DNA from: Sabellastarte sp. h YS-2021 | Lineage: Eukaryota; Annelida; Polychaeta; Sabellida; Sabellidae | Reading direction: 5' to 3' | Length of the DNA stretch: 64,000 bases | Assembly: GCA_964017235.1 (NCBI GenBank) | Contig: OZ024931.1 | Coordinates: 127,111,530-127,175,529, forward strand | In this document: positions 1 through 64,000 of the stretch, one piece after another | Layout: each line of letters opens with the position of its first letter | Numbering within the stretch: the stretch's first letter is position 1 | The notes under the pieces: generated by a model | What the model was told of the DNA's origin: nothing | The model's database searches: none | Seen by the model: only the letters and a program-made list of their open reading frames with translations | Translations under genes and position numbers: made by a program

Positions 1-57
1 TGATTTTCTGACACCTTCCAATCTGAAAGCCTTAAATTTAGGCCAACCCCCCTATTA
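1..57 (+). repeat. Leader block of the 157-bp array, left of the family-A insertion
   Basis: This block (key words ctgacaccttccaatctg and ccttaaatttaggcc) recurs at about 3893-3943, 5552-5610 and 6357-6408, each time leading into the ~157-bp repeats. Here it stops at 57/58 and resumes at 3332, which marks the insertion point of the element between. Confidence 0.8.
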
Positions 58-58
58 T

Positions 59-87
59 TATATCCCCAGACGAAAGTCGGGGATATA
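59..87 (+). repeat. 5' terminal hairpin of family A copy 1
   Basis: Arms TATATCCCC (59-67) and GGGGATATA (79-87) pair over 9 bp. Inside them GAC and GTC add 3 bp around a GAAA loop, with one unpaired A. The tip sequence 60-70 is complementary to 3295-3305 near the 3' end. Confidence 0.8.
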
Positions 88-105
88 TTGGATTCAGGTC
101 CGTCG

Positions 106-119
106 CGCCGCCGCCGCCG
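106..119 (+). repeat. GCC trinucleotide run near the 5' end of family A
   Basis: Four GCC units follow a CGTCGC stretch about 18 bases after the hairpin. Copy 2 has one more unit (8893-8909), so the run varies in length between copies. Family B has a matching run at the same relative place. Confidence 0.8.
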
Positions 120-189
120 TAGAAATTTCCTTGTGGACGCGATAACTCAAAAACAAATTAATATTTTTTTTTCAAACTTGGTACACATG

Positions 190-2090
190 TTAAGGGTGCC
201 CAAAGGAAGATCCCTATTTTAAGGTGACCTTAAACTCCCAGTAAAAAAGAACTTATGGCCACCTTAAGGTCAGAAATTGGACTTTTGGCCACTTAGAGCC
301 CTGTAGGTCACAAACTATGATGCTCAGCTGGCTGAAATTTTACCTGACAACACATTAATATGTTCTTAGTACATGTGCCGAAAATCACGACTTTAAGTTG
401 AGGAGAAAATTGTGTTTGAGGCCCATAAATACCCCCACTTAGGGATTTTTTGCTATACTTTTCACATATTTTGCCCTATAATTTGGAAGTGGCAATTCTG
501 ATGAGTCTCAAACTGCGCCAGGTATAACTTTGATATGTAATCCTTGTCTGTAGAAAATTTTAGGGCTGTAGGTTTACCCAAAGGGGTCGACTTAAGGTCT
601 CAAAAGTGCCCAATTTATGCACTTTTTGCCACTTTCAAGCACTGTAGCTTTCAAACTATGTCTCTCATCTAAGTTAAATATCATCTGGGAATATATCTAT
701 GTGTTTTCTTATATGTGCCCCAACATTTAGGCCTTTAATAGACAGTTAACCTGTGTATCAGGACCATAAACACCCACCCGAGTGACCCTTATAAGACATT
801 TTTCACATCTTTTTCCCTGTAACTTGGAAATGGTAAGTCTGAGAAGTTTCAAACTGTATTAGATATATATTCTGTGTGTAATCTTGGTATGTAACAGATT
901 TTAAGTCTGAAGCTTTAATTTTGAAGGTCAAATTGAGGTCTCTAAAAGGCTCCCAAAGACCCAATATTTGGACTTTTTGCTACTTTTAAGCCCTGTGACT
1001 GTCAAACTATGTGACTGATAGAGCTCAAATCCTATCTGGGAAGATATTAGTATGTTATTTTTATATGTGCCAAAAATTAAGGCTTTAAGAAGACATTTAA
1101 CCTGTGTATGAGGACCATAAATCCCCACCCGAGTGGCCATTTTTAGACATTTTTCACATATTTTTCCCTGTAACTTGGAAATGGTAAGTCTAAGAAGTTT
1201 CAAACTGTATTAGATGCATATTCTATGTGTAATCTTAGTATGTGACAAATTTTAAGTCTGAAGCTTTAATTTGAAGGCCACATTTAGGTCTCTAGAAGGC
1301 CCCATAAAGACCCAGTATTTGGACTTTTTGCCAATTTTAAGGCCTGTGACTGTTAAACTATGTGACTGATAGAGCTGAAATCTCATCTGGGAATACATTA
1401 TTATGTTCTTTTTACATGTGCGAAAAATCAAGGCTTCAAGTAGAAATTTAACCTGTGTATGAGGTCCTTAAACACCCACCTGAGTGACCCTTTTAAGACA
1501 TCTTTCACATATTTTGCTCTGTAACTTGGAAATGGTAAGTCTGAGAAGTTTCAAACTTTATTAGATACATATTCTATGTGTAATCTTAGTATGTAACAAA
1601 TTTTAAGTCTGAAGCTGTAATTTGAAAGGCACATCGAGATCTCTAAAAGGCCCACAGAGACCCAATATTTGGACTTTTTACCACCTTTAAGCCCTGTGAC
1701 TGTTAAACTATGTGATTGATGGAGCTGAAATCCCATCTGGGAATGCATTATTATGTCCTTTTTACATATGCCGAAAATCAAGGTTTTTAGTAGACATTTA
1801 ACCTGTGTATGAGCACCATACACACTCGCCCAAGTGCCTTTTTTGACATTTTTTCCGTATTTTGCCCTGTTATTTGGAAATGCTTAGTGTGACAAGTCTT
1901 AAACTGTATTATATATAATTTTTGTTTGTTATGTATGTCCCCCAAAAAGTTTCAGATCTGTAGTTTAATTGCTAAGGTCTCTTTAACAATTGCAAAATGC
2001 CCACAGAAACCCAATTTATGGACATTATGCCACTTTAAAGCCCAGTAACTGTCAAACTATGTGGCTTATAAAGCTGAAATCTTTGAATTT
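190..2090 (+). repeat. Six diverged ~350-bp tandem repeats inside family A copy 1
   Basis: The word (c/t)aaactatg recurs at 311, 652, 1003, 1354, 1704 and 2053, a spacing of 341-351 bp. Around it recur ggactttttgccac, cctgtgtatgaggacc, cacccacc and taacttggaaatgg. The first and last units are the most diverged. Short reverse-strand reading frames here (for example 928-1203 and 1551-1823) translate the same repeat and are not genes. Confidence 0.85.
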
Positions 2091-2865
2091 TTAAAAGGAA
2101 ATGCCTGTCTATTTAAATTTTGAATATTAATAATGTTATGGCTATCTTAGTCTTTTAAGAACTTATTTTTGTGTGTTATACCTCTGCTTGCTGAGTTTTT
2201 AACTTTTTAAAATGAAACTGGTTAAACATATTCAAGTAGACAAAATGGACACTTTAAGTGAGCTTTAAGTCCCAATATTAATGAAATTATATCCTTATGT
2301 AGTAAAACTAGGGGATTTTTAACCCTCAACTAGCCCAGTTTTATTCAACTTGCCTCAGTTAATTTTGACACAGCTCCTACAGTTATGAACTCATTTCAGT
2401 TGATAATCACATACTTAAAATTCTCAATTCTTTTTGTATTTGAGTACCCCTTTTATATAGATTGTTTGTTTACCATTTATGCTGTAGCAGTCCATCTCTT
2501 TGTAGTCCCAACCCACATCCCCCACCCGGATTCCCCCCACCCACCTCTGGGACCTCCAGCTATATTGAGTGACACTAAATAAACAAAGGTATTTAATGAT
2601 ATCAGATGAGAAACAAAGAACTCAATGGGGTTGCAGATCTTGTGTAATAGTGAGAGAGGTGTGGAGAAGGGGAGAGGGGTGGGGGTGGGAGATGGTGGGC
2701 TTCATTACATATAACACAAAGGGGAGTCAGAACTGAGATTGTATCACATATTTAGGTTGCATATATATGGACCACATATATAGGTATAGAGGAAATGAAT
2801 AACTGAAAACAATTTGCAAATTCTAAAAATAATATAATAAAATAATAATATAAATAATTTTTTTT
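2091..2865. other. Non-repetitive interior of family A copy 1
   Basis: AT-rich DNA with no reading frame I can support. It holds a C-rich stretch at about 2507-2546 with five or more C runs (G-quadruplex potential on the minus strand) and, 120 bp later, the G-rich tract at 2669-2689. Confidence 0.6.
2669..2689 (+). other. Potential G-quadruplex motif
   Basis: Four G runs (GGGG, GGGG, GGGGG, GGG) are separated by AGA, T and T, matching the G3+N1-7 pattern with very short loops. It is kept in copy 2 at 11468-11488. A function is not shown. Confidence 0.6.
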
Positions 2866-3135
2866 TAAATAATATTTTAGTTGTGAACAAACATAGAAAC
2901 AGATATGCGCTTTTGGGATTATGAATTTTAGAATGGACATTGAATCATCAATCATTTAAATACTTTGAAGGAAGATTGAAAAGTATGATGAGTTGAGTTA
3001 AAAATAATATTTTATTTGTCAACAAATATAGAAACAGATATGCTCTTTTGGGATTATTATTTTAGAATGGACATTCAATCATCAATCATTTAAATACTTT
3101 GAAAATAGGTTTAGAGTTATCATTGCAGGAAGATT
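2866..3135 (+). repeat. 135-bp direct duplication near the 3' end of family A copy 1
   Basis: Two adjacent versions begin aataatatttta and contain gaaacagatatg (2896 and 3031), gaatggacatt and atcaatcatttaaatac, about 135 bp apart. Both halves are also in copy 2 (about 11665-11935), so the duplication predates the spread of the element. Confidence 0.75.
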
Positions 3136-3294
3136 GAAAATATAATTTGAGTTATGTATTCGGCGTCTGGGGATACACCATCTTCCTTGGGAAGATATAA
3201 ACAGAGTAGATTGATGTGCTGAAGTTCATATAATAATGGGTAATTATGTTTTACAAAATTCCCGATCAAAACCTGTGGCGTGAGTGATGACCTA

Positions 3295-3331
3295 TCTGGG
3301 GATATGTTGGCGCCGAGTTGGCCCAATCTAG
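3295..3331 (+). repeat. 3' terminus of family A copy 1
   Basis: TCTGGGGATAT (3295-3305) is the exact complement of the 5' tip 60-70. A hairpin follows: TTGG, bulged C, GCC (3307-3314), loop GAGTT, then GGC CCAA (3320-3326). After one T comes CTAG (3328-3331), then host T. Classical Helitron hairpins sit slightly farther from the end. Confidence 0.75.
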
Positions 3332-3332
3332 T

Positions 3333-4788
3333 CTTCTTAGGTATTGCATTTAGAGCTATAAAATGTACTGGGCGGTAATAGGAAACCATATGTGGAGAGT
3401 CTAAATAGCCGGTCAGTTTTACCCCATGGCCCCCCTTACGGGTCAAACTGGGGTCATGAAATAGCTAATTTTGAGTTTTTGCCTTATATCTCCTTTATTG
3501 TTGCTTTTATAGCTTCAGAATGTATTAAGAGGTATTGGGAAAGCATATATGGAGAGTCTAAATAGCCGGTCAGTTTTACCCCCCGACCCCCCCTAATGGG
3601 TCAAACTGGGGTCATAAAATAGCCGATTTTGAGTTTTTGCCTTTATCTCCTTTATTGTTGCTTTTATAGCTTCAGAATATATTAAGAGGTATTGGGAAAG
3701 CATATGTGGAGAGTCTAAATAGCCGGTCAGTTTTACCCCCTGGCCCCCCCTTATGGGTCAGACTGGGGTCATAAAATAGTTGATTTTGAGTTTTTGCCTT
3801 ATATCTCCTTTATTGTTGCTTTTATAGCTTCAGAATGTATTAAGAGGTCTTGGGAAAGCATATATGGAGAGTCTAAATAGCTGGTCAGTTTTTCTGACAC
3901 CTTCCAATCTGAAAGCCTTAAATTTAGGCCAACCCCCCTATTATCTTCTGAAGTATTGCATTTAGAGCTATAAAATGTATTGGGAGGTAATAGGAAACCA
4001 TATGTGGAGAGTCTAAATAGCCGGTCAGTTTTACCCCACGGCCCCCCCTTATGGGTCAAACTGGGGTCATAAAATAGCTGATTTTGAGTTTTTGCCTTAT
4101 ATCTCTCTTATTGTTGCTTTTATAGCTTCAGAATGTATTAAGAGGTATTGGGAAAGCTTATATGGAGAGTCTAAATAGCCGGTCAGTTTTACCCCCCGAC
4201 CCCCCTTATGGGTCAAACTGGGGTCATAAAATAGCCGATTTTGAGTTTTTGCCTTTATCTCCTTTATTGTTGCTTTTATAGCTTCAGAATATATTAAGAG
4301 GTATTGGGAAAGCATATGTGGAGAGTCTAAATAGCCGGTCAGTTTTACCCCCCGACCCCCCCTTATGGACCAAACTGGGGTCATAGATAGCTGCTTTGGA
4401 GTTTTTGCCTTATATCTCCTTTATTGTTGCTTTTATAGCTTCAGAATGTATTAAGAGGTATTGGGAAAACATATGTGGAGAATCTAAATAGCCAGTCAGT
4501 TTTATCCCCCGACCCCCCTTTATGGGTCAAACTGGGGTCATAAAATAGTTGCTTTGGAGTTTTGCCTTATATCTCCTTTATTGTTGCTTTTAGACCTTCA
4601 GAATGTATTAAGAGATATTGGGAAAGCATATGTGGAGAGTCTAAATAGCCGGTCAGTTTTACCCCCCGACCCTCCCATATGGGCCAAACTGGGGTCATAA
4701 ATAGCTGCTTTGGAGTTTTTGCCTTATATCTCCATTATTGTTGCTTTTATAGCTTCAGAATGTATTAAGAGGTATTGGGAAAGCATAC
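3333..4788 (+). repeat. ~157-bp tandem repeat array 1 (about nine units)
   Basis: The word ccggtcag (or a one-base variant) recurs at 3409, 3566, 3722, 3881, 4019, 4179, 4335, 4492 and 4649, mostly 156-160 bp apart. Each unit has a C run of variable length, gggtcaaactggggtcat, gttgcttttatagcttcagaatgtatt and gtggagagtctaaatag. The 3881 unit is short (139 bp) because the leader block restarts inside it. A ~160-bp repeat inside a mobile element recalls bivalve pearl/cvA elements and the BIV160 satellite; the homology is not tested. Confidence 0.85.
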
Positions 4789-4855
4789 GGTGCAGCTTTG
4801 TGCATTCTTAGCTTTACAGCATGCTTATTAAAACCACAAAGCATTTTAAACTTTA

Positions 4856-4894
4856 AGGGACGCTTTGCTTTTGTTAGCAAAAGCATTCCTCTAG
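4856..4894 (+). repeat. 3' terminus of family B copy 1
   Basis: AGGGACGCTT (4856-4865) complements the family B 5' tip at 5197-5206. The hairpin TGCTTTTG / CAAAAGCA (4866-4873 and 4878-4885) with loop TTAG is perfect. Five bases later the element ends in CTAG (4891-4894) next to T, which is the classical Helitron 3' spacing. The ~110 bp from 4788 onward match 7493-7600. Confidence 0.75.
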
Positions 4895-5194
4895 TTATTA
4901 CAGTTTTATAAGAACCACATATAACTTACAGAGATGAAAAAAACAAGGTCTATCTGAAGAATAAATCTCATTGTGGGGATGAATGTCTCATAATCAAAAC
5001 AAATCTCAGTTTTGGTAGTGGTATTTAGTTTTATGTTTAGATATGATTAATACGTAAATACAAATGGTGAAAATGTGTACCTTTTCCCTTTCCACCCCCA
5101 AAATAATAAGTGTGGATTTTTCATATTTCAATCTGCATAACTGCATTTTGAATTCATCTTACAGATAAATATTCCTCTCTTTGTATAATGATAA
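4895..5194. other. Spacer between the two family B copies
   Basis: 300 bp of AT-rich DNA without a gene, repeat or RNA structure that I can recognise. It ends at the host A that precedes copy 2. Confidence 0.5.
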
Positions 5195-5195
5195 T

Positions 5196-5219
5196 TAAGC
5201 GTCCCTGAAAGGGCGCTTA
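5196..5219 (+). repeat. 5' terminal hairpin of family B copy 2
   Basis: TAAGCG (5196-5201) pairs with CGCTTA (5214-5219), and CCCT (5203-5206) with AGGG (5210-5213) around a GAA loop, with T5202 bulged. The shape resembles the family A hairpin although the sequence is unrelated. Confidence 0.75.
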
Positions 5220-5241
5220 TTTGTTTTTGCCTCAGTTTCCT

Positions 5242-5262
5242 CGCCACCGCCGCCGCCGCCGC
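5242..5262 (+). repeat. GCC run near the 5' end of family B
   Basis: GCCACC followed by GCC units, about 22 bases after the hairpin, in the same relative place as the GCC run of family A. Confidence 0.75.
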
Positions 5263-5551
5263 ATTATGGTCTCCCTTGAGTATCTCCCTTATTATTAGAA
5301 GGTTTCAAACCATATTTGGCAGTTATATACCTTAGGCATTGGAAAATGTTTCTGCATGCTTAAATTTGACCTTTGACCTTTATGAAGGTCACATGATCAA
5401 AAACAATTTTTTTAAGTACACCCCCCCCGTCATTGCAGTTCAGGAAAAACTACTTGCTACACAGCCTTATAATTTGACACACCTGTTCATACTATCGAAA
5501 ACGCGAGCTGGTTAGATTTTGGGAGCAATCCCTTGAAAAATGTCTCATTTA
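5263..5551. other. Unique 5' part of family B copy 2
   Basis: No gene seen. It contains a tandem tgacctttgacctt stretch at about 5368-5385 (nuclear-receptor half-site-like words, probably chance) and a C9 run near 5422. Confidence 0.5.
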
Positions 5552-7262
5552 TGGGTGATTTCCTCACACCTTCCAATCTGAGAGCCTTAAATTTAGGTCA
5601 ATCCCCCTATTGTCTTCTTAAGTATTGCATTTAGAGCCATAAAATGTATTGGGAGGTAATAGGAAACCATATGTGGAGAGTCTAAATAGCCGGTCACTTT
5701 TACCCCCCGACCCCCCCCCCCCCTTATGGGTCAAACTGGGGTAATAAAATAGCTCATTTTGAGTTTTTGCCTTATATCTCCTTTATTGTTGCTTTTATAG
5801 CTTTAGAATGTATTAAGAGGTATTGGGAAAGCATATGTGGAGAGTCTAAATAGCCAGTCAGTTTTACCCCCCGACCCCCTCTTATGGGTCAAACTGGGGT
5901 CATAAAATAGCTTATCTTGAGTTTTTGCCTTATATCTCCTTTATTGTTGCTTTTATAGCTTCAGAATGTATTAAGAGGTATTGGGAAAGCATATGTGCAG
6001 AGTCTAAATAGCCGGTCTGTTTTACCCCCCGACCCCCCCCTTATGGGTCAAACTGGGGTCATAAAATAGCTGATTTTGAGTTTTTGCCTTATATCTTCTT
6101 TATTGTTGCTTTTAGACCTTCAAAATGTATTAAGAGGTATTGGGAAAGCATATGTGGATAGTCTAAAAAGCCGGTCAGTTTTATCCCTGATCCCCCTTAT
6201 GGGTCAAACTGGGGTTGTCAAATAGCTGATTTGGAGTTTGCATAGGTCATTACAGTTTTTGCCTTATATCTCCTTTATTGTTGCTTTTATAGCTTCAGAA
6301 TGTATTAAGAGGTATTGGGAAAGCATATGTGGAGAGTCTAAATAGCCGGTCAGTTTTTCTGACACCTTCCAATCTGAAAGCCTTAAATTTAGGCCAACCC
6401 CCCTATTATCTTCTTAAGTATTGCATTTAGAGCTATAAAATGTATTGGGAGGTAATAGGAAACCATATGTGGAGAGTCTAAATAGCCGGTCAGTTTTACC
6501 CCACGGCCCCCCCTTATGGGTCAAACTGGGGTCATAAAATAGCTGATTTTGAGTTTTTGCCTTATATCTCTCTTATTGTTGCTTTTATAGCTTCAGAATG
6601 TATTAAGAGGTATTGGGAAAGCATATGTGGAGAGTCTAAATAGCCAGTCAGTTTTACCCCCCGACCCCCCCCCCCTTATAGGCTAAACTGGGGTCATAAA
6701 TAGCTGCTTTGGAGTTTTTGCCTTATATCTCCTTTATCGTTGCTCTTATAGCTTCAGAATGTATTAAGAGGTATTGGGAAAACATATGTGGAGAATCTAA
6801 ATAGCTGGTCATTTTATCCCCTGATCCCCCCCCCCCATGGGTCAAACTGGCGTCATAAAATAGCTGATTTCGAGTTTCTGTCTTATATCGCCTTCAATGT
6901 TGCTTTTATAGATTGAGAATGTATTAAGAAGTATTGGGAAAGCATATGTGGAGAGTCTAAGTAGCGGGTCAGTTTTACCACTCGACCCCCCCCCCCCTTA
7001 TGGGTCAAGCTGGGGTAAAAATAGCTGTTTTGGAGTTTTTACCTGATATCTCCTTCATTGTTGCTATTATAGCTTCGGAATGTATTAAGAGGTATTGGGA
7101 AACCATATGTGGACAGTCTAAATAGCCGGTTAGTTTTACCTCCTGACCCCCTTGTATGGGTCAAACTGGGGTCATGAAATAGCTTTTGCCTTTATTGTTG
7201 CTTTTATGCTTTCACAATGTATTAAAACCTATTGCAAAACCCTGTGGACAATCTAAATAGCA
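5552..7262 (+). repeat. ~157-bp tandem repeat array 2 (about eleven units)
   Basis: The array opens with the leader block. The ccggtc word or variants recur at 5690, 5853, 6012, 6171, 6346, 6486, 6643, 6805, 6964 and 7126. As in array 1, one unit (6346-6486, 140 bp) holds a second leader block. Units from 6805 on are more diverged. C runs reach 14-15 bases. The last unit fades out near 7262. Confidence 0.85.
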
Positions 7263-7561
7263 ATACATACTTGCACACATGATTATATATGAAGTTATCA
7301 ATACTCGTTACTGAAATGCTTTGTAGCATTTACACAAAATTTACTAAAGTTACATCCAATGTTGTACATCCAATGTACAACACTTTCTCCAGCTTGTCTA
7401 TGTCTACAACCCTTGTTTATGTTAATTAATGAAGACCTTTGTAGGATTTTCCTTGTCATGATATCACTAAGGGTGTTGGTTTATGTAAGAGTACGGTACA
7501 GCTTTGTCCATTCTTAGCTTTACAGCATGCTTATTAAAACCACAAGGCATTTTAAACTCTC

Positions 7562-7600
7562 AGGGACGCTTCGCTTTTGTTAGCAAAAGCATTCATCTAG
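7562..7600 (+). repeat. 3' terminus of family B copy 2
   Basis: AGGGACGCTT (7562-7571), hairpin GCTTTTG / CAAAAGC (7573-7579 and 7584-7590), six bases, CTAG (7597-7600), then host T. It differs from copy 1 by a few substitutions. Confidence 0.75.
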
Positions 7601-8557
7601 TTACCACTTGTATCAGTCAGGTTTTTAATTTGTATGCATGTTTTTATGGTGTGTGGATAATGTCAAGTTATGGACCATGTACTGATTGTTGTATCTTATG
7701 AACACACACGCCACTAATATTAAACATTTTTGTTTTGGACAAAGTTACAAAATGTAAAGAATACTGCAGATACAGTAATGTGTAAAGCTAGGTAAACTTT
7801 TTGTCTATGATTTGCAATTATTGGATCATATTACTGTTTTGACTGGTTTTCAAAAATGTCTAATGTTAATGTCAAGGGTTGAACATGGGTTTAATAAACC
7901 AATACTTCATACTGGATCAATTAGTGAGTCATAAGAATTGAGTTTCATAAATGAACATAGATAAAAAACTTTAGTTTGGACAATGTAGCGGGTTAGTTTT
8001 TTAACAAAATTTTTATTGCAATTATATCTTTTATATTTATGATTTAATTGTTCACAATAAAACGTTATGGAAACTGTATTGGTTTGATTTTAATAACAGA
8101 GCAGTGTCAGCTCCAAAGTGTGGTCATCATTCAGCCTTCGGGTAAAGTATTGGAATTTATAGTACCAACTTTTATACACAGATTGTCTTCACCGCCAGAG
8201 GCTGTTCTGGAACTCATAATAAATAACAGAAAGCATCCTTGGCCTTATGTTTTGAGAAATCTTTGTAATTTATGACCTGCCTTTATGATATGGAAGCATT
8301 TTAAACTTCTTAAGACCTGTAAACTTGTAATTATGATTTCCCAAATAGCCCCCAAGTTCCTGAGGAATCATTTGTATAAATGAGGGGTCCAACACAGGGC
8401 TAATCCAAACACAAGTTGATACATGAATTTGGCAACACATCTTTGCCATACAAACATGCCACTTTTAGGCCTTAGGTAGTGGGAGACAAATACAGAATGG
8501 ACGGAAGATTGACAATGGTGCCAACACATTAAGATTGATTTTAGTAGCAAAATTCCA
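7601..8557. other. AT-rich interval without a recognised gene
   Basis: Probably old host DNA between two mobile elements. The longest reading frame (8048-8275, 75 codons) has no motif I recognise and no convincing splice context. Confidence 0.5.
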
Positions 8558-8751
8558 TTTTATTGCGTTAATACATCCTATCCAATGGACAATTGCTAAT
8601 CCGTTCGGCGCAGACCGGCCCGCCAAACACCAGAAAAAGACGTCCTGTGTTTCCACCGGCTGGCCGGTCCCAGTACTGTGCATTCGCCAGGTGGCGCATG
8701 GTATTTACTTCCTGTCTAGACAACATGACGTCATAGCATCTTTTTCGTTTG
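8558..8751 (+). repeat. Left inverted terminal repeat of DIRS A
   Basis: It is the reverse complement of 14438-14606 apart from scattered mismatches (for example catgacgtcatagc against gctatggcatcatg). The outer 40 bp (8558-8597) match the reverse complement of 14288-14327 exactly. Apparent reading frames on both strands here are products of the repeat. Confidence 0.85.
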
Positions 8752-8845
8752 GCGCGTGTACTGTGCAGACGTGTTTTGAACATCTCCAGAGTTTTTAAAG
8801 AAAAGTGTGCTTTATGACGGATTTTCAACCTTAATTGCAAATAAT

Positions 8846-8874
8846 TATATCCCCAGATGAAAGTCGGGGATATA
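8846..8874 (+). repeat. 5' terminal hairpin of family A copy 2
   Basis: Arms 8846-8854 and 8866-8874 pair perfectly. One C-to-T change at 8858 turns an inner C-G pair into a T-G wobble. Confidence 0.8.
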
Positions 8875-8964
8875 TTGGATTCAGGTCCGTCGCGCCGCCG
8901 CCGCCGCCGTAGAAATTTCCTTGTGGACGTGATAACTCAAAAATAAATTAATATTTTTTTTTCA

Positions 8965-10895
8965 AACTTGGTACACATGTTAAGGGTGCCCAAAGGAAGA
9001 TCCCTATTTTAAGTTGACCTTAAACTCCCAGTAAAAAAGAACTTATGGCCACCTTAAGGTCAGAAATTGGACTTTTGGCCACTTAGAGCCCTGTAGGTCA
9101 CAAACTATGATGCTCAGCTGGCTGAAATTTTACCTGACAACACATTAATATGTTCTTAGTACATGTGCCGAAAATCACGACTTTAAGTTGAGGAGAAAGT
9201 TGTGTTTGAGGCCCATAAATACCCCCACTTAGGGATTTTTTGCTATACTTTTCACATATTTTGCCCTATAATTTGGAAGTGGTAATTCTGATGAGTCTCA
9301 AACTGCGCTAGGTATAACTTTGATATGTAATCCTTGTCTGTAGAAAATTTTAGGGCTGTAGGTTTACCCAAAGGGGTCGACTTAAGGTCTCAAAAGTGCC
9401 CACAGAGACCCAATTTATGCACTTTTTGCCACTTTCAAGCACTGTAGCTTTCAAACTATGTCTCTCATCTAAGTTAAATATCATCTGGGAATATATCTAT
9501 GTGTTTTCTTATATGTGCCCCAACATTTAGGCCTTTAATAGACAGTTAACCTGTGTATCAGGACCATAAACACCCACCCGAGTGACCCTTATAAGACATT
9601 TTTCACATCTTTTTCCCTGTAACTTGAAATGGTAAGTCGGAGAAGTTTCAAACTGTATTAGATGTATATTCTGTGTGTAATCTTAGTATGCAACAGATTT
9701 TAAGTCTGAAGCTTTAATTTTGAAGGTCAAATTGAGGTCTCTAAAAGGCTCCCAAAGACCCAATATTTGGACTTTTTGCTACTTTTAAGCCCTGTGACTG
9801 TCAAACTATGTGACTGATAGAGCTCAAATCCTATCTGGGAAGATATTAGTATGTTATTTTTATATGTGCCAAAAATTAAGGCTTTAAGAAGACATTTAAC
9901 CTGTGTATGAGGACCATAAATCCCCACCCGAGTGACCATTTTTAGACATTTTTCACATATTTTTCCCTGTAACTTGGAAATGGTAAGTCTAAGAAGTTTC
10001 AAACTGTATTAGATGCATATTCTATGTGTAATCTTAGTATGTGACAAATTTTAAGTCTGAAGCTTTAATTTGAAGGCCACATTTAGGTCTCTAGAAGGCC
10101 CCATAAAGACCCAGTATTTGGACTTTTTGCCAATTTTAAGGCCTGTGACTGTTAAACTATGTGACTGATAGAGCTGAAATCTCATCTGGGAATACATTAT
10201 TATGTTCTTTTTACATGTGCGAAAAATCAAGGCTTCAAGTAGACATTTAACCTGTGTATGAGGACCTTAAACACCCACCTGAGTGACCCTTTTAAGACAT
10301 TTTTCACATATTTTGCTCTGTAACTTGGAAATGGTAAGTCTGAGAAGTTTCAAACTTTATTAGATACATATTCTATGTGTAATCTTAGTATGTAATAAAT
10401 TTTAAGTCTGAAGCTTTAATTTGAAAGGCACATCGAGATCTCTAAAAGGCCCACAGAGACCCAATATTTGGACTTTTTACCACCTTTAAGCCCTGTGACT
10501 GTTAAACTATGTCATTGATGGAGCTGAAATCCCATCTGGGAATGCATTATTATGTCCTTTTTACATATGCCGAAAATCAAGGTTTTTAGTAGACATTTAA
10601 CCTGTGTATGAGGGCCATAGACACTCGCCCAAGTGCCTTTTTTGACATTTTTTCCGTATTTTGCCCTGTTATTTGGAAATGCTTAGTGTGACAAGTCTTA
10701 AACTGTATTATATATAATTTTTGTTTGTTATGTATGTCCCCCAAAAAGTTTCAGATCTGTAGTTTAATTGCTAAGGTCTCTTTAACAATTGTAAAATGCC
10801 CACAGAAACCCAATTTATGGACATTATGCCACTTTAAAGCCCAGTAACTGTCAAACTATGTGGGTTATAGAGCTGAAATCTTTGAATTTTTAAAA
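8965..10895 (+). repeat. ~350-bp tandem repeats inside family A copy 2
   Basis: Same six-unit series as in copy 1, with the (c/t)aaactatg word from 9101 to 10852. Units match their counterparts in copy 1 far better than their neighbours, so the array moved as a block without later homogenisation. Confidence 0.85.
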
Positions 10896-11467
10896 GGAAA
10901 TGCCTGTCTATTTAAATTTTGAATATTAATAATGTTATGGCTATCTTAGTCTTTTAAGAACTTATTTTTGTGTGTTATACCTCTGCTTGCTGAGTTTTTA
11001 ACTTTTTAAAATGAAACTGGTTAAACATATTCAAGTAGACAAAATGGACACTTTAAGTGAGCTTTAAGTCCCAATATTAATGAAATTATATCCTTATGTA
11101 GTAAAACTAGGGGATTTTTAACCCTCAACTAGCCCAGTTTTATTCAACTTGCCTCAGTTAATTTTGACACAGCTCCTACAGTTATGAACTCATTTCAGTT
11201 GATAATCACATACTTAAAATTCTCAATTCTTTTTGTATTTGAGTACCCCTTTTATATAGATTGTTTGTTTACCATTTATGCTGTAGCACTCCATCTCTTT
11301 GTAGTCCCAACCCACATCCCCCACCCGGATTCCCCCCACCCACCTCTGGGATCTCCAGCTATATTGAGTGACACTAAATAAACAAAGGTATTTAATGATA
11401 TCAGATGAGAAACAAAGAACTCAATGGGGTTGCAGATCTTGTGTAATAGTGAGAGAGGTGTGGAGAA

Positions 11468-11488
11468 GGGGAGAGGGGTGGGGGTGGG
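11468..11488 (+). other. Potential G-quadruplex motif, copy 2
   Basis: The same four G runs as at 2669-2689, intact, while other positions of the two copies have diverged slightly. Confidence 0.6.
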
Positions 11489-12093
11489 AGGTGGTGGGCT
11501 TCATTACATATAACACAAAGGGGAGTCAGAACTGAGATTGTGTCACATATTTAGGTTGCATATATATGGACCACATATATAGGTATAGAGGAAATGAATA
11601 ACTGAAAACAATTTGCAAATTCTAAAAATAATATAATAAAATAATAATATAAATAATTTTTTTTTAAATAATATTTTATTTGTGAACAAATATAGAAACA
11701 GATATGCGCTTTTGGGATTATGAATTTTAGAATGGACATTGAATCATCAATCATTTAAATACTTTGAAGGAAGATTGAAAAGTATGATGAGTTGAGTTAA
11801 AAATAATATTTTATTTGTCAACAAATATAGAAACAGATATGCTCTTTTGGGATTATTATTTTAGAATGGACATTCAATCATCAATCATTTAAATACTTTG
11901 AAAATAGGTTTAGAGTTATCATTGCAGGAAGATTGAAAATATAATTTGAGTTATGTATTCGGCGTCTGGGGATACACCATCTTCCTTGGGAAGATATAAA
12001 CAGAGTATATTGATGTGCTGAAGTTCATATAATAATGGGTAATTATGTTTTAAAAAATTCCCGATCAAAACCTGTGGCGTGAGTGATGACCTG

Positions 12094-12130
12094 TCTGGGG
12101 ATATGTTGGCGCCGAGTTGGCCCAATCTAG
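12094..12130 (+). repeat. 3' terminus of family A copy 2
   Basis: TCTGGGGATAT (12094-12104), the GC-rich hairpin (12106-12125) and CTAG (12127-12130) are unchanged from copy 1. The flank beyond (ttagagtag) is unrelated to that of copy 1. Confidence 0.8.
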
Positions 12131-12145
12131 TTTAGAGTAGACGGG

Positions 12146-13075
12146 TTATCTTTGGCATCTCAAAATCTACTGGAGGGTACCAGAGTCACTAAAAAAAAAA
12201 AGAAAAAAAGGGGTATTCCAATTCCCAGGTCCCTGCACCCCCACTTACAATGGTGGCTAAAAGAAGACAATGTTCTCACAGGTCAACCATTACACCCAAT
12301 AAAACATGCTCTGCAAATATTTACAGACGCATCAAAAGAAGGGTGGGGTGCTCGCTTAAACGAATGCCCTGCAAGAGGGTCCTGGTCACCTTCAGAAAGC
12401 AGGCGGCATATAAACTATCTGGATCTTAAAGCAGTCTTTCTGACTTTAAAGAGTTCCAAGGCCTTTGCTCAAACAAGATATTACTTGTAGCAACCAACAA
12501 CACCACAGTAGTGTCATACATAAACAAGGAAGGAGACATGTCGGGCCTGCTTTGTGCCCTACTATGGAGAATCTTGACCTGGTGTACCAGGAAACAAGTG
12601 ACTCTAAAGCCCGACACGTTCCAGGCCGGCTGAGCGTGGTAGCAGACAAGCTATCCAGGCTAGGCCAGACCATCCAAACAGAGTGGTTTCTCCTTCCCGA
12701 GGTCTTCCACTCAATATGCAGCAGGTGGCACCGGCCCAAAATAGACTTATTTGCCACGAAGTTCAACAACAAGTTGCCTCTGTGTCACTGGTACCGGATC
12801 CCCTGGCCACAGCAGTGGATGCGCTTAGTCGGCCATGGTAGGATCTGAAAGCATACACCTTCCCATCAGCCATATTGGGCAAAGTGGTGGAGAAGTTGCA
12901 AGACTCCCCATGCAAGAGAATCATTCTGATTGCTCCGGGGTGGCCCAACATACCTTGGTTTTGGGATCTAGTGGCCATGTCCAGCCAAATCCCACTGAGC
13001 CTGCCCAATCTTCCCAACCTGTTGACAGCCATTCAATCAGATCCCTCACAGAAATCTGACAAATCTTAATCTCCA
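12146..13075 (+). pseudogene. DIRS A RT end / RNase H / methyltransferase-like relic
   Basis: The relic starts in the connection between reverse transcriptase and RNase H (translation WHLKIYWRVPES near 12153, matching the DIRS B segment near 18525). RNase H follows in several frames: FTDAS with the first catalytic Asp (12326-12328); LDLKAV, where the usual Glu is Asp (12422-12424); VATNNT, where the third catalytic Asp is Asn (12496-12498); and VADKLS, keeping the last Asp. Frame changes occur near 12485, 12600 and 12800. The C-terminal part (DLFAT, then APGWPNIPWFWDL) corresponds to the region that in DIRS elements holds a Dam-like methyltransferase. Gag and the RT palm are absent. Non-functional by frameshifts and by loss of catalytic residues. 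Confidence 0.8.
12191..12209 (+). repeat. A-rich insertion in the DIRS A relic
   Basis: A11-G-A7, immediately followed by GGGG, interrupts the coding alignment between VPES and the IPIPRSL segment; DIRS B has no counterpart at about 18560. It may be slippage or a small insertion. Confidence 0.6.
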
Positions 13076-13084
13076 TGCAGGGCT

Positions 13085-13940
13085 CATAGAGCCTCAGCAA
13101 TCGAGGAGCAGGGCTTGTCTGAGGCAGTGGCAGCAAGAATCAATCAGATCAGTCTATGAGGCAAGTGGGCCATTTTTACAAGTGATGTATCATTCATCAG
13201 GTGGACTTCGGGGCACCCCCTGTAAAGTCAGTTGCTGACTTCCTTATGTACCTTGTTGACAAGGGTCTTTTTGAACCAATTAAAGAGGCCTCCTAGAAGT
13301 ATTTGACCTTCAAGACAGTTTTCCTCTTGGCCCTGGGGTCGGGCAAGCGTAGAAGTGAGATACATGCTTGGCAAAACAGAAATATTAGACACCAATCCGA
13401 CTGGTCAAAGGTGTCCCTGTACCCATCACCCAGCTTTCTCTCCAAGAATCAGCTGGGCAAAGAGGGTCCAGACAGTGTGGCCCCAGGGGTTATAACAGCC
13501 CTGGCCCCAACTCTGGATAGATCCCTCAAGTCTGACAGGTCCTTCTGTCCGGTCAGAGCATTGCGCTACTATTTGGACAGGACCTCAGGCAGAATAAGGA
13601 GGTGGTTTTTGTCTCCTTTAAGAAAGGTTTCGACAAAGACATCTCACCTGCCACTATCTCCTCTTGGATCAAGCAGACTGTGATCCTATGTTATGAGCTC
13701 TCTGACTAGGAGGCCCACACTTTACATCAGGTTAAAGCCCATGATGTCAGGGCCTTTGATGCTTCTAAGGTCTTCCAGTCGAGAGTTTCCTTAGATACAG
13801 TCTTGTCAGCCTGCCACTGAAGTTACATAATACCTTCACACAGTTCTATCTGAAGGGCGGGGCTTGGGCTGATTCAAAGCTTTACCAATTGGGCTTGGTA
13901 GTGGGTGCTCAGCAGATCCACAAGTGGCCCTTAGATTGAG
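13085..13940 (+). pseudogene. DIRS A tyrosine recombinase relic
   Basis: Tyrosine recombinases integrate DIRS circles. The N-terminal part (GLSEAVAARI, then VADFLMYL) is recognisable but lacks about 60 codons before the catalytic domain relative to DIRS B. A TAG at 13294-13296 precedes TFKTVFLLALGSGKRRSEIH, which carries the first catalytic Arg. The long frame runs to 13683. HDVRAF (His-x-x-Arg box) is in another frame near 13740. A TGA at 13818-13820 replaces the Trp codon found in DIRS B, and the catalytic Tyr lies at 13847-13849 after one more frame change. There are at least two stops and three frame breaks, so it is inactive. Confidence 0.8.
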
Positions 13941-14287
13941 GAGATTTGTATATATGTATAAACAGTTCTTCATGTACATTAGAATTAAGTGTGGCGTGCT
14001 TCCTTCGGGAGGTTTATTTGCATTCTGGGACTGAACTCATCCCTCTCTTCCCCTACCTCAGAGCAGGTCTGCAAAACAAAAAGGGGCGGGCGACGGCGGT
14101 ATAGCCCCAGGTAACCGGCTGCTGGCAACTGACCATGGCCTTACAGGGTTTCCTGACCTTAAGGTCAACCCAGGCCTGGGCCTATAGGTCTCCTGACGAA
14201 GTCAGCGTAGACCGTAGGTTAAAATTTGCTATTGTGAGTTCACATAAGTCCCTAGTAACTTACCCGCCGACCAAGCGGTAGTTATTC
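13941..14287. other. 3' non-coding part of DIRS A
   Basis: Lies between the recombinase relic and the internal complementary region. It holds a GC-rich patch near 14080-14110 and no gene. Confidence 0.6.
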
Positions 14288-14379
14288 AGCAATTGTCCAT
14301 TGGATAGGATGTATTAACGCAATAAAATTGCAAATTTAATAAATTAAATTTTTATAAGTTAATACCCTATCCAATGGAC
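14288..14379 (+). repeat. Internal complementary region of DIRS A
   Basis: 14288-14327 is the exact reverse complement of the left tip (8558-8597). 14357-14379 is the reverse complement of the right end (14598-14620). The middle 14328-14356 has no partner, which measures the truncation of the right tip. This region is the hallmark of DIRS-type replication through circles. Confidence 0.85.
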
Positions 14380-14437
14380 ACATAAGACCCTCCCACCGAC
14401 CCCGCTATCAGCTAACTAGGGGTCTAATAGGTTTAGA

Positions 14438-14620
14438 CAACGAAAAAGATGCTATGGCATCATGTTGTCTAGACAGGAAGTAAATACCATGCGCCACCTG
14501 GTGAATGCACAGTACTGGGACTGGCCAGCCAGTGGAAACACAGGACGTCTTTTTCTGGTGTTTGGCGGGCCGGTCTGCGCCGACCGGATTAGCAATTGTC
14601 CATTGGATAGGGTATTAACT
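14438..14620 (-). repeat. Right inverted terminal repeat of DIRS A
   Basis: Inverted copy of 8582-8750, ending in gtccattggatagggtatt. Sequence after 14620 departs from the tip predicted by the internal complementary region. Confidence 0.82.
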
Positions 14621-15069
14621 CTCTGAAAAGTGAATATACATTAACAGCCTGTGTGCATAAGAGTTTGACACAAGTGTAAATTTTTCGAATTAGGTTACAG
14701 ATTTTAGCTGGACTGTTAGGGGATCAAAGTGGTGTCTCTGTACCTGCATTACATTTGTGAAAAATTCCATGCCTGTAGACCAATTCACACAATCCTCTCT
14801 CTATACCATGTTCATACTAAGCTGTTGCCATATTGATACCACTGGTATCTCAGTAGAAATAATCAAGGCAGTTGAAGCAACAGACAAGCCAGGAAGTGTA
14901 TAGGACAGGGTGGTTATAATTCCTTCCTCTCAACTCTTGTCGGTTATTGGATCTGCAACTATAAAAGTTGAGTCAGAGCACAGAATGCATCTTTTGAATT
15001 TTCAACATCAGCAGATGACAAGTGGTAACGTTGAGATAGGCTTTTGTTTCTTTTGAAAAGAAAGTTAGG
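14621..15069. other. Spacer between the two DIRS elements
   Basis: About 450 bp with no recognised gene or repeat. It holds a small inverted repeat (ATACCA, C, TGGTAT) near 14855. Confidence 0.5.
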
Positions 15070-15229
15070 TTTTATTACGCTACAATAGCTTACCATGTGG
15101 GACTTAATCTCGGGTTGCCACACCCACGGCCAACGTCTTAGAAAAAAAGACAGTTCTTGTTAGCCACCGGATATGCTGGTAGTTGTCGTCACGTGATAAC
15201 TTCTGACCAATCGTCCTACTTTCTCGTTG
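15070..15229 (+). repeat. Left inverted terminal repeat of DIRS B
   Basis: Pairs with 21133-21285 in inverted orientation (for example ggccaacgtcttag against ctaagacgttggcc, and ctttctcgtt against aacgagaaag). Not related in sequence to the DIRS A repeat. Confidence 0.88.
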
Positions 15230-15455
15230 GCCACAATTGACTGGTAGCAGTTTGTAAATATACAGACATTTTCATTTATTTCTCAGACTTTACTTATTGT
15301 TGGAGGCTAATATTTGGATATTTCTTTTAATATGTATCATAGATCATACTGTAAAATTCTTATTTTCACAGGATAAGTATCTTTCTTGCTTTCGCGTGTT
15401 TTGAGTTTTTCCTCGGTACAGGCAATTTATATTATACGTCTTTTATTGTGTTAAA
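15230..15455 (+). other. 5' leader of DIRS B
   Basis: AT-rich, non-coding, between the terminal repeat and the gag start. No promoter motif stands out. Confidence 0.6.
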
Positions 15456-17589
15456 ATGTCTCTCCACCAAACGAATAAAGACAAACCGAGAGCTCAGAAA
15501 TGCCGCCACTTTTGTTTCAATTTCGACCTACACAACTACTGCCCTACCTGTAGGGAGGCTGGCAAGGGAGATGACCCCTGTGTCACCTTCGAAACTCCCT
15601 GTGATATCTGTACATCTTTCACAGATGAACAGATGAAGAAAATTCAGCACAGGAAACGTTATCTTAAAAAACAAAAGGCGGAAACTAGTTCCAAAGATGA
15701 TGAACTAGATCTTTTGGGCGAAGGTGATGGAGATTCCTTCACTGGCTCAAATGCAGACCTCGAGAGTGCTGCTGACAATCTTTTTACCTCACCCCCCCCC
15801 CCCCCCCCGTCCTCAGCCTCTTGCCTTCAGTTCTTTATCTTTAAAAACTCCAGCCAAGTCTGTCCCACCCACCCCAGGTACAGCTTTACAAAACAAAATT
15901 CAGAAAAATATTGAAAAATCCCTGGGTGATTCCTTAAATATCCATTTACAGCAACAAATGGGTTCCTTCCAGGCATCCATGTTGGAAGCTTTCCAGTCAC
16001 TTCGAGAGGAGTTGACTACTAAAAAGACAACCGAGGTAGAATCCTCGTTTCCTGCTTCCAAACCTGGTACATCCAGTGATAATGCTGTTAATCTGGACCT
16101 ACCCCCTCCGAGATCTAGTACTAATATGCATACCGAGGCAATGGATGTGGACTACGGTCCAGCACTCCCTCCTCGTCTAGTACTCAACCAAGATACCTCG
16201 GATCAGTACGTTGCTCCCTCTGTAGTACCACCGAAAGAGGTCTCGTACTCTCACAAAAAGCATAGCCATAGGCAGCCAGTTAATCCGAGATCTGCCTCGG
16301 ACCAACTAGATGAGGATTCCGACGAACCTCGGATCCCTTCTTCCAGATCTAAAAAGCACTCTCATAAGAGTAAACACAAGTCTAGGTCCAGATATGTGTC
16401 ATCTTTTTCAGGGGAAGATCAGTCCCCTGCAGCCAGACACAGGTCTTCTAAACCCTCTAGGGCTCAGCCCTCAGGGGCTGCTTCTGATCAAGACCTCCCA
16501 CAACATGATCCAGACGCCCCTTATTATAGGGAAGTAGCTCTGTCTGACATGCCCTCACAATCGCTGAAGAAGTCGACACCTTCAGGCGTATTCTTTCACT
16601 CCCTGACCCCAGGGAATCTATGCCTAGGTCTTCAACTTCAGTGTTGGGTCTGGATGATGAAAAAGGCCATCAAGAGCTCAGACCTAGAGGTCCTTCCTCT
16701 ATTCTGCCACTTAGCTCAGTTATCAAGGACGCCTTTGAGAAATTTCAACATGACTTTAAGGCTGCCAATTTATCTGAGGGCAAATATGTCAAGCCTCCTC
16801 CTTCCACTTCTAAGTGGTACAGGGTGGGACAGCCCACTTTTCAGGATAAAATTCAGGAGTTGAATACAGACTTTGCCAAGATCTGTATTACTCCTAAACC
16901 CTCTGGGGCCCCTGTAGCCAAAGTTCCCCTGCCAGTTCTCAAGGAGCTGGAACATCAGGCTAGACAAAATATCTCAACCCTCAATTTTACCGCTGCCTTT
17001 GCAAAAACTTCGTCTTCTTGCAATGCTTCCCTGGAGAAGTGTCAACATAGCATCAAGTCAACTGTCAAGAAGATTAAGTCTCAGATTCAGAAAGGTGCCA
17101 ATCCTGAGAAAGCAGCAAAGCACGGATATGAGGAAGTCGCTGAGTACATGGATTTCTGGAATAAGACAGTCCTTATTCAACACAGGGCCCTCACCTGTCT
17201 CAGCAAAGCCCATATTGCTCAGGCGCGAAGCCGAAATGACTCTCTTACATCCACAATTAGGGGAAACGAGACGTCAAGAACTTAGGAACTCGTCCTTTTG
17301 GGACCTGTCCTTGTTCGAGTCTCAACTTGTGAAGGAAGGTGAAGACTTCCTTCTCAAAAAAGGCACCTTAAAAGACTCTCAGGGTTTCGCACCGTACCAG
17401 AATAAGCCCTTTCGTGGTCCCCACAAGAAAAGAGGCTCCTACAGGAAACGCCCCTATGGGGGCAATTCCTCTCAAAGCAGTAACCGATCCTTTCCCTCAG
17501 GAAGAGGAAAACCCAACTTCAGAGGCTCCAGGGGTCGTTTTCGACCCCACAATAGGGGAAGGGGGTGTGGAAACCTCCCTTCCCAATGA
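15456..17589 (+). pseudogene. gag: DIRS B gag relic
   Basis: Gag binds element RNA and assembles particles. The start ATG 15456 follows an A-rich context and opens a Cys-rich N-terminus (CRHFCFN, CPTCREAGKGDDPC, CDIC) typical of DIRS-group gag proteins. The frame is lost in a run of 17 C at 15792-15808 and continues in another frame as a Pro/Ser/Lys-rich linker with KKHSHKSKHKSRSR. A second break lies near 16560, before DTFRRILSLPDP, and a third near 17240. The part around 16700-17230 is helical and resembles the DIRS-derived domain of vertebrate LAP2-alpha (family knowledge, not tested). The C-terminus is Arg/Gly-rich (RGSRGRFRPHNRGRG), a likely nucleic-acid-binding tail. Three frameshifts make it non-functional as read. 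Confidence 0.82.
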
Positions 17590-19623
17590 CTCCTCCAAAG
17601 CCTCACTCAGTCCACCAGTAGGAGGTCGCCTCCGTTCTTTCAGGAGAGACTGGCTAACAAACAAATGTTCTCAAAATGTGTTAAACATTATCATCAATGG
17701 CTACGTACTGCCGTTCCTTTCAAAGCTAAACTTGGTCAGATTTCCTCTGATCCTGTCAAAGTACAAGGCCCAGCAAAAAGACCAAGCCTTGGCCACTTGT
17801 ATCCAGTCTCTCCTGTCAAAGAACACAATCGAAAGGGTGGAAAATGTAAAATCTCTCGGGTTTTACAGTCACCTGTTCCTAGTGCCCAAGCCTCACCAAA
17901 GGTGGAGGCCAGTCATAGACCTCAGCAGGCTCAACACTTTTCTACACGTAGAAAAGTTCAAAATGGAAACTCCAGAGTCCATCAGGACCTCCCTGATTCC
18001 AGGGGAGTGGGTATCGTCGATAGATCTGTCGGACGCTTACCTACACATCCCCATCCACCCAAACTCAAGGAAATACCAGTGTTCCAGTTCACCTCCCTCC
18101 CATTCGGACTAGCCACAGCCGCCCAGGTCTTTACAATGATTGTAAAGGAAGTGAAACTAATGGCCCTCTCAAGAGGACTCAGAATTCACCAATACCTGGA
18201 CGACTAGCTGATCAGGTCCCAGTCTCAGGAGGAAGCCCAAGTGAACACTCAGGCGGTGGTAGACCTAACCCAGTCCTTGGGGTGGATAATAAATCAGGAA
18301 AAATCAGAACTGAAACCTACTCAGGTGTTTTCGTTTGTGGGCTACGAGTACCATCTAAATTCAGCCCTTGTAAAACCCACTCAAGAGAGATGGCTCAAAC
18401 TCCAGGATTTGATCCTACTCCTCAAGTCAAAACGTGTTTTGACTGCAAGATGTTTGATGTCGCTAATTGGGTTGCTAGCCTCAACGGAGAAAATGGTCCT
18501 GGAGGGACGCCTTCACATGAGGCCCTTTCAGTTTCATCTCAAGGAGCACTGGAGATATCCTCAGTCACTGGACAACCTCCTTCCTTGGACAGAAGCCATT
18601 GCAGCCCACCTAGATTGGTGGCAAAATCCCTCAAACGTGATGAAAGGTGCAGACCTTCATCCCAAAGACCACAGTATCCAACTCTTTACCGACGCCTCAA
18701 ACGAAGGTTGGGGCGCTCACTTAGATCAAAATTCTACAAGGGGTCTGTGGTCAGATCGGGAAAAAAGGCTACACATAAATGTCCTAGAATTGAAGGCAGT
18801 CTCCCTGGCCCTTCAAGACTTCAAGGACCAGTGCCAGAACCAAACAGTGTTAGTTGCGACAGACAACTCAACAGTGGTAGCCTACATCAACAAACAAGGA
18901 GGAACTCACTCAGCAGAGATGTGTGCTCTCCTGTGGAAGATCATGACCTGGTGCCATCACTACCACATAACATTGAAAGCCAGGCACATCCCAGGGTGCC
19001 TGAATGTGATGGCCGACCTGCTGTCCAGGTCCAACCAAGTGCAGTCAACAGAATGGTCTCTGCATCCGCAGGTGTTCAAACAGATCTGCCAGAAGTGGTT
19101 CACACCTCATGTAGACTTATTTGCCACTCACCTGAACCACAAACTTCCACTGTACGTATCTCCTGTCCCAGACCCAAAGGCTTGGGACATAGATGCTCTA
19201 AACATAAACTGGACGAACCTCACGGCCTATGCTTACCCTCCTACGGCTCTCCTTCACAAGGTGATCCAAAAGATCAAGCAATGCCATTGCCTGATCATCG
19301 TAATAGCCCCAGGCTGGCCAGGGATGCCCTGGTTTTGGGACCTAGTGCAGCTCTCAACAGAGATCCCACTACAACTCCCAGTGTCAACGACCCTACTCAA
19401 ACAGTCCCACAAGTATGTGTTCCACAACAACCCACAACAGCTGAACCTCCACGCCTGGTGTCTAGGAGCGGACAACTTCAAGAACAAGGCTTCTCTGTGG
19501 AGGTGGCAGAGAGAATTACTACTCCTCAGCGGTCATCAACAAGGACCATCTACAAGTCAAAGTGGGCCCTATTTGAAAAATGGTGCAGAGAAAATTCGGT
19601 GGATTTCTCCACTCCATCTGTAA
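17560..19623 (+). pseudogene. DIRS B reverse transcriptase / RNase H / methyltransferase-like relic
   Basis: It follows gag with a short frame overlap. RT motifs are in order: FLVPKPHQRWRPVIDLS, then WVSSIDLSDAYLHIPI with catalytic Asp near 18022. A deletion with frameshift near 18075 removes several codons before FTSLPFGLATA. The active-site YLDD (18193-18204) is followed directly by TAG (18205-18207), where a Trp codon is expected in this family. Downstream the frame stays open to 19623. RNase H residues are complete: Asp 18691-18693, Glu 18787-18789, Asp 18862-18864, Asp 19015-19017. A C-terminal segment (DLFATHLNHKLP, AYAYPPTALL, APGWPGMPWFWDL) matches the position of the Dam-like methyltransferase of DIRS elements; I cannot confirm activity. 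Two lesions in RT, none in RNase H. Confidence 0.88.
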
Positions 19624-20520
19624 AACAAATCTCAGATTTTTTCATGTACCTGTACCAAGACCTAAATAGGCGCCCCTCGACCATTGATGGTTACAGGACT
19701 GCAATCGTTGACACTTTGGGCCCAACGGCCCACCATATTGCACATAATGCAACCTTTCTGTTGTCCTCAACGAGCTCACAAAAGCACCATTTGAGCCCAT
19801 GAAAGACACAGACCTCAAACATCTTACTCTCAAAACTGCCTTTTTGCTAGCTTTGGCCTCCGGCAAACGCCGTAGCGAAATCCATGCCTGGGTCGCAAAC
19901 AAAGTATCTAATATAGGCCAATGGGAAAAGGTTGCCTTGTTCCCTTCTTCTGATTTCATAGCCAAAAACCAACTAGCAAGAGAAGGTTCTCAAAGTGTGT
20001 CTCCGGTGACTATTCCTGCTTTGACTACCATTGTAGATAGACAATTTAAAGAACACAGGACCCTGTGTCCGGTACGGGCCCTGAGGTATTATCTGGACCG
20101 AACCAAAGACCTGAGAGGGTCTCGTTCCCTCCTTTTTATCTCCTTCAAGAACGGACATACCTCAGACATCAGACCCGCTACTCTCTCTTCCTGGTTGAAA
20201 CAAACCATCTACTTTGTTACAAACAAGCAGACCAACAAGCCTTGGACTTGGTCCAAGTTAAAGCGCATGACATCCGGGCCTTCGTGGCCTCTAAGGCCTT
20301 TTACGGTGGGGTATCGGTGGACCAAATCATGCAAGCCTGTCACTGGAAAGCTCACAACACATTTACAAATGTTTACCTAAAAGACCTTACTTGGTCGGAC
20401 ACCGACAACAATATGTATCTGGGACCCATAGTGGCGGCACAACAAGTCCTAGATCCTTCCCCTCAGACCAGTTGTCCTCGGAAAGAAAAAAAGGGGGGGG
20501 GGCACATCCGCTACAACTAA
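19465..20520 (+). pseudogene. DIRS B tyrosine recombinase relic
   Basis: It begins in a different frame inside the RT gene end, as usual for DIRS elements: GFSVEVAERITT, then KSKWALFEKWC and DGYRTAIVDTLGP form the N-terminal core-binding part, ending at 19802. A break near 19750 moves the frame to the catalytic domain, LALASGKRRSEIHAW (first Arg) and CPVRALRYYLDR. A one-base shift near 20215 moves it again to HDIRAF (His-x-x-Arg), ACHW and FTNVYLKD with the catalytic Tyr at 20374-20376. All catalytic residues survive, but three frames are needed. The gene ends at 20520, after an A7-G10-type tract near 20485-20502. Confidence 0.86.
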
Positions 20521-20968
20521 GTCTTCAGGAGTCTCTCCCAGGATCTAGGTATTCCTTTACCTTCAAGATGTTATGGGTAAGGTCATTTTTGTTTTTTAGT
20601 TATCAAGTAATTTGTATTAAGGACTTATTAAGTTGTCATTAATCTCATATCAAGTGGCAAAAATTTATGAGATGTCAAACCATTGGGTTGGTCAGTCACT
20701 CGTGAAGCACCCTCAGGGACCCTTAGACCTCAAGTGAGCACTGCTGCACTTCCGTCCTACAATCAAACATCTAGACAGTTTTCAGCACTGTCCCTCATTT
20801 TACTTAGGTTTTTGGCTTGTTACAGGCCCGGTCTTCGGGATAGGGGCACTGTAAAAGGGACTCAGACTGGTATTTCTGGCACTATTCTTTACATATTAAT
20901 TCAAAATCTTAGAAAAAATGACATATCTTCCAGTCTCAGCTGTAGTCCCGCCACCGGGCGGTTGAATT
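20521..20968. other. 3' non-coding part of DIRS B
   Basis: Non-coding DNA between the recombinase stop and the internal complementary region. No gene supported. Confidence 0.6.
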
Positions 20969-20973
20969 CAGCA

Positions 20974-21073
20974 TTAAGTCCCACATGGTAAGCTATTGTA
21001 GCGTAATAAAATTGAAAATTTTAATTACTTAAATGTAGCTTTTATAAGCTACAAGCTTACCATGTGGGACTTA
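20974..21073 (+). repeat. Internal complementary region of DIRS B
   Basis: 20974-21011 is the reverse complement of the left tip 15070-15107, and 21012-21073 of the right tip 21260-21321, with no gap between the halves. It therefore records the joined element ends and defines both boundaries to the base. Confidence 0.92.
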
Positions 21074-21132
21074 GAAGAGTCCCACCCTGCCTCCCCGCTG
21101 TTTACAGCTGAGGGGTAGGTTTTAGAAAATTT

Positions 21133-21321
21133 TAACGAGAAAGTAGGATGATTGGTCAGAAGTTTCGTGTGACGACAACTACCAGCATATCCGGTGGCTA
21201 ACAAGAACTGTCTTTTTTCTAAGACGTTGGCCATGGGTGTGGCAACCTGAGAACAGCATTAAGTCCCACATGGTAAGCTTGTAGCTTATAAAAGCTACAT
21301 TTAAGTAATTAAAATTTTCAA
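21133..21321 (-). repeat. Right inverted terminal repeat of DIRS B
   Basis: Inverted partner of 15081-15229, followed by a right-specific tip (gtagcttataaaagctac, itself a short palindrome) that is repeated only in the internal complementary region. Confidence 0.88.
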
Positions 21322-21467
21322 ATTTAGATCTCAGATTTACGTTTTACTGGCTATGTGATAAACTTTTTGACTTTAATACATTACTGAATAATAGCTCCTA
21401 AGAAGGCCAAAAAAATCAAAGGAAAATAGAAGCCCCCACAGACGCACAGAATTTGAGTTGGGGGATA
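21322..21467. other. Short interval right of DIRS B
   Basis: AT-rich, nothing recognised. Confidence 0.5.
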
Positions 21468-21655
21468 CAGCTACAGGAGACTTCAAAAGTTCAGAATGCC
21501 TTGGTCGACATCATGTGCAAACTAAACAAATGTCATGGGACAACCTTCCTACACAAACTACACTGCTTTCCCATTCAGTATACTGTTCAAATACAACCTT
21601 CTTACTTACAAAGCAATACATTTTAGGCAACCATATCTGTCCTCTTTAATCAAGC
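21468..21655 (+). pseudogene. Non-LTR retrotransposon reverse transcriptase tail (fragment)
   Basis: Translation from about 21468 gives KVQNALVDIMCK, then TTFLHKLHCFPIQY. After a one-base frame change near 21590 it gives FKYNLLTYKAIHFRQPYLS. This order (QNA..L..., LH.LP...R..FK, LLTYKA.....PYLS.L) is the C-terminal tail of reverse transcriptases of the CR1/L2/Jockey type. Only about 60 codons remain, with no catalytic part. The call rests on motif recall and no alignment was run. Confidence 0.6.
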
Positions 21656-21660
21656 GTCTT

Positions 21661-22185
21661 GTTCAGCATCAACTGACTGATTCTAATGAGGCGATAGTTG
21701 ATTTCGTGAAGGAATATAAGGAACTCTACACAAAGACCAGTGAGAACTTCAAGGGCAAGGCAAGGAAGGATAGCCTCTGGGAAAGCTTCACAAAGACGCA
21801 CAAACTTTCTACCCAGGTCTACAAGACACGGTTGAGTCCCAAAGGCCTTGGTACAACAAACTCACACAGTCCAAGTCTGGCCCGGCCCTGAAAGAATTGA
21901 CTGACAGGCAGCATTGGGTACATGTTTTCTCATAGTCATACTTCAGAAAGAAAGGTATCAGGAAGTCCCTAGGGTTCAAATCACCATAGAGAGGGCCAAG
22001 TTGCAGTGCAGGCTCCGCACATAACTCATCCAGAGGCTCTACAGACACTGATAGCATGGAAACCAGTATTCACTCGACACAACACACCGGCCTTCCACTG
22101 CCAGCACAGCCAGTACCAGTGTTGTATCCTAGGCATCATCAGTTGACCCGCAGCTCCTAGATAAGTTTTCACAGATGAAGACAAG
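21661..22185 (+). pseudogene. MADF-like DNA-binding protein relic (PIF/Harbinger-associated type)
   Basis: The translation EAIVDFVKEYKELYTKTSEN, then KARKDSLWESFTKTHKL, has the spacing of a MADF/Myb-like domain (aliphatic start, LY, basic, then W in the second helix). After a frame change near 21830 it continues as SQRPWYNKLTQSKSGPA, ELTDRQHWV, FRKKGIRKSLGFKSP and, near 22155, LLDKFSQMKTS, a tail I associate with MADF-like proteins that accompany PIF/Harbinger transposons in invertebrates. Stops and frame changes make it a pseudogene. It stops where the satellite begins at 22194. Confidence 0.48.
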
Positions 22186-22193
22186 CTCCATTA

Positions 22194-22659
22194 CCTGGAC
22201 CACATATTACACATATGACACCACTGGTATAACAGATGTAATCCTAAAACCTATGCAATCAGATTTAGTAGGTGGCAAGTAATTTTTGGGCCAAATTTCA
22301 GACTTATAGACCAACATTTGATACTGGTTTGGGCTGATTTATATCTATTTTTACAACAATATTTTTGGTGAAATAATTTCTGATTAGACATGTAATGCTC
22401 CAAATGTGCCTAAAATATCCTTACTAATTATTAGAACATGCATGAAATTAAATTTTGGCTTCAGATTGGCAAAATTATGATATACTTGATATTACCACCT
22501 GAGGGGTGACCTGGGTTCCCCCACACCCCGAAAATTGAAATTTCTAGAATGGCCCTTGAATAGCCCAAACCAATACAACTTCATTCTTTGATATAAACTG
22601 AGTTTCCTGTGAAAATTTCAGCCAGATTGACCAGCCATCTGAGGCTGTATTATGGCCTT
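22194..22659 (+). repeat. Short satellite unit S1 (array edge)
   Basis: 466 bp. Lacks the 212 bp between gattgacc and agccatctg of long units. It also carries gacctgggttccccc and catgcatgaaatt, shared by all S units. As the first unit of the array it has private changes (attaccacctgagg, ctagaatgg, ttatggcc). Next S unit begins 2501 bp on. Confidence 0.9.
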
Positions 22660-24694
22660 CCTGGACCACATATTACGCATATGACACCACTGGTATACCA
22701 GATGTAATCCTAAAACCTGTGCAATCAGATTTAGTAGGTGGCAAGTAATTTTTGGGCCAAATTTCAGACTTATAGACCAACATTTGATACTGGTTTGGGC
22801 TGATTTATATCTATTTTTGGCTAATTTTACAACAATATTTTGGTGAAATATTTTCTGATTAGACATGTAATGCTCCAAATGTGCCTAAAATATCCTTACT
22901 AATTATTAGAACATGAATGAAATTAAATTTTGGCTTCAGATTGGCAAAATTAGGATATACTTGATATTACCAGCTGAGGGGTGACCTAGGCCCCCCACGC
23001 CCTGGAAATTGAAATTTTTAAAATGGCCCTCGAGTAGCCCAACCAATACAAATTCATTCTTTGATATAAACTGAGTTTCCTGTGAAAATTTCAGCCAGAT
23101 TGACCAACTTTAAGGGGTGTTTTGGGCTGATCTGGCATTTTATGAATACCTCGCCAACTACACTCCCTGAACCTGCACTTTGGGCTAGATATGTAATTCT
23201 GAAGGAACACACTACTAAAACTCATTTCAGTGGCGACTCCTGTGGGAAACAATATGGTTTTCAACCTTGAATCTACCTTAATTGAGAATATATCAGCATA
23301 TCCTGATACAGCCATCTGAGGCTGTATTTTGGCCTTCCTGGATCACATATTACGCATATGACACCACTGGTATACCAGATGTAATCCTAAAACCTATGCA
23401 ATCAGATTTAGTAGGTGGCAAGTAATTTTTGGGCCAAATTTCAGACTTATAGACCAACATTTGATACTGGTTTGGGCTGATTTATATCTATTTTTGGCTA
23501 ATTTTACAACAATATTTTGGTGAAATATTTTCTGATTAGACATATAATGCTCCAAATGTGCCTAAAATATCCTTACTAATTATTAGAACATGAATGAAAT
23601 TAAACTTTGGCTTCAGATTGGCAAAATTAGGATATACTTGATATTACCAGCTGAGGGGTGACCTAGGCCCCCCCACACCCCGGAAATTGAAATTTGTAAA
23701 ATGGCCCTCGAGTAGCCCAAACCAATACAAATTCATTCTTTGATATAAACTGAGTTTCCTGTGAAAATTTCAGCCAGATTGACCAACTTTAAGGGGTGTT
23801 TTGGGCTGATCTGGCATTTTATGAATACCTCGCCAACTACACTCCCTGAACCTGCACTTTGGGCTAGATATGTAATTCTGAAGGAACACACTACTAAAAC
23901 TCATTTCAGTGGCGACTCCTGTGGGAAACAATATGGTTTTCAACCTTGAATCTACCTTAATTGAGAATATATCAGCATATCCTGATACAGCCATCTGAGG
24001 CTGTATTTTGGCCTTCCTGGATCACATATTACGCATATGACACCACTGGTATACCAGATGTAATCCTAAAACCTATGCAATCAGATTTAGTAGGTGGCAA
24101 GTAATTTTTGGGCCAAATTTCAGACTTATAGACCAACATTTGATACTGGTTTGGGCTGATTTATATCTATTTTTGGCTAATTTTACAACAATATTTTGGT
24201 GAAATATTTTCTGATTAGACATGTAATGCTCCAAATGTGCCTAAAATATCCTTACTAATTATTAGAACATGAATGAAATTAAATTTTGGTTTCAGATTGG
24301 CAAAATTAGGATATACTTGATATTACCAGCTGAGGGGTGACCTAGGCCGCCCCACACCCCGGAAATTGAAATTTCTAAAATGGCCCTCGAGTAGCCCAAA
24401 CCAATACAAATTCATTCTTTGATATAAACTGAGTTTCCTGTGAAAATTTCAGCCAGATTGACCAACTTTAAGGGGTGTTTTGGGCTGATCTGGCATTTTA
24501 TGAATACCTCGCCAACTACACTCCCTGAACCTGCACTTTGGGCTAGATATGTAATTCTGAAGGAACACACTACTAAAACTCATTTCAGTGGCGACTCCTG
24601 TAGGAAACAATATGGTTTTCAACCTTGAATCTACCTTAATTGAGAATATATCAGCATATCCTGATACAGCCATCTGAGGCTGTATTTTGGCCTT

Positions 24695-25160
24695 CCTGGA
24701 TCACATATTACGCATATGACACCACTGGTATACCAGATGTAATCCTAAAACCTATGCAATCAGATTTAGTAGGTGGCAAGTAATTTTTGGGCCAAATTTC
24801 AGACTTATAGACCAACATTTGATACTGGTTTGGGCTGATTTATATCTATTTTTACAACAATATTTTTGGTGAAATAATTTTTGATTAGACATGTAATGCT
24901 CCAAATGTGCCTAAAATATCCTTACTAATTATTAGAACATGCATGAAATTAAATTTTGGCTTCAGATTGGCAAAATTAGGATATACTTGATATTACCAGC
25001 TGAGGGGTGACCTGGGTTCCCCCACACCCCGGAAATTGCAATTTCTAAAATGGCCCTTGAATAGCCCAAACCAATACAACTTCATTCTTTGATATAAACT
25101 GAGTTTCCGGTGAAAATTTCAGCCAGATTGACCAGCCATCTGAGGCTGTATTTTGGCCTT
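24695..25160 (+). repeat. Short satellite unit S2
   Basis: 466 bp, with aataatttttgattag. Preceded by a long unit with the rare aggccgcccc and followed by one in which the downstream ggggtgtttt became gggttttttt (near 25615). Five long units follow before S3. Confidence 0.9.
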
Positions 25161-28100
25161 CCTGGACCACATATTACGCATATGACACCACTGGTATACC
25201 AGATGTAATCCTAAAACCTATGCAATCAGATTTAGTAGGTGGCAAGTAAGTTTTGGGCCAAATTTCAGACTTATAGACCAACATTTGATACTGGTTTGGG
25301 CTGATTTATATCTATTTTTGGCTAATTTTACAACAATATTTTGGTGAAATATTTTCTGATTAGACATGTAATGCTCCAAATGTGCCTAAAATATCCTTAC
25401 TAATTATTAGAACATGAATGAAATTAAATTTTGGCTTCAGATTGGCAAAATTAGGATATACTTGATATTACCAGCTGAGGGGTGACCTAGGCCCCCCACA
25501 CCCTGGAAATTGAAATTTTTAAAATGGCCCTCGAGTAGCCCAAACCAATACAAATTCATTCTTTGATATAAACTAAGTTTCCTGTGAAAATTTCAGCCAG
25601 ATTGACCAACTTTAAGGGTTTTTTTGGGCTGATCTGGCATTTTATGAATACCTCGCCAACTACACTCCCTGAACCTGCACTTTGGGCTAGATATGTAATT
25701 CTGAAGGAACACACTACTAAAACTCATTTCAGTGGCGACTCCTGTGGGAAACAATATGGTTTTCAACCTTGAATCTACCTTAATTGAGAATATATCAGCA
25801 TATCCTGATACAGCCATCTGAGGCTGTATTTTGGCCTTCCTGGATCACATATTACGCATATGACACCACTGGTATACCAGATGTAATCCTAAAACCTTTG
25901 CAATCAGATTTAGTAGGTGGCAAGTAATTTTTGAGCCAAATTTCAGACTTATAGACCAACATTTGATACTGGTTTGGGCTGATTTATATCTATTTTTGGC
26001 TAATTTTACAACAATATTTTGGTGAAATATTTTCTGATTAGACATGTAATGCTCCAAATGTGCCTAAAATATCCTTACTAATTATTAGAACATGAATAAA
26101 ATTAAATTTTGGCTTCAGATTGGCAAAATTAGGATATACTTGATATTACCAGCTGAGGGGTGACCTAGGCCCCCCACACCCCGGAAATTGAAATTTTTAA
26201 AATAGCCCTCGAGTAGCCCAAACCAATACAAATTCATTCTTTGATATAAACTGAGTTTCCTGTGAAAATTTCAGCCAGATTGACCAACTTTAAGGGGTGT
26301 TTTGGGCTGATCTGGCATTTTATGGATACCTCGCCAACTACACTCCCTGAACCTGCACTTTGGGCTAGATATGTAATTCTGAAGGAACACACTACTAAAA
26401 CTCATTTCAGTGGCGACTCCTGTGGGAAACAATATGGTTTTCAACCTTGAATCTACCTTAATTGAGAATATATCAGCATATCCTGATACAGCCATCTGAG
26501 GCTGTATTTTGGCCTTCCTGGACCACATATTACGCATATGACACCACTGGTATAACAGATGTAATCCTAAAACCTATGCAATCAGATTTAGTAGGTGGCA
26601 AGTAATTTTTGGGCCAAATTTCAGACTTATAGACCAACATTTGATACTGGTTTGGGCTGATTTATATCTATTTTTGGCTAATTTTACAACAATATTTTGG
26701 TGAAATATTTTCTGATTAGACATGTAATGCTCCAAATGTGCCTAAAATATCCTTACTAATTATTAGAACATGAATGAAATTAAATTTTGGCTTCAGATTG
26801 GCAAAATTAGGATATACTTGATATTACCAGCTGAGGGGTGACCTAGGCCCCCCACACCCTGGAAATTGAAATTTTTAAAATGGCCCTCGAGTAGCCCAAA
26901 CCAATACAAATTCATTCTTTGATATAAACTGAGTTTCCTGTGAAAATTTCAGCCAGATTGACCAACTTTAAGGGGTGTTTTGGGCTGATCTGGCATTTTA
27001 TGAATACCTCGCCAACTACACTCCCTGAACCTGCACTTTGGGCTAGATATGTAATTCTGAAGGAACACACTACTAAAACTCATTTCAGTGGCGACTCCTG
27101 TAGGAAACAATATGGTTTTCAACCTTGAATCTACCTTAATTGAGAATATATCAGCATATCCTGATACAGCCATCTGAGGCTGTATTTTGCCCTTCCTGGA
27201 TCACATATTACGCATATGACACCACTGGTATAACAGATGTAATCCTAAAACCTATGCAATCAGATTTAGTAGGTGGCAAGTAATTTTTGGGCCAAATTTC
27301 AGACTTATAGACCAACATTTGATACTGGTTTGGACTATTTATATCTATTTTTGGCTAATTTTACAACAATATTTTGGTGAAATATTTTCTGATTAGACAT
27401 GTAATGCTCCAAATGTGCCGAAAATATCCTTACTAATAATTAGAACATGAATAAAATTAAATTTTGGCTTCAGATTGGCAAAATTAGGATATACTTGATA
27501 TTACCAGCTGAGGGGTGACCTAGGCCCCCCACACCCCGGAAATTGAAATTTTTAAAATAGCCCTCGAGTAGCCCAAACCAATACAAATTCATTCTTTGAT
27601 ATAAACTGAGTTTCCTGTGAAAATTTCAGCCAGATTGACCAACTTTAAGGGGTGTTTTGGGCTGATCTGGCATTTTATGGATACCTCGCCAACTACACTC
27701 CCTGAACCTGCACTTTGGGCTAGATATGTAATTCTGAAGGAACACACTACTAAAATTCATTTCAGTGGCGACTCCTGTGGGAAACAATATGGTTTTCAAC
27801 CTTGAATCTACCTTAATTGAGAATATATCAGCATATCCTGATACAGCCATCTGAGGCTGTATTTTGGCCTTCCTGGACCACATATTACGCATATGACACC
27901 ACTGGTATAACAGATGTAATCCTAAAACCTATGCAATCAGATTTAGTAGGTGGCAAGTAATTTTTGGGCCAAATTTCAGACTTATAGACCAACATTTGAT
28001 ACTGGTTTGGGCTGATTTATATCTATTTTTGGCTAATTTTACAACAATATTTTGGTGAAATATTTTCTGATTAGACATGTAATGCTCCAAATGTGCCTAA

Positions 28101-28550
28101 AATATCCTTACTAATTATTAGAACATGAATGAAATTAAATTTTGGTTTCAGATTGGCAAAATTAGGATATACTTGATATTACCAGCTGAGGGGTGACCTA
28201 GGCCGCCCCACACCCCGGAAATTGAAATTTCTAAAATGGCCCTCGAGTAGCCCAAACCAATACAAATTCATTCTTTGATATAAACTGAGTTTCCTGTGAA
28301 AATTTCAGCCAGATTGACCAACTTTAAGGGGTGTTTTGGGCTGATCTGGCATTTTATGAATACCTCGCCAACTACACTCCCTGAACCTGCACTTTGGGCT
28401 AGATATGTAATTCTGAAGGAACACACTACTAAAACTCATTTCAGTGGCGACTCCTGTAGGAAACAATATGGTTTTCAACCTTGAATCTACCTTAATTGAG
28501 AATATATCAGCATATCCTGATACAGCCATCTGAGGCTGTATTTTGGCCTT

Positions 28551-29016
28551 CCTGGATCACATATTACGCATATGACACCACTGGTATACCAGATGTAATC
28601 CTAAAACCTATGCAATCAGATTTAGTAGGTGGCAAGTAATTTTTGGGCCAAATTTCAGACTTATAGACCAACATTTGATACTGGTTTGGGCTGATTTATA
28701 TCTATTTTTACAACAATATTTTTGGTGAAATAATTTTTGATTAGACATGTAATGCTCCAAATGTGCCTAAAATATCCTTACTAATTATTAGAACATGCAT
28801 GAAATTAAATTTTGGCTTCAGATTGGCAAAATTAGGATATACTTGATATTACCAGCTGAGGGGTGACCTGGGTTCCCCCACACCCCGGAAATTGCAATTT
28901 CTAAAATGGCCCTTGAATAGCCCAAACCAATACAACTTCATTCTTTGATATAAACTGAGTTTCCGGTGAAAATTTCAGCCAGATTGACCAGCCATCTGAG
29001 GCTGTATTTTGGCCTT
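28551..29016 (+). repeat. Short satellite unit S3
   Basis: Same neighbours as S2 on both sides (aggccgcccc unit before, gggttttttt unit after), so it belongs to a duplicated block. Seven long units follow before S4. Confidence 0.9.
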
Positions 29017-32000
29017 CCTGGACCACATATTACGCATATGACACCACTGGTATACCAGATGTAATCCTAAAACCTATGCAATCAGATTTAGTAGGTGGCA
29101 AGTAAGTTTTGGGCCAAATTTCAGACTTATAGACCAACATTTGATACTGGTTTGGGCTGATTTATATCTATTTTTGGCTAATTTTACAACAATATTTTGG
29201 TGAAATATTTTCTGATTAGACATGTAATGCTCCAAATGTGCCTAAAATATCCTTACTAATTATTAGAACATGAATGAAATTAAATTTTGGCTTCAGATTG
29301 GCAAAATTAGGATATACTTGATATTACCAGCTGAGGGGTGACCTAGGCCCCCCACACCCTGGAAATTGAAATTTTTAAAATGGCCCTCGAGTAGCCCAAA
29401 CCAATACAAATTCATTCTTTGATATAAACTAAGTTTCCTGTGAAAATTTCAGCCAGATTGACCAACTTTAAGGGTTTTTTTGGGCTGATCTGGCATTTTA
29501 TGAATACCTCGCCAACTACACTCCCTGAACCTGCACTTTGGGCTAGATATGTAATTCTGAAGGAACACACTACTAAAACTCATTTCAGTGGCGACTCCTG
29601 TGGGAAACAATATGGTTTTCAACCTTGAATCTACCTTAATTGAGAATATATCAGCATATCCTGATACAGCCATCTGAGGCTGTATTTTGGCCTTCCTGGA
29701 TCACATATTACGCATATGACACCACTGGTATACCAGATGTAATCCTAAAACCTTTGCAATCAGATTTAGTAGGTGGCAAGTAATTTTTGAGCCAAATTTC
29801 AGACTTATAGACCAACATTTGATACTGGTTTGGGCTGATTTATATCTATTTTTGGCTAATTTTACAACAATATTTTGGTGAAATATTTTCTGATTAGACA
29901 TGTAATGCTCCAAATGTGCCTAAAATATCCTTACTAATTATTAGAACATGAATAAAATTAAATTTTGGCTTCAGATTGGCAAAATTAGGATATACTTGAT
30001 ATTACCAGCTGAGGGGTGACCTAGGCCCCCCACACCCCGGAAATTGAAATTTTTAAAATAGCCCTCGAGTAGCCCAAACCAATACAAATTCATTCTTTGA
30101 TATAAACTGAGTTTCCTGTGAAAATTTCAGCCAGATTGACCAACTTTAAGGGGTGTTTTGGGCTGATCTGGCATTTTATGGATACCTCGCCAACTACACT
30201 CCCTGAACCTGCACTTTGGGCTAGATATGTAATTCTGAAGGAACACACTACTAAAACTCATTTCAGTGGCGACTCCTGTGGGAAACAATATGGTTTTCAA
30301 CCTTGAATCTACCTTAATTGAGAATATATCAGCATATCCTGATACAGCCATCTGAGGCTGTATTTTGGCCTTCCTGGACCACATATTACGCATATGACAC
30401 CACTGGTATAACAGATGTAATCCTAAAACCTATGCAATCAGATTTAGTAGGTGGCAAGTAATTTTTGGGCCAAATTTCAGACTTATAGACCAACATTTGA
30501 TACTGGTTTGGGCTGATTTATATCTATTTTTGGCTAATTTTACAACAATATTTTGGTGAAATATTTTCTGATTAGACATGTAATGCTCCAAATGTGCCTA
30601 AAATATCCTTACTAATTATTAGAACATGAATGAAATTAAATTTTGGCTTCAGATTGGCAAAATTAGGATATACTTGATATTACCAGCTGAGGGGTGACCT
30701 AGGCCCCCCACACCCTGGAAATTGAAATTTTTAAAATGGCCCTCGAGTAGCCCAAACCAATACAAATTCATTCTTTGATATAAACTGAGTTTCCTGTGAA
30801 AATTTCAGCCAGATTGACCAACTTTAAGGGGTGTTTTGGGCTGATCTGGCATTTTATGAATACCTCGCCAACTACACTCCCTGAACCTGCACTTTGGGCT
30901 AGATATGTAATTCTGAAGGAACACACTACTAAAACTCATTTCAGTGGCGACTCCTGTAGGAAACAATATGGTTTTCAACCTTGAATCTACCTTAATTGAG
31001 AATATATCAGCATATCCTGATACAGCCATCTGAGGCTGTATTTTGCCCTTCCTGGATCACATATTACGCATATGACACCACTGGTATAACAGATGTAATC
31101 CTAAAACCTATGCAATCAGATTTAGTAGGTGGCAAGTAATTTTTGGGCCAAATTTCAGACTTATAGACCAACATTTGATACTGGTTTGGGCTGATTTATA
31201 TCTATTTTTGGCTAATTTTACAACAATATTTTGGTGAAATATTTTCTGATTAGACATGTAATGCTCCAAATGTGCCTAAAATATCCTTACTAATAATTAG
31301 AACATGAATAAAATTAAATTTTGGCTTCAGATTGGCAAAATTAGGATATACTTGATATTACCAGCTGAGGGGTGACCTAGGCCCCCCACACCCCGGAAAT
31401 TGAAATTTTTAAAATAGCCCTCGAGTAGCCCAAACCAATACAAATTCATTCTTTGATATAAACTGAGTTTCCTGTGAAAATTTCAGCCAGATTGACCAAC
31501 TTTAAGGGGTGTTTTGGGCTGATCTGGCATTTTATGGATACCTCGCCAACTACACTCCCTGAACCTGCACTTTGGGCTAGATATGTAATTCTGAAGGAAC
31601 ACACTACTAAAATTCATTTCAGTGGCGACTCCTGTGGGAAACAATATGGTTTTCAACCTTGAATCTACCTTAATTGAGAATATATCAGCATATCCTGATA
31701 CAGCCATCTGAGGCTGTATTTTGGCCTTCCTGGACCACATATTACGCATATGACACCACTGGTATAACAGATGTAATCCTAAAACCTATGCAATCAGATT
31801 TAGTAGGTGGCAAGTAATTTTTGGGCCAAATTTCAGACTTATAGACCAACATTTGATACTGGTTTGGGCTGATTTATATCTATTTTTGGCTAATTTTACA
31901 ACAATATTTTGGTGAAATATTTTCTGATTAGACATGTAATGCTCCAAATGTGCCTAAAATATCCTTACTAATTATTAGAACATGAATGAAATTAAATTTT

Positions 32001-33763
32001 GGCTTCAGATTGGCAAAATTAGGATATACTTGATATTACCAGCTGAGGGGTGACCTAGGCCCCCCACACCCTGGAAATTGAAATTTTTAAAATGGCCCTC
32101 GAGTAGCCCAAACCAATACAAATTCATTCTTTGATATAAACTGAGTTTCCTGTGAAAATTTCAGCCAGATTGACCAACTTTAAGGGGTGTTTTGGGCTGA
32201 TCTGGCATTTTATGAATACCTCGCCAACTACACTCCCTGAACCTGCACTTTGGGCTAGATATGTAATTCTGAAGGAACACACTACTAAAACTCATTTCAG
32301 TGGCGACTCCTGTAGGAAACAATATGGTTTTCAACCTTGAATCTACCTTAATTGAGAATATATCAGCATATCCTGATACAGCCATCTGAGGCTGTATTTT
32401 GCCCTTCCTGGATCACATATTACGCATATGACACCACTGGTATAACAGATGTAATCCTAAAACCTATGCAATCAGATTTAGTAGGTGGCAAGTAATTTTT
32501 GGGCCAAATTTCAGACTTATAGACCAACATTTGATACTGGTTTGGGCTGATTTATATCTATTTTTGGCTAATTTTACAACAATATTTTGGTGAAATATTT
32601 TCTGATTAGACATGTAATGCTCCAAATGTGCCGAAAATATCCTTACTAATAATTAGAACATGAATGAAATTAAATTTTGGCTTCAGATTGGCAAAATTAG
32701 GATATACTTGATATTACCAGCTGAGGGGTGACCTAGGCCCCCCACACCCCGGAAATTGAAATTTTTAAAATAGCCCTCGAGTAGCCCAAACCAATACAAA
32801 TTCATTCTTTGATATAAACTGAGTTTCCTGTGAAAATTTCAGCCAGATTGACCAACTTTAAGGGGTGTTTTGGGCTGATCTGGCATTTTATGGATACCTC
32901 GCCAACTACACTCCCTGAACCTGCACTTTGGGCTAGATATGTAATTCTGAAGGAACACACTACTAAAATTCATTTCAGTGGCGACTCCTGTGGGAAACAA
33001 TATGGTTTTCAACCTTGAATCTACCTTAATTGAGAATATATCAGCATATCCTGATACAGCCATCTGAGGCTGTATTTTGGCCTTCCTGGACCACATATTA
33101 CGCATATGACACCACTGGTATAACAGATGTAATCCTAAAACCTATGCAATCAGATTTAGTAGGTGGCAAGTAATTTTTGGGCCAAATTTCAGACTTATAG
33201 ACCAACATTTGATACTGGTTTGGGCTGATTTATATCTATTTTTGGCTAATTTTACAACAATATTTTGGTGAAATATTTTCTGATTAGACATGTAATGCTC
33301 CAAATGTGCCTAAAATATCCTTACTAATTATTAGAACATGAATGAAATTAAATTTTGGTTTCAGATTGGCAAAATTAGGATATACTTGATATTACCAGCT
33401 GAGGGGTGACCTAGGCCGCCCCACACCCCGGAAATTGAAATTTCTAAAATGGCCCTCGAGTAGCCCAAACCAATACAAATTCATTCTTTGATATAAACTG
33501 AGTTTCCTGTGAAAATTTCAGCCAGATTGACCAACTTTAAGGGGTGTTTTGGGCTGATCTGGCATTTTATGAATACCTCGCCAACTACACTCCCTGAACC
33601 TGCACTTTGGGCTAGATATGTAATTCTGAAGGAACACACTACTAAAACTCATTTCAGTGGCGACTCCTGTAGGAAACAATATGGTTTTCAACCTTGAATC
33701 TACCTTAATTGAGAATATATCAGCATATCCTGATACAGCCATCTGAGGCTGTATTTTGGCCTT

Positions 33764-34229
33764 CCTGGACCACATATTACGCATATGACACCACTGGTAT
33801 ACCAGATGTAATCCTAAAACCTATGCAATCAGATTTAGTAGGTGGCAAGTAATTTTTGGGCCAAATTTCAGACTTATAGACCAACATTTGATACTGGTTT
33901 GGGCTGATTTATATCTATTTTTACAACAATATTTTTGGTGAAATAATTTTTGATTAGACATGTAATGCTCCAAATGTGCCTAAAATATCCTTACTAATTA
34001 TTAGAACATGCATGAAATTAAATTTTGGCTTCAGATTGGCAAAATTAGGATATACTTGATATTACCAGCTGAGGGGTGACCTGGGTTCCCCCACACCCCG
34101 GAAATTGCAATTTCTAAAATGGCCCTTGAATAGCCCAAACCAATACAACTTCATTCTTTGATATAAACTGAGTTTCCGGTGAAAATTTCAGCCAGATTGA
34201 CCAGCCATCTGAGGCTGTATTTTGGCCTT
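33764..34229 (+). repeat. Short satellite unit S4
   Basis: Third occurrence of the same neighbourhood, but the unit after it lacks the aagtaagtttt change shared by the units after S2 and S3. Eight long units follow before S5. Confidence 0.9.
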
Positions 34230-37200
34230 CCTGGACCACATATTACGCATATGACACCACTGGTATACCAGATGTAATCCTAAAACCTATGCAATCAGAT
34301 TTAGTAGGTGGCAAGTAATTTTTGGGCCAAATTTCAGACTTATAGACCAACATTTGATACTGGTTTGGGCTGATTTATATCTATTTTTGGCTAATTTTAC
34401 AACAATATTTTGGTGAAATATTTTCTGATTAGACATGTAATGCTCCAAATGTGCCTAAAATATCCTTACTAATTATTAGAACATGAATGAAATTAAATTT
34501 TGGCTTCAGATTGGCAAAATTAGGATATACTTGATATTACCAGCTGAGGGGTGACCTAGGCCCCCCACACCCTGGAAATTGAAATTTTTAAAATGGCCCT
34601 CGAGTAGCCCAAACCAATACAAATTCATTCTTTGATATAAACTAAGTTTCCTGTGAAAATTTCAGCCAGATTGACCAACTTTAAGGGTTTTTTTGGGCTG
34701 ATCTGGCATTTTATGAATACCTCGCCAACTACACTCCCTGAACCTGCACTTTGGGCTAGATATGTAATTCTGAAGGAACACACTACTAAAACTCATTTCA
34801 GTGGCGACTCCTGTGGGAAACAATATGGTTTTCAACCTTGAATCTACCTTAATTGAGAATATATCAGCATATCCTGATACAGCCATCTGAGGCTGTATTT
34901 TGGCCTTCCTGGATCACATATTACGCATATGACACCACTGGTATACCAGATGTAATCCTAAAACCTTTGCAATCAGATTTAGTAGGTGGCAAGTAATTTT
35001 TGGGCCAAATTTCAGACTTATAGACCAACATTTGATACTGGTTTGGGCTGATTTATATCTATTTTTGGCTAATTTTACAACAATATTTTGGTGAAATATT
35101 TTCTGATTAGACATGTAATGCTCCAAATGTGCCTAAAATATCCTTACTAATTATTAGAACATGAATAAAATTAAATTTTGGCTTCAGATTGGCAAAATTA
35201 GGATATACTTGATATTACCAGCTGAGGGGTGACCTAGGCCCCCCACACCCCGGAAATTGAAATTTTTAAAATAGCCCTCGAGTAGCCCAAACCAATACAA
35301 ATTCATTCTTTGATATAAACTGAGTTTCCTGTGAAAATTTCAGCCAGATTGACCAACTTTAAGGGGTGTTTTGGGCTGATCTGGCATTTTATGGATACCT
35401 CGCCAACTACACTCCCTGAACCTGCACTTTGGGCTAGATATGTAATTCTGAAGGAACACACTACTAAAACTCATTTCAGTGGCGACTCCTGTGGGAAACA
35501 ATATGGTTTTCAACCTTGAATCTACCTTAATTGAGAATATATCAGCATATCCTGATACAGCCATCTGAGGCTGTATTTTGGCCTTCCTGGACCACATATT
35601 ACGCATATGACACCACTGGTATAACAGATGTAATCCTAAAACCTATGCAATCAGATTTAGTAGGTGGCAAGTAATTTTTGGGCCAAATTTCAGACTTATA
35701 GACCAACATTTGATACTGGTTTGGGCTGATTTATATCTATTTTTGGCTAATTTTACAACAATATTTTGGTGAAATATTTTCTGATTAGACATGTAATGCT
35801 CCAAATGTGCCTAAAATATCCTTACTAATTATTAGAACATGAATGAAATTAAATTTTGGCTTCAGATTGGCAAAATTAGGATATACTTGATATTACCAGC
35901 TGAGGGGTGACCTAGGCCCCCCACACCCTGGAAATTGAAATTTTTAAAATGGCCCTCGAGTAGCCCAAACCAATACAAATTCATTCTTTGATATAAACTG
36001 AGTTTCCTGTGAAAATTTCAGCCAGATTGACCAACTTTAAGGGGTGTTTTGGGCTGATCTGGCATTTTATGAATACCTCGCCAACTACACTCCCTGAACC
36101 TGCACTTTGGGCTAGATATGTAATTCTGAAGGAACACACTACTAAAACTCATTTCAGTGGCGACTCCTGTAGGAAACAATATGGTTTTCAACCTTGAATC
36201 TACCTTAATTGAGAATATATCAGCATATCCTGATACAGCCATCTGAGGCTGTATTTTGCCCTTCCTGGATCACATATTACGCATATGACACCACTGGTAT
36301 AACAGATGTAATCCTAAAACCTATGCAATCAGATTTAGTAGGTGGCAAGTAATTTTTGGGCCAAATTTCAGACTTATAGACCAACATTTGATACTGGTTT
36401 GGGCTGATTTATATCTATTTTTGGCTAATTTTACAACAATATTTTGGTGAAATATTTTCTGATTAGACATGTAATGCTCCAAATGTGCCTAAAATATCCT
36501 TACTAATAATTAGAACATGAATAAAATTAAATTTTGGCTTCAGATTGGCAAAATTAGGATATACTTGATATTACCAGCTGAGGGGTGACCTAGGCCCCCC
36601 ACACCCCGGAAATTGAAATTTTTAAAATAGCCCTCGAGTAGCCCAAACCAATACAAATTCATTCTTTGATATAAACTGAGTTTCCTGTGAAAATTTCAGC
36701 CAGATTGACCAACTTTAAGGGGTGTTTTGGGCTGATCTGGCATTTTATGGATACCTCGCCAACTACACTCCCTGAACCTGCACTTTGGGCTAGATATGTA
36801 ATTCTGAAGGAACACACTACTAAAATTCATTTCAGTGGCGACTCCTGTGGGAAACAATATGGTTTTCAACCTTGAATCTACCTTAATTGAGAATATATCA
36901 GCATATCCTGATACAGCCATCTGAGGCTGTATTTTGGCCTTCCTGGACCACATATTACGCATATGACACCACTGGTATAACAGATGTAATCCTAAAACCT
37001 ATGCAATCAGATTTAGTAGGTGGCAAGTAATTTTTGGGCCAAATTTCAGACTTATAGACCAACATTTGATACTGGTTTGGGCTGATTTATATCTATTTTT
37101 GGCTAATTTTACAACAATATTTTGGTGAAATATTTTCTGATTAGACATGTAATGCTCCAAATGTGCCTAAAATATCCTTACTAATTATTAGAACATGAAT

Positions 37201-39653
37201 GAAATTAAATTTTGGCTTCAGATTGGCAAAATTAGGATATACTTGATATTACCAGCTGAGGGGTGACCTAGGCCCCCCACACCCTGGAAATTGAAATTTT
37301 TAAAATGGCCCTCGAGTAGCCCAAACCAATACAAATTCATTCTTTGATATAAACTGAGTTTCCTGTGAAAATTTCAGCCAGATTGACCAACTTTAAGGGG
37401 TGTTTTGGGCTGATCTGGCATTTTATGAATACCTCGCCAACTACACTCCCTGAACCTGCACTTTGGGCTAGATATGTAATTCTGAAGGAACACACTACTA
37501 AAACTCATTTCAGTGGCGACTCCTGTAGGAAACAATATGGTTTTCAACCTTGAATCTACCTTAATTGAGAATATATCAGCATATCCTGATACAGCCATCT
37601 GAGGCTGTATTTTGCCCTTCCTGGATCACATATTACGCATATGACACCACTGGTATAACAGATGTAATCCTAAAACCTATGCAATCAGATTTAGTAGGTG
37701 GCAAGTAATTTTTGGGCCAAATTTCAGACTTATAGACCAACATTTGATACTGGTTTGGGCTGATTTATATCTATTTTTGGCTAATTTTACAACAATATTT
37801 TGGTGAAATATTTTCTGATTAGACATGTAATGCTCCAAATGTGCCGAAAATATCCTTACTAATAATTAGAACATGAATAAAATTAAATTTTGGCTTCAGA
37901 TTGGCAAAATTAGGATATACTTGATATTACCAGCTGAGGGGTGACCTAGGCCCCCCACACCCCGGAAATTGAAATTTTTAAAATAGCCCTCGAGTAGCCC
38001 AAACCAATACAAATTCATTCTTTGATATAAACTGAGTTTCCTGTGAAAATTTCAGCCAGATTGACCAACTTTAAGGGGTGTTTTGGGCTGATCTGGCATT
38101 TTATGGATACCTCGCCAACTACACTCCCTGAACCTGCACTTTGGGCTAGATATGTAATTCTGAAGGAACACACTACTAAAATTCATTTCAGTGGCGACTC
38201 CTGTGGGAAACAATATGGTTTTCAACCTTGAATCTACCTTAATTGAGAATATATCAGCATATCCTGATACAGCCATCTGAGGCTGTATTTTGGCCTTCCT
38301 GGACCACATATTACGCATATGACACCACTGGTATAACAGATGTAATCCTAAAACCTATGCAATCAGATTTAGTAGGTGGCAAGTAATTTTTGGGCCAAAT
38401 TTCAGACTTATAGACCAACATTTGATACTGGTTTGGGCTGATTTATATCTATTTTTGGCTAATTTTACAACAATATTTTGGTGAAATATTTTCTGATTAG
38501 ACATGTAATGCTCCAAATGTGCCTAAAATATCCTTACTAATTATTAGAACATGAATGAAATTAAATTTTGGCTTCAGATTGGCAAAATTAGGATATACTT
38601 GATATTACCAGCTGAGGGGTGACCTAGGCCCCCCACACCCTGGAAATTGAAATTTTTAAAATGGCCCTCGAGTAGCCCAAACCAATACAAATTCATTCTT
38701 TGATATAAACTGAGTTTCCTGTGAAAATTTCAGCCAGATTGACCAACTTTAAGGGGTGTTTTGGGCTGATCTGGCATTTTATGAATACCTCGCCAACTAC
38801 ACTCCCTGAACCTGCACTTTGGGCTAGATATGTAATTCTGAAGGAACACACTACTAAAACTCATTTCAGTGGCGACTCCTGTAGGAAACAATATGGTTTT
38901 CAACCTTGAATCTACCTTAATTGAGAATATATCAGCATATCCTGATACAGCCATCTGAGGCTGTATTTTGCCCTTCCTGGATCACATATTACGCATATGA
39001 CACCACTGGTATAACAGATGTAATCCTAAAACCTATGCAATCAGATTTAGTAGGTGGCAAGTAATTTTTGGGCCAAATTTCAGACTTATAGACCAACATT
39101 TGATACTGGTTTGGGCTGATTTATATCTATTTTTGGCTAATTTTACAACAATATTTTGGTGAAATATTTTCTGATTAGACATGTAATGCTCCAAATGTGC
39201 CGAAAATATCCTTACTAATAATTAGAACATGAATAAAATTAAATTTTGGCTTCAGATTGGCAAAATTAGGATATACTTGATATTACCAGCTGAGGGGTGA
39301 CCTAGGCCCCCCACACCCCGGAAATTGAAATTTTTAAAATAGCCCTCGAGTAGCCCAAACCAATACAAATTCATTCTTTGATATAAACTGAGTTTCCTGT
39401 GAAAATTTCAGCCAGATTGACCAACTTTAAGGGGTGTTTTGGGCTGATCTGGCATTTTATGGATACCTCGCCAACTACACTCCCTGAACCTGCACTTTGG
39501 GCTAGATATGTAATTCTGAAGGAACACACTACTAAAACTCATTTCAGTGGCGACTCCTGTGGGAAACAATATGGTTTTCAACCTTGAATCTACCTTAATT
39601 GAGAATATGTCAGCATATCCTGATACAGCCATCTGAGGCTGTATTTTGGCCTT

Positions 39654-40119
39654 CCTGGACCACATATTACGCATATGACACCACTGGTATAACAGATGTA
39701 ATCCTAAAACCTATGCAATCAGATTTAGTAGGTGGCAAGTAATTTTTGGGCCAAATTTCAGACTTATAGACCAACATTTGATACTGGTTTGGGCTGATTT
39801 ATATCTATTTTTACAACAATATTTTTGGTGAAATAATTTCTGATTAGACATGTAATGCTCCAAATATGCCTAAAATATCCTTACTAATTATTAGAACATG
39901 CATGAAATTAAATTTTGGCTTCAGATTGGCAAAATTAGGATATACTTGATATTACCAGCTGAGGGGTGACCTGGGTTCCCCCACACCCCGGAAATTGCAA
40001 TTTCTAAAATGGCCCTTGAATAGCCCAAACCAATACAACTTCATTCTTTGATATAAACTGAGTTTCCGGTGAAAATTTCAGCCAGATTGACCAGCCATCT
40101 GAGGCTGTATTTTGGCCTT
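39654..40119 (+). repeat. Short satellite unit S5
   Basis: Carries aataatttctgattag and ccaaatatgcc, which separate S5-S7 from S2-S4. Flanked on both sides by units with gagaatatgtcagc. Confidence 0.9.
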
Positions 40120-42153
40120 CCTGGACCACATATTACGCATATGACACCACTGGTATACCAGATGTAATCCTAAAACCTATGCAATCAGATTTAGTAGGTG
40201 GCAAGTAATTTTTGGGCCAAATTTCAGACTTATAGACCAACATTTGATACTGGTTTGGGCTGATTTATATCTATTTTTGGCTAATTTTACAACAATATTT
40301 TGGTGAAATATTTTCTGATTAGACATGTAATGCTCCAAATGTGCCGAAAATATCCTTACTAATAATTAGAACATGAATAAAATTAAATTTTGGCTTCAGA
40401 TTGGCAAAATTAGGATATACTTGATATTACCAGCTGAGGGGTGACCTAGGCCCCCCACACCCCGGAAATTGAAATTTTTAAAATAGCTCTCGAGTAGCCC
40501 AAACCAATACAAATTCATTCTTTGATATAAACTGAGTTTCCTGTGAAAATTTCAGCCAGATTGACCAACTTTAAGGGGTGTTTTGGGCTGATCTGGCATT
40601 TTATGGATACCTCGCCAACTACACTCCCTGAACCTGCACTTTGGGCTAGATATGTAATTCTGAAGGAACACACTACTAAAACTCATTTCAGTGGCGACTC
40701 CTGTGGGAAACAATATGGTTTTCAACCTTGAATCTACCTTAATTGAGAATATGTCAGCATATCCTGATACAGCCATCTGAGGCTGTATTTTGGCCTTCCT
40801 GGACCACATATTACGCATATGACACCACTGGTATAACAGATGTAATCCTAAAACCTATGCAATCAGATTTAGTAGGTGGCAAGTAATTTTTGGGCCAAAT
40901 TTCAGACTTATAGACCAACATTTGATACTGGTTTGGGCTGATTTATATCTATTTTTGGCTAATTTTACAACAATATTTTGGTGAAATATTTTCTGATTAG
41001 ACATGTAATGCTCCAAATGTGCCTAAAATATCCTTACTAATTATTAGAACATGAATGAAATTAAATTTTGGCTTCAGATTGGCAAAATTAGGATATACTT
41101 GATATTACCAGCTGAGGGGTGACCTAGGCCCCCCACACCCTGGAAATTGAAATTTTTAAAATGGCCCTCGAGTAGCCCAAACCAATACAAATTCATTCTT
41201 TGATATAAACTGAGTTTCCTGTGAAAATTTCAGCCAGATTGACCAACTTTAAGGGGTGTTTTGGGCTGATCTGGCATTTTATGAATACCTCGCCAACTAC
41301 ACTCCCTGAACCTGCACTTTGGGCTAGATATGTAATTCTGAAGGAACACACTACTAAAACTCATTTCAGTGGCGACTCCTGTAGGAAACAATATGGTTTT
41401 CAACCTTGAATCTACCTTAATTGAGAATATATCAGCATATCCTGATACAGCCATCTGAGGCTGTATTTTGCCCTTCCTGGATCACATATTACGCATATGA
41501 CACCACTGGTATAACAGATGTAATCCTAAAACCTATGCAATCAGATTTAGTAGGTGGCAAGTAATTTTTGGGCCAAATTTCAGACTTATAGACCAACATT
41601 TGATACTGGTTTGGGCTGATTTATATCTATTTTTGGCTAATTTTACAACAATATTTTGGTGAAATATTTTCTGATTAGACATGTAATGCTCCAAATGTGC
41701 CGAAAATATCCTTACTAATAATTAGAACATGAATAAAATTAAATTTTGGCTTCAGATTGGCAAAATTAGGATATACTTGATATTACCAGCTGAGGGGTGA
41801 CCTAGGCCCCCCACACCCCGGAAATTGAAATTTTTAAAATAGCCCTCGAGTAGCCCAAACCAATACAAATTCATTCTTTGATATAAACTGAGTTTCCTGT
41901 GAAAATTTCAGCCAGATTGACCAACTTTAAGGGGTGTTTTGGGCTGATCTGGCATTTTATGGATACCTCGCCAACTACACTCCCTGAACCTGCACTTTGG
42001 GCTAGATATGTAATTCTGAAGGAACACACTACTAAAACTCATTTCAGTGGCGACTCCTGTGGGAAACAATATGGTTTTCAACCTTGAATCTACCTTAATT
42101 GAGAATATGTCAGCATATCCTGATACAGCCATCTGAGGCTGTATTTTGGCCTT

Positions 42154-42619
42154 CCTGGACCACATATTACGCATATGACACCACTGGTATAACAGATGTA
42201 ATCCTAAAACCTATGCAATCAGATTTAGTAGGTGGCAAGTAATTTTTGGGCCAAATTTCAGACTTATAGACCAACATTTGATACTGGTTTGGGCTGATTT
42301 ATATCTATTTTTACAACAATATTTTTGGTGAAATAATTTCTGATTAGACATGTAATGCTCCAAATATGCCTAAAATATCCTTACTAATTATTAGAACATG
42401 CATGAAATTAAATTTTGGCTTCAGATTGGCAAAATTAGGATATACTTGATATTACCAGCTGAGGGGTGACCTGGGTTCCCCCACACCCCGGAAATTGCAA
42501 TTTCTAAAATGGCCCTTGAATAGCCCAAACCAATACAACTTCATTCTTTGATATAAACTGAGTTTCCGGTGAAAATTTCAGCCAGATTGACCAGCCATCT
42601 GAGGCTGTATTTTGGCCTT
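42154..42619 (+). repeat. Short satellite unit S6
   Basis: S5-type diagnostic bases. Three long units (D-R-D) separate it from S5. Confidence 0.9.
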
Positions 42620-43975
42620 CCTGGACCACATATTACGCATATGACACCACTGGTATACCAGATGTAATCCTAAAACCTATGCAATCAGATTTAGTAGGTG
42701 GCAAGTAATTTTTGGGCCAAATTTCAGACTTATAGACCAACATTTGATACTGGTTTGGGCTGATTTATATCTATTTTTGGCTAATTTTACAACAATATTT
42801 TGGTGAAATATTTTCTGATTAGACATGTAATGCTCCAAATGTGCCGAAAATATCCTTACTAATAATTAGAACATGAATAAAATTAAATTTTGGCTTCAGA
42901 TTGGCAAAATTAGGATATACTTGATATTACCAGCTGAGGGGTGACCTAGGCCCCCCACACCCCGGAAATTGAAATTTTTAAAATAGCCCTCGAGTAGCCC
43001 AAACCAATACAAATTCATTCTTTGATATAAACTGAGTTTCCTGTGAAAATTTCAGCCAGATTGACCAACTTTAAGGGGTGTTTTGGGCTGATCTGGCATT
43101 TTATGGATACCTCGCCAACTACACTCCCTGAACCTGCACTTTGGGCTAGATATGTAATTCTGAAGGAACACACTACTAAAACTCATTTCAGTGGCGACTC
43201 CTGTGGGAAACAATATGGTTTTCAACCTTGAATCTACCTTAATTGAGAATATGTCAGCATATCCTGATACAGCCATCTGAGGCTGTATTTTGGCCTTCCT
43301 GGACCACATATTACGCATATGACACCACTGGTATAACAGATGTAATCCTAAAACCTATGCAATCAGATTTAGTAGGTGGCAAGTAATTTTTGGGCCAAAT
43401 TTCAGACTTATAGACCAACATTTGATACTGGTTTGGGCTGATTTATATCTATTTTTGGCTAATTTTACAACAATATTTTGGTGAAATATTTTCTGATTAG
43501 ACATGTAATGCTCCAAATGTGCCTAAAATATCCTTACTAATTATTAGAACATGAATGAAATTAAATTTTGGCTTCAGATTGGCAAAATTAGGATATACTT
43601 GATATTACCAGCTGAGGGGTGACCTAGGCCCCCCACACCCTGGAAATTGAAATTTTTAAAATGGCCCTCGAGTAGCCCAAACCAATACAAATTCATTCTT
43701 TGATATAAACTGAGTTTCCTGTGAAAATTTCAGCCAGATTGACCAACTTTAAGGGGTGTTTTGGGCTGATCTGGCATTTTATGGATACCTCGCCAACTAC
43801 ACTCCCTGAACCTGCACTTTGGGCTAGATATGTAATTCTGAAGGAACACACTACTAAAACTCATTTCAGTGGCGACTCCTGTGGGAAACAATATGGTTTT
43901 CAACCTTGAATCTACCTTAATTGAGAATATGTCAGCATATCCTGATACAGCCATCTGAGGCTGTATTTTGGCCTT

Positions 43976-44441
43976 CCTGGACCACATATTACGCATATGA
44001 CACCACTGGTATAACAGATGTAATCCTAAAACCTATGCAATCAGATTTAGTAGGTGGCAAGTAATTTTTGGGCCAAATTTCAGACTTATAGACCAACATT
44101 TGATACTGGTTTGGGCTGATTTATATCTATTTTTACAACAATATTTTTGGTGAAATAATTTCTGATTAGACATGTAATGCTCCAAATATGCCTAAAATAT
44201 CCTTACTAATTATTAGAACATGCATGAAATTAAATTTTGGCTTCAGATTGGCAAAATTAGGATATACTTGATATTACCAGCTGAGGGGTGACCTGGGTTC
44301 CCCCACACCCCGGAAATTGCAATTTCTAAAATGGCCCTTGAATAGCCCAAACCAATACAACTTCATTCTTTGATATAAACTGAGTTTCCGGTGAAAATTT
44401 CAGCCAGATTGACCAGCCATCTGAGGCTGTATTTTGGCCTT
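43976..44441 (+). repeat. Short satellite unit S7 (last one in the window)
   Basis: S5-type diagnostic bases. Only two long units, both D-type, separate it from S6. No short unit occurs in the remaining 19.6 kb. Confidence 0.9.
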
Positions 44442-47400
44442 CCTGGACCACATATTACGCATATGACACCACTGGTATACCAGATGTAATCCTAAAACCT
44501 ATGCAATCAGATTTAGTAGGTGGCAAGTAATTTTTGGGCCAAATTTCAGACTTATAGACCAACATTTGATACTGGTTTGGGCTGATTTATATCTATTTTT
44601 GGCTAATTTTACAACAATATTTTGGTGAAATATTTTCTGATTAGACATGTAATGCTCCAAATGTGCCTAAAATATCCTTACTAATTATTAGAACATGAAT
44701 GAAATTAAATTTTGGCTTCAGATTGGCAAAATTAGGATATACTTGATATTACCAGCTGAGGGGTGACCTAGGCCCCCCACACCCTGAAAATTGAAATTTT
44801 TAAAATGGCCCTCGAGTAGCCCAAACCAATACAAATTCATTCTTTGATATAAACTGAGTTTCCTGTGAAAATTTCAGCCAGATTGACCAACTTTAAGGGG
44901 TGTTTTGGGCTGATCTGGCATTTTATGGATACCTCGCCAACTACACTCCCTGAACCTGCACTTTGGGCTAGATATGTAATTCTGAAGGAACACACTACTA
45001 AAATTCATTTCAGTGGCGACTCCTGTGGGAAACAATATGGTTTTCAACCTTGAATCTACCTTAATTGAGAATATATCAGCATATCCTGATACAGCCATCT
45101 GAGGCTGTATTTTGGCCTTCCTGGACCACATATTACGCATATGACACCACTGGTATAACAGATGTAATCCTAAAACCTATGCAATCAGATTTAGTAGGTG
45201 GCAAGTAATTTTTGGGCCAAATTTCAGACTTATAGACCAACATTTGATACTGGTTTGGGCTGATTTATATCTATTTTTGGCTAATTTTACAACAATATTT
45301 TGGTGAAATATTTTCTGATTAGACATGTAATGCTCCAAATGTGCCTAAAATATCCTTACTAATTATTAGAACATGAATGAAATTAAATTTTGGCTTCAGA
45401 TTGGCAAAATTAGGATATATTTGATATTACCAGCTGAGGGGTGACCTAGGCCCCCCACACCCTGGAAATTGAAATTTTTAAAATGGCCCTCGAGTAGCCC
45501 AAACCAATACAAATTCATTCTTTGATATAAACTGAGTTTCCTGTGAAAATTTCAGCCAGATTGACCAACTTTAAGGGGTGTTTTGGGCTGATCTGGCATT
45601 TTATGAATACCTCGCCAACTACACTCCCTGAACCTGCACTTTGGGCTAGATATGTAATTCTGAAGGAACACACTACTAAAACTCATTTCAGTGGCGACTC
45701 CTGTAGGAAACAATATGGTTTTCAACCTTGAATCTACCTTAATTGAGAATATATCAGCATATCCTGATACAGCCATCTGAGGCTGTATTTTGCCCTTCCT
45801 GGATCACATATTACGCATATGACACCACTGGTATAACAGATGTAATCCTAAAACCTATGCAATCAGATTTAGTAGGTGGCAAGTAATTTTTGGGCCAAAT
45901 TTCAGACTTATAGACCAACATTTGATACTGGTTTGGGCTGATTTATATCTATTTTTGGCTAATTTTACAACAATATTTTGGTGAAATATTTTCTGATTAG
46001 ACATGTAATGCTCCAAATGTGCCGAAAATATCCTTACTAATAATTAGAACATGAATAAAATTAAATTTTGGCTTCAGATTGGCAAAATTAGGATATACTT
46101 GATATAACCAGCTGAGGGGTGACCTAGGCCCCCCACACCCCGGAAATTGAAATTTTTAAAATAGCCCTCGAGTAGCCCAAACCAATACAAATTCATTCTT
46201 TGATATAAACTGAGTTTCCTGTGAAAATTTCAGCCAGATTGACCAACTTTAAGGGGTGTTTTGGGCTGATCTGGCATTTTATGGATACCTCGCCAACTAC
46301 ACTCCCTGAACCTGCACTTTGGGCTAGATATGTAATTCTGAAGGAACACACTACTAAAATTCATTTCAGTGGCGACTCCTGTGGGAAACAATATGGTTTT
46401 CAACCTTGAATCTACCTTAATTGAGAATATATCAGCATATCCTGATACAGCCATCTGAGGCTGTATTTTGGCCTTCCTGGACCACATATTACGCATATGA
46501 CACCACTGGTATAACAGATGTAATCCTAAAACCTATGCAATCAGATTTAGTAGGTGGCAAGTAATTTTTGGGCCAAATTTCAGACTTATAGACCAACATT
46601 TGATACTGGTTTGGGCTGATTTATATCTATTTTTGGCTAATTTTACAACAATATTTTGGTGAAATATTTTCTGATTAGACATGTAATGCTCCAAATGTGC
46701 CTAAAATATCCTTACTAATTATTAGAACATGAATGAAATTAAATTTTGGCTTCAGATTGGCAAAATTAGGATATACTTGATATTACCAGCTGAGGGGTGA
46801 CCTAGGCCCCCCACACCCTGGAAATTGAAATTTTTAAAATGGCCCTCGAGTAGCCCAAACCAATACAAATTCATTCTTTGATATAAACTGAGTTTCCTGT
46901 GAAAATTTCAGCCAGATTGACCAACTTTAAGGGGTGTTTTGGGCTGATCTGGCATTTTATGAATACCTCGCCAACTACACTCCCTGAACCTGCACTTTGG
47001 GCTAGATATGTAATTCTGAAGGAACACACTACTAAAACTCATTTCAGTGGCGACTCCTGTAGGAAACAATATGGTTTTCAACCTTGAATCTACCTTAATT
47101 GAGAATATATCAGCATATCCTGATACAGCCATCTGAGGCTGTATTTTGCCCTTCCTGGATCACATATTACGCATATGACACCACTGGTATAACAGATGTA
47201 ATCCTAAAACCTATGCAATCAGATTTAGTAGGTGGCAAGTAATTTTTGGGCCAAATTTCAGACTTATAGACCAACATTTGATACTGGTTTGGGCTGATTT
47301 ATATCTATTTTTGGCTAATTTTACAACAATATTTTGGTGAAATATTTTCTGATTAGACATGTAATGCTCCAAATGTGCCGAAAATATCCTTACTAATAAT

Positions 47401-47831
47401 TAGAACATGAATAAAATTAAATTTTGGCTTCAGATTGGCAAAATTAGGATATACTTGATATTACCAGCTGAGGGGTGACCTAGGCCCCCCACACCCCGGA
47501 AATTGAAATTTTTAAAATAGCCCTCGAGTAGCCCAAACCAATACAAATTCATACTTTGATATAAACTGAGTTTCCTGTGAAAATTTCAGCCAGATTGACC
47601 AACTTTAAGGGGTGTTTTGGGCTGATCTGGCATTTTATGGATACCTCGCCAACTACACTCCCTGAACCTGCACTTTGGGCTAGATATGTAATTCTGAAGG
47701 AACACACTACTAAAATTCATTTCAGTGGCGACTCCTGTGGGAAACAATATGGTTTTCAACCTTGAATCTACCTTAATTGAGAATATATCAGCATATCCTG
47801 ATACAGCCATCTGAGGCTGTATTTTGGCCTT

Positions 47832-49488
47832 CCTGGACCACATATTACGCATATGACACCACTGGTATAACAGATGTAATCCTAAAACCTATGCAATCAG
47901 ATTTAGTAGGTGGCAAGTAATTTTTGGGCCAAATTTCAGACTTATAGACCAACATTTGATACTGGTTTGGGCTGATTTATATCTATTTTTGGCTAATTTT
48001 ACAACAATATTTTGGTGAAATATTTTCTGATTAGACATGTAATGCTCCAAATGTGCCTAAAATATCCTTACTAATTATTAGAACATGAATGAAATTAAAT
48101 TTTGGCTTCAGATTGGCAAAATTAGGATATACTTGATATTACCAGCTGAGGGGTGACCTAGGCCCCCCACACCCTGGAAATTGAAATTTTTAAAATGGCC
48201 CTCGAGTAGCCCAAACCAATACAAATTCATTCTTTGATATAAACTGAGTTTCCTGTGAAAATTTCAGCCAGATTGACCAACTTTAAGGGTTTTTTTTGCT
48301 GATCTGGCATTTTATGAATACCTCGCCAACTACACTCCCTGAACCTGCACTTTGGGCTAGATATGTAATTCTGAAGGAACACACTACTAAAACTCATTTC
48401 AGTGGCGACTCCTGTGGGAAACAATATGGTTTTCAACCTTGAATCTACCTTAATTGAGAATATATCAGCATATCCTGATACAGCCATCTGAGGCTGTATT
48501 TTGGCCTTCCTGGATCACATATTACGCATATGACACCACTGGTATACCAGATGTAATCCTAAAACCTATGCAATCAGATTTAGTAGGTGGCAAGTAATTT
48601 TTGGGCCAAATTTCAGACTTATAGACCAACATTTGATACTGGTTTGGGCTGATTTATATCTATTTTTGGCTAATTTTACAACAATATTTTGGTGAAATAT
48701 TTTCTGATTAGACATGTAATGCTCCAAATGTGCCTAAAATATCCTTACTAATTATTAGAACATGAATGAAATTAAATTTTGGCTTCAGATTGGCAAAATT
48801 AGGATATAATTGATATTACCAGCTGAGGGGTGACCTAGGCCCCCCACACCCTGGAAATTGAAATTTTTAAAATGGCCCTCGAGTAGCCCAAACCAATACA
48901 AATTCATTCTTTGATATAAACTGAGTTTCCTGTGAAAATTTCAGCCAGATTGACCAACTTTAAGGGGTTTTTGGGCTGATCTGGCATTTTATGAATACCT
49001 CGCCAACTACACTCCCTGAACCTGCACTTTGGGCTAGATATGTAATTCTGAAGGAACACACTACTAAAACTCATTTCAGTGGCGACTCCTGTGGGAAACA
49101 ATATGGTTTTCAACCTTGAATCTACCTTAATTGAGAATATATCAGCATATCCTGATACAGCCATCTGAGGCTGTATTTTGGCCTTCCTGGATCACATATT
49201 ACGCATATGACACCACTGGTATACCAGATGTAATCCTAAAACCTATGCAATCAGATTTAGTAGGTGGCAAGTAATTTTTGGGCCAAATTTCAGACTTATA
49301 GACCAACATTTGATACTGGTTTGGGCTGATTTATATCTATTTTTGGCTAATTTTACAACAATATTTTGGTGAAATATTTTCTGATTAGACATGTAATGCT
49401 CCAAATGTGCCTAAAATATCCTTACTAATTATTAGAACATGAATGAAATTAAATTTTGGCTTCAGATTGGCAAAATTAGGATATAATT
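47832..49488 (+). repeat. Transition zone of the satellite
   Basis: The units around 48255 and 48932 have neither the D nor the R diagnostic set and show private indels in the aaggggtgttttgg word (near 48290 and 48963). Near 48806 and 49483 tatacttg becomes tataattg. They lie between the higher-order domain and the homogeneous domain. Confidence 0.75.
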
Positions 49489-52400
49489 GATATTTCCACC
49501 TGAGGGGTGACCTAGGACCCCACACCCCGGAAATTGAAATTTTTAAAATGGCCCTCGAGTAGCCCAAACCAATACAAATTCATTCTTTGATATAAACTAA
49601 GTTTCCTGTGAAAATTTCAGCCAGATTGACCAACTTTAAGGGGTGTTTTGGGCTGATCTGGCATTTTATGAATACCTCGCCAACTACACTCCCTGAACCT
49701 GCACTTTGGGCTAGATATGTAATTCTGAAGGAACACACTACTAAAACTCATTTCAGTGGCGACTCCTGTGGGAAACAATATGGTTTTCAACCTTGAATCT
49801 ACCTTAATTGAGAATATATCAGCATATCCTGATACAGCCATCTGAGGCTGTATTTTGGCCTTCCTGGACCACATATTACACATATGACACCACTGGTATA
49901 CCAGATGTAATCCTAAAACCTATGCAATCAGATTTAGTAGGTGGCAAGTAATTTTTGGGCCAAATTTCAGACTTATAGACCAACATTTGATACTGGTTTG
50001 GGCTGATTTATATCTATTTTTGGCTAATTTTACAACAATATTTTGGTGAAATAATTTCTGATTAGACATGTAATGCTCCAAATGTGCCTAAAATATCCTT
50101 ACTAATTATTAAAACATGAATGAAATTAAATTTTGGCTTCAGATTGACAAAATTAGGATATACTTGATATTTCCACCTGAGGGGTGACCTAGGCCCCCCA
50201 CACCCCGGAAATTGAAATTTTTAAAATGGCCCTCGAGTAGCCCAAACCAATACAAATTCATTCTTTGATATAAACTAAGTTTCCTGTGAAAATTTCAGCC
50301 AGATTGACCAACTTTAAGGGGTGTTTTGGGCTGATTTGGCATTTTATGAATATCTCGCCAACTACACTCCCTGAACCTGCACTTTGGGCTAGATATGTAA
50401 TTCTGAAGGAACACACTACTAAAACTCATTTCAGTGGCGACTCCTGTGGGAAACAATATGGTTTTCAACCTTGAATCTACCTTAATTGAGAATATATCAG
50501 CATATCCTGATACAGCCATCTGAGGCTGTATTTTGGCCTTCCTGGACCACATATTACACATATGACACCACTGGTATACCAGATGTAATCCTAAAACCTA
50601 TGCAATCAGATTTAGTAGGTGGCAAGTAATTTTTGGGCCAAATTTCAGACTTATAGACCAACATTTGATACTGGTTTGGGCTGATTTATATCTATTTTTG
50701 GCTAATTTTACAACAATATTTTGGTGAAATAATTTCTGATTAGACATGTAATGCTCCAAATGTGCCTAAAATATCCTTACTAATTATTAAAACATGAATG
50801 AAATTAAATTTTGGCTTCAGATTGACAAAATTAGGATATACTTGATATTTCCACCTGAGGGGTGACCTAGGCCCCCCACACCCCGGAAATTGAAATTTTT
50901 AAAATGGCCCTCGAGTAGCCCAAACCAATACAAATTCATTCTTTGATATAAACTAAGTTTCCTGTGAAAATTTCAGCCAGATTGACCAAGTTTAAGGGGT
51001 GTTTTGGGCTGATTTGGCATTTTATGAATACCTCGCCAACTACACTCCCTGAACCTGCACTTTGGGCTAGATATGTAATTCTGAAGGAACACACTACTAA
51101 AACTCATTTCAGTGGCGACTCCTGTGGGAAACAATATGGTTTTCAACCTTGAATCTACCTTAATTGAGAATATATCAGCATATCCTGATACAGCCATCTG
51201 AGGCTGTATTTTGGCCTTCCTGGACCACATATTACACATATGACACCACTGGTATACCAGATGTAATCCTAAAACCTATGCAATCAGATTTAGTAGGTGG
51301 CAAGTAATTTTTGGGCCAAATTTCAGACTTATAGACCAACATTTGATACTGGTTTGGGCTGATTTATATCTATTTTTGGCTAATTTTACAACAATATTTT
51401 GGTGAAATAATTTCTGATTAGACATGTAATGCTCCAAATGTGCCTAAAATATCCTTACTAATTATTAAAACATGAATGAAATTAAATTTTGGCTTCAGAT
51501 TGACAAAATTAGGATATACTTGATATTTCCACCTGAGGGGTGACCTAGGCCCCCCACACCCCGGAAATTGAAATTTTTAAAATGGCCCTCGAGTAGCCCA
51601 AACCAATACAAATTCATTCTTTGATATAAACTAAGTTTCCTGTGAAAATTTCAGCCAGATTGACCAACTTTAAGGGGTGTTTTGGGCTGATTTGGCATTT
51701 TATGAATACCTCGCCAACTACACTCCCTGAACCTGCACTTTGGGCTAGATATGTAATTCTGAAGGAACACACTACTAAAACTCATTTCAGTGGCGACTCC
51801 TGTGGGAAACAATATGGTTTTCAACCTTGAATCTACCTTAATTGAGAATATATCAGCATATCCTGATACAGCCATCTGAGGCTGTATTTTGGCCTTCCTG
51901 GACCACATATTACACATATGACACCACTGGTATACCAGATGTAATCCTAAAACCTATGCAATCAGATTTAGTAGGTGGCAAGTAATTTTTGGGCCAAATT
52001 TCAGACTTATAGACCGACATTTGATACTGGTTTGGGCTGATTTATATCTATTTTTGGCTAATTTTACAACAATATTTTGGTGAAATAATTTCTGATTAGA
52101 CATGTAATGCTCCAAATGTGTCTAAAATATCCTTACTAATTATTAAAACATGAATGAAATTAAATTTTGGCTTCAGATTGACAAAATTAGGATATACTTG
52201 ATATTTCCACCTGAGGGGTGACCTAGGCCCCCCACACCCCGGAAATTGAAATTTTTAAAATGGCCCTCGAGTAGCCCAAACCAATACAAATTCATTCTTT
52301 GATATAAACTAAGTTTCCTGTGAAAATTTCAGCCAGATTGACCAACTTTAAGGGGTGTTTTGGGCTGATTTGGCATTTTATGAATACCTCGCCAACTACA

Positions 52401-55400
52401 CTCCCTGAACCTGCACTTTGGGCTAGATATGTAATTCTGAAGGAACACACTACTAAAACTCATTTCAGTGGCGACTCCTGTGGGAAACAATATGGTTTTC
52501 AACCTTGAATCTACCTTAATTGAGAATATATCAGCATATCCTAATACAGCCATCTGAGGCTGTATTTTGGCCTTCCTGGACCACATATTACACATATGAC
52601 ACCACTGGTATACCAGATGTAATCCTAAAACCTATGTAATCAGATTTAGTAGGTGGCAAGTAATTTTTGGGCCAAATTTCAGACTTATAGACCAACATTT
52701 GATACTGGTTTGGGCTGATTTATATCTATTTTTGGCTAATTTTACAACAATATTTTGGTGAAATAATTTCTGATTAGACATGTAATGCTCCAAATGTGTC
52801 TAAAATATCCTTACTAATTATTAAAACATGAATGAAATTAAATTTTGGCTTCAGATTGACAAAATTAGGATATACTTGATATTTCCACCTGAGGGGTGAC
52901 CTAGGCCCCCCACACCCCGGAAATTGAAATTTTTAAAATGGCCCTCGAGTAGCCCAAACCAATACAAATTCATTCTTTGATATAAACTAAGTTTCCTGTG
53001 AAAATTTCAGCCAGATTGACCAACTTTAAGGGGTGTTTTGGGCTGATTTGGCATTTTATGAATACCTCGCCAACTACACTCCCTGAACCTGCACTTTGGG
53101 CTAGATATGTAATTCTGAAGGAACACACTACTAAAACTCATTTCAGTGGCGACTCCTGTGGGAAACAATATGGTTTTCAACCTTGAATCTACCTTAATTG
53201 AGAATATATCAGCATATCCTAATACAGCCATCTGAGGCTGTATTTTGGCCTTCCTGGACCACATATTACACATATGACACCACTGGTATACCAGATGTAA
53301 TCCTAAAACCTATGTAATCAGATTTAGTAGGTGGCAAGTAATTTTTGGGCCAAATTTCAGACTTATAGACCAACATTTGATACTGGTTTGGGCTGATTTA
53401 TATCTATTTTTGGCTAATTTTACAACAATATTTTGGTGAAATAATTTCTGATTAGACATGTAATGCTCCAAATGTGTCTAAAATATCCTTACTAATTATT
53501 AAAACATGAATGAAATTAAATTTTGGCTTCAGATTGACAAAATTAGGATATACTTGATATTTCCACCTGAGGGGTGACCTAGGCCCCCCACACCCCGGAA
53601 ATTGAAATTTTTAAAATGGCCCTCGAGTAGCCCAAACCAATACAAATTCATTCTTTGATATAAACTAAGTTTCCTGTGAAAATTTCAGCCAGATTGACCA
53701 ACTTTAAGGGGTGTTTTGGGCTGATTTGGCATTTTATGAATACCTCGCCAACTACACTCCCTGAACCTGCACTTTGGGCTAGATATGTAATTCTGAAGGA
53801 ACACACTACTAAAACTCATTTCAGTGGCGACTCCTGTGGGAAACAATATGGTTTTCAACCTTGAATCTACCTTAATTGAGAATATATCAGCATATCCTGA
53901 TACAGCCATCTGAGGCTGTATTTTGGCCTTCCTGGACCACATATTACACATATGACACCACTGGTATACCAGATGTAATCCTAAAACCTATGCAATCAGA
54001 TTTAGTAGGTGGCAAGTAATTTTTGGGCCAAATTTCAGACTTATAGACCGACATTTGATACTGGTTTGGGCTGATTTATATCTATTTTTGGCTAATTTTA
54101 CAACAATATTTTGGTGAAATAATTTCTGATTAGACATGTAATGCTCCAAATGTGCCTAAAATATCCTTACTAATTATTAAAACATGAATGAAATTAAATT
54201 TTGGCTTCAGATTGACAAAATTAGGATATACTTGATATTTCCACCTGAGGGGTGACCTAGGCCCCCCACACCCCGGAAATTGAAATTTTTAAAATGGCCC
54301 TCGAGTAGCCCAAACCAATACAAATTCATTCTTTGATATAAACTAAGTTTCCTGTGAAAACTTCAGCCAGATTGACCAACTTTAAGGGGTGTTTTGGGCT
54401 GATTTGGCATTTTATGAATACCTCGCCAACTACACTCCCTGAACCTGCACTTTGGGCTAGATATGTAATTCTGAAGGAACACACTACTAAAACTCATTTC
54501 AGTGGCGACTCCTGTGGGAAACAATATGGTTTTCAACCTTGAATCTACCTTAATTGAGAATATATCAGCATATCCTGATACAGCCATCTGAGGCTGTATT
54601 TTGGCCTTCCTGGACCACATATTACACATATGACACCACTGGTATACCAGATGTAATCCTAAAACCTATGCAATCAGATTTAGTAGGTGGCAAGTAATTT
54701 TTGGGCCAAATTTCAGACTTATAGACCGACATTTGATACTGGTTTGGGCTGATTTATATCTATTTTTGGCTAATTTTACAACAATATTTTGGTGAAATAA
54801 TTTCTGATTAGACATGTAATGCTCCAAATGTGCCTAAAATATCCTTACTAATTATTAAAACATGAATGAAATTAAATTTTGGCTTCAGATTGACAAAATT
54901 AGGATATACTTGATATTTCCACCTGAGGGGTGACCTAGGCCCCCCACACCCCGAAATTGAAATTTTTAAAATGGCCCTCGAGTAGCCCAAACCAATACAA
55001 ATTCATTCTTTGATATAAACTAAGTTTCCTGTGAAAATTTCAGCCAGATTGACCAACTTTAAGGGGTGTTTTGGGCTGATTTGGCATTTTATGAATACCT
55101 CGCCAACTACACTCCCTGAACCTGCACTTTGGGCTAGATATGTAATTCTGAAGGAACACACTACTAAAACTCATTTCAGTGGCGACTCCTGTGGGAAACA
55201 ATATGGTTTTCAACCTTGAATCTACCTTAATTGAGAATATATCAGCATATCCTGATACAGCCATCTGAGGCTGTATTTTGGCCTTCCTGGACCACATATT
55301 ACACATATGACACCACTGGTATACCAGATGTAATCCTAAAACCTATGCAATCAGATTTAGTAGGTGGCAAGTAATTTTTGGGCCAAATTTCAGACTTATA

Positions 55401-58400
55401 GACCGACATTTGATACTGGTTTGGGCTGATTTATATCTATTTTTGGCTAATTTTACAACAATATTTTGGTGAAATAATTTCTGATTAGACATGTAATGCT
55501 CCAAATGTGCCTAAAATATCCTTACTAATTATTAAAACATGAATGAAATTAAATTTTGGCTTCAGATTGACAAAATTAGGATATACTTGATATTTCCACC
55601 TGAGGGGTGACCTAGGCCCCCCACACCCCGGAAATTGAAATTTTTAAAATGGCCCTCGAGTAGCCCAAACCAATACAAATTCATTCTTTGATATAAACTA
55701 AGTTTCCTGTGAAAATTTCAGCCAGATTGACCAACTTTAAGGGGTGTTTTGGGCTGATTTGGCATTTTATGAATACCTCGCCAACTACACTCCCTGAACC
55801 TGCACTTTGGGCTAGATATGTAATTCTGAAGGAACACACTACTAAAACTCATTTCAGTGGCGACTCCTGTGGGAAACAATATGGTTTTCAACCTTGAATC
55901 TACCTTAATTGAGAATATATCAGCATATCCTGATACAGCCATCTGAGGCTGTATTTTGGCCTTCCTGGACCACATATTACACATATGACACCACTGGTAT
56001 ACCAGATGTAATCCTAAAACCTATGCAATCAGATTTAGTAGGTGGCAAGTAATTTTTGGGCCAAATTTCAGACTTATAGACCAACATTTGATACTGGTTT
56101 GGGCTGATTTATATCTATTTTTGGCTAATTTTACAACAATATTTTGGTGAAATAATTTCTGATTAGACATGTAATGCTCCAAATGTGCCTAAAATATCCT
56201 TACTAATTATTAAAACATGAATGAAATTAAATTTTGGCTTCAGATTGACAAAATTAGGATATACTTGATATTTCCACCTGAGGGGTGACCTAGGCCCCCC
56301 ACACCCCGGAAATTGAAATTTTTAAAATGGCCCTCGAGTAGCCCAAACCAATACAAATTCATTCTTTGATATAAACTAAGTTTCCTGTGAAAATTTCAGC
56401 CAGATTGACCAACTTTAAGGGGTGTTTTGGGCTGATTTGGCATTTTTTGAATACCTCGCCAACTACACTCCCTGAACCTGCACTTTGGGCTAGATATGTA
56501 ATTCTGAAGGAACACACTACTAAAACTCATTTCAGTGGCGACTCCTGTGGGAAACAATATGGTTTTCAACCTTGAATCTACCTTAATTGAGAATATATCA
56601 GCATATCCTGATACAGCCATCTGAGGCTGTATTTTGGCCTTCCTGGACCACATATTACACATATGACACCACTGGTATACCAGATGTAATCCTAAAACCT
56701 ATGCAATCAGATTTAGTAGGTGGCAAGTAATTTTTGGGCCAAATTTCAGACTTATAGACCAACATTTGATACTGGTTTGGGCTGATTTATATCTATTTTT
56801 GGCTAATTTTACAACAATATTTTGGTGAAATAATTTCTGATTAGACATGTAATGCTCCAAATGTGCCTAAAATATCCTTACTAATTATTAAAACATGAAT
56901 GAAATTAAATTTTGGCTTCAGATTGACAAAATTAGGATATACTTGATATTTCCACCTGAGGGGTGACCTAGGCCCCCCACACCCCGGAAATTGAAATTTT
57001 TAAAATGGCCCTCGAGTAGCCCAAACCAATACAAATTCATTCTTTGATATAAACTAAGTTTCCTGTGAAAATTTCAGCCAGATTGACCAACTTTAAGGGG
57101 TGTTTTGGGCTGATTTGGCATTTTATGAATACCTCGCCAACTACACTCCCTGAACCTGCACTTTGGGCTAGATATGTAATTCTGAAGGAACACACTACTA
57201 AAACTCATTTCAGTGGCGACTCCTGTGGGAAACAATATGGTTTTCAACCTTGAATCTACCTTAATTGAGAATATATCAGCATATCCTGATACAGCCATCT
57301 GAGGCTGTATTTTGGCCTTCCTGGACCACATATTACACATATGACACCACTGGTATACCAGATGTAATCCTAAAACCTATGCAATCAGATTTAGTAGGTG
57401 GCAAGTAATTTTTGGGCCAAATTTCAGACTTATAGACCGACATTTGATACTGGTTTGGGCTGATTTATATCTATTTTTGGCTAATTTTACAACAATATTT
57501 TGGTGAAATAATTTCTGATTAGACATGTAATGCTCCAAATGTGCCTAAAATATCCTTACTAATTATTAAAACATGAATGAAATTAAATTTTGGCTTCAGA
57601 TTGACAAAATTAGGATATACTTGATATTTCCACCTGAGGGGTGACCTAGGCCCCCCACACCCCGGAAATTGAAATTTTTAAAATGGCCCTCGAGTAGCCC
57701 AAACCAATACAAATTCATTCTTTGATATAAACTAAGTTTCCTGTGAAAATTTCAGCCAGATTGACCAACTTTAAGGGGTGTTTTGGGCTGATTTGGCATT
57801 TTATGAATACCTCGCCAACTACACTCCCTGAACCTGCACTTTGGGCTAGATATGTAATTCTGAAGGAACACACTACTAAAACTCATTTCAGTGGCGACTC
57901 CTGTGGGAAACAATATGGTTTTCAACCTTGAATCTACCTTAATTGAGAATATATCAGCATATCCTGATACAGCCATCTGAGGCTGTATTTTGGCCTTCCT
58001 GGACCACATATTACACATATGACACCACTGGTATACCAGATGTAATCCTAAAACCTATGCAATCAGATTTAGTAGGTGGCAAGTAAGTTTTGGGCCAAAT
58101 TTCAGACTTATAGACCAACATTTGATACTGGTTTGGGCTGATTTATATCTATTTTTGGCTAATTTTACAACAATATTTTGGTGAAATAATTTCTGATTAG
58201 ACATGTAATGCTCCAAATGTGCCTAAAATATCCTTACTAATTATTAAAACATGAATGAAATTAAATTTTGGCTTCAGATTGACAAAATTAGGATATACTT
58301 GATATTTCCACCTGAGGGGTGACCTAGGCCCCCCACACCCCGGAAATTGAAATTTTTAAAATGGCCCTCGAGTAGCCCAAACCAATACAAATTCATTCTT

Positions 58401-61400
58401 TGATATAAACTAAGTTTCCTGTGAAAATTTCAGCCAGATTGACCAACTTTAAGGGGTGTTTTGGGCTGATTTGGCATTTTATGAATACCTCGCCAACAAC
58501 ACTCCCTGAACCTGCACTTTGGGCTAGATATGTAATTCTGAAGGAACACACTACTAAAACTCATTTCAGTGGCGACTCCTGTGGGAAACAATATGGTTTT
58601 CAACCTTGAATCTACCTTAATTGAGAATATATCAGCATATCCTGATACAGCCATCTGAGGCTGTATTTTGGCCTTCCTGGACCACATATTACACATATGA
58701 CACCACTGGTATACCAGATGTAATCCTAAAACCTATGCAATCAGATTTAGTAGGTGGCAAGTAAGTTTTGGGCCAAATTTCAGACTTATAGACCAACATT
58801 TGATACTGGTTTGGGCTGATTTATATCTATTTTTGGCTAATTTTACAACAATATTTTGGTGAAATAATTTCTGATTAGACATGTAATGCTCCAAATGTGC
58901 CTAAAATATCCTTACTAATTATTAAAACATGAATGAAATTAAATTTTGGCTTCAGATTGACAAAATTAGGATATACTTGATATTTCCACCTGAGGGGTGA
59001 CCTAGGCCCCCCACACCCCGGAAATTGAAATTTTTAAAATGGCCCTCGAGTAGCCCAAACCAATACAAATTCATTCTTTGATATAAACTAAGTTTCCTGT
59101 GAAAATTTCAGCCAGATTGACCAACTTTAAGGGGTGTTTTGGGCTGATTTGGCATTTTATGAATACCTCGCCAACTACACTCCCTGAACCTGCACTTTGG
59201 GCTAGATATGTAATTCTGAAGGAACACACTACTAAAACTCATTTCAGTGGCGACTCCTGTGGGAAACAATATGGTTTTCAACCTTGAATCTACCTTAATT
59301 GAGAATATATCAGCATATCCTGATACAGCCATCTGAGGCTGTATTTTGGCCTTCCTGGACCACATATTACACATATGACACCACTGGTATACCAGATGTA
59401 ATCCTAAAACCTATGCAATCAGATTTAGTAGGTGGCAAGTAATTTTTGGGCCAAATTTCAGACTTATAGACCAACATTTGATACTGGTTTGGGCTGATTT
59501 ATATCTATTTTTGGCTAATTTTACAACAATATTTTGGTGAAATAATTTCTGATTAGACATGTAATGCTCCAAATGTGCCTAAAATATCCTTACTAATTAT
59601 TAAAACATGAATGAAATTAAATTTTGGCTTCAGATTGACAAAATTAGGATATACTTGATATTTCCACCTGAGGGGTGACCTAGGCCCCCCACACCCCAGA
59701 AATTGAAATTTTTAAAATGGCCCTCGAGTAGCCCAAACCAATACAAATTCATTCTTTGATATAAACTAAGTTTCCTGTGAAAATTTCAGCCAGATTGACC
59801 AACTTTAAGGGGTGTTTTGGGCTGATTTGGCATTTTATGAATACCTCGCCAACTACACTCCCTGAACCTGCACTTTGGGCTAGATATGTAATTCTGAAGG
59901 AACACACTACTAAAACTCATTTCAGTGGCGACTCCTGTGGGAAACAATATGGTTTTCAACCTTGAATCTACCTTAATTGAGAATATATCAGCATATCCTG
60001 ATACAGCCATCTGAGGCTGTATTTTGGCCTTCCTGGACCACATATTACACATATGACACCACTGGTATACCAGATGTAATCCTAAAACCTATGCAATCAG
60101 ATTTAGTAGGTGGCAAGTAAGTTTTGGGCCAAATTTCAGACTTATAGACCAACATTTGATACTGGTTTGGGCTGATTTATATCTATTTTTGGCTAATTTT
60201 ACAACAATATTTTGGTGAAATAATTTCTGATTAGACATGTAATGCTCCAAATGTGCCTAAAATATCCTTACTAATTATTAAAACATGAATGAAATTAAAT
60301 TTTGGCTTCAGATTGACAAAATTAGGATATACTTGATATTTCCACCTGAGGGGTGACCTAGGCCCCCCACACCCCGGAAATTGAAATTTTTAAAATGGCC
60401 CTCGAGTAGCCCAAACCAATACAAATTCATTCTTTGATATAAACTAAGTTTCCTGTGAAAATTTCAGCCAGATTGACCAACTTTAAGGGGTGTTTTGGGC
60501 TGATTTGGCATTTTATGAATACCTCGCCAACAACACTCCCTGAACCTGCACTTTGGGCTAGATATGTAATTCTGAAGGAACACACTACTAAAACTCATTT
60601 CAGTGGCGACTCCTGTGGGAAACAATATGGTTTTCAACCTTGAATCTACCTTAATTGAGAATATATCAGCATATCCTGATACAGCCATCTGAGGCTGTAT
60701 TTTGGCCTTCCTGGACCACATATTACACATATGACACCACTGGTATACCAGATGTAATCCTAAAACCTATGCAATCAGATTTAGTAGGTGGCAAGTAAGT
60801 TTTGGGCCAAATTTCAGACTTATAGACCAACATTTGATACTGGTTTGGGCTGATTTATATCTATTTTTGGCTAATTTTACAACAATATTTTGGTGAAATA
60901 ATTTCTGATTAGACATGTAATGCTCCAAATGTGCCTAAAATATCCTTACTAATTATTAAAACATGAATGAAATTAAATTTTGGCTTCAGATTGACAAAAT
61001 TAGGATATACTTGATATTTCCACCTGAGGGGTGACCTAGGCCCCCCACACCCCGGAAATTGAAATTTTTAAAATGGCCCTCGAGTAGCCCAAACCAATAC
61101 AAATTCATTCTTTGATATAAACTAAGTTTCCTGTGAAAATTTCAGCCAGATTGACCAACTTTAAGGGGTGTTTTGGGCTGATTTGGCATTTTATGAATAC
61201 CTCGCCAACTACACTCCCTGAACCTGCACTTTGGGCTAGATATGTAATTCTGAAGGAACACACTACTAAAACTCATTTCAGTGGCGACTCCTGTGGGAAA
61301 CAATATGGTTTTCAACCTTGAATCTACCTTAATTGAGAATATATCAGCATATCCTGATACAGCCATCTGAGGCTGTATTTTGGCCTTCCTGGACCACATA

Positions 61401-63391
61401 TTACACATATGACACCACTGGTATACCAGATGTAATCCTAAAACCTATGCAATCAGATTTAGTAGGTGGCAAGTAATTTTTGGGCCAAATTTCAGACTTA
61501 TAGACCGACATTTGATACTGGTTTGGGCTGATTTATATCTATTTTTGGCTAATTTTACAACAATATTTTGGTGAAATAATTTCTGATTAGACATGTAATG
61601 CTCCAAATGTGCCTAAAATATCCTTACTAATTATTAAAACATGAATGAAATTAAATTTTGGCTTCAGATTGACAAAATTAGGATATACTTGATATTTCCA
61701 CCTGAGGGGTGACCTAGGCCCCCCCACACCCCGGAAATTGAAATTTTTAAAATGGCCCTCGAGTAGCCCAAACCAATACAAATTCATTCTTTGATATAAA
61801 CTAAGTTTCCTGTGAAAATTTCAGCCAGATTGACCAACTTTAAGGGGTGTTTTGGGCTGATTTGGCATTTTATGAATACCTCGCCAACTACACTCCCTGA
61901 ACCTGCACTTTGGGCTAGATATGTAATTCTGAAGGAACACACTACTAAAACTCATTTCAGTGGCGACTCCTGTGGGAAACAATATGGTTTTCAACCTTGA
62001 ATCTACCTTAATTGAGAATATATCAGCATATCCTGATACAGCCATCTGAGGCTGTATTTTGGCCTTCCTGGACCACATATTACACATATGACACCACTGG
62101 TATACCAGATGTAATCCTAAAACCTATGCAATCAGATTTAGTAGGTGGCAAGTAATTTTTGGGCCAAATTTCAGACTTATAGACCAACATTTGATACTGG
62201 TTTGGGCTGATTTATATCTATTTTTGGCTAATTTTACAACAATATTTTGGTGAAATAATTTCTGATTAGACATGTAATGCTCCAAATGTGCCTAAAATAT
62301 CCTTACTAATTATTAAAACATGAATGAAATTAAATTTTGGCTTCAGATTGACAAAATTAGGATATACTTGATATTTCCACCTGAGGGGTGACCTAGGCCC
62401 CCCACACCCCGGAAATTGAAATTTTTAAAATGGCCCTCGAGTAGCCCAAACCAATACAAATTCATTCTTTGATATAAACTAAGTTTCCTGTGAAAATTTC
62501 AGCCAGATTGACCAACTTTAAGGGGTGTTTTGGGCTGATTTGGCATTTTATGAATACCTCGCCAACTACACTCCCTGAACCTGCACTTTGGGCTAGATAT
62601 GTAATTCTGAAGGAACACACTACTAAAACTCATTTCAGTGGCGACTCCTGTGGGAAACAATATGGTTTTCAACCTTGAATCTACCTTAATTGAGAATATA
62701 TCAGCATATCCTGATACAGCCATCTGAGGCTGTATTTTGGCCTTCCTGGACCACATATTACACATATGACACCACTGGTATACCAGATGTAATCCTAAAA
62801 CCTATGCAATCAGATTTAGTAGGTGGCAAGTAATTTTTGGGCCAAATTTCAGACTTATAGACCAACATTTGATACTGGTTTGGGCTGATTTATATCTATT
62901 TTTGGCTAATTTTACAACAATATTTTGGTGAAATAATTTCTGATTAGACATGTAATGCTCCAAATGTGCCTAAAATATCCTTACTAATTATTAAAACATG
63001 AATGAAATTAAATTTTGGCTTCAGATTGACAAAATTAGGATATACTTGATATTTCCACCTGAGGGGTGACCTAGGCCCCCCACACCCCGGAAATTGAAAT
63101 TTTTAAAATGGCCCTCGAGTAGCCCAAACCAATACAAATTCATTCTTTGATATAAACTAAGTTTCCTGTGAAAATTTCAGCCAGATTGACCAACTTTAAG
63201 GGGTGTTTTGGGCTGATTTGGCATTTTATGAATACCTCGCCAACTACACTCCCTGAACCTGCACTTTGGGCTAGATATGTAATTCTGAAGGAACACACTA
63301 CTAAAACTCATTTCAGTGGCGACTCCTGTGGGAAACAATATGGTTTTCAACCTTGAATCTACCTTAATTGAGAATATATCAGCATATCCTG

Positions 63392-63413
63392 ATACAGCCA
63401 TCTGAGGCTGTAT
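63392..63413 (+). repeat. Hairpin in each long satellite unit (representative copy)
   Basis: ATACAGCC and GGCTGTAT pair perfectly around the 6-base loop atctga. The left arm is lost in short units, because their 212-bp gap ends inside it. Confidence 0.75.
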
Positions 63414-63452
63414 TTTGGCCTTCCTGGACCACATATTACACATATGACACCA

Positions 63453-63464
63453 CTGGTATACCAG
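63453..63464. repeat. 12-bp perfect palindrome in the satellite unit (representative copy)
   Basis: CTGGTATACCAG is its own reverse complement. It is kept in all units of the right domain that I read but broken to ctggtataacag in most D/R units of the left domain. Confidence 0.7.
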
Positions 63465-64000
63465 ATGTAATCCTAAAACCTATGCAATCAGATTTAGTAG
63501 GTGGCAAGTAATTTTTGGGCCAAATTTCAGACTTATAGACCAACATTTGATACTGGTTTGGGCTGATTTATATCTATTTTTGGCTAATTTTACAACAATA
63601 TTTTGGTGAAATAATTTCTGATTAGACATGTAATGCTCCAAATGTGCCTAAAATATCCTTACTAATTATTAAAACATGAATGAAATTAAATTTTGGCTTC
63701 AGATTGACAAAATTAGGATATACTTGATATTTCCACCTGAGGGGTGACCTAGGCCCCCCACACCCCGGAAATTGAAATTTTTAAAATGGCCCTCCAGTAG
63801 CCCAAACCAATACAAATTCATTCTTTGATATAAACTAAGTTTCCTGTGAAAATTTCAGCCAGATTGACCAACTTTAAGGGGTGTTTTGGGCTGATTTGGC
63901 ATTTTATGAATACCTCGCCAACTACACTCCCTGAACCTGCACTTTGGGCTAGATATGTAATTCTGAAGGAACACACTACTAAAACTCATTTCAGTGGCGA

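Follow-up and report, generated by a model that had tools for sequence, protein, structure and literature searches.

Two sequence-unrelated repeat families with Helitron2/HINE anatomy and CTAG ends in a Sabellastarte genome

Results

Families A and B in the window

We analyzed a stretch of 64,000 nucleotides, hereafter the window, in which two repeat families, A and B, were annotated. All features listed are on the plus strand.

1..57, +, B1, part left of A1; the 55 nt at 4-58 are identical to a B repeat unit, and B1 begins before the window, its 5' end being in locus L001
58..3331, +, A1, complete family A copy, 3274 nt, inside a B element; 98.99% identity to A2
59..87, +, A1 5' hairpin with bulged A and GAAA loop (DNA fold, -9.7 kcal/mol); 5' subTIR/ATIR at 60-70
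107..118, +, A1 GCC run, a HINE-type microsatellite module
609..1915, +, A1 central tandem array, 351-bp unit, 3.7 copies
3166..3196, +, right module of A, internal second tip complement with a hairpin of 7 bp; exact in 16/17 aligned A copies
3295..3305, +, A1 3' subTIR/ATIR, exact complement of 60-70
3307..3326, +, A1 3' hairpin, 7 bp, one bulge (DNA fold)
3328..3331, +, A1 3' terminus CTAG, then host T
3332..4894, +, B1, part right of A1, with 3' subTIR (4856-4865), hairpin and CTAG
5195..7600, +, B2, complete family B copy, 2406 nt
5197..5218, +, B2 5' hairpin with bulged T and GAA loop (DNA fold); 5' subTIR at 5197-5206
5249..5260, +, B2 GCC run
5643..7184, +, B2 central tandem array, 158-bp unit, 9.7 copies
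7562..7571, +, B2 3' subTIR, exact complement of 5197-5206
7573..7590, +, B2 3' hairpin, 7 bp, TTAG loop (DNA fold)
7597..7600, +, B2 3' terminus CTAG, then host T
8845..12130, +, A2, complete family A copy, 3286 nt: hairpin 8846-8874, GCC run 8894-8908, array 9142-10710, 3' subTIR 12094-12104, hairpin 12106-12125, CTAG 12127-12130

A1 splits a B element, whose 3' part is the remnant that ends at 4894, and the internal complement and hairpin at 3166-3196 are possibly a relict 3' end. In both families the order is the same: TT start, bulged 5' hairpin, GCC run, tandem array, tip complement, 3' hairpin, CTAG and host T. An earlier note on this DNA had proposed such a common terminal plan, and its anatomical description was borne out. 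The tip pairings are exact over 11 nt in A (60-70 with 3295-3305) and 10 nt in B (5197-5206 with 7562-7571), and the 5' hairpins fold as described, with 12 bp, one bulged A and a GAAA loop in A and 10 bp, one bulged T and a GAA loop in B. The GCC run follows the hairpin by 19-30 nt in the window, the central arrays repeat every 351 bp in A and every 157-158 bp in B, and T is the next base after CTAG in 4/4 3' ends of the window. The two families were said to be unrelated in sequence, and we found no BLAST match between them at the cut-offs used. Neither encodes a protein, and each has thousands of copies in the 1.79-Gb genome.

Conservation of the plan in the genome

We scanned both strands of the 64 kb by structure only, searching for a self-hairpin tip, a 10-nt complement before a hairpin, and CTAGT, with limits drawn from the earlier note's description. 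A1, A2 and B2 were its only matches. Ten control sequences of 64 kb drawn from a first-order Markov model, scanned on one strand each, gave 0 matches. Runs of (GCC)4+ occur at three places in the window, none of them on the minus strand, each 19-30 nt past one of the three 5' hairpins.

Genome-wide, exact patterns gave 6,905 A tips and 7,227 A 3' ends, with 0 matches for the reversed-pattern control in each case. The earlier note would have been contradicted by a loss of the tip complement or the GCC run from most other copies, and both are kept. In this preset check, the exact complement was present in 6,964 of the 7,227 exact A 3' ends, and the exact GGGACGCTT stood ahead of 1,627 of the 2,715 exact B 3' hairpins (reversed-pattern control 0). 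Among the A tips listed, GCCGCCGCC was at the expected offset in 90/98 (98 of 100 listed tips were used for this count), and the B copies carried (GCC)3+ in 14/21 and (GCC)2 in 20/21. The structure scan and the genome counts, with their reversed-pattern controls at 0, rule out a chance origin of the plan.

The sampled copies were counted with L002-L008 left out, as these cover the places of L009-L015. The A sample comprises 22 5' ends and omits the A copy inside locus L067; the B sample comprises 21 copies, two of 23 B matches having been set aside as family C. The ATIR-bearing 5' hairpin is present in the sampled copies of both families. Fifteen A copies include a 3' end, and in 15/15 the complement was exact and both CTAG and host TT were present; in the 18 such B copies, the complement was exact in 12 and had one mismatch in 6, CTAG was found in 16 and host TT in 18. 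The sampled A copies, which are best matches, diverge by 0.3-0.9% from their common sequence, so A has recently been active.

Insertion sites and junctions

All 22 A and 21 B 5' ends start with TT. Ahead of this start, T at -3 and A at -1 were found in 19/22 A and 20/21 B copies; as background, the window has these bases ahead of 7.8% of all T and 9.3% of all TT. This TNA on the left side indicates an A^TT target rather than oligo-T. Uninterrupted B repeats allowed us to read both junctions (marked by a slash) for two A insertions, A1 and the A copy in L067: A1 reads TATTA/TTATAT...CTAG/TCTTC against CCTATTATCTTC, and in both cases at most one ambiguous T is duplicated. Both copies precede TC, not TT. 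For an A copy within A (L015) and a C copy within A (L024), the left junction alone was available.

Two B copies are interrupted at an identical nucleotide, one by A1 and one by the L067 copy, so we considered a mobile composite in which B carries A. However, these two A copies are not closest relatives (98.63% identity, within the 98.56-99.18% that A1 shows to 16 other aligned A copies), and the one non-consensus base that they have in common is found in three other aligned copies too. Two independent insertions are thus likelier than one transposed composite, which we rejected.

Predicted pairing of the two ends

The base that is bulged in the 5' hairpin is also matched by the 3' complement, in A and in B. 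Predicted energies were -12.7 (A) and -13.3 (B) kcal/mol for the tip with the 3' complement, against -9.3 (A) and -7.5 (B) kcal/mol for the 5' hairpin alone, a comparison that leaves aside the distance between the ends and protein binding. The tip/3'-complement duplex is therefore predicted to be more stable than the 5' hairpin, and exposure of the 3' complement would then open the hairpin. In both families the bulge weakens the hairpin and not the duplex, which is a clear and testable hint.

A mechanism can be proposed on this basis. A Rep-helicase encoded elsewhere in the genome would nick at the TT start and peel off one strand, ending at the 3' hairpin and CTAG. The single-stranded 5' tip could either fold on itself, with one base bulged, or form a perfect duplex with the complement next to the 3' hairpin; once this complement was exposed, the 5' hairpin would open, the ends would be brought together and the end point would be marked. 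The GCC run and the tandem array would be HINE passenger modules that recognition does not require. Such a tip-pairing model of the end point was proposed for Helitron2 by Bao and Jurka (PMC3627910), and in the canonical Helitron Helraiser the 3' hairpin served as a terminator and CTAG was joined to T (PMC4778049).

Families C, D and E

Three further families, C, D and E, were seen as nested insertions and carry the 5' half of the plan; C has both this 5' plan and a TAAT/T left junction in common with A and B. For D and E, we searched for 3' ends made of the exact tip complement, 8-38 nt and CTAGT, a design that places mismatched repeats and longer spacings outside the search. This predicted end had 127 matches for D (12 in the reversed control), and nearly all D matches whose letters were listed consist of the 5' tip running outward into host DNA that differs from match to match. 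For E there were 80 matches (0 in the reversed control), with lengths of 25 to 55 and no preferred length seen. Neither family showed a recurrent 3' end. As these predicted 3' ends were not found, the families may not all share one end.

GNA-type loops are unusually stable in DNA, and we asked whether such a loop is general to the tips. A has GAAA, B has GAA, C has GCAA or TTGC and the Fusarium elements have GAA, but D has CTG and E has TTTA, and the idea was dropped. We also considered whether loop inversion in C might be a flip-flop of the kind seen at the ends of parvoviruses.

Candidate enzymes

The Rep domain PF14214 (Helitron_like_N) has 24 matches in the genome, the longest open frame being 2,245 aa. 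None of the 24 could be linked to A or B, and we found no autonomous element bearing the ends of either family. One Rep match, at C1:19.24 Mb, had its neighbourhood checked by position: no exact match to the A tip, the A 3' end, the B 3' hairpin or the C tip lies within 200 kb of it, B 5' tips being outside this search. Among the matches listed, 93 A tips lie on C1 up to 26.18 Mb: a same-strand 3' end follows at 2.9-3.7 kb in 61, nearer in 5, at 3.7-16 kb in 19 and farther in 8. The 19 intervals of 3.7-16 kb were considered as autonomous elements and rejected, since they contain no PF14214 match. In Culex and Drosophila, Helentron-HINE pairs have identities of >95% and >98% (PMC4067079).

Discussion

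Overall, families A and B are, with high confidence, non-autonomous Helitron2/Helentron-type rolling-circle transposons (HINEs). Their anatomy, their high copy number and their TNAT/T target were observed directly. Like Helitron2 (Bao and Jurka 2013, PMC3627910), they start with T, carry an ATIR 0-2 nt from the 5' end within the 5' hairpin and a second one 20-30 nt from the 3' end directly before the 3' hairpin, and fit the same pairing model; unlike them, the Chlamydomonas examples insert after TTTT, whereas A and B sit at TNAT/T and end in CTAG (PMC3627910). The earlier note's likening of A and B to DINE-1/HINE was right. The elements of Drosophila, mite and oyster have a subTIR, an adjoining partial inverted repeat, a microsatellite, central tandem repeats and a 3' subTIR followed by a stem-loop, and several unrelated families occur per genome, with central repeats common to or swapped among them, as here (PMC2374699, PMC4067079, PMC7492417). 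Taken together, A and B share with Helitron2/HINE the ATIR in the 5'-tip hairpin, the second ATIR/subTIR directly upstream of the 3' hairpin and 20-60 nt from the 3' end, the microsatellite near the 5' end, the central repeats and a T-rich/TT target. The DINE-1/HINE microsatellite is mostly GTCY, units of 3 having been reported too, compared to GCC here (PMC2374699, PMC4067079, PMC7492417), and DINE-1/HINE and animal Helentrons usually have an oligo-T target, compared to A^T(T) and a CTAG 3' end in A and B.

The common plan is neither a coincidence nor a new group. It was published part by part, as Helitron2 ATIRs with two hairpins (2013), the DINE-1/HINE layout (2008, 2014, 2020) and the tip-pairing model (PMC3627910, PMC2374699, PMC4067079, PMC7492417). 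The earlier note had suggested defining a group by the GCC run and the tip complement beside the 3' hairpin; these features define no new group, because they equal the HINE microsatellite module and the 3' ATIR/subTIR of Helitron2 and HINE (PMC3627910, PMC4067079, PMC7492417, PMC2374699). A and B join it as new non-autonomous members. That such a group is real and new, with a single enzyme that recognises nothing but the hairpin/complement structure and moves all these families, is improbable: A and B do have plan, CTAG end and target in common despite their lack of sequence identity, and C adds the same 5' plan and a TAAT/T left junction, but the plan was already defined in 2008-2014 and the 3' ends predicted for D and E, complement plus CTAGT, were not found. 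For A and B, a single machinery that reads structure is possible.

CTAG ends are typical of Helitron1, and the CTAG/T and A/T junctions are as in Helraiser (PMC4778049); A and B further have the 3' CTRR, the near-end hairpin and the A^T target of that group. We nevertheless consider it very unlikely that they are canonical Helitron1 elements, as they start with TT instead of TC and their sampled copies carry an ATIR in the 5' hairpin, TT and hairpin/ATIR being what distinguishes Helitron2 (PMC3627910). Least likely of all is that A and B are MITEs belonging to a cut-and-paste (DDE) transposon whose inverted repeats are subterminal. Such elements would also be short, non-coding and abundant, and would carry short inverted repeats; DINE-1 and pearl were formerly classed so (PMC2374699, PMC7492417), and the duplication evidence concerns A, no empty site having been obtained for B. 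But the repeats are asymmetric (at the tip in the 5' end, subterminal, 26-29 nt inside, at the 3' end), one end is TT and the other CTAG, and neither of the two A insertions that were read at both junctions duplicates more than one T.

A and B are less usual in that their HINE layout goes together with TT...CTAG termini and insertion at TNA^T. The main texts of PMC4067079, PMC7492417, PMC2374699 and PMC5148889 mention CTAG for proto-Helentron only. Proto-Helentron-Pi of Phytophthora likewise has 5' TT, 3' CTAG and insertion between A and T, but it encodes Rep/helicase, is about 14 kb long and is described as closer to Helitron than to Helentron in structure; A and B go beyond it in their 5' hairpin, ATIR and HINE modules (PMC4067079). 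FoHeli1/2 of Fusarium resemble A and B in the GAA between the 5' hairpin arms, an ATIR upstream of the 3' end and insertion between TNAT and T, and differ in their ATTTT 3' end, their 3' ATIR that itself lies within a hairpin and their 5-6 kb with transposase genes (PMC5148889). We tentatively suggest that A and B, and C by its left junction, may be animal descendants of a proto-Helentron stage, with the full Helitron2 tip switch and still with CTAG/T and A^T insertion. The change from Helitron1-type to Helentron-type ends might then be preserved in one genome, in recent copies, with families on both sides (A and B with CTAG, D and E apparently without). We found no bench test of Helitron2 tip-switch termination in the literature cited here, and family A is a good substrate for testing this model.

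Terminal layout of families A and B

We compared the copies of two non-coding repeat families, A and B, present in the window:

58-3331: family A, complete copy (A1)
8845-12130: family A, complete copy (A2), 98.99% identical to A1
5195-7600: family B, complete copy (B2)
5' end upstream of the window (in locus L001), 3' end at 4894: family B, second copy (B1), host of the A1 insertion

Both families start with TT and carry a 5' tip hairpin with one bulged base (GAAA loop in A, GAA loop in B), a GCC run 19-30 nt beyond this hairpin, a tandem array (unit of 351 bp in A and 157-158 bp in B) and a perfect complement of the tip (11 nt in A, 10 nt in B) one base ahead of a 3' hairpin, before a CTAG terminus followed by host T. 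No alignment was found between the A and B sequences. The earlier note had proposed this plan, shared without sequence identity; all its parts were recovered in both families, and its tip/complement pairings were correct on recomputation.

A second tip complement with a 7-bp hairpin was observed inside A (3166-3196 in A1 and 11965-11995 in A2), about 130 nt ahead of the true one. Of 17 aligned copies, 16 carry it without mismatch and the 17th matches when up to three errors are allowed; CTAG does not follow it. In a canonical Helitron, the 3' hairpin was shown to be a terminator whose bypass is possible and creates new ends (PMC4778049); the internal pair of A may be an old, bypassed 3' end. 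Separately, the B arrays show a higher-order duplication, since the segment joining the 5' module to the array recurs inside the arrays (3890-3973 and 6355-6438).

Recurrence of the ends in the genome

A structure-only scan of both strands of the window, with limits drawn from the earlier note's description, matched A1, A2, B2 and nothing else; ten simulated 64-kb sequences, scanned on one strand each, gave 0 matches. Exact patterns of the ends were also searched for in the genome (1,785,957,881 bases, 647 contigs). The exact A 3' end, with one loop base free, was found 7,227 times, including 6,964 with the exact tip complement ahead and G as the free base. The exact A tip was found 6,905 times. 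A pattern joining the last part of the A hairpin to GCCGCCGCC at its expected distance had 6,632 matches, and among the A tips listed 90/98 carry GCCGCCGCC there. For B, the exact 3' hairpin occurred 2,715 times, with the exact GGGACGCTT ahead in 1,627. Reversed-pattern controls for the A and B searches gave 0 each. The other 263 A-type 3' ends fail the longer pattern (complement and G). Locus L025 contains, at about 3326-3348, another A-type 3' hairpin with CTAG that lacks the A tip complement ahead and probably comes from a related family.

Copies were also retrieved as the best matches per search, a sample biased to young and complete copies, giving 22 A and 21 B 5' ends. The 3' end lay within the stretch for 15 A and 18 B copies; the others (7/22 A, 3/21 B) ran off the end of the stretch or are broken by a further insertion. 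The tip complement was exact in 15/15 A copies and in 12/18 B copies, with one mismatch in the remaining 6/18, and CTAG was intact in 15/15 A and 16/18 B. After the tip, (GCC)3 was present in 22/22 A and 14/21 B copies, and (GCC)2 in 20/21 B.

Insertion target

Ahead of the TT start, T at -3 together with A at -1 was observed in 19/22 A and 20/21 B copies; across the window, the same two bases precede 7.8% of T and 9.3% of TT positions. On the 3' side, CTAG then TT was recorded in 15/15 A and 18/18 B retrieved copies. A1 and an A copy at locus L067, for which both junctions are visible, have TC, not TT, after the 3' end, and each lies within B repeats at CCTATTA^TC. Two further nested insertions, with only the left side in the retrieved stretch, gave ATATAA^TTTGAG (A inside another A, L015) and TATATAA^TTTTTG (family C inside A, L024). 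One T being ambiguous, the two A insertions with both junctions fit either insertion at A^T without duplication or a 1-base T duplication, a reading that applies to family A.

A1 (57-58 / 3331-3332) and the L067 copy are inserted at an identical position in two different B copies. They are 98.63% identical, not sisters, and apparently represent independent insertions, hinting at a hotspot within the B repeat.

Classification against known elements

The definition of Helitron2 rests on short, asymmetric inverted repeats: one lies 0-2 bp from the 5' end and folds into the 5' hairpin, the other lies 20-30 bp from the 3' end and precedes a hairpin (Bao and Jurka, PMC3627910). DINE-1 is described as having subTIRs of 13 bp, the 5' one accompanied by a partial inverted repeat and the 3' one followed by a stem-loop, together with a GTCY microsatellite and variable central repeats; one Drosophila species has three types differing in subTIRs and central repeats (Yang and Barbash, PMC2374699). 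Comparable layouts are reported in Helentrons and HINEs (Thomas et al., PMC4067079) and in 11 oyster HINEs (Vojvoda Zeljko et al., PMC7492417), and Calliphora elements also match (PMC3630058). The likeness to DINE-1/HINE seen in the earlier note was therefore right in kind, and the marks by which it would have defined a new group are already known, as the 3' ATIR/subTIR and the microsatellite module. Families A and B are new members of the already defined Helitron2/HINE kind. No literature naming either was found, a weak negative from a search using sequence strings in small part.

Proposed mechanism and possible partner enzyme

In the model suggested for Helitron2, the two repeats pair with each other, which breaks up the 5' hairpin and fixes where replication ends (PMC3627910). 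When the tip pairs with the 3' complement, the bulged base of the 5' hairpin gains a partner in both families, and predicted energies favour this duplex (-12.7 kcal/mol in A, -13.3 in B) over the 5' hairpin (-9.3 and -7.5 kcal/mol). These predictions fit the published switch model. A Rep-helicase would act in trans on A and B. The Rep profile PF14214 matched 24 times across the genome, in open frames of up to 2,245 aa, and not at all within the window. Exact A tips, A 3' ends, B 3' hairpins and C tips were all absent within 200 kb of the Rep at C1:19.24 Mb.

Families C, D and E

Three further families were recognised as nested insertions within A copies. Each starts with a 5' hairpin (perfect in C, with a G-T pair in D, bulged in E) and then has a short repeat that is GC-rich or of GTGC type, so that this part of the plan extends to them. 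Genome pattern searches for the D and E 3' ends predicted from the plan (tip complement, hairpin, CTAGT) did not reveal them; hence either CTAG is not universal in this genome, or the D/E 3' repeat is imperfect or differently spaced. The 5' ends of the three families differ despite common satellites, one of 169 bp in C and D (77%) and one of 133 bp in C and E (about 91%), the kind of module swapping reported for oyster elements.

The C tip, with the loop free, was found 6,901 times in the genome. Its loop can face either way while the sequence downstream stays unchanged (genome-wide tips; L024, L065, L074): among 100 tips listed, 83 were GCAA-type (71 GCAA) and 17 were the reverse complement, TTGC/TTGT. 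This may reflect either two subfamilies or a flip-flop-like palindrome inversion.

Other repeats in the window

Overlapping open frames at 15724-20380 match reverse transcriptase and RNase H profiles (PF00078 below the cut-off, PF17917 and PF13456 above) and are probably a decayed retroelement. By eye, a stretch with GGCGCAGACCGGCC and TCCAATGGACAATTGC is repeated in inverted orientation at about 8577-8760 and 14430-14610, probably another repeat family.

A slightly unusual combination of layout and ends

A and B combine the full Helitron2/HINE layout with TT...CTAG ends and an A^T target. The 5' TT, 3' CTAG and A^T insertion are as described for proto-Helentron-Pi of Phytophthora (PMC4067079), and Fusarium FoHeli1/2 have the TNAT/T target and GAA between the hairpin arms in common with A and B (PMC5148889). 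The oyster, Drosophila and Fusarium papers (PMC7492417, PMC2374699, PMC5148889) do not mention the string CTAG in their main texts. The single features are thus known, and what is particular is their combination in an animal HINE, which may be informative on the step from Helitron1 to Helentron.
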